A DNA stretch of 50,675 nucleotides from Verrucomicrobiota bacterium (GTDB lineage: Bacteria; Verrucomicrobiota; Verrucomicrobiia; Chthoniobacterales; UBA10450), in contig QHRA01000176.1 in assembly GCA_003221295.1 (NCBI GenBank), forward strand, positions 1-50,675, written 5' to 3'. Below are positions 1 through 50,675 of the stretch, piece after piece. The first letter of the stretch is position 1; each line of letters starts with the position of its first letter. Under the pieces are notes generated by a model that was not told where the DNA came from, searched no databases, and saw only the letters and a list, made by a program, of their open reading frames with translations. A program made the translations under genes and the position numbers.

Positions 1-74
1 ATTTCTGCCAGTAGTGGTAGTATCATATTTTTTCTTATTAGGTTTTGGCGATTTACTTTCTGATCGCCGAAATT

Positions 75-998
75 TCAATGGGCTTCCTCCCCAGGACCGT
101 GTTGCGCAATCAAAAGCGTGAAAATAGCGGTCAATAACATAAAGACCAGGGCCTGGACGAACCCGACCAGAATTTCCAAAAAGTAGAACGGAATTGGAAT
201 TAACCACGCCAGCGCTGGCACCATGTGCGACATGGCGTCGAGAATGCTTTCGCCGGCAAAAATATTCCCAAAGAGACGGAAGCTGAGCGAAACCGGCCGA
301 AACAAAATCGAGATGATTTCCAGCCAACCGACCAGAAAGAAGACGACGACCATCAATATTTTAAGGACGCCGGAAGTCTCGCCTTTCGGTCCGAACAGGT
401 GCATCAGGAATCCTCCGATACCATTCGCCTGAAGTGCCCAGATAAGCCAGAGAACAAAGAAAATAATGGCCATGGCCGAAGTCATGTTCAGATCGGCGTT
501 GGCTCCCCGGAGCAAGGGGCGATCAATGCGAAAGACGCCGCTCGCCGGATCGATATGTCCCCAACCCACCGTCCCGACCCCTGGAATCAGTCCCGCCCAG
601 TTGGTAAACAGGATAAAAATGAAAATGGTGGCAAAAAACCAGAAGGTTTTCTTTACCAACTCATGTCCGATGATTGACTCGAGAAAATTGTAGAGACTTT
701 CCACCAGCCATTCCCAAAAGTTTTGCGCACCGGTCGGGACGGTCTTGATATTTCGAGTCGCGATCTGCGCGAAGAGGATCACCGCCAGCGCGACAATCCA
801 CGAGACAAGCATCGAATTTGTAACCGAAAATTTTCCGATTTGGAAAAGGGGCGCGGCTTTGAGAGAAAGAGTTTCGTGTTCGCTTGGTTCGGCTGCCATC
901 GCTAGTGCTGGCGCGATCAGAGCTCCGATCGTGCAAAGAACAACCAGCTTGGTTCGAAAAAAATAGCGATGCGAAAACATTGAGTGCGTTTTGAGCAA
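75..998 (-). CDS. atpB: F0F1 ATP synthase subunit a
   Basis: ORF 307 aa; C-terminal SLSFRLFGNIFAGESIL and polytopic TM profile typical of subunit a; N-terminal signal-like extension. Confidence 0.95.
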   Translation of the reverse strand: MLKTHSMFSHRYFFRTKLVVLCTIGALIAPALAMAAEPSEHETLSLKAAPLFQIGKFSVTNSMLVSWIVALAVILFAQIATRNIKTVPTGAQNFWEWLVESLYNFLESIIGHELVKKTFWFFATIFIFILFTNWAGLIPGVGTVGWGHIDPASGVFRIDRPLLRGANADLNMTSAMAIIFFVLWLIWALQANGIGGFLMHLFGPKGETSGVLKILMVVVFFLVGWLEIISILFRPVSLSFRLFGNIFAGESILDAMSHMVPALAWLIPIPFYFLEILVGFVQALVFMLLTAIFTLLIAQHGPGEEAH

Positions 999-1101
999 AC
1001 GAAAACCCGATTTGCCTGGAGGGGGACCAGCCTTAACGGTCCCGCGCTCGACCCTGGGCGCTTGCCGCGCTTACCAAAGCCTCTTTTCCGCGGATGACAA
1101 G

Positions 1102-2322
1102 TTATTTCGCCACTGCACTTTCGATCAGCGGCGCGGACAATGCGACCTCACCCTGCTTCGATTCCTGCGCCAACCCCGCGTCACAGACTTCTTCGTAAAT
1201 GCGTTCCAGTTCCCGAACTGTCATGTCCTGATCGAAATTTTCCGCTACGGCCAGGCGCGCAGCGGCACTAAAGCGCGCATATAATTCAGGTGACTTCGCC
1301 AGTGCGACCATGGAGCGACCGAGACTCTTGGTATCGCCCTCGTCGCTCAAAAAACCGTTGAGATTTTCCGTGACGGCTTCCGGGATTCCACCATGCCGCG
1401 TCGCGATTATGGGCAAGCCAGTCGCCATCGCCTCGAGAATGGAATTCGGCACCCCCTCCTGATTTTCGTCAGGCGGCGTTTCGCTTGGATGAATGAAAAT
1501 GTGCGTCCGTCCGTAAAGGTCGCGTAGATCCGGCTGGCTGAGAAAACCGCAGAAATGCACTTTCTCAGCGATGCCGAGCTTTTGCGCGAGCCCTTGCAAT
1601 TCGGGTTGCAGCGGCCCCTTGCCCGCAATGATGAATTCGGCCTTTGGAAACTCCCGCGCAAAAATTGCAAAAGCACGAATAGCCGATCCGACGCCCTTTT
1701 TCTCGATTAACCGACAGGCCTGCAGGATTTGCCAGCGGCCGTCGGTGGGAAATTCCCGCGGCACCATGGAGAATTCGTGGAGCGGGATTCCGGTACGATT
1801 GATGCGGATCTTTTCTCGCGGGCAACCGAATTTGATCAGGCGATCGGCCAAGGATTGGGATCGAGCCAGAACCACGGGGACGGAATCGAAGAGAATGCGC
1901 AATTTCCCGACATAATTTTCAATGTCCTGCTTAATCCCGACGTCGGCGCCATGAAATGAAACCAGGCATGGTTTGTCCCATTGCCGGATGAAAGGCAATA
2001 GATGCACTCCAGTATGTCCGAAATAAATGTGCATCATGTCGGCCCCGCGGCGACCCAGGATCGAGACCAGCATCTGATATTCGCCCCGATAAATCAGCGG
2101 CGGCCGGCGCTCGACAAATTTCATCCAGCCGTGACGGAGCAAATTTCGGTGCGGCCGCGGAATTCGTTCGATGTCATCAAAGTGAAAGCGTCTGGGGTGT
2201 TCGACCTTCTTCGTCATGACGAAGGTCTGCGCGCGCCGCAATGAAGTGACCTGCCGGTAAATGTGCAGCATTTCCGACTTCAAAAAAGTAGTGCAATAAC
2301 TAGCAACCCTAAGTTGACCCAT
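1102..2322 (-). CDS. Glycosyltransferase family 4 (GT-B)
   Basis: GT4 C-terminal pattern (ACRLIEKKGVGSAIRAF, HPSETPPDENQEGVPNSILEAMATGLPIIATRHGGIPE); likely start MGQLRVASYC rather than the longest ORF start. Confidence 0.9.
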   Translation of the reverse strand: MGQLRVASYCTTFLKSEMLHIYRQVTSLRRAQTFVMTKKVEHPRRFHFDDIERIPRPHRNLLRHGWMKFVERRPPLIYRGEYQMLVSILGRRGADMMHIYFGHTGVHLLPFIRQWDKPCLVSFHGADVGIKQDIENYVGKLRILFDSVPVVLARSQSLADRLIKFGCPREKIRINRTGIPLHEFSMVPREFPTDGRWQILQACRLIEKKGVGSAIRAFAIFAREFPKAEFIIAGKGPLQPELQGLAQKLGIAEKVHFCGFLSQPDLRDLYGRTHIFIHPSETPPDENQEGVPNSILEAMATGLPIIATRHGGIPEAVTENLNGFLSDEGDTKSLGRSMVALAKSPELYARFSAAARLAVAENFDQDMTVRELERIYEEVCDAGLAQESKQGEVALSAPLIESAVAK

Positions 2323-2388
2323 GCGAAACCGCTGACTGTGTGCGAAGTTCTTCACCTTGTCTAATGCTTAATCACATCCGTTTCAGAC

Positions 2389-3558
2389 TCAACTACTGGT
2401 TACAAGCTCCGAGTGCTGATGCATCCATTCTCCTAATAATCGTTTGAGCTCGCTAATTCCGCGTCCTTCCTTCGCCGAAATCGGGACGATGGTGCGCTGT
2501 GGGAAGCGTTTTTGAAAATCGCGCAAATTTTCCTTTGCCTGCGGCAGGTCCATCTTGTTTGCGACAACAAACCATGGCCGCTCCGACAAACGGGGATGAT
2601 AGAGAGCAATTTCACGACGGAGCGATTCGAGATCAGCGATTGGACTTCGCCCTTCGCTTCCCGCCATGTCCAGGACAAAAAGCAATAAACGGCACCTCGT
2701 GATGTGCCGGAGAAAATCATGGCCGAGTCCAAGATTGCGATGCGCCCCTTCGATTAAACCAGGAATATCAGCGACGGTTGCTCGCCAGTAATCGCCAAGC
2801 TCCACTATCCCAATGACCGGATGCAAGGTGGTGAACGCATAAGGCGCGATCTTTGACTGGGCAGCCGAGATCTGCTGGATCAGTGTCGATTTCCCGGCGT
2901 TGGGATAGCCGACAAGCGCCACGTCTGCGATAGAACGCAGCTCGAGAAGAAAATGACCGCTCTCGCCCTCGCCGCCTTCGGTGTATTCGCGCGGCGCGCG
3001 ATTGCGCGAGCTTTTGAAATGCACATTGCCTTTCCCGCCCGCGCCACCTTTGCAGAGCAGAAACTCCTGATCCTCGCGGGTGAGATCAGCGAGAAGGTCG
3101 GATTGCGCATCGTGGATCGCGGACTGGTCGTCCGGCAAGCGACGCGCTTGCCCTACAATTTCTTCGTCATCAATCGAATTTTCGAAGTCGGGGATTGCAT
3201 TGTCTGATCGGTCCCCTTCAATCCGCACTCCGCCATCCCCACTCCGCAATTGATAAACCATCGTTCCGATCGGAACCTTGACGATCTTGTCCGGCGCATT
3301 CTTGCCATGCATTTTCTTCCCGCGCCCATGCCCACCGTTTTTTGCTTTAATAATGGGCTCGTAGAACAAATGAGCGAGGTGGTCGGTATGTCGATCGGCC
3401 CGCAGGATAATATCGCCGCCGCGGCCGCCATCACCGCCATCCGGTCCCCCTTTAGGAACGAATTTCTCGCGCCGGAAACTGACACATCCGCGTCCGCCCT
3501 TTCCGGCCTGCGCAAAAACTTTGATACGATCGACAAACACGGCTCGGGACACTGCCAC
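2389..3558 (-). CDS. obg: GTPase Obg/CgtA with an in-frame insertion in the Obg domain
   Basis: Glycine-rich Obg domain (FVPKGGPDGGDGGRGGD), G1 GYPNAGKSTL, NKMD, SAKEG; about 50 extra residues between VPIGTMVYQL and LLADLT. Confidence 0.95.
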   Translation of the reverse strand: MAVSRAVFVDRIKVFAQAGKGGRGCVSFRREKFVPKGGPDGGDGGRGGDIILRADRHTDHLAHLFYEPIIKAKNGGHGRGKKMHGKNAPDKIVKVPIGTMVYQLRSGDGGVRIEGDRSDNAIPDFENSIDDEEIVGQARRLPDDQSAIHDAQSDLLADLTREDQEFLLCKGGAGGKGNVHFKSSRNRAPREYTEGGEGESGHFLLELRSIADVALVGYPNAGKSTLIQQISAAQSKIAPYAFTTLHPVIGIVELGDYWRATVADIPGLIEGAHRNLGLGHDFLRHITRCRLLLFVLDMAGSEGRSPIADLESLRREIALYHPRLSERPWFVVANKMDLPQAKENLRDFQKRFPQRTIVPISAKEGRGISELKRLLGEWMHQHSELVTSS

Positions 3559-3942
3559 CGTGAACCTCCGCTGTCATCCCACTGCTCTGGCATTGCGTTC
3601 CCCCGGTCGACGCTTCTTCTGTCATCCCGAGCGAAGCGAGGGACCCCCTCAATGACTCCAACCATCACACAATCAAGAAAACGTGTGATTGAATGCGAGA
3701 TCCTTCGCCGTCTGATGCGGCTCAGGATGACATCGTGTGTCACTTCAACCCGTTGCATTCACAGTTCCCTCACGCCCGGGATTGCTCGCAATCGAGGCCA
3801 TACGAGGAGACGAGGTCGAACGATTCAGCGATGGTGGGGCGTCTGAGCTAGACGCCTTATGCTGGCAAGATTCTCGGTCCGTCGAATTTGGTTGCTATTC
3901 ACATCCTGTTTATCGTTAGCTCCCCCAAGTCACTCAGTAGTC

Positions 3943-4179
3943 ATGAAAGGTCGCCAACAGGGCCGGCCCACGAAATGGGTTTCGGCAACGATGAAGGAAC
4001 ATGTATCGGTAGGCAAACCGGGCGTGAAGTTTGAAGTGTGGGAGAAGTGGAAAAAGAATCGGCGCAAGCTCGGCACCCTTACCATTAGCGTTGGTGGTTT
4101 GCGCTGGCGCCCGCACAAAGGAAAACTCTCAAAACAACGAAGCTGGGATGCCTTTGCCGAATGGTTCGCGCCAGAGTGA
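3943..4179 (+). CDS. Small basic hypothetical protein (about 78 aa)
   Basis: ATG at 3943 in ORF 3859..4179; MKGRQQGRPTKWVSATMKEHVSVGKPGVKFEVWEKWKKNRRKLGTL; no family recognised. Confidence 0.5.
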   Translation: MKGRQQGRPTKWVSATMKEHVSVGKPGVKFEVWEKWKKNRRKLGTLTISVGGLRWRPHKGKLSKQRSWDAFAEWFAPE

Positions 4180-4246
4180 GTAAACTGACTTCCCGACTAG
4201 CGCTCAAATCTTCGTCACTGTAGCCGCGGTCGCCGGCCGCGGCATT

Positions 4247-5656
4247 TCACTTCAACGGCAACTTCACCATCTCGTGAATTTGGCCGCGCACTTCGCTACT
4301 CTCAAACCGCCGATCGTTCTCCCTCAACAGCATAGGCATTCCATATCGTGGGTTCATGGTGATGCGAACGACGCGATCGATGCGCGCGCCCGGTACCACT
4401 GTGAAGCGGAATTTTTGCAACATCATCGCCAGCGCAATTTTCAGCACCTGGATGGCAAACATCGCGCCAACGCAGGCGCGAGGCCCCGCACTAAATGGCA
4501 TGTATTCATATTGCGTTGGATCGATCTCGCGCCACCGATCGGGACGAAACATTTCCGGTTCCGGATAAGTTTCCGGCAAATGATGAGTGAGAAAATGACT
4601 GCAAATGACGCGGGTACCGTGACTAAGCGTGAGCGGTCCCATCGGGATGGCATCGTCATCAGCAGCGCGGATGGTAAACGGCACCGGGGGCAAAATGCGC
4701 ATGCTTTCCTTGATGACGCGGTCGAGAAAGGAAAGCTGCGGCACTTGATCGCGCGTGGGCGCATTACCGCCGAGGACGCAATCAAGTTCATCCATCAATT
4801 CGCGCATGATCGCGGGGTGTTGTGCGAGAAGAAACACCGTCCACGTTAGGGTGCTGGCAGTAGTTTCGAAGCTGGCTCCGAACAGAATTGTCGCCTGACC
4901 GACCAACTCGGTGTCGGTCATGCCGCGGTTTTCATCATCACGCGCCTGGATCAAGAGCGAAAGCACATCGCTGCGATTAGAGGAATCGCGCCGACGTTTC
5001 TCCACCAACGCAAGAATCCCGCGTTCCACGCGTTCGGCATGTTTGAGCAGCCGATGATATGGCGTGCCGGGAATATTGACCGGAAAGAACCAGACTGGTC
5101 CGGAGAAATTGCGACGCGCCCAAATATCCAGCAAACGCGCGATCCGATAAGCATCGCTCGCTTCGTGGCCGAACAGAACAGCACTCGCGATCCGTAGCGT
5201 GACCGCGCGCATGTCGGCATAAACATCGCGCCGACCCACGGTCCATTGGCTGATGACTTCCCGCGCGAGCTCAACAATCAAATCGTGATAACCGGCAACA
5301 GCTTTCTTATGGAACGGCGGCAGGATGAGCTGGCGTTGCTGTTTATGCTGCGGACCGTTCATCCGCGTGAGACCAAAGCGAATTCGACGTTGGGCGGAGT
5401 CTTTCGGTCCGTGAATGAATTGACCGGTGGTGCGAAATTTCGCGGGATCGCCCAAAACCTGCCGATTGAATTCCGGTCCCACTGCGAGCACGTGCAGTTT
5501 CGTCGGTTCGCCAAACGCAATCGGGCCAAGTGCCACCAACTTTCCGCGTTGCCGATGTAGCGTGCGCATGCAACCAATCGGATCGCGAAAGAAGTGTATG
5601 TATTCGCGAGCTGCGAGCGCGCCGGTCAAGACGTTCTTCTTCAGTAGTCGAGCCAT
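4247..5656 (-). CDS. Cytochrome P450
   Basis: I-helix GASFETTAST, K-helix ESMRILPP (ExxR), heme-binding PFSAGPRACVG. Confidence 0.95.
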   Translation of the reverse strand: MARLLKKNVLTGALAAREYIHFFRDPIGCMRTLHRQRGKLVALGPIAFGEPTKLHVLAVGPEFNRQVLGDPAKFRTTGQFIHGPKDSAQRRIRFGLTRMNGPQHKQQRQLILPPFHKKAVAGYHDLIVELAREVISQWTVGRRDVYADMRAVTLRIASAVLFGHEASDAYRIARLLDIWARRNFSGPVWFFPVNIPGTPYHRLLKHAERVERGILALVEKRRRDSSNRSDVLSLLIQARDDENRGMTDTELVGQATILFGASFETTASTLTWTVFLLAQHPAIMRELMDELDCVLGGNAPTRDQVPQLSFLDRVIKESMRILPPVPFTIRAADDDAIPMGPLTLSHGTRVICSHFLTHHLPETYPEPEMFRPDRWREIDPTQYEYMPFSAGPRACVGAMFAIQVLKIALAMMLQKFRFTVVPGARIDRVVRITMNPRYGMPMLLRENDRRFESSEVRGQIHEMVKLPLK

Positions 5657-5694
5657 TGATTAAGCAGAGCGCGCGGCCGGCAAACATCCCGTTT

Positions 5695-6912
5695 TCATGC
5701 GGCGGCTTTCTTGGCGATGAGCGATTGGTAAAGCGACTTCGTTTCCCGCGCTATCGCGTGCCAACTAAACTTTTTTTCCGCTCGCAGTCTGCCGGCTTTG
5801 CCAAAACGCGCGCGTAATTTTTCGTCCCGCATCAGTTCGTTGATTTTTGCTGCCAAATCGCGCGCGAACTTTTCCGGATGAGTTGGCTCAAACGGGCTCT
5901 CTTTCATTTGCGCGAGCGGAACGAGAAAACCGGTCTCGCCATCTACTACCACTTCCTTGATGCCCCCAACCTTGCTCGCAACAACCGCAGTTTCACAAGC
6001 CATGGCTTCGAGATTAATGATGCCAAACGGTTCATAAATCGATGGACAAGAGAAAACCGCCGCGTGCGAGTAAAGTTGAATCACGCTCGGCTTATCGAGC
6101 ATCTGGTCGATCCAGATTATGCCGTCGCGCGCGCGCCGTGCCTGCTCAACCGCGCGCTTCATTTCTCGAGCGATTTCCGGCGTGTCGGGCGCGCCCGCAC
6201 AAAGCACCACTTGGAAATTTTTGTCCATGAACTCGATCGCGCGGACAAGATGAATAATGCCCTTCTGGCGCGTAATCCGACCGACGAACAACAGATAAGG
6301 TTTTTCCGAATCGATCCCGAATTTGCGGAGGGCATCCTTCGACTTCACCGGGCGATATTCATCAAGATCGATTCCATTGTAGATTACATGTAAACGTTCC
6401 TTCTTTACCATGAACAGACGCGCAATGTCGGCCCTGGTCTCGTTCGAAACGGCAATGACCGCGTCGGCCATTTCGAGAGCGGTCTTTTCGACCCAAAGCG
6501 AAAAATCGTAACCGCCACCGAGCTGCTCGCGTTTCCACGGACGCAGCGGCTCGAGTGAATGCACGGTGATGACAAGCGGAATGCCGTAATTCTTTCGCGC
6601 GAGAATCCCGCCCCAATGCGTATACCAGGTGTGACAGTGCACGATCTGGGCATCGATGCCAGCGGCATTAAAATCGATGCAGCGTCGTACTGCGCCGAGA
6701 GTCGAGCGAAGCGCTTTCGGACAATTCCAGCCGGCCATATCCAATTGAAAACCGCGCACCGTCAGATTCCCGGATCTGACCCTTTGATCGCCGAAACAGC
6801 GGACTTCTACCGGCATCAACTTCGCCAATTCGCGCGACAGATATTCCACATGCACTCCAGCCCCGCCGTAAGTGGAAGGCGGATATTCGTTGGTCAGCAG
6901 AAGCACTTTCAC
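5695..6912 (-). CDS. Glycogen synthase-like glycosyltransferase (GT4, actinobacterial GlgA type)
   Basis: N-terminus MKVLLLTNEYPPSTYGGAGVHVEYLSREL; VGRITRQKGIIHLVRA; SIYEPFGIINLEAMACETAVVASKVGGIKEVV. Confidence 0.85.
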   Translation of the reverse strand: MKVLLLTNEYPPSTYGGAGVHVEYLSRELAKLMPVEVRCFGDQRVRSGNLTVRGFQLDMAGWNCPKALRSTLGAVRRCIDFNAAGIDAQIVHCHTWYTHWGGILARKNYGIPLVITVHSLEPLRPWKREQLGGGYDFSLWVEKTALEMADAVIAVSNETRADIARLFMVKKERLHVIYNGIDLDEYRPVKSKDALRKFGIDSEKPYLLFVGRITRQKGIIHLVRAIEFMDKNFQVVLCAGAPDTPEIAREMKRAVEQARRARDGIIWIDQMLDKPSVIQLYSHAAVFSCPSIYEPFGIINLEAMACETAVVASKVGGIKEVVVDGETGFLVPLAQMKESPFEPTHPEKFARDLAAKINELMRDEKLRARFGKAGRLRAEKKFSWHAIARETKSLYQSLIAKKAAA

Positions 6913-6961
6913 GAATGAAAGTAGAGCAAGTCTCTGATTTGCTGTTAAACGAAATTCGCAA

Positions 6962-7387
6962 CTATTTCCCGGCGCGAACGAGGAGCACTGGCACCTCGGC
7001 TTTGTGCCGGACGGTGTGAATTGCGCTGCCGAAAAGCAAGTCGCCGAGAAGCCGGTGGCCGTGCGCCGTCATGGCGATCAAATCACATTGTCGATCTTGC
7101 GCGGCTTTTAAGATTCCTTCGCCCGGATCGCCCAGTTCCAGAAGTGTGCTGACCTTCAACCCCTGGCTGCGCAATTTTAGCGCGGAGCTTTCCAGATATG
7201 CGCGGTCGTCTTTCATTTCCTGCGACTCAGCCAGTTTTAATTGGTCGTAGTTTCGCGCGACGAATCCATCGGCCACATGTACAAGGACCAATTCGGAGTC
7301 GTGCAATTTCGCCAGCTCTATGATGTGCGGCAGAAGTGCTTCGTCCGCCCGACTATTTTCCAAAGCAACGAGGATTTTTTGATACAT
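6962..7387 (-). CDS. Universal stress protein (UspA family)
   Basis: MYQKILVALENSRADEALLPHIIELAK ... DLIAMTAHGHRLLGDLLFGSAIHTVRHKAEVPVLLVR. Confidence 0.93.
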   Translation of the reverse strand: MYQKILVALENSRADEALLPHIIELAKLHDSELVLVHVADGFVARNYDQLKLAESQEMKDDRAYLESSALKLRSQGLKVSTLLELGDPGEGILKAAQDRQCDLIAMTAHGHRLLGDLLFGSAIHTVRHKAEVPVLLVRAGK

Positions 7388-7389
7388 AG

Positions 7390-8745
7390 CTAGAGCACGC
7401 GCCCAACCCAGTCGCTTATTCCGGCCCAATCACAGAGATATTTCGCATTCAACAAAACGATCAGGGCAGCTGTCGCCCACGAAAGTCCGCGCAGCCAGCC
7501 CGAGGCTGTGAACTCGCCCATTTTGCGGCGGTCACCGGTAAAGATGATGAGGGGGATGACGGCGAAGGAAAGTTGCAGACTCAAAATCACTTGGCTGAGA
7601 ATGAGTAATTTCGCGGTGCCGCTTGCGCCGTAGAGCGCAGCCACGATCACGGCCGGCACGATCGCGACAAGGCGCGTGATCAAACGGCGCAACCATGGAC
7701 GCAGCCGAATGTTGAGAAAACCTTCCATGACGATCTGTCCGGCGAGCGTTCCGGTGAGGGTGGAGTTTTGTCCGGAAGCGAGTAGCGCAAAGGCGAAGAG
7801 CACGCTGGCGATCGGCACACCGAGCATGGGTGAAAGTAGTTTGTAGGCATCTTGAATTTCCGCCACGCCGTGCTGACCGCGGGTGTGAAATGTCGCGGCG
7901 GAAACGACGAGGATAGCGGCGTTGATGAAGAGTGCGAACATGAGCGCGACGGTGGAATCGAGCGTGGCAAACTTGATCGCTTCTGCTTTGCCAGCGGAGT
8001 TCTGTTCGTAGATCCGCGTCTGCACGATCGAGGAGTGAAGATAAAGATTATGCGGCATGACGGTGGCACCCAGAATTCCGATGGCGATGTAAAGCGCGTC
8101 ACGATTGCGCACAATCTCGGGGTTTGGAAAAAATCCGCGGGCAAGATCGACAATCTTCGGCTGCGAGAAAATGACCTCGAACAAGAAACAGCCACCAATC
8201 ATGACGATCAATCCGATGACGAGTGCCTCGATGTAACGAAAACCTTTGTTCTGTAAATACATCACTGCGAGAACATCCAGCGCAGTGATGCAAACGCCGA
8301 AAACGAGCGGGATCTTGAACAGAAGATTGAGCGCGATGGCGGAGCCGATGACTTCCGCCAGGTCGCACGCGCAGATGGCGAGTTCACAAAGAATCCAGAG
8401 GCCAAATGAAACCGGACGCGAATAATGATCGCGACAGGCTTGGGCGAGATCCCGCCCGGTAACGATGCCGAGCCGCGCACAAAGCGATTGCAGGAGAATC
8501 GCCATCAAATTCGAAAGCAAAATGATGCTGAGCAGCATGTAGCCAAATTGGGAACCGCCGGCGAGGTCGGTCGCCCAGTTTCCCGGATCCATGTAACCCA
8601 CGGCGACGAGATAACCGGGGCCGGAGAACGCGAGCAGCTTTCGCCAAAAGCCGGCGTCGCGCGCGATCGGGATAGTGCGATGCACTTCAGGCAAACTCGG
8701 CCTCGCCCGCTCGGTCCGCCATCCGCTCGAAATCTGCTCCTCCAT
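7390..8745 (-). CDS. mntH: Nramp family divalent metal (Mn/Fe) transporter
   Basis: [28 protein letters not shown] and [14 protein letters not shown] are Nramp signatures. Confidence 0.93.
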
Positions 8746-8832
8746 CTTCTCAGCGTCCTGAAAATTTGCTCGCGCGCCAGCGGGAAACGTCTCGCGCTGG
8801 AGGCGGCGGGGCGTGCTCTTTCGTAAACGATA

Positions 8833-9725
8833 TCATTTTTGCGCCAGCATTCTTTCGAACTTCCCGGTCGGCCAGGAATAGAACGGGTAGGTTCGATCAG
8901 GATTCTTCGGGCGATAGCGCCAATGTTTGTACATCCAAAGCCACGGCCCCGGCTTTGCGCGCACGACTGGCTCAAATGAATCCCAGCAAGCCTGCGCGAT
9001 TTCGCGGGGGGTTGCATTCGACCCCAGGTCAATCGGCGGATGAAAAATAACCCGGTAACGTCCTCGCGGCAATGGCTCGCAATGGGCCGGAATAAGCGCG
9101 GCTCCTGAGCGTTGCTGTAACCAGGCGTGAGCGGAAGTGACACTGGTGTGCAATCCGAAACACCGAATGGCGACGGCAGCGGCGCCCGGGAATACGGTCA
9201 GATCGACCAACATCGCTGCGGTGCCGCCGCGGCGCAGGGTCCTGAAAAGTCGTAGAATTCCCCCGGTGCGCGTGGTGAAGGAATGGCCGGACTGTTCGCG
9301 CCAGCGGCGGAAAATTGGATCGAGCAGCGGATTCTTGAATTCCTGCGCCACAATCGTTCCGGTGCGTCCAAAAAACCCGCAGCCCAGACTGAGCCATTCG
9401 AAATTGCTATAGTGATAGCAGACAACAATCCCGCTTTGATTCGGCGCAAGGGTGGGATATTTCTCCAAGTCGATGTAACGGAGGAAGTTTTCGCGGGTGA
9501 GCCGCGGGCTCCACATTAGATCGAGCATGGTCTGGGCGAAATGCTGCAATCGAGATTCGCCAGGGCAATGCGGCGGCCATAACGATCCACTACCGCGGCG
9601 ACCGCGCCGAATATTTTTGCCAGACCGACGAGAACAAGCCGCGGCAAAAGGGGCACGAGGCTCGCCGCAATCAGCAGGCCGATATGCTCCAGGCGGTAGC
9701 GCAATTTTTTCCACGCTCGTTTCAT
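8833..9725 (-). pseudogene. LpxL/HtrB-type lysophospholipid acyltransferase, frameshifted with apparent internal deletion
   Basis: N-terminal part in ORF 9516..9725 (MKRAWKKLRYRLEHIGLLIAASLVPLLPRLVLVGLAKIFGAVAAVVDRYGRRIALANL), C-terminal part in another frame (HFAQTMLDLMWSPRLTRENFLRYIDLE ... PWLWMYKHWRYRP). Confidence 0.8.
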
Positions 9726-9812
9726 AAATAGGTCAGTTAAAGCTGAGTCGCGTTGGCGTAAATTTGTGCGAATTTACTTGGTCGCTGCGCCACGTTCGCG
9801 CGGCCGCATCTT

Positions 9813-11600
9813 GTGAAAAGCGTCCTTTTCGTTTGTACTGGTAATGTTTGTCGCAGTCCCATTGCGGAAGGTCTTTTTCGCCGCCTCCTGGGAAATCGCA
9901 AGGACATTGAAGTGGCCTCGGCCGGCGTGCATGCGGTACGCGGACAGCCGCCAAGTTCACACGCGATCGAGGTCTGCGCCGAGGAAGGCGCCGGAATCGG
10001 CAATTTGCGGAGCCAGCCGTTGACCGGCGCATTAGTCGAACGCGCGACCCATATTTTCGCCATGACCGGGGCGCACGTGGAAGCGATCCAGATGCTTTTT
10101 CCAAATGCAGCCGATAAGACTTTTCTGTTGCGCGAGTTTGAAGAAGCGGGCGCAACCTGCTGGCGTGATGTCCCCGATCCCATCGGACTCGGGCGCGATG
10201 TTTATAATAGTTGCGCGGAGACGATTAAAAACGCCTTGCCCAGCGTGCTCGCGTTTGTAGAAGAGAGCGAAGTAGCCGTGCGCTCCAGCGGGCGAAGTGG
10301 CGGTGCTTCCACTTATCTGATGAGCGATCTTCCGCATTCGACTGAACCGAGTTTAGGCGCGCCCAGCGGCGGTCTGCGCAAAGTCGATCCGGAAATTTAT
10401 GACGCAGTCGCAGCCGAAGAGAAACGGCAGCGTGAAAATATCGAGCTGATCGCGTCGGAAAATTTCACCAGCCGCGCAGTCATGGAAGCACAAGGAAGCG
10501 TGTTGACCAACAAATACGCCGAAGGTTATCCCGCGAAACGGTGGTACGGGGGCTGCGAAAATGTCGATACCGTCGAATCGCTCGCGATCGATCGAGCCAA
10601 GCGATTGTTCGGCGCAGAACACGTGAACGTGCAGCCACACAGCGGCTCGCAGGCGAACATGGCAGTCTATTTTTCGATGCTGAAAGTAGGCGACAAGATT
10701 TTGACGATGAACCTCGCCCACGGCGGTCATCTCACCCACGGCCATCCGGCAAACTTTTCCGGAAAATTTTATCAAGTTACACATTACGGCGTAGCTGAGA
10801 AAACCGAGCAGATCGATTACGACGCCCTCGAAAAGCTGGCCAACGAAACCAAGCCGGCGATGATCACGGCCGGCGCATCGGCTTATCCGCGCACGCTCGA
10901 TTTTCCGCGTTTGCGTCACATCGCTGATGCCTGCGGGGCGCTCCTTTTCATTGACATGGCGCACGTCGCCGGGCTAGTCGCGGGCGGCCAGCATCCGAGT
11001 CCGATTCCACACGCGCAATTTGTCACCACCACGACCCACAAAAGCTTGCGCGGCCCCCGCGGTGGTATCGTGTTATGCGAGGAGAAATACGCGAAACAGA
11101 TCGACTCGATGGTTTTCCCGGGCATTCAGGGTGGGCCGCTCATGCACGTGATCGCAGCGAAAGCGGTTTGTTTTCACGAAGCATTGCAGCCACAGTTTCG
11201 CGAGTATCAAAAGCAGGTGGTGACGAATGCGAAAGCGCTCGCTGCCGGTTTGAGCAAACACGGCTATCGCATCGTCAGCGGTGGCACTGATAATCATCTG
11301 ATGCTGGTGGACCTACGCCCCAAGGAAATTAATGGAAAACAAGCGCAGGAAGTTCTCGATCGGGCGGGCATCACGGTAAACAAGAATGCGATTCCTTTCG
11401 ACACCTATCCGATCTTCAAGCCGGGAGGGATTCGTGTCGGGACACCGGCCGTGACCACGCGTGGAATGCGTGAGGAAGAAATGCTGGAGATTGCCGATCT
11501 CGTTGCCGAAGCGCTGCAAAATCGCGATGATAATGCCGCGCTCGAACGGACCCGCGGAAAGGTACGCGAGCTTACACGGAGATTCCCGCTGCCGAATTAG
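9813..11600 (+). CDS. glyA: Fusion: low-molecular-weight protein phosphatase domain + serine hydroxymethyltransferase
   Basis: N-terminal CX5R loop [19 protein letters not shown] and DPIG motif; C-terminal complete SHMT ([36 protein letters not shown]); no stop between domains. Internal ATG at 10320 could give SHMT alone. Confidence 0.93.
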
Positions 11601-11605
11601 GCCAG

Positions 11606-11735
11606 GAACACAGGCCTTCTGGCCTGTGCGCACAGCGGAGTTACACTCCGCTGAACGCTGCAAATGCGGAGGCATCACCGAAATTACAACAGCGGACAGA
11701 ATGTCCGCTGGGCGCACCGGCTGAAAGTCTGTGTT
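11606..11735. repeat. Cluster of short hairpins between glyA and zwf
   Basis: aggccttctggcct, cagcggagttacactccgctg, cagcggacagaatgtccgctg: three consecutive perfect or near-perfect inverted repeats. Confidence 0.85.
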
Positions 11736-11742
11736 CCGCCCC

Positions 11743-11827
11743 TTGTCATTCCGAGCGAAGTCGAGGAATCTCTAACTATTCTCGTCGGAAAAATTTAGAG
11801 ATGTCTCGACTTCGCTCGACATGACAA
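11743..11827. repeat. Family A palindromic repeat (copy A2), full hairpin
   Basis: ttgtcattccgagcgaagtcgaggaatctcta ... tagagatgtctcgacttcgctcgacatgacaa; arms nearly complementary. Confidence 0.95.
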
Positions 11828-13359
11828 AGGCTACTGAACAAACAAATCCGCTGCGCGAGGGTTTAAGCACGCGCGCCGTGCCGCAGCCGTGTGCGATTGT
11901 CATCTTCGGCGCCACCGGTGACCTGACCCACCGGAAATTGATTCCAGCGCTGTACAATCTTGCCGCCGATGGAGAATTGCCACCGGCGGTGACCGTCATC
12001 GGTTTCGCTCGTCGCCCTAAAAGCGACGACGACTTCCGTAAGGAACTTGCAGAAACCACCAAACAATTTTCGCGTCAGGATGTTCGCGAAGACATCTGGA
12101 AGACTTTTTCGCAATCGCATTTCTACCATCAAAGCGAGTTCGAAGATGAATCGGGATATCAATCGCTCGCCAAGCGTCTCGACAAGATCGACGAAGAACG
12201 CGGTACCCGCGGCAACCGTTTGTTTTATTTCGCGGCCGCCCCGGAGCAATTCGAACCGATCCTGAAAAACCTTGAAGCTGCCGGACTCAATAAAGCGAAG
12301 GAAGGCAGTTGGGCACGCGTCATCATTGAAAAACCGTTCGGACGCGATCTTGCTTCCGCGCAAGAATTAAATCGGGTCGTCTTCGGTGCGTTCGCCGAAA
12401 ATCAGACTTACCGCATCGACCATTTTCTCGGAAAGGAGACGGCACAGAATATTCTCGTTCTCCGCTTCGCTAACGCGATTTTCGAGCCGATCTGGAACGC
12501 GCGCTACATCGATCACGTCCAGATCACTGCCGCCGAAACACTCGGAGTAGAGGGCCGGGCCGGTTACTACGAAACCGCCGGCGCCTTGCGCGACATGGTA
12601 CAAAACCATTTGCTGCAGCTTCTTTGCCTCGTTGCGATGGAGGCGCCGACCGACCTTAGCGCCGATAGCATTCGCGACGAAAAAGTGAAAGTCGTTCGTT
12701 CCTTGCATCATTATCGCGCCGATGAAATCGCGGAGCTGGTTGTGCGCGGCCAATACATCAGGGGCGCGATCAATGCCAAGAATGTTCCGGGTTACCGCGA
12801 GGAAGAAAAAGTGGATCCAAAGTCCGAGACTGAAACTTATGGAGCGCTACGATTGCGCATTGACAACTGGCGCTGGTCGGAGGTTCCCATCTATCTGCGA
12901 GTCGGAAAACGTTTGCCGAAATCTGCCACGGAAATTTCTGTGCACTTCAAGAAAGCGCCGATGGTTTTATTTAATCGTGATAGCACCGAGCACGATCAAA
13001 ATGTGCTCGTCATTCGCATCCAACCCGACGAAGGAATTTCATTGCGGATGATGGCAAAAATCCCAGGAACGAGTCTGCGCATCGAGCCGGTAAAGATGGA
13101 TTTCCATTACGGAACCAGTTTTGGCAAAGCCAGCCCGGAAGCGTATGAACGTTTGCTCCTCGATGCTATGAGCGGCGACGCCACCCTCTTCGCTCGCCGC
13201 GATGAGGTGGAGGAAGCATGGGCATTTATCGACACAATTGAACAGGCCTGGACGGGGAAAGACGCGCCGCCGTTAACATTTTATCCTGCCGGCTCGTGGG
13301 GACCGGAAGAAGCCGATGAACTTCTCGCTCGCGATGGCCGAGCGTGGAGGCGATTATGA
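11821..13359 (+). CDS. zwf: Glucose-6-phosphate 1-dehydrogenase
   Basis: IFGATGDLTHRKLIPALYNL, RIDHFLGKETAQNILVLRFAN, C-terminal YPAGSWGPEEADELL. Confidence 0.96.
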   Translation: MTKATEQTNPLREGLSTRAVPQPCAIVIFGATGDLTHRKLIPALYNLAADGELPPAVTVIGFARRPKSDDDFRKELAETTKQFSRQDVREDIWKTFSQSHFYHQSEFEDESGYQSLAKRLDKIDEERGTRGNRLFYFAAAPEQFEPILKNLEAAGLNKAKEGSWARVIIEKPFGRDLASAQELNRVVFGAFAENQTYRIDHFLGKETAQNILVLRFANAIFEPIWNARYIDHVQITAAETLGVEGRAGYYETAGALRDMVQNHLLQLLCLVAMEAPTDLSADSIRDEKVKVVRSLHHYRADEIAELVVRGQYIRGAINAKNVPGYREEEKVDPKSETETYGALRLRIDNWRWSEVPIYLRVGKRLPKSATEISVHFKKAPMVLFNRDSTEHDQNVLVIRIQPDEGISLRMMAKIPGTSLRIEPVKMDFHYGTSFGKASPEAYERLLLDAMSGDATLFARRDEVEEAWAFIDTIEQAWTGKDAPPLTFYPAGSWGPEEADELLARDGRAWRRL

Positions 13360-13375
13360 AAGAAATCGCTCCACC

Positions 13376-13460
13376 CGTCATCCCGAGCGAAGCTGACGGA
13401 TCCCGCCGCGGAAGCTTTAAGGAAACATCGCGGGATCCCCCGACTGCGCTCGGGATGACG
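13376..13460. repeat. Family A palindromic repeat (copy A3)
   Basis: cgtcatcccgagcgaagctgacggatcccgc ... gcgggatcccccgactgcgctcgggatgacg. Confidence 0.92.
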
Positions 13461-13479
13461 AGGATGGGAAATCGCTAAA

Positions 13480-14541
13480 ATGCCTGCTATCGCTGAAACT
13501 GTTTCGCTCGGCCTCCCAGTCGCGATCGATCGCATCGACCGCGAGTTAAAAAAACTTTGGAGCGAAGGCGAAGGAGCGATGACGCGGGCGTCGCTGATGA
13601 ATCTCGCGGTCTACAGCGAAGAGTCCGGGTCGCTCACCCGCAACACCCGGTTACTGGCCCGAATCACCGAGAACCACGCTTGTCGGGCAATTGTTATTGG
13701 GGCCGATCCCCGCGCTAAAAACGATCGGATGGAGGCATGGATTAGCGCCCACTGCCACCTTAGTCGCGCCGGGACCAAGCGAGTTTGCTCGGAACAGATT
13801 TCATTTCTACTCGAAGGCGCAATGGTCAAGCTGCTCCCGAGCATTGTTTTTTCCCAGCTCGATTCCGATCTCCCGCTCTATCTTTGGTGGCAATCGGAAT
13901 TTGCCGAGCCGATGGACCCGCAGCTTTGGTCGTGGATTGATCGATTGATTTACGACAGCCAATCGTGGCGCGATTTCAACGCCCAGATACGCTTGGTCGA
14001 GATGGCGCAGCGCGAAGCCAAACAACGCATCGTGCTCTGTGATTTGAATTGGACTCGACTCGTTCATTTCCGTCTCGCTTTCGCCCAGTTTTTCGATCAT
14101 CCGGGCTCGCATCATCATTTCCGTGAAATCAAAAATGGCTCGATCATCTTTGGTAACGGATTTCGCTCGACCGCAATTCTTTTTGTCGGATGGCTCGCGG
14201 CGCAACTCGGTTGGGAGATTCGGAGTGAGAAAAACGCCGGACGAATTGAATTGGAAAACTCCGACGGAGAAACGGTGCGGATCCAATTACAGGAAAAAGG
14301 CGACGACGCGCCAATTGCATCCTTTACCGCACAATCGCACGGGATCGAATTCCAAGTAACGCAAGCAGAATGCGGCGATCTACTCGAAGTCTGTCGCAGC
14401 AAATTAGGCGAAGTTCCCGCTCGCCAGGTTCTGCCATCGTCGGAGAACGATCCGGTCAAATTAATGAGCGAAGAGCTGATGCGGGGCGGACCGCACCACG
14501 TTTACCTTCGCGCAGTTGAGAAAGTCCGCGAGCTGCTGTAG
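13480..14541 (+). CDS. opcA: Glucose-6-phosphate dehydrogenase assembly protein OpcA
   Basis: Position directly after zwf; 353 aa; LPLYLWWQSEF and overall OpcA-like organisation. Confidence 0.85.
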   Translation: MPAIAETVSLGLPVAIDRIDRELKKLWSEGEGAMTRASLMNLAVYSEESGSLTRNTRLLARITENHACRAIVIGADPRAKNDRMEAWISAHCHLSRAGTKRVCSEQISFLLEGAMVKLLPSIVFSQLDSDLPLYLWWQSEFAEPMDPQLWSWIDRLIYDSQSWRDFNAQIRLVEMAQREAKQRIVLCDLNWTRLVHFRLAFAQFFDHPGSHHHFREIKNGSIIFGNGFRSTAILFVGWLAAQLGWEIRSEKNAGRIELENSDGETVRIQLQEKGDDAPIASFTAQSHGIEFQVTQAECGDLLEVCRSKLGEVPARQVLPSSENDPVKLMSEELMRGGPHHVYLRAVEKVRELL

Positions 14542-14563
14542 GCGGTCGCCCTCAAAACGTACT

Positions 14564-14650
14564 TTGTCATTCCGAGCGAAGTCGAGGAATCTCTAACTAT
14601 TCTTTCTCAGGAGAAAACTAGAGATGTCTCGACTTCGCTCGACATGACAA
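14564..14650. repeat. Family A palindromic repeat (copy A4), full hairpin between convergent genes
   Basis: Arms almost identical to copy A2; loop region differs (ctttctcaggagaaaact versus ctcgtcggaaaaattt). Confidence 0.95.
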
Positions 14651-14682
14651 AAGTGAGACCCTGCCGGTGGCGACAATCGCAG

Positions 14683-15900
14683 CTACAACCCAAAAATCTC
14701 CCGCAGCGCGCGGACGTTCTTCTCGATCGAAAAAATTTCTTCCGCGCGCTTGCGACCTCGGCCACCAAAAGATCGCGCGAGCTCAATGTCGTTAATCAAC
14801 CGGCTGAGCGCATCGGCCGTCGCAGCAGGGTCATTTTGGGCCACCAGCAGTCCCGTTTCACCGTCGCGAACCATTTCCGAAATGCCGCCAATATTGGTCG
14901 AAACAACCGGCAAGGCTGAGGCCATCGCTTCCATTACGACGGTTGGCAGGTTATCCATTGCACCATCGGGATCGATCCGGCATGGCAGTGCGAGAACAGT
15001 CGCCTTGCTCAAGTGCGCCGCGATTTCGGCTTGCGTTTTTGGGCCAGCTAGATGCACGTGCTCGCGCAAATCCTGCCGATGGATGTGCGCCTGCAATTCT
15101 CCTACCAGCGGTCCTTCACCGATAATTTCGCAGCGGAATCCGTGGCCGCGTTGTCGCAGCAAAGCACAGGCGTCGATCAGGGCATCAAAACCTTTTTTGC
15201 TGATCAGACGGCCAATGGAAAGAATAAGCGGCGGCGGCTCGAATTGCGCTGGCTTAAATTGGGCGCAGTCAATCCCGTTATAGATCCGATGCACCCGCTG
15301 CGCGTTTTCGGGAAGGCGTTCCCGCAGCTGATTCGCAGCAAAATCGCTGACCGCGATGACGGCGTTGGTCGATGAGAGGATTTCGGGTAACCCGATTTTG
15401 AAATTGGCGGGAACAAAAATATCGTTGGCATGAACAGTGACGCTGTAATCGATCCCGAAGAATTTCTTAATCCAGAACGCGGTTCGGGCGGCCATGCCTG
15501 CGAAATGGGTGTGCACATGCCGGACACCGAGTTTCTGCAAATGCGTTCCGATGTAAGTCGCTTGATGGAGGCGAAGTGAGTCAGGTTTTCCGCGCCATTC
15601 GTGTAAAGTTCTTCGCATCGGCTTTGGCAAACTGGTCGCCGCCTCATTTGCAAGGCGGGCAAAAGCGTCGCCCTCCGGCAACTGATGCACTCTCGAGATG
15701 ATCGCGCGGTCCCACGTGGTTTCGGGGCCGAAGTCCGGTCCGCGCAGCGAGAAAATTGCGGGGCGGATGCCCTGCCGGAAAAGCTCGGCAATTTCCCGAT
15801 AGCAAAAGGTCTGGGAAAATTTCGGGAACCGTTCAAAAACGTAGGCGAGCACCTCCCGATTTAACGCGCTCCGGCCAGATTGCCAACGCCGGCGAGGCAC
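14683..15900 (-). CDS. Glycosyltransferase family 4
   Basis: VLAYVFERFPKFSQTFCYREI; LSIGRLISKKGFDALIDACALL; PTVVMEAMASALPVVSTNIGGISEMV; true start possibly internal GTG near 15852. Confidence 0.9.
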   Translation of the reverse strand: MPRRRWQSGRSALNREVLAYVFERFPKFSQTFCYREIAELFRQGIRPAIFSLRGPDFGPETTWDRAIISRVHQLPEGDAFARLANEAATSLPKPMRRTLHEWRGKPDSLRLHQATYIGTHLQKLGVRHVHTHFAGMAARTAFWIKKFFGIDYSVTVHANDIFVPANFKIGLPEILSSTNAVIAVSDFAANQLRERLPENAQRVHRIYNGIDCAQFKPAQFEPPPLILSIGRLISKKGFDALIDACALLRQRGHGFRCEIIGEGPLVGELQAHIHRQDLREHVHLAGPKTQAEIAAHLSKATVLALPCRIDPDGAMDNLPTVVMEAMASALPVVSTNIGGISEMVRDGETGLLVAQNDPAATADALSRLINDIELARSFGGRGRKRAEEIFSIEKNVRALREIFGL

Positions 15901-15937
15901 GAAATCCGCTTATATATAAGTTAGACGCGCGTCCTGC

Positions 15938-16987
15938 ATGACTTTTGCTGTAGTCAGGGCCGTGCCCCGTCGCGATTTCTTCTCCTTTTGCACGACACTC
16001 CGGCCGATTGAGCTGAAGGCCCTCGGCGAACTGTCGCACGTGCGGCATTTGCAAAAAGGCGAATTGATCTATACCACCGGCGAGCTCGCGGAGGAAGTCT
16101 ACAGTGTTAATCGGGGCGTCGTTGAGGTGATCCAGCTCATTCCCGGCGAATCGGACGAACGCAGTTTCGTCACTCGCGGCGATATTTTCGGCGTCGCTGA
16201 CGCCCTGGGCAAAATGCCGCGCTCACGTTCGGCGCGGGCCCAGGAAATCGTCAGTCTGCAATGTTTCAACCGCGAGAATTTCGTCGCCATTTCGCAACGG
16301 GTCCCGTCGTTTCTCCTTTTCTTGTGCGAGCAAATGGCGCATCGGCTCAATCAGGTTCGTGCGGGCAAGGGACCAGGCGGATCTCAGAAACTGAGCGGAA
16401 GTCTGGCGAACTTCGATTTGATTACGGTCCACCAAACCATCATCAGCTCCGGACAAACTGGCGAGCTTGAGGTGTTGAACGAACACAACGAACGGATAGC
16501 CACGTTCTATTTTCAAGGCGGTGCGCTTCGTAGCGGTCAATTTCAACAGCTCACCGGCGAGGAAGCATTCTGGCAGCTCTTCCTGAGCGACGATATTCCC
16601 GGGAGTTTTTCCTTCGCCTCCGGAGTGCAGCCAATTACCGATTGCCTGCAATCGGTCGAGATCACTCAATCTCCAAACGATATGCTGATTACCGCGATGC
16701 GGCATCGCGACGAGTTTCACAATCTCAAGAAAACAACGCCTGACCCCAACACGCTCCTGCAACGGCTGGCCCCAAGTTTTGAATGGCCGCCCGATGCGGA
16801 ACCGGAGCTGAAGCCATTGGCGGAACGAATTTGGAACTACAGCTTTGACCGCCGCTTCACTCTTAATGAGCTGTTTCGCCAGAACGCAGTTTGTGAATTG
16901 AAAATCTATCTCGTGGTTTCCGAGATGTTGCGGATTGGGCAAATCGCAACCGTTCATCCCACGCCGCAACTGGCGAAGGCGTCGTGA
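15938..16987 (+). CDS. Cyclic-nucleotide-binding-like domain + DUF4388 (PATAN-like) regulatory protein
   Basis: N-terminal cNMP-like LSHVRHLQKGELIYTTGELAEEVYSVNRGVVEVIQ; central LSGSLANFDLITVHQTIISSGQTGELEVLNEHNERIATFYFQGGALRSGQF typical of DUF4388. Confidence 0.75.
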   Translation: MTFAVVRAVPRRDFFSFCTTLRPIELKALGELSHVRHLQKGELIYTTGELAEEVYSVNRGVVEVIQLIPGESDERSFVTRGDIFGVADALGKMPRSRSARAQEIVSLQCFNRENFVAISQRVPSFLLFLCEQMAHRLNQVRAGKGPGGSQKLSGSLANFDLITVHQTIISSGQTGELEVLNEHNERIATFYFQGGALRSGQFQQLTGEEAFWQLFLSDDIPGSFSFASGVQPITDCLQSVEITQSPNDMLITAMRHRDEFHNLKKTTPDPNTLLQRLAPSFEWPPDAEPELKPLAERIWNYSFDRRFTLNELFRQNAVCELKIYLVVSEMLRIGQIATVHPTPQLAKAS

Positions 16988-17250
16988 AAAAAATCCCCCT
17001 TTTTTTGTTCGTCGCCCTAATCGCGCTGACTCATGGAAGTTGCTCCTACCTTACATCCAACGGCCGCCATCAGGCCGCATATGCCCGTTATATTAGGCAC
17101 TCCAGCCACAACCGGATGAAGCTACAACGAAAGCTCTCCAGTTCGCCGAAAATTCAGCCGCCGCGCATGCAAAGCGAACCAACAGTCGCGACTAGCACCG
17201 GCCCGGAATCTGTTACCACGAGCGCGGAACAAGCCACATCGGAAAACTAG
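16984..17250 (+). CDS. Small predicted lipoprotein/exported protein
   Basis: MKKIPLFLFVALIALTHGSCSYLTSN signal with Cys; start overlaps stop of the upstream gene. Confidence 0.6.
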   Translation: MKKIPLFLFVALIALTHGSCSYLTSNGRHQAAYARYIRHSSHNRMKLQRKLSSSPKIQPPRMQSEPTVATSTGPESVTTSAEQATSEN

Positions 17251-17642
17251 CCGGCATCCCGCTGCACCGGAATCGGTCGGCCGGCATCATCGACCGCGAC
17301 GTAAACGAAAACGCCGCGCGTCACTAGGATTTGCCGGCCGTGTTCCCGGAAGCGTTCGACCCAAACTTCCACCGGGATGGTCATTGATGTGCGGCCAATT
17401 TTTTCCACCCAGGCATAACACGCAACCGTATCCCCTACTCCTACCGGTTGCAGGAATGATAAACCTTCCATCGCGACAGTAACCACGCGCGCTTTCGCTG
17501 TTTTCGAAGCGAGAATGCCGCTGCCGAGATCCATTTGCGACATCAACCATCCGCCAAAAATATCGCCATTGGGATTTGTGTCCGCCGGCATCGCGATGGT
17601 GCGAATGACCAATTCGCCTTTCGGTTTTTCGGGCGACTGCAT
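17247..17642 (-). CDS. Acyl-CoA thioesterase (hotdog fold, YciA-like)
   Basis: MPADTNPNGDIFGGWLMSQMDLGSGILASKTAKARVVTVAMEGLSFLQPVGVGDTVACYAWVEKIGRTSM. Confidence 0.93.
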   Translation of the reverse strand: MQSPEKPKGELVIRTIAMPADTNPNGDIFGGWLMSQMDLGSGILASKTAKARVVTVAMEGLSFLQPVGVGDTVACYAWVEKIGRTSMTIPVEVWVERFREHGRQILVTRGVFVYVAVDDAGRPIPVQRDAG

Positions 17643-17664
17643 GTTGAGTGGTCACCTTATAACC

Positions 17665-17710
17665 GGTCATCCCGAGCGAAGTCGAGGGATCCCGATGAGC
17701 TAGCTTTAAG
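17665..17710. repeat. Family A repeat, partial copy (A5)
   Basis: ggtcatcccgagcgaagtcgagggatcccgatgagctagctttaag. Confidence 0.85.
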
Positions 17711-17809
17711 ATTTCTGGGCTCTGTCTGTAACGGCGCTCTAAAAGCGCCGAAATTTTTCATGCGCCCGGCGGTCATAGACGCCGCTACAGGATTTAACGT
17801 GAATCACGG

Positions 17810-18862
17810 CTACAAAATCAGCATGCAATCACCGTAGCTAAAGAAACGATACCGTTCCCGCACCGCTTCCTCGTAGGCGCGCAGGATAAGTTCGCGACCG
17901 GCAAATGCGCTTACCAGCATGAGCAGGGTCGAACGCGGCAAATGAAAATTTGTTAGCAAAACATCGACCACTCGAAACTGGAACGGCGGATAAATAAAAA
18001 TATTCGTCTCGCCTTGGCTCGCTTGAATTTTTCCAAAACGGCGCTTAACCGATTCCAAGACCCGAACGGTTGTTGTTCCGATCGCCACGATTCGTCGTGC
18101 CCTCGCAATTGCCTCAGCCGAGCCTGGCGAAATCGAAAATCGCTCGGGATGCATTTGATGTTGAGTGATGTCTTCCACTTTGACCGGACGAAAAGTTGCC
18201 ATCCCGACATGAAGCGTGATGAAAACGTGCGGAAGAGCTCCAAGAATTTGCGGCGTGAAATGCAGTCCGGCCGTGGGCGCCGCAAGTGATCCCTCGTACT
18301 TTGCGAACACCGTTTGATAACGCGCTTCATCCTCTGCCTTGTAGCGGCGGTCTACCACTGCCGACCGCTTGATATACGGCGGCAGAGGCATCGCACCGCC
18401 GTGTTGAAGATCGATGTCGTCAGACAACACGATTTCCCGTGGGCCATCAGCAAAAATTTCGCCCGCTTCCGCGCGCACACCTTGAATAAAAGTGGCTATG
18501 CCTTTCCCAAATTTGCGGCTCGGCTTTACCAACGCCTTCCAATGACAAGGTGCAGTTTTCTCCAGGCATAAAAATTCGATTTTCCCGTCGTCGGAAAAAT
18601 GTCGCGCCGGTAAAACGCGCGAGTTATTTAAAACGAGTAGATCGTCATCGCGCAGAAATTTTTCGAGATCAACGAAATGCGCATGTTCGATTTTCTTCCG
18701 GTCGCGATGCAACACCATCATGCGCGAATCCTGCCGACGCGGCAATGGATGTTGCGCAATCAATTCCCGCGGCAGCTCGTAATTGTAATCATTTAGCCGC
18801 GTACTCACGCTTCCATCATCAAAGGATTTGATCGCGCGCGCAAAGGTGACATCATCAGCCAT
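17810..18862 (-). CDS. queA: tRNA preQ1(34) S-adenosylmethionine ribosyltransferase-isomerase
   Basis: LNDYNYELPRELIAQHPLPRRQDSRMMVLHR; GTTVRVLESV; FQFRVVDVLLTNFHLPRSTLLMLVSAFAG; real start may be GTG at 18808. Confidence 0.95.
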   Translation of the reverse strand: MADDVTFARAIKSFDDGSVSTRLNDYNYELPRELIAQHPLPRRQDSRMMVLHRDRKKIEHAHFVDLEKFLRDDDLLVLNNSRVLPARHFSDDGKIEFLCLEKTAPCHWKALVKPSRKFGKGIATFIQGVRAEAGEIFADGPREIVLSDDIDLQHGGAMPLPPYIKRSAVVDRRYKAEDEARYQTVFAKYEGSLAAPTAGLHFTPQILGALPHVFITLHVGMATFRPVKVEDITQHQMHPERFSISPGSAEAIARARRIVAIGTTTVRVLESVKRRFGKIQASQGETNIFIYPPFQFRVVDVLLTNFHLPRSTLLMLVSAFAGRELILRAYEEAVRERYRFFSYGDCMLIL

Positions 18863-19616
18863 GCTTCAGCCCGCGCTTTCCCTCGTTCTCGAAGCGCTCA
18901 GGGAAATTCGCGATTCCCGGGAGAAACCATTCCGCGTTTCCCGCGCGACGCTTAACCGATTGCTTGAGTCTCGACCGGACCACAACGTTGCCGATATTGC
19001 GGCCAAAGCCGCGGCGCTCGGACAGGTGCGCGATCGCGTCTGCGTTTGTATGAAGTGTCCGCACCTCGCGCGGAGCCGCACCCAGACTGTCTTCGGAGTC
19101 GGTAATCCGGATGCGGAGTTGATGTTCGTCGGTGAAGCACCAGGCGCGGATGAAGATGCGCGCGGCGAGCCCTTCGTGGGCCGGGCCGGTCAATTGCTCA
19201 CTCGCATCATCGAGACGATGGGCCTTAGCCGCGACGAGGTTTACATCGCAAATATTTTAAAATGCCGTCCCGACATGCCGAAGGGCGTGTCCGGAAATCG
19301 TCCGCCGACGCCTGAAGAAATGCGGACCTGCATCGGCTATCTGATTGAGCAAATCAAAATCATTCAACCGCGCGTGGTGGTCGCGCTGGGCGCAACCGCA
19401 GTGGAAGGTTTGCTCGGAGCGCGCCGCATGATGCGTGAGTTGCGTGGCAAATGGCATTCCTATCACGACACCCCACTCATGATCACGTATCACCCATCGT
19501 ATTTGCTGCGGAACCAATCGCCCGGTGAGAAACGCAAAGTTTGGGAAGACATGATGGCGGTGCTGGAAAAACTCGACCGCCCGATCAGCGAGAGACAACG
19601 AAACTATTTTCTCTGA
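18861..19616 (+). CDS. Type-4 (Fe-S) uracil-DNA glycosylase
   Basis: [74 protein letters not shown]. Confidence 0.94.
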
Positions 19617-19629
19617 GCTTGGCTTCTTC

Positions 19630-19707
19630 TGCAGCGGCGGTCTATGACCGCCGAAAATCGATCGAATCGGTGATCAGATGATAGCCGCGGCCAACGACCG
19701 CGGCTAC
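19630..19707. repeat. Pair of short hairpins (GCGGCGGTCTATGACCGCC and GCCGCGGCCAACGACCGCGGC types)
   Basis: gcagcggcggtctatgaccgccg and gatagccgcggccaacgaccgcggctac. Confidence 0.8.
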
Positions 19708-19800
19708 AACATCGCCAACACGTTTCGCGAAACGTTTTCCTTGTCATTCGTGTCATCCCGAACTCCGAACGCTTCCGGGGTTACGGACCTCGCCTTTGTG

Positions 19801-19870
19801 GCCCCCGCGGAGCGTCGCCCAACCAACAATCGTCGACGTGAATTGATAGGGCGAGACTCTAGTCGAGCCA
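19801..19870. repeat. Family C repeat (copy C3)
   Basis: gcccccgcggagcgtcgcccaaccaac ... gtgaattgatagggcgagactctagtcgagcc; resembles 31262 and 42469 copies. Confidence 0.75.
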
Positions 19871-19912
19871 AGACTGACGCGTTGATTCGTTAATTCAACT
19901 GGGGCGCCGCCG

Positions 19913-20902
19913 CTACAGCTTTGCTCGCGCCCTTCGCAACCGGCTCCGACTTGCAAGCGTGATCGTGGTTGACGCAATCATGCCGCGCACTTCATTGCGC
20001 GGAACTTTCACGCGTGTGCGTAAAGCTTCCAATCCGCTTTCCTCGAGTAGTGAGAGAGTGCGTACTCCGATCATTGCCGGCAGAACTGTGGCTACGCGCA
20101 CTCGCGGCGGATTGATCGCAATGGAATACTCCAGCCCCGCGTCCAACCCAGCGCGCGCTTCCGCGACCCACCGCAAATAAATTGGCAGAAAATCAGCCGG
20201 CCCGTTCAGCAGATCGGACACCGAAAGATTGGCGGCACGCAATTCGTCCTCCGGAAAATAACAGCGACCTGCGCGTAAATCGCTGCCCGCGTCGCGTAAA
20301 ATATTTACCAACTGCAACCCGCGACCATAATTCGTTCCCAGCTCGAGCATGTCCGCTTCGTCGCGTGCCGTGAAACTCTGCACTTTGCGAAAACAAACGC
20401 GCGTCCAAAATTCGCCTACGCAACCGGCAACCAAATAGGTGTACTCGCGCAATTCCTCTGCATTACCCAGCGCCGCGGGTCCTCCACCCCATCGCGTCAA
20501 ATCCTGACGCTGACCACGCGTGATGATCGCGAGCAGTTCGCGAACATCGCGCTGATCTTCCGGCGAAAGATTTTCCAGCGACCGCAAAATTGCCTCCGCT
20601 GATTCCAACAGCGTCCTTTCCCCCTCCGTCATCCCGAGCGCAGTCGAGGGATCCCGTTGCGAAACAAGAAGCTCTTTCAATGCTTCCCCAATCGCTTGGT
20701 CTTTTCCCGCAATTCCCGCCGCGAAGCGATCCAGCAATTCGATTCGTTTTTCAACATCAACGGCACTGCTGTCGGCAATGGTGTCGCTCGTTCGCGCCAA
20801 TAGATAAGCCAGCGCGACTGGTTCCCGCAGCGCACGTGGCAGTAAGCGAATCGAAATATAAAACGAACGCGAAACCGGTTTCAGCAATTCGAACTGTTTC
20901 AC
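19913..20902 (-). CDS. Squalene/phytoene synthase family protein (trans-isoprenyl diphosphate synthase) carrying a repeat-derived insertion
   Basis: LLKPVSRSFYISIRLLPRALREPVALAYLLARTSDTIADS; ELGTNYGRGLQLVNILRDAGSD; GRCYFPEDEL; GTG start at 20902 proposed, longest ORF extends to 21100. Confidence 0.9.
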   Translation of the reverse strand: MKQFELLKPVSRSFYISIRLLPRALREPVALAYLLARTSDTIADSSAVDVEKRIELLDRFAAGIAGKDQAIGEALKELLVSQRDPSTALGMTEGERTLLESAEAILRSLENLSPEDQRDVRELLAIITRGQRQDLTRWGGGPAALGNAEELREYTYLVAGCVGEFWTRVCFRKVQSFTARDEADMLELGTNYGRGLQLVNILRDAGSDLRAGRCYFPEDELRAANLSVSDLLNGPADFLPIYLRWVAEARAGLDAGLEYSIAINPPRVRVATVLPAMIGVRTLSLLEESGLEALRTRVKVPRNEVRGMIASTTITLASRSRLRRARAKL

Positions 20903-20973
20903 AGGCAAAGGTTGCTCAGCTCGATCCGATCCGCGAGATGTAACTGTGGAAGCGTCGGAAGATTTACGATTCT

Positions 20974-22095
20974 GTGAACGAACCTGAGACGCACACCTCA
21001 AACGTGATCCGGCACCTTTACGTTCATTTTCCATTCTGCGCGCGCATTTGTCCTTACTGTGCTTTTTACAAGACGCGCGGGAACGCAGCGGAGGTCGCAC
21101 GCTTTTGCGAGGCGCTCATCTTCGAAGCGAGGCGAGTTGCGGAAAAATTTCCCCTGATGCTGGAAACAATATTCTTCGGCGGCGGCACCCCAACCGTTCT
21201 CAGCACGGCTCAACTGAAGAACTTGCTCGAGCTATTTCACGAAATTTTCGATCTCGGCGCATTGCGTGAATGGAGCATTGAGGCAAACCCTGGGAGCGTC
21301 TCGGCAAAGAAAGCGGCGGCGTTACGCGAGTCCGGTATCAACCGTATCAGCCTCGGCGTGCAAAGTTGGGACAACCAGCTTTTGAATTTGCTGGGCCGCG
21401 AGCATCATGCAGCCCAGGCAGAAGAGTCGTTTCATATTTTTCGCAGCGCCGGATTTTCCAACATCAGCGTCGACTTGATGTTTGCGTTACCCGGGCAAAC
21501 GGAAACGCAATGGCGCGGTTCCTTGCAGAAAACGATCGCGCTCCAGCCCGAACATATTTCTACCTACTGCCTCACCTATGAGGAGGACACTGAGTTTCTC
21601 GCGCGATTCGCACGTGGCGAATTCGCTGTTAACGATGAAACCGAAGCACGCTTTCTTGACTTGGCGATGACGACGCTCGAGAGCGCTGGCTACGAGCATT
21701 ACGAGATTTCAAATTATGCGCGTCCGGGATTTCGCTCCGAGCACAATCGGGCTTACTGGCGCGGCGCGGACTATATCGGGATCGGTCCAAGTGCGTTTTC
21801 GACGCGCGGATTCGAGCGCTGGCAGAACATCGCCGATCATAATGAATACGCCCGGCGCCTGTTCGCCAACGAATCACCGATCACGTCGATCGAAAAATTA
21901 ACTCCCACAATGAAACGGACCGAGCACATCGCACTCGGCTTGCGGACGAGCGAGGGAATTGTCGTCGATACGATCGATCAAAATCAGGCAGAGGAATTGA
22001 TCAGCGACGGATTGCTCGCGCGCAGGGCAAATCGCTTCGCTTTGACTCGCGCCGGGAAATTGCTAGCCGATTCCGTCGCCGAAGAGTTGTTGTAG
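20974..22095 (+). CDS. hemW: HemW-like radical SAM protein (coproporphyrinogen III oxidase-like)
   Basis: HLYVHFPFCARICPYCAFYK; FFGGGTPTVLS; GVQSWDNQLLNLLGREH; GTG start. Confidence 0.93.
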   Translation: MNEPETHTSNVIRHLYVHFPFCARICPYCAFYKTRGNAAEVARFCEALIFEARRVAEKFPLMLETIFFGGGTPTVLSTAQLKNLLELFHEIFDLGALREWSIEANPGSVSAKKAAALRESGINRISLGVQSWDNQLLNLLGREHHAAQAEESFHIFRSAGFSNISVDLMFALPGQTETQWRGSLQKTIALQPEHISTYCLTYEEDTEFLARFARGEFAVNDETEARFLDLAMTTLESAGYEHYEISNYARPGFRSEHNRAYWRGADYIGIGPSAFSTRGFERWQNIADHNEYARRLFANESPITSIEKLTPTMKRTEHIALGLRTSEGIVVDTIDQNQAEELISDGLLARRANRFALTRAGKLLADSVAEELL

Positions 22096-22117
22096 ATCCG
22101 CCGGCAATCCCTCCGGG

Positions 22118-22225
22118 CAGCACACGCGTCTCGCGTGTTGGCGATCGCGTCCTCGCGATCGCGGACTTTTCTGTAAACCTGTTTCGGCGAGACGCGTGCG
22201 CTACCGAGATTCCTTCATGCCGGCT
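22118..22225. repeat. Composite palindromic repeats downstream of hemW
   Basis: acacgcgtctcgcgtgt and gcgatcgcgtcctcgcgatcgc inverted repeats, then cggcgagacgcgtgcgctacc. Confidence 0.8.
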
Positions 22226-22284
22226 TCTGCCGAGGGACGAGATTTTTCTCGTCCTGACGTGCGGAAGCACGTTCCTCCAAAGAA

Positions 22285-22995
22285 TCACACCCCGCCGTAA
22301 CGGCGTTGCCGTTTCGCGAAATCGTCAACCGCCGCAAACAAATCTTTCCTCGTGAAATCCGGCCACAGCTTTGGCGTCACATACATTTCGGTATAAGAAA
22401 GCTGCCAGAGCAAAAAATTGGAAATCCGCATCTCACCAGAGGTGCGAATCAGCAGGTCCGGATCAGGATAATACCGGGTGTAAAGATGTTTGCTGAACAT
22501 CTCTGGATTAATCATCGCTCGATCAATGTGGCCGGCTTCGACTTCGCGCAGCAAACTGCGAATTCCATCGATGATCTCGTCGCGGCCACCGTAACTGAGC
22601 GCGAGAATGAGGGTAAGCCCGGTGTTTGAGGCCGTGCGTTTGATCGATTCGTGCAATCGCTTCTGGCAGTTGTCCGGTAAATCGGTCAGTCGTCCGATTG
22701 CCTGTAGCCGGACATTTTTCTCGATTAGCTCCGGCGTTTTATCCTTTAAAAATTTCTCGAGCAACCGCATCAACGCGAAGACTTCGCTTTTTGGTCGCTG
22801 CCAGTTTTCCGCGGAGAAGGCGTAGAGCGTAAGGTACGCCACCTTCAATTCGCCGCAGCCTTCCACACATTCGCGCACCGCGTCCGCCCCTTTCTCGTGG
22901 CCCTTGATCCGCGGTAAACCACGCTGCCTGGCCCAGCGACCGTTCCCATCCATGATGATGGCGATATGTCGCGGAATGATTTTTGGCGTCGCCAT
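22285..22995 (-). CDS. uppS: Isoprenyl transferase (undecaprenyl diphosphate synthase)
   Basis: PRHIAIIMDGNGRWARQRGLPRIKGHEKGADAVR; LTLYAFSAENWQRP; DLLIRTSGEMRISNFLLWQLSYTE. Confidence 0.97.
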   Translation of the reverse strand: MATPKIIPRHIAIIMDGNGRWARQRGLPRIKGHEKGADAVRECVEGCGELKVAYLTLYAFSAENWQRPKSEVFALMRLLEKFLKDKTPELIEKNVRLQAIGRLTDLPDNCQKRLHESIKRTASNTGLTLILALSYGGRDEIIDGIRSLLREVEAGHIDRAMINPEMFSKHLYTRYYPDPDLLIRTSGEMRISNFLLWQLSYTEMYVTPKLWPDFTRKDLFAAVDDFAKRQRRYGGV

Positions 22996-22997
22996 CC

Positions 22998-24323
<1,326 letters not shown>

Positions 24324-24401
24324 TCACAGGATAAGAGCAGCGGCGTGCCGCGCAAGACCATTCTGGACATGCGGCACGATAATGAGGTATCTGAACAAAA
24401 T

Positions 24402-24545
24402 ATGCGTACCATCCTACTGATCATTCTGGTGCTGTTGTTAATTGGCGCATTGCCGACCTGGCCCTATAGCTCGGGCTGGGGTTATTATCCGGGCGGCGGG
24501 TTATTGCTTCTGATAATCTTAATCCTGGTCCTTTGGCGGGCCTAG
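24402..24545 (+). CDS. DUF3309-type small membrane protein (47 aa)
   Basis: MRTILLIILVLLLIGALPTWPYSSGWGYYPGGGLLLLIILILVLWRA. Confidence 0.85.
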   Translation: MRTILLIILVLLLIGALPTWPYSSGWGYYPGGGLLLLIILILVLWRA

Positions 24546-24616
24546 CGCGTCTGTTTCTGCATATCGGGAGCGCCGGCTTCCGCTACATTCGGCATCCCTG
24601 CCGAATGATGAGTCAT

Positions 24617-25021
24617 TTACTTCGCCACCACTCGCACCACCGGCAACGGAAAACGCAAACGCAATTCGTCCTGAAGATAAATCTCGACGTGATGCAGTCC
24701 GAATTGCTGGAACTGCACCCCGCCAAAGTAATGAACATTCGTGGCGTGCCCTTCCATATCCTTTAACTCAAAATCCACCTCCGCCTGCGCCAGCACCTGT
24801 TGCTCATCTACCCCAATGATGCGCGAGCGCTGCTTGAATTTTCCCGCGCCGCTGCACCAACGCGACCAAATGCAAAGTCGCATGCAGGTGATGGGCAACT
24901 GCGGGGCGGGCACGATATTGATCACGCCCACCAGTGTCTGCATGCCATTGAATTCGTGCCGGACATCCTCGCACAGCACGCAGCTTTGCAGATCGGGCAG
25001 GATAACGTCGGTCGCAGCCAT
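24617..25021 (-). CDS. Conserved protein of unknown function (DUF6941-like)
   Basis: CEDVRHEFNGMQTLVGVINIV ... HYFGGVQFQQFGLHHVEIYLQDELRLRFPLPVVRV. Confidence 0.7.
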   Translation of the reverse strand: MAATDVILPDLQSCVLCEDVRHEFNGMQTLVGVINIVPAPQLPITCMRLCIWSRWCSGAGKFKQRSRIIGVDEQQVLAQAEVDFELKDMEGHATNVHYFGGVQFQQFGLHHVEIYLQDELRLRFPLPVVRVVAK

Positions 25022-25024
25022 TTC

Positions 25025-25885
25025 TTAAATCAAACCGCCAATGAGCAGCGCGAATAACACTACCGCGAAAATAATCCGATAAATCGCAAACGGCGCGAAC
25101 CCACGCGCCCGCACCCAGTTCATAAACCAGGCAACAACGCCCAAGGCCACCACAAATGAAACAATTGCGCCAATCATTAGCACTACCCAATTGTGCCCGG
25201 TCATCACCAGCGGCGCGAGTCTTGTTTCATCGCTACCGTGCCGCAAGGTCTTGAGCAAATCGTAGCCGGTCGCAACTACCATCGTCGGCATGGAAAGGAA
25301 AAACGAAAACTCCAACGCTGCGCTCCGGGAAAGCCCGGCCAACTGCCCGGCCGCAATGGTTGACATCGAACGCGAGGTTCCCGGGAAAACAGCCGATGCA
25401 ATCTGGGCGAAACCGATCCAGGCTGCCTGCGGCAACGACATTTCCTCCATTCGCAATGTGCGTGGATTGCGACACAACGCGTCCACCAACCACATGATGA
25501 CGCCGCCGATGAACAGTGCCCACGCCATCACCCAAAGATTTTCCAGGTTCCGCCCGATTTGTTTTTTCAAAAGAAACGATGGCACCGCGGTGATCACAAA
25601 GGCGATGAGGGTGAGACCGAGTGGATGCGTGAAAAGATTACGCCTTCCACTTTCGCCGCGCGGGAAAGTCGCAAGAAATTTCAGGATTCGATTCCAAAAA
25701 TAAACCGGCAGCGCCAGGATTGCTCCCAGTTGGATCACGATCGTGTACATCTTCCAATAAGCATCGTGCAGATCGAGATGTAGCAGCGCCTCGACGATCC
25801 GGAGATGAGCGGTCGAGCTAACCGGCAAAAATTCCGTTAGTCCTTCGACTACGCCGAGTAAAATGGATAGAAGAAAATCGTTCAC
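25025..25885 (-). CDS. uppP: Undecaprenyl-diphosphatase
   Basis: LGVVEGLTEFLPVSSTAHLRI; FPGTSRSMSTIAAGQLAGLSRSAALEFSFFLSMP. Confidence 0.96.
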   Translation of the reverse strand: MNDFLLSILLGVVEGLTEFLPVSSTAHLRIVEALLHLDLHDAYWKMYTIVIQLGAILALPVYFWNRILKFLATFPRGESGRRNLFTHPLGLTLIAFVITAVPSFLLKKQIGRNLENLWVMAWALFIGGVIMWLVDALCRNPRTLRMEEMSLPQAAWIGFAQIASAVFPGTSRSMSTIAAGQLAGLSRSAALEFSFFLSMPTMVVATGYDLLKTLRHGSDETRLAPLVMTGHNWVVLMIGAIVSFVVALGVVAWFMNWVRARGFAPFAIYRIIFAVVLFALLIGGLI

Positions 25886-26008
25886 TGTGACAGCTCTACC
25901 CTCTTGTTCGTGCTTTCGCTACAATCGCAGGAGCGTCATCTTCAGCGTGTCCATGGTCAAAATTAATTTTGATTGGTCCGCAACCGAACCTCATTGTCAC
26001 CTCTCGCG

Positions 26009-27079
26009 ATGAAACTCTTCGTTACCGGAATCTGCGGCTTTGTCGGTAGTTCGCTCGCAACCTGGTTTCGTGAGCGTCGGCCTTCTTTCAAAATTAACGG
26101 GATCGATAACTTCGTCAGGCCCGGAAGCGAGACGAATCGTTCGATCTTGCGCTCACGAGGAATCACCGTCCAGCACGGCGATGTTCGAAACGCCTCGGAC
26201 TTCGAGAACCTTCCTGCGGTTGATTGGGTAATTGATGCCGCTGCTAATCCCAGTGTCCTCGCCGGAGTAGACAATCGCAGCAGCTCGCGGCAGGTGATCG
26301 AACACAACCTCTACGGAACGGCAAATGTCCTTGAATATTGCAAACGCGTTAAAGCAGGCCTGGTTCTCCTGAGTACCAGCCGTGTCTACTCTATTCCTGC
26401 GCTGGCGGGGTTGCCGTTAATCAAAGGCAACCACGCTTTCGAATGGGATAAAGCCGCCGCTCCGGTTCAGGGCGCGTCAGCTAACGGGCTAACGACGCAA
26501 TTCTCAACTTCACCTCCGGTTTCACTCTATGGCAGCACCAAGCTGGCTTCCGAGTACCTGGCTCTGGAATACCAATACAGTTTCTCTTTTCCATTATGGA
26601 TTAATCGCTGCGGCGTTATCGCGGGAGCAGGGCAGTTTGGAACCGCAGAGCAAGGGATTTTCTCTTACTGGATACATGCCTACTCGCAAAAGGGCCCGCT
26701 GAAATACATCGGGTTTGATGGCTCGGGCCGGCAGGTTAGGGACGGGCTTCATCCCAACGATTTGGCCGAGCTTGTCGCACAGCAAATAGAATACTCTCAG
26801 AAACCGGAAGCCATGACGTTCAACGTCGGAGGGGGCGCCGCTAACGCCATGTCTCTGGCGCAACTTACAAGCTGGTGCGCCGAGCGTTTCGGAAAACATT
26901 CGCTCGAATCCGATCTGACCCCGCGTTCTTTCGATGTTCCTTGGCTGGTGATGGATAATCGACAAATCGCTGCCCAGTTTAACTGGCGTCCAAAGCGTGA
27001 CCTGCCGTCCATCCTCGATGAAATTGCCAACCACGCGCAATGCAATCCGCATTGGCTCGACCTCTCCTCTGCGCCATGA
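26009..27079 (+). CDS. NAD-dependent epimerase/dehydratase (CDP-paratose/tyvelose epimerase-like)
   Basis: MKLFVTGICGFVGSSLATWF; VDWVIDAAANPSVLAGVDN; SLYGSTKLASEYLALEY. Confidence 0.87.
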   Translation: MKLFVTGICGFVGSSLATWFRERRPSFKINGIDNFVRPGSETNRSILRSRGITVQHGDVRNASDFENLPAVDWVIDAAANPSVLAGVDNRSSSRQVIEHNLYGTANVLEYCKRVKAGLVLLSTSRVYSIPALAGLPLIKGNHAFEWDKAAAPVQGASANGLTTQFSTSPPVSLYGSTKLASEYLALEYQYSFSFPLWINRCGVIAGAGQFGTAEQGIFSYWIHAYSQKGPLKYIGFDGSGRQVRDGLHPNDLAELVAQQIEYSQKPEAMTFNVGGGAANAMSLAQLTSWCAERFGKHSLESDLTPRSFDVPWLVMDNRQIAAQFNWRPKRDLPSILDEIANHAQCNPHWLDLSSAP

Positions 27080-27855
27080 CTGACCCGCCACGAGAGCAAC
27101 CGCCCCTCCAGCTCCTTAGCGTTGTTATTCCAGCGCGCGATGAAGCCGGATGCATCGCCGCGACGGTGGAACATCTGCACGTCGAGTTACGTCTCAACAA
27201 CGTTCCTCATGAAATTATCGTTATTGACGACGGCAGCACCGACAAAACCTGGGAGGTTTTACAGGAAACGCAGAAACGCGTGGAAACCTTGCACCCACTT
27301 CAAAATTTGGAAGCGCATGGATTCGGCCGCGCCGTCGTCCTCGGCTTCGACCAGGCCAAAGGCGACGCTCTCGTCATCATGATGGCTGATGAATCGGACG
27401 ATTGCCGTGACGTGGTGCGTTACTGGCAGGTCCTTAACTCCGGTTATGACTGTGTATTCGGCAGTCGTTTTGTCAAAGGTGGCGGTGCCATTGATTATCC
27501 CTGGCTCAAACTTTGGATCAATCGCTGCGCTAATTTATTCATTCGCGCCCTTTTTCGCATCAAACCTAACGACATTACGAATGCCTTTAAGGCCTATCGG
27601 CGGCAGGTCATTGATGGCTGCCGTCCATTCCTCTCGCCGCATTTCAATTTGACCGTCGAAATCCCGCTAAAAGCGATCGTGCGCGGTTATACCTGGACGG
27701 TGATTCCAATTACCTGGCGCAATCGCCGAACCGGCACCGCCAAGCTCAAGATCAAAGAAATGGGCAGCCGTTACCTTTTCATTTGCCTTTATATTTGGCT
27801 CGAAAAATACTTTAGTCGCGGCGACTACAAGAAAACAAGTGAACCCAGCGAATAA
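27076..27855 (+). CDS. Glycosyltransferase family 2 (dolichyl-phosphate mannosyltransferase-like)
   Basis: LSVVIPARDEAGCIAATVEHLHVEL; EIIVIDDGSTDKTWEVL; FGSRFVKGGGAIDYPWLKLWINRCAN; ATGA overlap with preceding gene. Confidence 0.92.
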   Translation: MTDPPREQPPLQLLSVVIPARDEAGCIAATVEHLHVELRLNNVPHEIIVIDDGSTDKTWEVLQETQKRVETLHPLQNLEAHGFGRAVVLGFDQAKGDALVIMMADESDDCRDVVRYWQVLNSGYDCVFGSRFVKGGGAIDYPWLKLWINRCANLFIRALFRIKPNDITNAFKAYRRQVIDGCRPFLSPHFNLTVEIPLKAIVRGYTWTVIPITWRNRRTGTAKLKIKEMGSRYLFICLYIWLEKYFSRGDYKKTSEPSE

Positions 27856-28513
27856 AGCCCAACTACAGTCACTTTATCAGAATCGTTTCGGCGAGCGCTT
27901 GGAATATCGCGACCAAGTATGGGCAACTTTGTGCTCGGAGTTTTGGCAACGCTTGGTTCCCGAAGATGGTAGTGTTCTTGATCTTGGTTGTGGTTACGGG
28001 CAATTCATTAATCATATTCGTTCCCGCTGCAAATGGGCGATGGACCTGAATCCTTCCACCAAACAATACCTGGACAAGTCGGTAACCCTTCTCGAACAAG
28101 ACTGCTCGACTCGTTGGAACCTGCCCGACCAAGATCTTGATGTTGTTTTTACCAGTAACTTTTTTGAGCACTTGCCCGATAAGGAATCGCTAAACCGAAC
28201 TCTCCACGAAGCCCATCGCTGTCTGCGTGAAGGCGGCTGCCTTATCGCATTGGGGCCGAACATCAAATGCTTACCGGGAAGATATTGGGACTTTTGGGAC
28301 CACTCACTTCCGTTGACGGAAAAATCATTGTCCGAAGGGCTACGCGCGACCGGATTTACTATCGAGCAAGCAGTTGCAAAATTCTTGCCCTATACCATGG
28401 CCACAGGGCCACGCTTTCCTAGGTTCTTAATCGCGATTTACCTGAAACTTCCTTTCCTTTGGCGGCTTTTCGGCGAACAATTCCTTCTTGTCGCTCGCAA
28501 ACAATCATTTTGA
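27839..28513 (+). CDS. Class I SAM-dependent methyltransferase
   Basis: VLDLGCGYGQFINHI; DVVFTSNFFEHLPDKESLNRTLHEAHRCLREGG; GTG start overlapping the GT2 end. Confidence 0.9.
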   Translation: MNPANKAQLQSLYQNRFGERLEYRDQVWATLCSEFWQRLVPEDGSVLDLGCGYGQFINHIRSRCKWAMDLNPSTKQYLDKSVTLLEQDCSTRWNLPDQDLDVVFTSNFFEHLPDKESLNRTLHEAHRCLREGGCLIALGPNIKCLPGRYWDFWDHSLPLTEKSLSEGLRATGFTIEQAVAKFLPYTMATGPRFPRFLIAIYLKLPFLWRLFGEQFLLVARKQSF

Positions 28514-28778
28514 TGAGATACGTCAGGCTCGAAAAATATTTTAGCAAAGGCGACTACCAAAAGAAATCGAGTGAAGCTGCCGAAGCTCGGGCGTTCGTTC
28601 TGGCTGTTTCTGTTGGCCCCGGGGATTATTGGCACGAAAAAGAGGAACGAAGCCGAAGAAGATAACAAGCGTTGAAATTATGTAGCGAAGAGTGCAGCAG
28701 AAAGAGACTCAATCACTAATCAAGTGAGGCCGCCAGGATTTTGATTGTTCCATTGCGCTAGAAACCTGAGCTTCTCTA

Positions 28779-29219
28779 TCAGCTATGGACCCCGGCTTCT
28801 ACTCGTAAAACCTTCCCCTTTGTCATCTGATCATAGATCCAGTGATAGGTACGCTCCAAATCATCGCGTAGCTTCGGTGCCGGCTCCCAGTTGTAAATTT
28901 TCTGGATTAGCGTGTTGTCGCTGTTACGACCATTTACTCCTTTGGGCGCTTTTAGATTGTAGCTCCGTTTTAGTTTTACGCCGCCGATCTCCTCCACCAT
29001 GCCGACTAGCTGATTGATACTAACGAGTTCGTTACTGCCGAGGTTTAACGGCTCGACAAAATCGCCGTCCATGATCATCTGTGTACCCTTCACACAGTCA
29101 TCAATCCACATGAAGCCGCGCGTCTGATGGCCGTCGTGCCCCAGATCGCACGTATCCCCGGCGGCAGCTGCGCGCCGCGTCGAAAAGAATTTCGCGCGCG
29201 CGATCCCGGTCGATGACAC
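28779..29219 (-). pseudogene. Truncated C-terminal remnant of a GDP-mannose 3,5-epimerase-like NAD-dependent epimerase
   Basis: DGHQTRGFMWIDDCVKGTQMIMDGDFVEPLNLGSNELVSINQLVGMVEEIGG ... PKGVNGRNSDNTLIQKIYNWEPAPKLRDDLERTYHWIYDQM; no Rossmann N-terminus and upstream IWG in another frame. Confidence 0.75.
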
Positions 29220-29260
29220 TAATTCGCACGCCGTGGGCGTGGATTGCCGGTGCGGTCATT

Positions 29261-31114
29261 CTAGACTTTTCGTCCGAATTTTTTCTCCAATTCGGCGTGC
29301 GAAATTTGGATCATGGTGGGACGGCCGTGGGGACAGCAGTAGGGCAGATCACAAGCGAGCAAATCACGAATTAGTTTTTCGATTTCGGGATAACGCAATG
29401 GATCGTTGGCTTTGACGGCGTGACGGCAAACTGTTTTCGCGATCATGTCTTCGCCCAGACGCAGTGGCGAACTGCTGTGGCTGGTTGTTTTCAATTCATC
29501 GATCACTTTGCGCAAGAATCCCGCAGCATCTGCGACTTCGAGAAAAGTGGGCAAGCTATCGACCCGAAAACTGTTTGCGCCGAAACTTTCGATTCCGATC
29601 CCCATTTTCTGCAACGTTGCAACATTGTGCTCGACCCATTCCGCATCGCGCGGCGGCAACGAAAAGATCTGTGGCAAAAGCATGCGCTGCGACGGCACTC
29701 CTTGCTCTTCCATTCGCCGGCGCAATTCCTCGAATAAAATTCGCTCGTGCGCGGCGTGCTGATCCACCAAAACGAGCCCATCGGAATTTTCCATCAGCAC
29801 ATAAAGGCGGTTAAGCACACCGATGATTTGAAATTGCTGATCGCGTCGCGGTTCAACTTGCGGTTCAAAATAGGCGCGATTGACCTCAATCGGCGGCGAA
29901 TCGCCCCTATCCCCCAACGGCGGTAGCTGTGACGCGGATTGACTCGGCACGGCAAAACTGGAGCGACGAACGCTATCCCATTCCGTTATTTCCGCTCGGG
30001 ACGGCGTCGCCATTATCCCTCCCGGGGTTTGAGACGACACGCGTTCGACAGCCTCAGCACCAGCGGAGGTCGTCCCTCCAATTGCTGGAACCGGCGCGCT
30101 AAATTTTCGCTGCCAATCAGCGCGACCGCTCTCGAGCGTCCTCTGTACCGCTTCGACAATTGCCTCGCGAACTCTGGCAGGATCACGAAAACGAACTTCG
30201 CGTTTTGCCGGGTGTACATTCACATCCACCTCACGCGGGTCGAGCTCAACGAACAGGCACGTAACCGGAAATTGTCCGCGCATCAGAGCGGTATGATAAC
30301 CTTCGCGCAAAGCCGTGGAGAGAATGCCGCTCTCGATCGCGCGGCCGTTAACGAAGACGAATTGCTGCGACCGCGTCTGCCGGCTTACCCCAGCGCGCCC
30401 GATCCAGCCCCGAACTTGGAGGCCACCCCGGTCGCGCGAAAGAATTTCCAACAGATCGTCGAGAAGCTCGGCGCCATAGATATCGCGGATCCGGTCGCGC
30501 AGCGAGGTCGTTATTGGTAATTGCAGCGCGATTTTATCTTCGCGCACCAGGCTGAAGCTAATCGCCGGATGAGCTAACGCCTGCAGAAAGAACTGATGTT
30601 CGATATTTCGCGTTTCCGTCGTTTCGGAGCGGAGAAATTTTCGCCGCGCTGGCACATTGTAAAACAACGAACGCACTTCAATCTGTGTCCCAGGCGCTTC
30701 GCCGCCGTCGCGCACCGTTTCGATCCGTCCGCCGTTTACGAGAATTTCCGTGCCGGCGACCGCACCGTGCTCGCGCGTGGTCAGCCGAAAGCGCGAAACA
30801 CTGGCGATGCTCGGCAACGCTTCACCGCGAAAACCAAGCGTGTTGATGGCGGCGAGATCAGCCGCGGAAGCGATTTTGCTAGTGGCGTGCCGTTCGAGCG
30901 AAAGCAGGGCATCATCGCGGTCCATACCGTAGCCGTCATCGACTACCCGAATGCGCGACATTCCGCCTCGCTGAATTCCCACCTCGATCGCACGCGCACC
31001 AGCATCAATGCTGTTCTCGACTAGCTCCTTTACCACTGACGCAGGCCGTTCCACTACCTCGCCGGCGGCCACCTGGCTGGCGAGAGTTTCGGGGAGAAGT
31101 TTAATCCGGCTCAT
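29261..31114 (-). CDS. mutL: DNA mismatch repair endonuclease/ATPase MutL
   Basis: IKLLPETLASQVAAGEVVERPASVVKELVENSIDAGA; TLGFRGEALPSIASVSR; C-terminal CRHAVKANDPL and CPHGRPTMIQ. Confidence 0.97.
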   Translation of the reverse strand: MSRIKLLPETLASQVAAGEVVERPASVVKELVENSIDAGARAIEVGIQRGGMSRIRVVDDGYGMDRDDALLSLERHATSKIASAADLAAINTLGFRGEALPSIASVSRFRLTTREHGAVAGTEILVNGGRIETVRDGGEAPGTQIEVRSLFYNVPARRKFLRSETTETRNIEHQFFLQALAHPAISFSLVREDKIALQLPITTSLRDRIRDIYGAELLDDLLEILSRDRGGLQVRGWIGRAGVSRQTRSQQFVFVNGRAIESGILSTALREGYHTALMRGQFPVTCLFVELDPREVDVNVHPAKREVRFRDPARVREAIVEAVQRTLESGRADWQRKFSAPVPAIGGTTSAGAEAVERVSSQTPGGIMATPSRAEITEWDSVRRSSFAVPSQSASQLPPLGDRGDSPPIEVNRAYFEPQVEPRRDQQFQIIGVLNRLYVLMENSDGLVLVDQHAAHERILFEELRRRMEEQGVPSQRMLLPQIFSLPPRDAEWVEHNVATLQKMGIGIESFGANSFRVDSLPTFLEVADAAGFLRKVIDELKTTSHSSSPLRLGEDMIAKTVCRHAVKANDPLRYPEIEKLIRDLLACDLPYCCPHGRPTMIQISHAELEKKFGRKV

Positions 31115-31261
31115 TGGATTCCTGATTTTAAGTCCATTCGACTCACTTCGCTCGCAGCCAATTGACTACACCCATCATGAGTTCATTTGCTGTCCGGAGG
31201 AAGCTCCAACCTTTTGGAGATCTCAAGGCAAACTCTCTGACGTTCAGGACATCACGTTTGC

Positions 31262-31315
31262 GGCTCCGCAGAGCGTCGCCTATCAAGCATCATCACGATC
31301 TGGTAGGGCGCCATG
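31262..31315. repeat. Family C repeat (copy C2)
   Basis: ggctccgcagagcgtcgcctatcaagcatcatcacgatctggtagggcgcca. Confidence 0.75.
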
Positions 31316-31362
31316 GCGTTGATATGCGCGAAAACTGACTCGTAGCGCTGTACAGAATAGGC

Positions 31363-31392
31363 GGGGTCCCTCGAATCCGCTCGGGATGACGG
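31363..31392. repeat. Family A repeat, partial inverted copy (A7)
   Basis: ggggtccctcgaatccgctcgggatgacgg. Confidence 0.8.
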
Positions 31393-31492
31393 AGCATGGC
31401 CCCGGGTTGTCTCCGATGATTTTTTTCACGCGGCAAGGCAAGGCGTGTGCTGATTGACTTAAGGAGGGTGGATCGTACGTTTCCTGGAGTGA

Positions 31493-31819
31493 ATGATTGA
31501 AATTACCGAAAGCGCGGTGCGGCGATTGCGAACACTGGTGGGCGCGGCCGCGGAAAAAGGATTGCGCATCGGAATTGCAAAGGGCGGTTGTTCCGGTCTG
31601 CAATACGAGATGACGCTCGGCGCCGCTCGTCCGGGCGATGCCGTGATCGAGCGTGACGGCGTGAAATTTTTTGTCGATGAAGAGAGCGCGCAGTTGTTGC
31701 GTGGCTCGACCCTGGATTATCGCGATGCCCTCACTGGCGCTGGTTTTCAAATCGTTAATCCGAATGCAGCGCGGACCTGCGGCTGCGGTTCCTCCTTCGA
31801 ACCGGCACGCCCACTCTAA
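31493..31819 (+). CDS. Iron-sulfur cluster insertion/assembly protein (IscA/ErpA/HesB family)
   Basis: MIEITESAVRRLRTLV; KGGCSGLQYEM; NPNAARTCGCGSSF. Confidence 0.95.
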   Translation: MIEITESAVRRLRTLVGAAAEKGLRIGIAKGGCSGLQYEMTLGAARPGDAVIERDGVKFFVDEESAQLLRGSTLDYRDALTGAGFQIVNPNAARTCGCGSSFEPARPL

Positions 31820-31837
31820 AGTGAGTGAACTTCGCTG

Positions 31838-33361
31838 ATGGCACAGGAATTTTTTCGCTACGAAACACCTTATGGCCGTCCCCGGCAGCGGACGAATTAT
31901 TTCGCCTGGACGCTGGCAATTCTTTTTCTCACCGGCTTCGCCTTCGCAGCCTGGTTAGGAAGTTTCTATGTTTTCTGGCAACCGGAACGGCCTGACAGTT
32001 ATCGGTTATTAAAGAAACTGCATCGCATTGATCCGCCGCGGCGATTTGAATTGACGGCGGCGCCGGCCGGCGAATTTCTCAATCCCAAACAATTGCATGA
32101 TCGTTACGCGCCGCTGGGCGAAGCGGAGTTATCCAAGACGAACAGCGAGTTGGCACGCAATTACATTCGTAATTTTCAGCAAGTGCACGGGCTCGTCCCC
32201 TACGTTGTCGGTCGCTTCCGTATTATCGACGTCCATCAACTTGGCGCCGCGGACGTTTTCACTTCCGGTATGGTGGCACTCGCGGCCGCCATCGATAACG
32301 GGGAGGTGCTGCTCGAGCATGTTTACCCGGCGGATCGGCGCGATATCCCGCTCATGCGCCAAACCCTTGCCCCTGGTCTGGAAATTAAGCTCGAGCGAAC
32401 GCACGATATTTCGGCAGTGATTCACGCCGATCGCAGTGCTGATGGCCGGGTCCTGATCACGGCGATGCCTTTGCTTTACGGAACCTATACCGTTACTCGC
32501 GGCACCGGAACCTTCACTCTGGAGCCTCCGCTGGATCTAAACCTCGCGGCCGGTTGGCCTTTGTTTAAACGCGAGGCATTGCGCGCAGCCGAAGATCGAT
32601 ACGCACAGTTACGTCAAACTGAACCAGCATCGCCTGGATCGATTGCCATTCCTGGAATCACGCCGAGCGGCACACCACCACCGAGCGAGAATCAACTTGT
32701 TCGAGTAGAACAGGCGATAGCGATTGAAACGCCGGCAAGCACGCCACCGCCGCCGCCGTCGAAAGGAGCAAAGCCGACCCCCGCTGGGAAAGCCGGAAGA
32801 ATCGCGAAAAATCAAAAATCGACAGCGACACCAAGCGCCACGCCGATACAAGTCGCAAAAATCAACAGTCCGGCTCCCACATTATCGACAACGCCGCTGC
32901 AAAAGTTCACCGAATCAAGTCCGACCCCAAATCCGAGTGCGCCCGCTGCGCTTCCCGCTGATGGCGCCGCGCTGGCCTCGACTGCTGGCGGCGGAAATTG
33001 GAAAACGTATCCACCGGGCAAAATGCCGGTTGGCCGTCTGATTGCAGCAGCTGATCTCGGTGCAGTCGCCGATCGCGGTCTCTCCGGAGAACGGACTTAT
33101 TTGAAAGGGCAATTTGTGGTGAATTTTGCCGATGCCAATAAAGCGGTCTTGCGGCCACGCTCGCGCATGCCGGATTCCGTGATGTTTCTCACTGGTGGAA
33201 ATTCCACTCGAATCATTGTCGAGTATCCGACCGGTTACCTTCCCCCCAAGCCAGGCTCAGTCGTGAGCCGCGATGAGGTTCGTCCCTTCGAGGTTACCGA
33301 AGTACGGAAACAAGAAGATGGTCAGCTGAATGTTTTCGCGCGCGAAATCATGCAACCGTAA
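31838..33361 (+). CDS. Membrane-anchored hypothetical protein with Pro/Thr/Ala-rich linker
   Basis: N-terminal TM TLAILFLTGFAFAAWLGSFYVFW; linker rich in TPPPPPSKGAKPTPAGKA and ATPSATPIQ. Confidence 0.75.
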   Translation: MAQEFFRYETPYGRPRQRTNYFAWTLAILFLTGFAFAAWLGSFYVFWQPERPDSYRLLKKLHRIDPPRRFELTAAPAGEFLNPKQLHDRYAPLGEAELSKTNSELARNYIRNFQQVHGLVPYVVGRFRIIDVHQLGAADVFTSGMVALAAAIDNGEVLLEHVYPADRRDIPLMRQTLAPGLEIKLERTHDISAVIHADRSADGRVLITAMPLLYGTYTVTRGTGTFTLEPPLDLNLAAGWPLFKREALRAAEDRYAQLRQTEPASPGSIAIPGITPSGTPPPSENQLVRVEQAIAIETPASTPPPPPSKGAKPTPAGKAGRIAKNQKSTATPSATPIQVAKINSPAPTLSTTPLQKFTESSPTPNPSAPAALPADGAALASTAGGGNWKTYPPGKMPVGRLIAAADLGAVADRGLSGERTYLKGQFVVNFADANKAVLRPRSRMPDSVMFLTGGNSTRIIVEYPTGYLPPKPGSVVSRDEVRPFEVTEVRKQEDGQLNVFAREIMQP

Positions 33362-33434
33362 TCGAGTTAACAATTGAGTGTTGCAGGTGCAACACGCAGA
33401 TATTAACTCCCCTATTTCTGAATTGCTTCGGTCA

Positions 33435-34106
33435 TTAGCTGCCGCGCCGGTCGATAATCAATTTGCCATCACGAACTTCGATCGATCCGCTGCCGTAGGT
33501 GGTGCGGAATTCGCCGAGATAATCTCGCAGCGGGCGGGCGCGATATTTCCAATCGAGCACGTCGGAGGGCACCGGCTCGTTATTGATGGTGATGCTGCTG
33601 AGGCGCGGATTCTCCAGCGATTGCGGGCTGTCGCTTTCGACCACGATGTCGCCATTCAAATAATAGCGCCCGCGCCCAACGTATTCGCCCAGCGGCACGC
33701 TCGTCTGAATACGCAAACGATTGCCTTCGATCGCGACGAATACTTTGCCACGAGCATGCCGATTGTTCGCGATCAGATTATTCAAATCGTCCGCGCTCAG
33801 TTCGATGTGGGCCGGTTGATCGCGAATGTTTTTAAAATCCTCCCATTTCCGATTTGCCGCGCTGATATTTTCGTTGGTGGTTTCGAATTGCGGCACCGGC
33901 GAGGGTTCCTGCGCGAGCACGTGCATTTTTTTCGCCCAATAGAAACTGTGCAGCACTGCGGAATGCGTTCGCATTCCAAAATACAAGCCGATTGCGCCGG
34001 CGATAATTAGAAACACGATGAAGCAAGCCAGAATCAAACAACCTTTGCCCACACATCCCATCCCACGCTTCTCTCGCGGCGGCGGACCTTCGATCCAGGT
34101 GTTCAT
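33435..34106 (-). CDS. Hypothetical single-TM protein
   Basis: GKGCLILACFIVFLIIAGAIGLYFGMRTH; start overlaps stop of the HIT gene (34103..34106). Confidence 0.75.
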   Translation of the reverse strand: MNTWIEGPPPREKRGMGCVGKGCLILACFIVFLIIAGAIGLYFGMRTHSAVLHSFYWAKKMHVLAQEPSPVPQFETTNENISAANRKWEDFKNIRDQPAHIELSADDLNNLIANNRHARGKVFVAIEGNRLRIQTSVPLGEYVGRGRYYLNGDIVVESDSPQSLENPRLSSITINNEPVPSDVLDWKYRARPLRDYLGEFRTTYGSGSIEVRDGKLIIDRRGS

Positions 34107-34618
34107 CTCGCTTCATCCGACGCCGTCTGCGCCGCCTTCAACTTTTGGTAGAGATCGTTCAATCCTTGTGAGAGTACACGCGTTCCGGAAAGCATCGGCA
34201 TAAAATTAGTGTCTCCACTCCAGCGCGGCACAATGTGTATATGCAGGTGATCGGGCACGCCCGCTCCTGCGCATTCGCCGACGTTGATACCGATGTTGAA
34301 TCCCTGCGCTTTCGTGACCTGCCGCAGCAGCTCCTGAGCACGCACAACGAGCGAAAAAAGCTCGACGACTTCATTTTCACCGAGATCGCGCAGCTCGCCC
34401 ACCTTTCGATATGGCACCGCCATCAAGTGCCCGACGGTGTAGGGATAGCGATTCATTATCAGAAACGAATTTTTCCGGCGCACGAGGACGAGGTGAGCGG
34501 CATCATCGCTGGCACGCGCAGCCTCGGACAGGAAATCGGGCGGCCCCGATTTCTCGAAGTACTCAAAGCGCCACGGCGCCCACAAAGTTTCGAGCTCGGC
34601 TTTCGGAAACTCCACCAA
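34103..34618 (-). CDS. HIT family hydrolase/phosphorylase
   Basis: MNRYPYTVGHLMAVPYRKVGEL; NVGECAGAGVPDHLHIHIVPRWSGDTNFM (HxHxH). Confidence 0.95.
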   Translation of the reverse strand: MVEFPKAELETLWAPWRFEYFEKSGPPDFLSEAARASDDAAHLVLVRRKNSFLIMNRYPYTVGHLMAVPYRKVGELRDLGENEVVELFSLVVRAQELLRQVTKAQGFNIGINVGECAGAGVPDHLHIHIVPRWSGDTNFMPMLSGTRVLSQGLNDLYQKLKAAQTASDEAR

Positions 34619-34654
34619 CTAACGAGAGTAAGAGCTTATGGGAGAAAGTCGAGC

Positions 34655-36148
34655 TTATCCGCGCGGGAGCATCAGGAACCCATAACTTGACGGATCTTCG
34701 CTCTTTTTTTCAACGGTGACGCGATAGGGAAATTTGCCTGAGCGCCAGGGGTCTTCATCGATTGGAACGACGAGCGCGTCCAAACCTGGCGGCGTCGCTG
34801 TCGCCTCGATTATGCGGGTGTAGAAACGCGGCCGCTGCAAATACAAAAGCATCCCTTCGTCGCGCGACGGTAGAACTTCGTATCGCAGATGTTCCGCTTC
34901 TGCAATTCGGCGAACTTCGCGGCCAAATTTCACCAATGCATCGCGATCGTTGAGGTAACCGTCGATCACCCGCATCGCCGAATACGCACCGGTAAAAATT
35001 GAGGCAAAGATTATTGCGCACGCGGCGATGCGGCGAACGCGAGCAACATTGTCTGCCATACTCGCCTTAATTTGCGCAGCCAGCAGCATGCAAAGCGGTG
35101 GAACTGCCGGAAAAATCCGGTCTACTCGCTTTGATGGAATTAACGACATCACCACGATGCCGCCGAGCGCCCACGTCATCAGCCAGAACATTTCTGGCGA
35201 AAGCTTTCCCAGCCACTTTCCGGTTGTCGCTTTCGTTTTGCGCAATGCGGCCACGAGCAATCCGATGATGAGCAAACTCCAAGGCGCGAATTTTTGCAGC
35301 AAATGCGGGATGTAAAAGAGCAATGGTTGGGAACGATGAATGCCCTCATGAAAGCGAGCGGCGAATTCGTTTAAAACAACGTCTTCGTAAAATCCATCGA
35401 TAAAACGGATCCCTGAGATCAGCCAGAGATAGAACAACGCGAGAGAGGCAACCCAGGGAATCCATCCGCTCCACGCATTCGGAAAGGTGGGACGCCATTT
35501 TCGACGCAATTGATAAATAACCAGTGGCGGGAGGACGAACGCCCAAACGATTGGTCCCTTGACAAACATCGCCGCGGTCAGCACCAGGCAAAGCGCGACT
35601 CGATCGCGCGTCGTCCACGACGTTCGGGTCCGGATTTTTTCGAACATCAATAATCCGATCGCGAAAGTAACAAGCGCTAGTGGCATATCGGTTCGCACTA
35701 GCGTCGCCAACCGCACGCTCAACAAATTCAGACTAAATGCCGCAAGCGCGCACAGCGCGGGCAAATCACCAAAGGTTCGCGCGCCGCGAAAAACCAAAAC
35801 TGCGAGCGCGATCGCGGCAACGAAAGAAGGAAACCGCCAGGCAAAATCCCATGAGCGCGTGATTCGATAGAGCGCGGCGGAAATCCAGGCGACCGCAGGC
35901 GGTTTGCCACTGATATGGTGGAAAGAGTGGCGCCCCCCCCGAGCTCCCATTCCTTCGTGCGGCGTCGTCTGATAGAGCCAGCGCTGTTGACCGATCATTT
36001 GAAAGGAGACAAAGGCCTGTTTCGCCTGGTCGTAATCGTCCAGGGTCCAGGGCAGGTTCGCGACCGCAAAAAAGCAAACCGTTAGCATGCTAACGATTAG
36101 GAGCGTTCGCCGACTTTGACCCGTCTCAGTCGATGCGATCTGACTCAT
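34655..36148 (-). CDS. Glycosyltransferase family 39 (ArnT/PMT-like) membrane protein
   Basis: Multi-TM; NLPWTLDDYDQAKQAFVSFQMI, HHISGKPPAVAWISAALYRI, RTDMPLALVTFAIGLLMFE. Confidence 0.85.
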   Translation of the reverse strand: MSQIASTETGQSRRTLLIVSMLTVCFFAVANLPWTLDDYDQAKQAFVSFQMIGQQRWLYQTTPHEGMGARGGRHSFHHISGKPPAVAWISAALYRITRSWDFAWRFPSFVAAIALAVLVFRGARTFGDLPALCALAAFSLNLLSVRLATLVRTDMPLALVTFAIGLLMFEKIRTRTSWTTRDRVALCLVLTAAMFVKGPIVWAFVLPPLVIYQLRRKWRPTFPNAWSGWIPWVASLALFYLWLISGIRFIDGFYEDVVLNEFAARFHEGIHRSQPLLFYIPHLLQKFAPWSLLIIGLLVAALRKTKATTGKWLGKLSPEMFWLMTWALGGIVVMSLIPSKRVDRIFPAVPPLCMLLAAQIKASMADNVARVRRIAACAIIFASIFTGAYSAMRVIDGYLNDRDALVKFGREVRRIAEAEHLRYEVLPSRDEGMLLYLQRPRFYTRIIEATATPPGLDALVVPIDEDPWRSGKFPYRVTVEKKSEDPSSYGFLMLPRG

Positions 36149-36151
36149 TGC

Positions 36152-36796
36152 CTACTCGCGCCAAAGCAGCGCGCGCATCGGCGCAGCATCGCCACCAACG
36201 ATTTTCAGTGGCAGCGCGGCAAATTGGTAAACTCCCGCTTTGACCTCTCTCAGGTCGAGTGACTCAACGATGGCAATCTCTCGGACTGCGAGAGCTTGAT
36301 GATTCGCCAAAACCTTCGCCTCGATCGGATCGACTGAAGGGACATCGATGCCGAGCAAGACAACACGCAGTTCGCTCAACCAGGCGATCGCCTCGGGTTT
36401 CAGCACCGGAATCCAGTCCGGAAATCGTGTCGAATCCGGAAAACAATTCGTTTTCAGCAGGACCCGGCGCGTTTTGGCGATTTGCGCACGCGCATGTTTC
36501 AAATCAACAACGCCGATGGAAGGCTGAGTCCGGGAAAACCTTTTCGCAAGATCGATCACCACCGCCGCTCCGATGTAATTTGCGAGTGGAACGGAGTCGA
36601 TGGCGGCACCTTTTCCGTCGAAATGAAATGGCGCGTCCGCGTGCGTTCCGTTGTGCGCGCTCATGCTCAGTGCACCGACATTGACCGAACAGGTTTGGCT
36701 GAGACGCCAGGTTAGCTCATACCGAAATGGCGTATCCCCAGGCCAGGGGGCGAGATCTTTCGTCAGCGGCCGCGAAATGTCCCAGATCTTTTTCAT
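36152..36796 (-). CDS. Cyclase family protein (kynurenine formamidase-like)
   Basis: IWDISRPLTKDLAPWPGDTPF; SMSAHNGTHADAPFHFDGKGAAID; VLLGIDVPSVDP. Confidence 0.93.
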   Translation of the reverse strand: MKKIWDISRPLTKDLAPWPGDTPFRYELTWRLSQTCSVNVGALSMSAHNGTHADAPFHFDGKGAAIDSVPLANYIGAAVVIDLAKRFSRTQPSIGVVDLKHARAQIAKTRRVLLKTNCFPDSTRFPDWIPVLKPEAIAWLSELRVVLLGIDVPSVDPIEAKVLANHQALAVREIAIVESLDLREVKAGVYQFAALPLKIVGGDAAPMRALLWRE

Positions 36797-38031
36797 CCTG
36801 CGTGGCGCAATTCGGTCACGATTGCCTCGGCCGCATTCGCACTCGCCTCACCCCGCCCGAGTTTCTGGGCTACATTTGCAAAATCGGCGAGCATGCGGCC
36901 GCGTTCCGTTTTGTCGGCGAGCAAACGCGCCACCGCCGCGGCGATCGCGCGCGGTTCTGCTTTGTGCTGAATAAACTCGGGAACAATCTCGCGATTGGCG
37001 AGCACGTTTGGCATTCCCAAATACTTTACTTTCACAACCAGGCGCGCAGCCAAATAAGTAAGCCACGCCACCCGGTAAATCAGGACGAAAGGCAATTGCA
37101 AAAGTGCGGCTTCGAGCGTGGCTGTGCCGGAAGCGACCATTCCAACATTCACGCGGGCCATTACAGAACGAGCGTCGCCCGTAACGATGGAAAACTTTCC
37201 CGTGGCGTGCTTGCCGTAAAGATTGGCGCGGATCAATTCGCCCAATGGCTCGGACGCAGCTGAAACGACGAAACGCAGATCGTGATCTTGATGCGACAAT
37301 TCCACCGCTGCTTTGCGCATGACCGGGAAAATCTTCTTCACCTCGCGCTCGCGACTGCCCGGAAATAAACCGACAAGGTTTTCATCCCGTGCGGAAACGT
37401 CAGTCCGGCTTGCAGCGATGAGGCCTGTTGAAGTTGGCTTTGAGATTTCGTCACGGGATCCCTCGGTCCGAGAGGGACTGGCGTTTTCGCTCGCGATGAT
37501 GGAAGAGGGGCTCGGGATGACTGACATCATCGGGTGGCCTACAAAAATCGCGCGTAAGCACGATGCCTCATAGAGCTCGGGTTCGAATGGGAAAATACAG
37601 AGCATCAAATCAATCGACTGGGCCATCTGCGAAACGCGACGCCGGTTCCACGCCCAAACTTGCGGGCTGATGTAATAAATAATTTTCAACTCTGGAAATT
37701 TCGCGCGCAGCGCACGGGCGAGGCGCAAATTAAATCCCGGGTAATCGATCAGCACGGCTGCGCTTGGCCGCGCAGCATCAATCTCGGAAATGGTGGCCTG
37801 AAATTGCTTTCGAAAAAAAGGGTAACGCCTGATCACTTCCCATAATCCGACGACAGCGGTGTAATCGATCCAATCGCGAAACTTTCCGCCGGCGACCGCG
37901 CGCATTTTCGGCCCGCCGCGTCCCACAAATCGCATTTCCGGCGCACGTGCCCGCAAAGCCTTGAGTAAGGCCGCGCCATGATTGTCACCGCTGCGCTCGC
38001 CCGCAACGAAGTAGACGGTTGCGTCGGGCAT
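36793..38031 (-). CDS. lpxB: Lipid-A-disaccharide synthase with in-frame repeat-derived insertion
   Basis: VAGERSGDNHGAALLKAL; FVGRGGPKMRA; YISPQVWAWNRRRV; insertion VIPSPSSIIASENASPSRTEGSRDEISKPTS before VGLFPGSREREV. Confidence 0.95.
   Translation of the reverse strand: MPDATVYFVAGERSGDNHGAALLKALRARAPEMRFVGRGGPKMRAVAGGKFRDWIDYTAVVGLWEVIRRYPFFRKQFQATISEIDAARPSAAVLIDYPGFNLRLARALRAKFPELKIIYYISPQVWAWNRRRVSQMAQSIDLMLCIFPFEPELYEASCLRAIFVGHPMMSVIPSPSSIIASENASPSRTEGSRDEISKPTSTGLIAASRTDVSARDENLVGLFPGSREREVKKIFPVMRKAAVELSHQDHDLRFVVSAASEPLGELIRANLYGKHATGKFSIVTGDARSVMARVNVGMVASGTATLEAALLQLPFVLIYRVAWLTYLAARLVVKVKYLGMPNVLANREIVPEFIQHKAEPRAIAAAVARLLADKTERGRMLADFANVAQKLGRGEASANAAEAIVTELRHAG
37450..37521. 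repeat. Family A repeat inside lpxB (copy A8)
   Basis: gggatccctcggtccgagagggactggcgttttcgctcgcgatgatgg; matches the reverse complement of the 44815..44858 part of the intergenic copy. Confidence 0.93.
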
Positions 38032-38032
38032 T

Positions 38033-38950
38033 CTACGCTTTCGCGATTCGTTTCGTTATTTCGACCGCCAGCTCGAGGGCGGCGGCGGCGTGCGAACCGG
38101 AGACTCTCGGTTCGCCGCCGGTGAGCGCACAATTGGCGAAGGAAGCGAGCTGTTGCCGTAACGGCTCTTCTTTTTCAATTGCGACCGGCTCGCGCGTGAT
38201 CTGCCCGTTGACTCGCCGGTAAATTTCACCGCTTTGTCCCTGATAATCTAACGAGAGGTAGGCGTCTTCCTGGAACACCCGGATCTTGCGCATCCGCTCC
38301 GGACTGATGCGACTCGAGGTAATGTTGGCGATGCAACCATCGGTGAAACGCAACCGCGCATTCGCAATGTCTTCACCGCGGCTCAGCACCGGCACACCTA
38401 CCGCGTCGATGTTTTCCACCGTCGAATCGACCAGATGCAAAATGATTTCCAGATCGTGAATCATCAGATCGAGCACAACCCCGATCTCGGTGCTGCGATT
38501 TGGATAAGGCGAGAGGCGATGTGCTTCGATGAAACGCGGATGGGTCAGGCGCTGTTCCAGCGCGCTGAGGACGGGATTAAAGCGTTCGACATGGCCAACC
38601 TGCAAAACCAGCCGTTTTTCCGCCGCGAGTTGTGCGAGTTCGCGCGCGTCGGCGGTATTTTCGGTGATCGGTTTTTCGATGAGCAAATGTTTGCCGCGCA
38701 TAAGCAAATCACGCGCGACCGAAAAATGCGCGCTAGTGGGGGTAGCGACTGACGCCGCGTCGACCATTCCGGCAAATTCCTCAAGTGATCTCGCGGCCTT
38801 AGCCTTGTATTTGGCCGCAATTTCAGCAGCACGGACGGGATCAATATCGAAAATGGCAATAAACTCGGCCTGCGGCAGCTCGGCATAAATCCGCGCATGA
38901 TTGCCGCCAATGTGACCGACGCCAACGACGCCAACCCGCAGTTTTTTCAT
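38033..38950 (-). CDS. Gfo/Idh/MocA family oxidoreductase
   Basis: KLRVGVVGVGHIGGNHARIYAEL; HLLIEKPITENTADARELAQLA; GHVERFNPVL. Confidence 0.94.
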   Translation of the reverse strand: MKKLRVGVVGVGHIGGNHARIYAELPQAEFIAIFDIDPVRAAEIAAKYKAKAARSLEEFAGMVDAASVATPTSAHFSVARDLLMRGKHLLIEKPITENTADARELAQLAAEKRLVLQVGHVERFNPVLSALEQRLTHPRFIEAHRLSPYPNRSTEIGVVLDLMIHDLEIILHLVDSTVENIDAVGVPVLSRGEDIANARLRFTDGCIANITSSRISPERMRKIRVFQEDAYLSLDYQGQSGEIYRRVNGQITREPVAIEKEEPLRQQLASFANCALTGGEPRVSGSHAAAALELAVEITKRIAKA

Positions 38951-39900
38951 CGCACACTTGCCATCGACTGCGGCACGTAATTATCAAGAAACCATTCGTA
39001 AAACCGGGCGACCCCGTCCCGCAGCGAAATCGTTGGCTGCCAGCCGAGCTTTTTGATCTTGGAAATGTCGAGCAATTTGCGCGGGGTGCCGTCCGGTTTT
39101 GAGCGGTCCCACTTCAACTCGCCCCGAAAGCCGACCACGTTGCAAATCAATTCCGCCAATTCCAGAATGGAAATGTCTTCGCCACACCCAACGTTGATAA
39201 TTTCCGGCGAATCGTAGTTCTCCAGCAGGAACAGAACTGCCGCCGCCAAATCATCCACGTGAAGAAATTCACGGCGCGGCACGCCCGTTCCCCAAACAAT
39301 CATCTCCCCCGCTCCGCTCATTTTGGCCTCGTGCGCTTTGCGCAACAACGCCGCCAGCGCGTGCGAAGTCTCAAGATCGAAATCATCACCCGGGCCGTAA
39401 AGATTTGTTGGCATGACCGAGATGAAATTTGCGCCATACTCGCGCGCGAAAGCCTGACACAATTTTACGCCGGCAATCTTCGCAATCGCGTACGGTTCGT
39501 TGGTCGGTTCAAGCGGCCCGCTCAGGAGCGCGCTCTCCGGAATTGGTTGTGGTGCAAATTTCGGATAGATACACGAGCTGCCGAGGAATAAAAGTTTGCG
39601 CGCACCACCCTCGTGCGCTGCGTGAATAACGTTGTTCTGGATCTGTAAGTTTTCGATCAGGAATTCGACCGGTGCATCAATATTGGCTTTTATTCCGCCA
39701 ACCTTCGCCGCTGCCAGAACCGCCAGGTCCGGCCTTTCCTCGGCGAAAAAATTCCGGACCGCTCGTTCGTCTCGCAAATCAACTTCCGCCCGCGAGCGAG
39801 TGATCAAATTGTTAAAACCGCGTGCCTTCAACAGGCGGACCAAGGCGCCGCCGACCAGTCCACTGTGACCGGCGACGTAAATTTTATCGTTTTGTTTCAT
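38947..39900 (-). CDS. fcl: GDP-L-fucose synthase
   Basis: DKIYVAGHSGLVGGALVRLL; KLLFLGSSCIYPKFAPQPIPESALLSGPLEPTNEPYAIAKIAG; MPTNLYGPGDDFDLE. Confidence 0.97.
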   Translation of the reverse strand: MKQNDKIYVAGHSGLVGGALVRLLKARGFNNLITRSRAEVDLRDERAVRNFFAEERPDLAVLAAAKVGGIKANIDAPVEFLIENLQIQNNVIHAAHEGGARKLLFLGSSCIYPKFAPQPIPESALLSGPLEPTNEPYAIAKIAGVKLCQAFAREYGANFISVMPTNLYGPGDDFDLETSHALAALLRKAHEAKMSGAGEMIVWGTGVPRREFLHVDDLAAAVLFLLENYDSPEIINVGCGEDISILELAELICNVVGFRGELKWDRSKPDGTPRKLLDISKIKKLGWQPTISLRDGVARFYEWFLDNYVPQSMASVR

Positions 39901-39955
39901 CCGCGAATAAGTGTTTAGCATTTTCTTTTTTTGACGCCCGCGCAATCCTGAGTTC

Positions 39956-40829
39956 ATGCCCAGGCCAAGGCGCCGGCTGACGGTGCAGAAAACTTACAAG
40001 CTTTTCATCGGCGGAAAATTCGCTCGTGGTGAAAATGGACGCGTCATTGCCGCGCGCGATGGGCAGGGAAACGTGCTGGCTAATTACTGTCGTGCGTCGC
40101 GAAAAGATTTTCGTGACGCGGTCCGGGCGGCACGAAGTGCCGTCGCGGGCTGGACGAAATGCAGTCCTTATTTGCGCGGCCAAATTTTGTATCGCGCGGC
40201 TGAAATGCTGGAAGGGCGCCGACGCGAGTTGGAAAGCGAGCTCGCCCGCGTTGGCAGCCCGGCGGCGAGGGCGCGCGGCGAAGTCACGGCCGCGATTGAT
40301 CGCCTGGTTTATTACGCCGGTTGGACCGACAAGTTTTCGCAAATTCTCGGATCGGTAAATCCGGTCGCGACGGCGCATTTCAATTTTACGATCCCCGAAC
40401 CGACTGGCGTGGTCGCCGCGCTGGCGCCCGATGAACCGGCCTTGCTCGGAATGGTCTCGGTTATTGCCCCAATCATCGCCAGCGGCAATAGCGTCATCGT
40501 GCTCGCTTCGACCGCGAACGCGCTCGCCCCTCTTACCTTTTCCGAAATCATCGCGACGAGTGATCTTCCGGCCGGTGTTTTCAATCTTCTTGCCGGTGAT
40601 CGCAACGAACTCGCGCCGCATTTCACCAGTCATATGGATGTCAATGCAATCGTCGATGCCAGCGACGATGAAAAGATCGGCGAGGAAATTGCAGGCTGGC
40701 ACCGCTATCAACGTCAAACGTTACATCCGTCGCACTGTAGCTAATTACTTCGGTCGCGAGGGGGAAAACCCGTATTGGATTCTCGATACGGTCGAAATGA
40801 AAACGGCGTGGCATCCGATCGGACTCTAA
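39956..40829 (+). pseudogene. Short aldehyde dehydrogenase-family protein, C-terminal frameshift
   Basis: TYKLFIGGKFARGENGR ... TGVVAALAPDEPALLGMVSVIAPIIASGNSVIV; frame changes near 40700 to INVKRYIRRTVANYFGREGENPYWILDTVEMKTAWHPIG in ORF 40431..40829. Confidence 0.8.
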
Positions 40830-40883
40830 CCGCTGCGCGGCAGTGGAGTGATGATAAGGCGGAAGCAAAGCTGTTGCTTTGAA

Positions 40884-40923
40884 CTCCATTGCTCCACTAC
40901 TCCATCACTCCATTACTCCAGTT
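40884..40923. repeat. Tandem 8-mer repeat (CTCCAYTR-like, 5 units)
   Basis: ctccattg ctccacta ctccatca ctccatta ctccagtt. Confidence 0.9.
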
Positions 40924-40930
40924 TCTGATC

Positions 40931-41647
40931 ATGCACCTACCGTCATTGATTGAGAAGAAGCGCGATGGCGGCGATTTACTCGGAAGAAATCGCGCAGGTC
41001 ATCTCCGGTTTTACTCGCGGAGAAATTCCCGATTTCCAGATGCGCGCGCTGGCGATGGCAATTTTTTTCCGCGGTATGAGCGACAGGGAAACCTGGCATT
41101 TGACCAAAGCAATGCTGGAGAGCGGCCAGATATTCGAGTATCCACCAAACTCGCCGCCCAAGGTCGACAGACACTCGACCGGCGCAATTGGCGGAAAGAC
41201 TTCACTCGTTCTGGCACCGCTGCTGGCCTGCGATGAAGGTTTGGGTGCCAATGATTTCCGGTCGCGGTCTGGATATCACTGGCGGCATGCTTGATAAGCT
41301 CGAAAGCATTCCTGGCTTCAATGTGAACCTGGATCGAACGCGCGCGATCAAACAACTCGAGCGCATCGGCGTTTTCATCGGCAAATCAGATCCGATCACG
41401 CCGGCAAAATTACTGCGATGGACGCGGAAAAGATCGGACGCGCCTCATTCTTGCTTGGCGGAGGCCGGCAACAAGTAGACGACAAAATTGATTTGGCCGT
41501 CGGCATTTCCGATTTGAAAAAATCGGCGAGAGCGTGCAACAGGACGAACCGCTCATGCGTGTGCATGCACGAACAAACGACGGTCTCGAACAAGTCTTGC
41601 CGTTGCTGAGGACGGCGACGGTGGTTGGAGATGAATGCGATCTTTAG
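40931..41647 (+). pseudogene. deoA: Thymidine/pyrimidine-nucleoside phosphorylase remnant
   Basis: Pieces in different frames: LIEKKRDGG / YSEEIAQVISGFTRGEIPDFQMRALAMAIFFRGMSDRETWHLTKAMLESG ... VDRHSTGAIGGKTSLVLAPLLA / VPMISGRGLDITGGMLDKLESIPGF / IGRASFLLGGGRQQVDDKIDLAVGISDLKK; large central portion missing. Confidence 0.9.
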
Positions 41648-41879
41648 GCGAATGTTTGTGAGATCCCCTTCTCGCCTTTGCCGGATCGGGACGACGGGAG
41701 CCGTGTTTGTCTGGAGCATTCAAGCGCAAACCATCGCCGCGTCGCAAACAAATGAAAAACGCCAGTTGATGCGTTAATTCCTTGGTTGCTTCGGGAAGAT
41801 GCACAGCTGCGTGGAATCCCCTTTAGTGAAGTGATTTTCGATGTCACCGGCAAACGCGTGCTCGCTTTCAATCCAAGAA

Positions 41880-42419
41880 ATGAAACCGGATTTACGAGTG
41901 GTAAAACAAATCAGCGTCGTGCTTGACGAGGTGATGTCACAGCTGAATTCGTCGGCGAGCGTAATTCAGGGAATTCCGAGAATCAACGAAGTGAGCAGTC
42001 ACTTTGAAGATTTGATGCGAGAGCTGTTGAATAAGACTTCCGGGCTCACCTGCGATTTTCCGAAAACAAGTCAAGGTCGTCTCCAACGTTCCGGTTACCC
42101 CGACTTGGAGTTGATCGATCAAGAATCGCATCGCGTTTATTATCTCGATCCAAAACTTTATGCCATAGGGAGCCGGGACAGTTCGTTTCGCACTTTCTAT
42201 TTCGAGCCGAAGATCGCGACCAATAAAGTGCGCGAGGATGCAGTGCACTTCATCGTCGGCTTTGAGCATGAGAAACCCGCGGCCGACCGCCATTGGAAAT
42301 TCACACGTTGGGATCTTGTCGACCTCTCACATTTCCAGGTGAAACTAAAAGCGGAATTTCAGGGAAGTAATCGCGACATGTATCGGCCGGAGGCGATCGT
42401 CGCGACCAGCGTTAAGTAA
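41880..42419 (+). CDS. Hypothetical protein with PD-(D/E)XK nuclease-like motif
   Basis: GYPDLELIDQESHRVYYLDPKLY fits PD-xn-DXK; upstream Glu-containing helix SSHFEDLMRELL. Confidence 0.55.
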   Translation: MKPDLRVVKQISVVLDEVMSQLNSSASVIQGIPRINEVSSHFEDLMRELLNKTSGLTCDFPKTSQGRLQRSGYPDLELIDQESHRVYYLDPKLYAIGSRDSSFRTFYFEPKIATNKVREDAVHFIVGFEHEKPAADRHWKFTRWDLVDLSHFQVKLKAEFQGSNRDMYRPEAIVATSVK

Positions 42420-42468
42420 TTCTCCGACTTCTGCTCCTGCTCGTATTGAACCTAAAACCAACCTTGCT

Positions 42469-42545
42469 GGCTCCGCAGAGCGTCGCCCTACCAATGACCG
42501 ATCTGAACGCGAATTGGTAAGGCGAGACTTGTCGACCCGAGGCGA
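42469..42545. repeat. Family C repeat (copy C1)
   Basis: tggctccgcagagcgtcgccctaccaatgacc ... gcgaattggtaaggcgagacttgtcgacccgagg. Confidence 0.8.
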
Positions 42546-42632
42546 AACACCGTATTCCGAGGGCAGTCGGGAGAGCGCCCTTCCTCAACTCTTAGCACTA
42601 CTAAAAGTTGCCGTAAGCGACCTCCGGCGTAA

Positions 42633-43868
42633 TTGTTAAGTCTTGTGATTTCGCAGGTAACAACCCCCGAAACATTCGAGTTCGACGCAGTGGATGACGT
42701 CGTCGCCGATATCGCCTCAGGGAAAATGGTGATTGTGACAGATGATGCCGATCGCGAGAACGAAGGCGACCTGGTGATGGCAGCGGAAAAGGCGACCGCG
42801 GCATCAGTGAATTTCATGGCAATGCATGGTCGCGGCTTGATTTGTGTTCCCATCTCGAACGAGCGCGCGGAACAGCTCGGTCTGAAGCGCATGGTCGCGG
42901 AAAATCGCGAAATGTATTCGACCGATTTCACCGTCTCGGTCGATGCTGCGGACGGCGTGACAACCGGGATCAGCGCGCATGATCGGGCGCGAACTATTCA
43001 GGTTATTGCCAATCCCGTTTCCGAGCCGAATGATCTCGTGCAACCCGGCCATGTCTTTCCTTTGCGAGCAAAAGATGGCGGCGTCTTGCGCCGCGCTGGG
43101 CACACCGAAGCAGCAGTTGATCTTGCCATCATGGCCGGGCTGCAGCCTGCTGGGGTGCTCTGCGAAATTCTGCATGACGATGGCACAATGGCGCGTTTGC
43201 CGGAGCTGATGCGGTTCCGCAAAAAACACGGCCTCCGCATTTGCACCATCCAAAGTTTGATCGCGCATCGCCGGGTCCGGGAAAAATTGGTCGAGCGCGA
43301 ACAAATCGTTAAAATGCCGACGGACTACGGCGACTTCGATTTGCACCTTTATCGGTCGAAACTGGATGGCTCACATCATCTCGCCCTGGTTAAAGGCATG
43401 ATTTCGCCGAATAAACCGACGCTGGTCCGCGTGCACAGCGAATGTCTCACCGGCGATGTTTTTGGTTCGCGACGCTGCGATTGTGGGAATCAGTTGCACG
43501 CGGCGTTGCGCCAGATCTCCGAGGAAGGCGATGGCGTCCTCGTTTACATGCGGCAGGAGGGGCGCGGGATCGGGTTAGCAGCCAAAATTCACGCCTACAA
43601 ATTACAGGAGGAAGGTCTTGATACGGTCGAAGCGAATGCCAGGCTTGGCTTTCCCATGGATCTGCGCGATTATGGATTGGGCGCACAAATCTTGTTCGAT
43701 CTCGGTGTGCGGCAATTTCGTTTTCTGACGAATAATCCGAAGAAGGTAATCGGCTTGGAAGGCTACGGAATTCAAATGATCGAACAGGTGCCGATTCGCA
43801 GTCCCGCCAATCCGCACAACGAAAAATATCTCGAAACCAAAAAACAGAAAATGGGCCACTTACTATGA
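42633..43868 (+). CDS. ribBA: Bifunctional 3,4-dihydroxy-2-butanone-4-phosphate synthase / GTP cyclohydrolase II
   Basis: VTDDADRENEGDLVMAAEKAT; RAGHTEAAVDLA; HSECLTGDVFGSRRCDCGNQL; RQEGRGIGL. Confidence 0.98.
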   Translation: MLSLVISQVTTPETFEFDAVDDVVADIASGKMVIVTDDADRENEGDLVMAAEKATAASVNFMAMHGRGLICVPISNERAEQLGLKRMVAENREMYSTDFTVSVDAADGVTTGISAHDRARTIQVIANPVSEPNDLVQPGHVFPLRAKDGGVLRRAGHTEAAVDLAIMAGLQPAGVLCEILHDDGTMARLPELMRFRKKHGLRICTIQSLIAHRRVREKLVEREQIVKMPTDYGDFDLHLYRSKLDGSHHLALVKGMISPNKPTLVRVHSECLTGDVFGSRRCDCGNQLHAALRQISEEGDGVLVYMRQEGRGIGLAAKIHAYKLQEEGLDTVEANARLGFPMDLRDYGLGAQILFDLGVRQFRFLTNNPKKVIGLEGYGIQMIEQVPIRSPANPHNEKYLETKKQKMGHLL

Positions 43869-44365
43869 CGGAGCCCGCCGCTAATCCTGGCTTGTCGCAA
43901 TTTGTTCTGCCGCGCCCGCGCGTCGTCGCGGCCAAACGCACTTTTGCCATCGTGGCCAGTCAATTCAACCCATCCTACGTGCAGGGATTGGTCGATCACG
44001 CTGCCCGAGAACTACAAACGCCGATGGCGAAGGTGGCGCTCTATCGGGTGCCCGGCGCGTTTGAAATTCCGGTCGTGGTGCGCGAGCTCGCACAACAAAA
44101 AAAGGCGGATGTAATCCTCGCCCTCGGCGTGATTTTAAAGGGGAAGACCAATCATGCGGAAAATCTGTCCCGTTCCGTCACTGACGCGCTCCAGCGGATC
44201 GCGCTGGATTATGGCGTTCCGGTGATCAACTGCGTCCATACTTTTACCAAGGAAGTGGACGCGCGTGAACGTTGTCTTGAAGACAAAATTAATCGCGGCA
44301 CCGAGGCTGCCCGCGCGGCGATCGAAATCGCCAATGTGATGTCGGATCTGCGCACCCGACCGTAG
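43865..44365 (+). CDS. ribH: 6,7-dimethyl-8-ribityllumazine synthase
   Basis: FAIVASQFNPSYVQGLVDHA; YRVPGAFEIPVVVREL; LALGVILKGKTNHAENLSRSVTDAL; ATGA overlap with ribBA. Confidence 0.96.
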   Translation: MTEPAANPGLSQFVLPRPRVVAAKRTFAIVASQFNPSYVQGLVDHAARELQTPMAKVALYRVPGAFEIPVVVRELAQQKKADVILALGVILKGKTNHAENLSRSVTDALQRIALDYGVPVINCVHTFTKEVDARERCLEDKINRGTEAARAAIEIANVMSDLRTRP

Positions 44366-44367
44366 CG

Positions 44368-44808
44368 ATGGGCCGGCGGCGGGAGGCGCGCCAGGCCGCG
44401 CTGCAATATCATTTCTGGCGCGATATGCAGCACGGCCATAGCCCGGAAAAAATGGAGGATTTCTGGGAATTTCTCCCGACCAAACCGCGCGTCCGCGAAT
44501 TTGCTCAACCCCTTATTGATGGAATGAATGCGCATCTCGCGGAAATCGACGAACGCATTCGGCGATATGCCGAGAATTACGAGTTTCGTCGCATTGCCGC
44601 GGTTGATCGCAACGTTCTGCGTCTGGCCATTTATGAAATGTTGTTCCGCGATGACATTCCGCCTGTTGTCTCCATTAACGAAGCAATCGAGCTCGCAAAG
44701 AAATTCGGCGGAGCGGAATCGGGCCGTTTCGTTAACGGGATTCTCGACCGGGTCCGGAAAGAGCTGACGCGGCCGGCGCGCGAAGCGGTGGCGAAGAGCA
44801 GTGCCTAA
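44368..44808 (+). CDS. nusB: Transcription antitermination factor NusB
   Basis: GRRREARQAALQYHF; AAVDRNVLRLAIYEMLFRDDIPPVVSINEAIELAKKFGGAESGRFVNGILDRV. Confidence 0.95.
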   Translation: MGRRREARQAALQYHFWRDMQHGHSPEKMEDFWEFLPTKPRVREFAQPLIDGMNAHLAEIDERIRRYAENYEFRRIAAVDRNVLRLAIYEMLFRDDIPPVVSINEAIELAKKFGGAESGRFVNGILDRVRKELTRPAREAVAKSSA

Positions 44809-44814
44809 CGATTC

Positions 44815-44919
44815 GTCATCCCGAGCAAAAACGCCAGTCCGGCTCGGACCGAGGGATCCCGAGGCGCAATCTTTAGGCTAACTTAAGCGGGATCTCTCCG
44901 CTTTCGCTCGGGATGACGA
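44815..44919. repeat. Family A repeat, full copy between nusB and ftsY (A9)
   Basis: gtcatcccgagcaaaaacgccagtccggctcggaccgagggatcccg ... cgggatctctccgctttcgctcgggatgac. Confidence 0.93.
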
Positions 44920-44929
44920 GATTCGTGAA

Positions 44930-45716
44930 ATGAGATTTTTCAAAAACATCATCGACAAATTTGCCGGCAAACCGGTCGATTGGGACGAGCTGGAAGAGGC
45001 GCTGATTCGCTCCGACATCGGTGTGCCGATGACGCTGCGCATTCTAAAAACACTACGCGAGCGTGAAGCCTGGTCGTGGGTAACGGCAAATGACATCGCT
45101 GCCGGCGCATCCGAAAGTCATTTTGATTGTCGGCGTCAACGGAACCGGCAAAACAACCTCCACCGCGAAGCTGGGACATTTTTTCAAAACAAAGCGCCAC
45201 AGGGTCTTGTTGGCCGCAGCCGATACTTTTCGGGCGGCAGCAATCGAACAATTAGGGATTTGGGCAGAACGAATCGGCGTTGATATGATTCGCGGACAAT
45301 ACAACGCCGATCCGGCCGCGCTTTGTTACGAGGCGTATCAGGCGGCCGATAAACGCGACATCGAATTTTTGCTGTGTGACACCGCAGGGCGACTGCACAC
45401 CAAATCGAATCTGATGGCCGAGCTAAGCAAAGTAAAACGCAGCTTGGCCAAGAATGATCCAAATGCGCCTCATGAAATCTTGCTGGTGGTCGATGCGACT
45501 ACGGGCAGCAACGCACTCGCACAAACGAAACAATTTCACGAAGCGATCGGATTGACCGGATTAATTGTGACCAAACTCGACGGCAGCGGAAAAGGCGGAG
45601 TCGTCGTGGCAATTCAAGACCAACTTGGAATTCCGACGCGGTTTGTCGGAACGGGAGAGAAACTGGAGGATTTTGCCGAATTCGACGGGCGCGACTTTGT
45701 CGCCAACATGATTTGA
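44930..45716 (+). pseudogene. ftsY: Signal recognition particle receptor FtsY, split over two frames (apparent internal deletion)
   Basis: Frame 1: MRFFKNIIDKFAGKPVDWDELEEALIRSDIGVPMTLRILKTLRERE; frame 3 from about 45090: HPKVILIVGVNGTGKTTSTAKLGHFF ... DTAGRLHTKSNLMAEL ... TKLDGSGKGG. Confidence 0.85.
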
Positions 45717-45843
45717 GCTCAGCCGGTCGCGGCAAACAAGCTAATCACCGAATCATCCCCGATTTCCGCATCGGCGGCATCAGAAAAGCTGGCATAATTC
45801 GTCAAATTCAACGGCGGCGAATCGAGATTGTTTTAAACTGCAT

Positions 45844-47373
45844 TTGAAACCTGTGGGACAAATTACGCAACAAAGCCCGCCCTTGGAAGAAAGTGTCGGT
45901 CCCGTTGTCCAAGGCGGACCGCGAGGATTTGTAGCGAAGTTCACGGTCCTGAAAGGCGCACAACGCGAGCTTTGGCTGACGTTCCTGATCAAGTTGTTCA
46001 TCATCTCGGCCTACGCGATAACTAACAAGACGCTGATTCTGTGGCTTTCGTACGATCTCGGATTCAGCGATCAAGCCGCGGGCGCGTTGGTTGGCTGGGT
46101 TTGGGCGCCGGCGATGACGATTTGCACCCTGCTGGCCGGCTCGCTCACCGACGCGCTCGGTCTACGCAGAACTTTTTTCTTGGGCGTCACGATCTGCCTG
46201 ATCGCGCGCGCGGTGATGGTGTTTGGAACGATTCCTTGGTTGGTGCTGGCCGGTGGCTTATTCCCGCTAGTTATTGGTGAAGCATTGGGTACGCCAGTCT
46301 TGATTGCCGCGACGCGCCGATACTCGACCACGCGCCAGCGCTCGATTTCCTTTTCTATCATCTACATGGTGATGAACGTCGGCTACTGGATCGCCGGCCG
46401 TATTTTTGATTACGTCCGTCAGTCGTTAGGCGAGCACGGCCATCTCGATCTTTTTGGATTGCAGATTACCAGTTATCGTACGTTGTTTATGGTCAGCCTC
46501 GGCTTCGAGCTTCTGCTTTTTCCGACAATTTATTTTCTTCGCCGGGGAGCGGAAGCGACCGAACAAGGGGTCATCTTCACGGGCGAGCCGGTGCGGCACG
46601 CAACCGGAGTATTGTGGCGGCGTGTTTACTTAACGATCCGTGACAGCGCGCGCGATACGATTGCCCTGTTCAAACGGCTGCTTGGGCAATCCGGTTTTTA
46701 TCGGCTCCTCGGCTTTCTTCTACTGATCGGATTTCTCAAACTCATTTTTCTGCAAATGGACTACGTCTTTCCAAAGTTCGGAATTCGCGAGCTGGGAAAT
46801 GGCGCGCCGATCGGTCGGCTCTCCAACATCAATTATATTCTCATTATCGTTCTCGTGCCGATCATCGGCGCGCTAACACAGAAATTTTCCGCGTATCGCA
46901 TGGTGGTGATCGGCGGCGCGATCTGCGCCGCGTCCGTTTTCGTGATGGCTCTGCCCACGCCGTGGTTTCAAGCGCCAGCGGATGGTTTATTTGGAAAGTG
47001 GATCGGTCACGCTTATCTCAGACTGCAAGGCGGCGTTCATCCCTACTACGTCATGATTGCGATTTACATTTCGATTTTTTCAATTGGCGAAGCGTTCTAT
47101 TCGCCGCGCGTTTACGAATATGCGGCCGCTATCGCGCCGAAAGGTCAGGAAGCTTCCTACGGCGCGCTTTCATACATTCCTTTTTTGCTTGGGAAACTTT
47201 TGGTCGGAAGCGCGGGGTGGTTACTCGCCGCCTTTTGTCCGGAACACGGACCACATCATTCCGGGACGATGTGGCTGATTTTTGCCTGCGCGGCGTCGGT
47301 CGCGCCGATCGGATTGTTACTCTTTCGTTCTTACATTCGCGTGCCCGAAGCGGGACGTGAACAGACGAGCTGA
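45844..47373 (+). CDS. MFS transporter
   Basis: Multi-TM; AGSLTDALGLRRTFFLGVTICLIARAVMVFG; VPIIGALTQKFSAYRMVVIGG; TTG start. Confidence 0.85.
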   Translation: MKPVGQITQQSPPLEESVGPVVQGGPRGFVAKFTVLKGAQRELWLTFLIKLFIISAYAITNKTLILWLSYDLGFSDQAAGALVGWVWAPAMTICTLLAGSLTDALGLRRTFFLGVTICLIARAVMVFGTIPWLVLAGGLFPLVIGEALGTPVLIAATRRYSTTRQRSISFSIIYMVMNVGYWIAGRIFDYVRQSLGEHGHLDLFGLQITSYRTLFMVSLGFELLLFPTIYFLRRGAEATEQGVIFTGEPVRHATGVLWRRVYLTIRDSARDTIALFKRLLGQSGFYRLLGFLLLIGFLKLIFLQMDYVFPKFGIRELGNGAPIGRLSNINYILIIVLVPIIGALTQKFSAYRMVVIGGAICAASVFVMALPTPWFQAPADGLFGKWIGHAYLRLQGGVHPYYVMIAIYISIFSIGEAFYSPRVYEYAAAIAPKGQEASYGALSYIPFLLGKLLVGSAGWLLAAFCPEHGPHHSGTMWLIFACAASVAPIGLLLFRSYIRVPEAGREQTS

Positions 47374-47400
47374 TCGAGCTGTCTAACCACTCGATCGTCT

Positions 47401-48030
47401 ATGATCAATTTACCCAAGCGTCCGGAGCCGCGCTCTCGCTTTCTGCTGGTCATTTGTGTCATGGTTTTGATGGGACTGATTGGCGCGCAGACTTTCCTGA
47501 GCCGCGCTGGCGCACAAAAACAGGAGGAGAAAAAAGTGGAAACGACAACATCAAACGCATCGCCGGCGGCGACATCCGCCGCAGCTACAACGAAACCTTC
47601 CGCTGAAGAACTAAAGAAAAAGCTGACACCACAGCAGTATCGCGTCACGCAGGAATGCGGGACTGAGCCTCCTTTCAACAACGCCTACTGGAACAATCAC
47701 GCGGCGGGTATTTACGTTGATGTCGTTACTGGTGAAGCGCTCTTCACTTCGCTCGATAAATTCGATAGCGGCAGCGGCTGGCCCAGTTTCACTAAACCGA
47801 TCACGAAGGAAAAGGTCGTCGAAAAATCAGACCGCACCCTGGGGATGGATCGCACTGAAGTTCGCGGCGCGAAAAGCGATGCTCATCTCGGCCACGTTTT
47901 TGATGATGGTCCCGGCCCCGAAAAATTACGCTACTGCATCAACTCCGCCGCACTCCGTTTTATTCCAGTCGAAAAACTAAAAGAAGAAGGCTACGGCCAA
48001 TTTCTGCCGTTGTTCGAGGGGAAGAAATAA
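47401..48030 (+). CDS. msrB: Peptide-methionine (R)-S-oxide reductase with N-terminal membrane/export anchor
   Basis: [80 protein letters not shown]. Confidence 0.96.
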
Positions 48031-48078
48031 CGCTGCTGCTCGTAGCCCGCCCGTTATAGAAGCGCGGTCTTAGTCTTA

Positions 48079-48756
48079 TTAAGGCCGATGCAGACGTTGC
48101 GAGCAGGGACAGCGTCGGATCGCGGCGTCAAGACTGAAGAGCAGCGCAACAGCGATAACCGCTAAAAATAGTGTGCAGCCTGAATCAGGCACATCCCCAA
48201 TTTGAAATTGATCATGCCAAGGCTGTGAGGCGTTTGGAAACAAGCCGAGTTCGCCACCAATAACGTCGAAAGCCGAACCATTCGGCAGGGTGATGTCTAG
48301 GTGAGCGCCGTAAATATCCGGCGGGAAAGGCCCATCAGCTAAAAGCGGGAAAAAACCACCAAGAGCAAGGCGGAAAGCTTCTCCACCCGAGTCAGCGGTG
48401 ACCGAGCCTCCGAAAGACGTAACTGAACTAATTGGGTTACCGGCCTGATCAAACAGGTAACCGCTGCCGGTTGGATTGTTGATCGTGCCCGCGCCAAACA
48501 CGTCCAGCATTGGAAGCAGAAGAAATGTTGAGTTTGTGCTCTTGAAAAGCCGGACGAAGCTATTGCCGCTAAAGACTAAATCCAAGGAGAGCGTTTGCCC
48601 GCTAAGCGGGAGATCATTCAGGTCGCTAAAGCTCACGATCTTTTCGCCTGTGACCCGGCCGGGCGGCCCAAGATCGATCGTGATGGTAGTAGCGTGCGCT
48701 GGGACCCAGCAGATCGAACACCCGAGCGTAGCCAAAAGCAGAAGTCTTTTTTTCAA
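48079..48756 (-). CDS. Exported protein with C-terminal VPDSG-CTERM-like sorting signal
   Basis: Signal peptide MKKRLLLLATLGCSICWVPAHA; C-terminus VPDSGCTLFLAVIAVALLFSLDAAIRRCPC. Confidence 0.85.
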   Translation of the reverse strand: MKKRLLLLATLGCSICWVPAHATTITIDLGPPGRVTGEKIVSFSDLNDLPLSGQTLSLDLVFSGNSFVRLFKSTNSTFLLLPMLDVFGAGTINNPTGSGYLFDQAGNPISSVTSFGGSVTADSGGEAFRLALGGFFPLLADGPFPPDIYGAHLDITLPNGSAFDVIGGELGLFPNASQPWHDQFQIGDVPDSGCTLFLAVIAVALLFSLDAAIRRCPCSQRLHRP

Positions 48757-48987
48757 TCAGTGCCTCGGTAAACGACGACCAAACCAATCGAACAGTGAAG
48801 GCAGCAGTTGAGGTGCCAAACCGCGCTTCGTCACACCGAATCTCGAGTGCGCGCGCGAGAGCAATGGGCGCCATCAGATGATTGGCGAATAAAGACGAAT
48901 TTCTTTAAATTTGTTCTGACTTACGTTCTGAATATCGGTTCCTAGGACACGCCGGTCGCAGGTAAGTCTCCTTCGATAAATGTAATG

Positions 48988-49016
48988 AGGCGGGGGCGGG
49001 AATCGAACCCGAGAAG
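48988..49016 (-). other. tRNA/tmRNA 3-prime-end-like fragment (T-arm plus acceptor strand)
   Basis: Minus strand cttctcgggttcgattcccgcccccgcct contains GTTCGATTC T-loop with 4 of 5 stem pairs; no matching 5-prime half found. Confidence 0.45.
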
Positions 49017-49500
49017 TCCGAGGCTAGGCAATTACACTCGTCAGCTCTTTTCGCGTCTGGCCGTAACAGGGGCGCGGTTAAAAAATGCACCACAACATGT
49101 CTCATTTTTAGGCCAATTGGATCGTAAATAGCCCATGCAACGCGGAGGCCTTTTTCTGCAGGGCCGATACAACGTTTCCACAATGATTTGTATTTTGCTT
49201 ACCTCGAGCGGCTTGCGTTGCAGGATGAAAAATCGGATTGTGAAATTCCGGATTTATGAAAGTTGGCGCGCAAAGTGTTGATGTGAGGCCAGAACGTGAT
49301 AACCAGCAATTAACCAAACAGAATCCCATGTCTATCCTGATCTTCTATATTTTCTCCCGCCTTTCCGATCTCTTGGCGGGGTGGCAAAAGTTTCTCGCTC
49401 ACGCGTAATCAACTAGCGGTTACCGCTCGCGTAGCTGGGCGTGGCACGCGCACACGTGTAGCCGAGCCCCTCAATTGCGCGCGGAATAGGGGAACAACGG

Positions 49501-49779
49501 TTATGATTTCGGGGCGAGGGAGGCGACGATTTTCTCGAAGCGGGGATCGCCGCGGAGCGGGTCCCACTGGGGCAGGAGTTTCAATTGTCCGTAGGTAAGC
49601 AATCCAGAACCGGAAAGGCCCCTCGCCTTTTCCATGTGTTCGCAGGCAAGCTCCTTCTCGCCCATCGAAGCGCCGGAATACTCGATCATGTGGGGCCCGT
49701 TGACCGAATGTGTCGCCACGGGCAGACGCTCCATCGCACGTTTCCCCTTCCCGATCTGGGACAACTCCATGCCGCACAC
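49501..49779 (-). pseudogene. C-terminal remnant of a TPR-type protein
   Basis: HMIEYSGASMGEKELACEHMEKARGL ... LLTYGQLKLLPQWDPLRGDPRFEKIVASLAPKS, a tail typical of large verrucomicrobial TPR/regulatory proteins (recalled). Confidence 0.6.
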
Positions 49780-49800
49780 CGTGCGCCATAGAAGGTCCGC

Positions 49801-50664
49801 TCAGCTTGCCGTGCCCATGCGAGTTGCGTTAACGAATTCCTCGGTCCGATGATCAATCTGCCGGCCGTTGCGTCCTCGATTTTCGTGAATGTAAAGCCTC
49901 CTGTGCTGCGCAGTGGCAACCGAAGGCGGCGGCAGACTGATTTCGTATTTTACCCGCCGACGGTGATCGGCGAGTTGGAGCTCAGGACGATACACGTTGT
50001 TGAACTTCCACAGCATCCGGATGAAATTGGTTTGTCCGCAAAGCAATTTCCGGATGGCAACTCCCGCGCACTGGCGCAGCGCCGCCCAGCCAAGATTTTT
50101 ACGGGCGAGCACGCGCTGGCATTCCACAAGTTCCTTGTAAAATTCCGGTAGCGGCAACTTGGTCGGCAACACCGCGTGCTGGATATCGAACAGCCGGTAG
50201 TCGCGGGTCGTAAGACGACGCGATTCGGTATGCCAGGTTTCCGTGCCGGGATACGGCGTATTAATGCTGATATTAACGACCTCGGGAACTTCCAGGCACC
50301 AGTCGCGCACGACCTTGAAGCGTTCGCGGTCCCACGAGGGATCGGCAATGATGTTGACTGCAACATTTACATCGAGCGAGCGGGCATACTTGAGTGCTTC
50401 AAAATTTTTGGAGAGTGTGATGCGCTTTCGGTAACGCTTCAGTCCCTCCTCGTCGATTGCTTCAAGACCTAGGAACATGGTATTCAGGCCGAGTCGCTTC
50501 CAAAGTTCGAAGACCTTCTTATTGCGCAAGAGCACATCGCCGCGCGTCTCAAGATAGTAACGTTTCCTGATTCCGCGGCGGGCAATCGCTTCGCCAAGCT
50601 GCATACCGTGCTCGGCTTGAATGAAGGCTACGTCGTCCACGATAAAAATTCCCGGCTCGCGCAC
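49801..50664 (-). CDS. hpnR: Radical SAM protein C-terminal part, hopanoid C-3 methylase (HpnR)-like; N-terminus beyond window
   Basis: DDVAFIQAEHGMQLGEAIARRGIRKRYYLETRGDVLL; NISINTPYPGTETWHTESRRLTTRDYRLFDIQHAVLPTKLPLPEFYKELVE; TNFIRMLWKFNNVYRPELQLADH. Confidence 0.65.
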   Translation of the reverse strand: MREPGIFIVDDVAFIQAEHGMQLGEAIARRGIRKRYYLETRGDVLLRNKKVFELWKRLGLNTMFLGLEAIDEEGLKRYRKRITLSKNFEALKYARSLDVNVAVNIIADPSWDRERFKVVRDWCLEVPEVVNISINTPYPGTETWHTESRRLTTRDYRLFDIQHAVLPTKLPLPEFYKELVECQRVLARKNLGWAALRQCAGVAIRKLLCGQTNFIRMLWKFNNVYRPELQLADHRRRVKYEISLPPPSVATAQHRRLYIHENRGRNGRQIDHRTEEFVNATRMGTAS

Positions 50665-50675
50665 TTGTGCCAGTT

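Follow-up and report, generated by a model that had tools for sequence, protein, structure and literature searches.

In-frame insertion of a dispersed hairpin repeat into lpxB and other conserved genes of a soil verrucomicrobium

Rickettsia palindromic elements (RPEs) are the model case of repeats that are kept in frame within conserved genes (Ogata 2000, 2002, summarised in PMC2229807 and PMC10969869). One RPE-bearing enzyme, Gmk, was tested, and a near-neutral effect of the element with activity kept is reported (PMC2229807, PMC10969869). Small palindromes were later sorted into GTAG- and CGTC-tagged REPs, with intragenic copies in several species (Di Nocera 2013, PMC3733652), and R. conorii RPE-4 and RPE-6, as well as the neisserial dRS3, were assigned to the CGTC group (PMC3733652). 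That 2013 survey reported no CGTC-tagged REPs from Verrucomicrobia (PMC3733652). Another member of the phylum, Opitutus terrae, had the most intragenic GTAG REPs in the survey, including copies in both uvrA genes, and uvr genes were also among the REP-carrying genes of other species (PMC3733652).

The locus described here is lpxB of a soil verrucomicrobium, which contains a palindromic element that is also dispersed through the genome. It is very probable that this hairpin repeat was inserted in frame into the LpxB linker, that the resulting peptide was tolerated, and that the same occurred in at least seven more genes. The window referred to below is the whole stretch of DNA that was analysed, 50,675 nucleotides in length.

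The element in lpxB and its orthologues

The gene and the parts of the element within it were located as follows.

36793-38031, minus strand: lpxB, encoding a lipid-A-disaccharide synthase of 412 aa, the host gene of the insert (Pfam LpxB PF02684, E=2.4e-89)
37382-37521, minus strand: in-frame palindromic element of ~140 nt, reading VIPSPSSIIASENASPSRTEGSRDEISKPTSTGLIAASRTDVSARDE, supported by BLASTN against the 44815 copy and by shorter element-free orthologues
37510-37521, minus strand: left terminus of the element, GTCATCCCGAGC
37488-37500, minus strand: a second, duplicated left-end-like motif, ATCATCGCGAGC
37382-37392, minus strand: right terminus of the element, CACGGGATGA, inverted relative to the left one

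Read on the minus strand, GTCATCCCGAGC begins at 37521 and CGGGATGA finishes at 37382. Since the left end and the inverted right end are both present, the lpxB copy is a whole two-armed element and not half of one. The element lies between the motifs FVGHPMMS and LVGLFPGSR, the latter including the PGSR loop that is essential in LpxB (PMC5785501). BLASTN against the whole genome matched it to an intergenic copy at 44815 with 84% identity over 69 nt (E=3.9e-15). An earlier note on this DNA had already identified the two as the same repeat, a match that proved far beyond chance, and the repeat sequences that it quoted from lpxB are present, as is the open reading frame of 412 aa across the entire element. 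Its coordinates (37386-37530) were corrected to those given above, and it had matched the left half only of what is a complete, two-armed copy with its right end in place.

LpxB was sought in 58 genomes, 55 of which gave a match, the source genome included, and the extracted proteins were then aligned. The insert was found in six genomes of the genus (G000, G009, G007, G002, G003 and G010), where it has several lengths between 25 and 47 aa. The element was missing in the congeners G001, G005 and G006 and in all other members of the family with sequence across the site, and the linkers of these element-free proteins were 34-36 aa shorter than that of the source LpxB; the congeners G004 and G008 gave no LpxB match and fell outside the comparison. 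Relative to the element-free G001 and G005, the extra DNA ranged from 48 to 108 nt among the carriers and was always a multiple of three, with the source lpxB gaining 108 nt at the site. The net gain (102-108 nt) was smaller than the element (~140 nt), so that either the linker has been deprived of some of its original sequence or the left end was extended at a later time; the join of the insertion cannot be read exactly from the sequences compared. The left-end duplication, GTCATCCCGAGC...ATCATCGCGAGC, is common to G000, G009 and G007 and missing in G002, G003 and G010. In the latter three the right end is intact as CGGGATGAC, and the G002 element has both ends intact (GTCATCCCGAGC...GCTCGGGATGAC).

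The source genome is a metagenome-assembled genome of 291 contigs, 87% complete and with 6% contamination, and repeats cause misassembly, a source of error that the earlier note had also raised. An assembly or binning artefact is nonetheless very unlikely, because six independent assemblies, most with a divergence of pS ~0.3-0.6, have the insert at one and the same codon position and with the frame kept.

The placement of the insert within the protein was consistent with a tolerated peptide. Phmmer aligned E. coli LpxB (5W8S) to the source LpxB in two blocks (query residues 5-174 and 215-405, E=5.3e-49) that flank the insert, and both PGSR (R201) and the catalytic-base region were retained. 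In an AlphaFold2 model the protein had two domains, and the insert, which lies between the two Rossmann domains of LpxB, formed a loop between strands 161-163 and 216-223 with a pLDDT of 24-27 over residues ~171-210. The model was built on eight sequences and was weak overall (mean pLDDT 66.5), and Foldseek ranked LpxB structures first for it, with poor superposition. The alignment in two blocks and the low-confidence loop together indicate that the linker can accept extra peptide, and the insert of 25-47 aa is, judging from the model, probably disordered.

Several expectations of the earlier note could be compared with these results. The insert peptide that it described is present, although its length differs between species and exceeds the piece quoted. 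Repeat-free orthologues have a shorter segment rather than one of equal length, and the modelled segment is a loop of very low confidence (pLDDT ~25) between the Rossmann domains. Its central claim, that a mobile repeat is tolerated in frame as extra peptide, was upheld by the shorter element-free orthologues, the restriction to in-frame changes of length, the linker position, a relaxation of selection confined to the insert, and the seven further genes with in-frame copies that a search of the genome brought to light.

That the segment is instead a naturally variable linker, resembling the repeat by chance or convergence, is hardly credible. An inter-domain linker does tolerate changes of length, a second genus (G029) has an unrelated expansion of ~10 aa at this position, and the variable linker of ObgE holds a REP-like palindrome that is no insertion. 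Such an origin is contradicted by the two intact element ends in G002, and it must also contend with the E value of 3.9e-15 to a genomic copy, the presence of both termini and the seven other genes in which this element recurs.

The repeat family and its other copies

The 12-mer GTCATCCCGAGC occurred 348 times in the 2.98-Mb genome at one mismatch or less, compared with two occurrences of the reversed control; 12-mers that stood singly in coding regions and had two mismatches were put down to chance. The survey of copies covered 1.43 of the 2.98 Mb, with a bias towards contigs that contain copies, and yielded 131 full (two-armed) elements. Lengths in the first 1.17 Mb clustered near 84, 94, 102 and 111 nt, ~84 nt being the usual form. 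The element consists of two inverted arms, each starting with [C/T]GTCATCCCGAGCG, and a short core between them. Among 228 arms, position -1 was C (0.49) or T (0.33), followed by GTC (0.96-0.97) and AT (0.97-0.98), and the tail after the stem had the consensus CCC then G/C. An 85-nt copy formed a hairpin of ~30 bp between its arms (fold z=-10.9), whereas a single arm had a 5-bp stem with a 12-nt loop and z=+0.33. The terminus GTCATCCCGAGC was found at least once in each of the 61 family genomes examined and was rare in the other families of the order, G087 excepted. A literature search of open-licence papers found no published description of the family.

Transposition is the presumed route by which the copies spread. 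The mechanism is unproven, because the flanks of 114 copies showed no convincing identity of the kind expected of a target-site duplication (3 nt or more); apparent 2-nt duplications fell within the element ends and were rejected. The genome has seven Y1_Tnp matches, and among the four checked for flanking elements only the one on C71 had a copy, ~100 nt away and on one side. RAYT transposases, while present, were therefore too weakly associated with the element to be named as its partner.

The window contains these further copies.

44815-44918, plus strand: full intergenic copy, between an ORF ending at 44808 and the following FtsY-like gene; hairpin z=-5.13
13377-13459, strand not given: full intergenic copy, short variant
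17666-17715, plus strand: one-armed copy
31360-31394, minus strand: one-armed copy
20624-20665, minus strand: one-arm copy, read in frame as QRDPSTALGMT, in a squalene/phytoene synthase gene (19913-21100)

A Pfam SQS_PSY match to residues 74-369 of the squalene/phytoene synthase spans its one-arm copy. A second, AT-richer variant (GTCATTCCGAGCGAAGTCGAGGAATCTCTA...) is present in near-identical form at 11743-11830 and 14564-14651, both intergenic and 2.8 kb apart. The gene for ObgE (2389-3558) has a perfect GTAG-type palindrome, GTAGGGCAAGCGCGTCGCTTGCC, at 3134-3156 on the minus strand, in a variable loop. It was ruled out as an insertion, because the corresponding segment is about equally long in palindrome-free orthologues. 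The source genome seems to harbour GTAG REPs as well, since GTAG with a stem of at least 7 bp was about ten times commoner than control 4-mers (31.7 per 1000 compared with 2.5-4.9).

Most copies lie outside genes, as would be expected if gene-breaking insertions are removed. Eight of the 131 full copies are in frame inside conserved genes, namely lpxB, uvrA, uvrC, tsaD, a nifS-like gene, putA, a glyoxalase-like gene and a resB-like gene, and six of the eight share one phase (VIPSE...RDD). The host genes were identified by Pfam except for putA, which was recognized by its sequence; two long ORFs that span elements (L112 and L116) may be spurious and were excluded from the count. The two excision-repair genes were located as follows.

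L126:2-4291: uvrA with the element
L147:1-1560: uvrC with the element

In the nifS-like cysteine desulfurase the element adjoins the conserved HKFYGPKG motif, and in putA it occupies the linker that joins two enzyme domains. Shorter orthologues without the element were found for tsaD, the nifS-like gene and uvrC. The uvrA insert was clearly missing only in order-level relatives (G037, G038 and G041), and similar inserts were present in several genera of the family. For the glyoxalase-like gene, the hit table indicated that the G006 match is split at the insert.

Three side observations concern individual genes. The two nucleotide-excision-repair genes, uvrA and uvrC, carry the element, by chance or by preference. 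An element copy (L020, C287:6668-6714) is read in frame towards the C-terminal end of an ORF that resembles a DNA polymerase and looks ImuB-like by eye, and at L108:14132-14143 MiaA (IPPT domain) contains VIPSRIVARD, possibly a decayed copy.

Divergence of the inserts

The pooled dN/dS of lpxB was 0.64 in the insert and 0.11 in the flanks, with virtually the same pS (0.421 and 0.424, respectively). The insert peptide is thus almost unconstrained and the surrounding enzyme is under strong purifying selection. As the pS of the insert equals that of the flanks, the insert dates from the species splits or earlier. The hairpin of the lpxB copy has decayed (fold z=-0.73), in keeping with drift of the DNA after an old insertion. 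The insert drifts almost freely while the motifs that flank it are conserved, so that lpxB looks functional and the repeat appears to be a tolerated peptide; judging from the retained frame and the purifying selection on the flanks, the insert is presumably translated and the LpxB that carries it presumably active as an enzyme. The other inserts for which dN/dS was obtained had similar values, 0.77 for uvrA (flanks 0.15), 0.94 for tsaD (flanks 0.10) and 0.53 for the nifS-like gene (flanks 0.13). The pS of the uvrA insert was 0.186 against 0.457 in its flanks, and that of tsaD 0.126 against 0.371.

These values bear on the proposal that the inserts have been co-opted, with selection acting on a function of the peptides or hairpins, such as translation control or an alteration of the repair proteins UvrA and UvrC. 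Both uvrA and uvrC carry the element, uvr genes are among the REP carriers elsewhere (PMC3733652), the uvrA insert is common to several genera, and the pS of the uvrA and tsaD inserts is below that of the flanks. Co-option is still improbable given that dN/dS is 0.5-0.9 in all four inserts, far above the flanks, that peptide lengths vary freely, and that the lpxB hairpin has decayed.

A tentative proposal, which would refine the insertion of a tolerated repeat and not replace it, is that intragenic copies have been repeatedly overwritten by conversion, or the sites re-inserted. Orthologous sites differ in whether they hold the long (SENAxPARxEGS) or the short (SEVEGS) variant of the arm, the inserts of uvrA and tsaD have diverged less than the synonymous sites on either side of them, and the majority of orthologous inserts are about as similar to the G000 pool as to one another. 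The nifS-like inserts of G000 and G009 (L192/L193) are 79% identical, compared with 97% over the 500 nt upstream, which suggests a local replacement of the element. The sequences are short, however, G000 was the sole genome pool compared, and the equal pS of insert and flanks in lpxB is that of plain vertical descent. Intragenic copies may, then, keep exchanging with the genome-wide pool, with the UvrA, TsaD and NifS-like linkers being rewritten repeatedly in frame, and we regard this as possible rather than likely. Among the uvrA orthologues (L304-L315), an insert of the form VEGSR..FKVT.RDPSTPLRYAQDD is common to several genera, and its synonymous divergence is low in comparison with the flanks.

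Returning to the insertion of a tolerated repeat, the very probable course of events is that 1) a non-autonomous hairpin repeat entered the lpxB linker in an ancestor of part of the genus, 2) LpxB survived with a peptide of 25-47 aa, since the frame was undisturbed and the reading phase of the insert has no stop, 3) selection afterwards held the reading frame only, leaving the peptide and the lpxB hairpin to drift, and 4) like insertions took place in the source genome in no fewer than seven additional conserved genes.

Comparison with known palindromic repeats

The value of the case lies in the number of genes and in the shorter orthologues of close relatives, the kind itself being ordinary. 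It provides a repeat family outside Rickettsia whose in-gene copies can be dated, and set beside element-free orthologues of close species, so that whether inserts are neutral or co-opted can be tested one gene at a time. Peptides such as VIPSEVEGSR...RDD, where they occur in verrucomicrobial proteins, derive from the repeat and are not to be read as domains or sites.

Like REPINs and MITEs, the element is short, non-autonomous, bounded by inverted repeats and present in high copy number; unlike them, it has no detected target-site duplication or identified partner transposase. With the GTAG REPs of Opitutus terrae it shares the phylum and the occurrence of intragenic copies, but those belong to another REP superfamily, defined by the GTAG tag and linked to RAYT transposases. 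The resemblance to CGTC REPs, which are defined by a 5' CGTC (or TGTC/CCTC) tag with AT after it, includes the [C/T]GTC tag followed by AT, the inverted pairs, some intragenic copies and no obvious dedicated transposase. However, the single arm has a 5-bp stem and a 12-nt loop where 8-9 bp and 4-5 nt are the defined values, the strong hairpin (~30 bp) forms between the arms, and the tail is CCCG instead of CCA. Because the tag is of the CGTC type while stem, loop and tail depart from the definition, the element was filed as a protein-coding palindromic repeat and not as a CGTC REP or RPE.

Three features that mark an RPE-like class were found: a dispersed hairpin repeat, in-frame copies in several unrelated genes, and shorter element-free orthologues (lpxB, tsaD, nifS-like and uvrC). 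The likeness extends to size and distribution, as RPEs are described as dispersed hairpin repeats of ~100-150 bp, in frame in many conserved genes as well as intergenic, that add a tolerated peptide. The lineage is different, a sequence relation to RPEs is not described, and the likeness is one in the way of working. In this sense the analogy drawn in the earlier note holds, but the unrelated lineage that it offered as a novelty does not, intragenic REPs having been reported from Opitutus terrae in 2013 (PMC3733652). The share of copies in genes was eight of 131 sampled full copies here, compared with nearly half of the first-reported R. conorii RPEs. The kind of event is already known, mainly from Rickettsia, and the family in the source genome is a well-documented new case of it.
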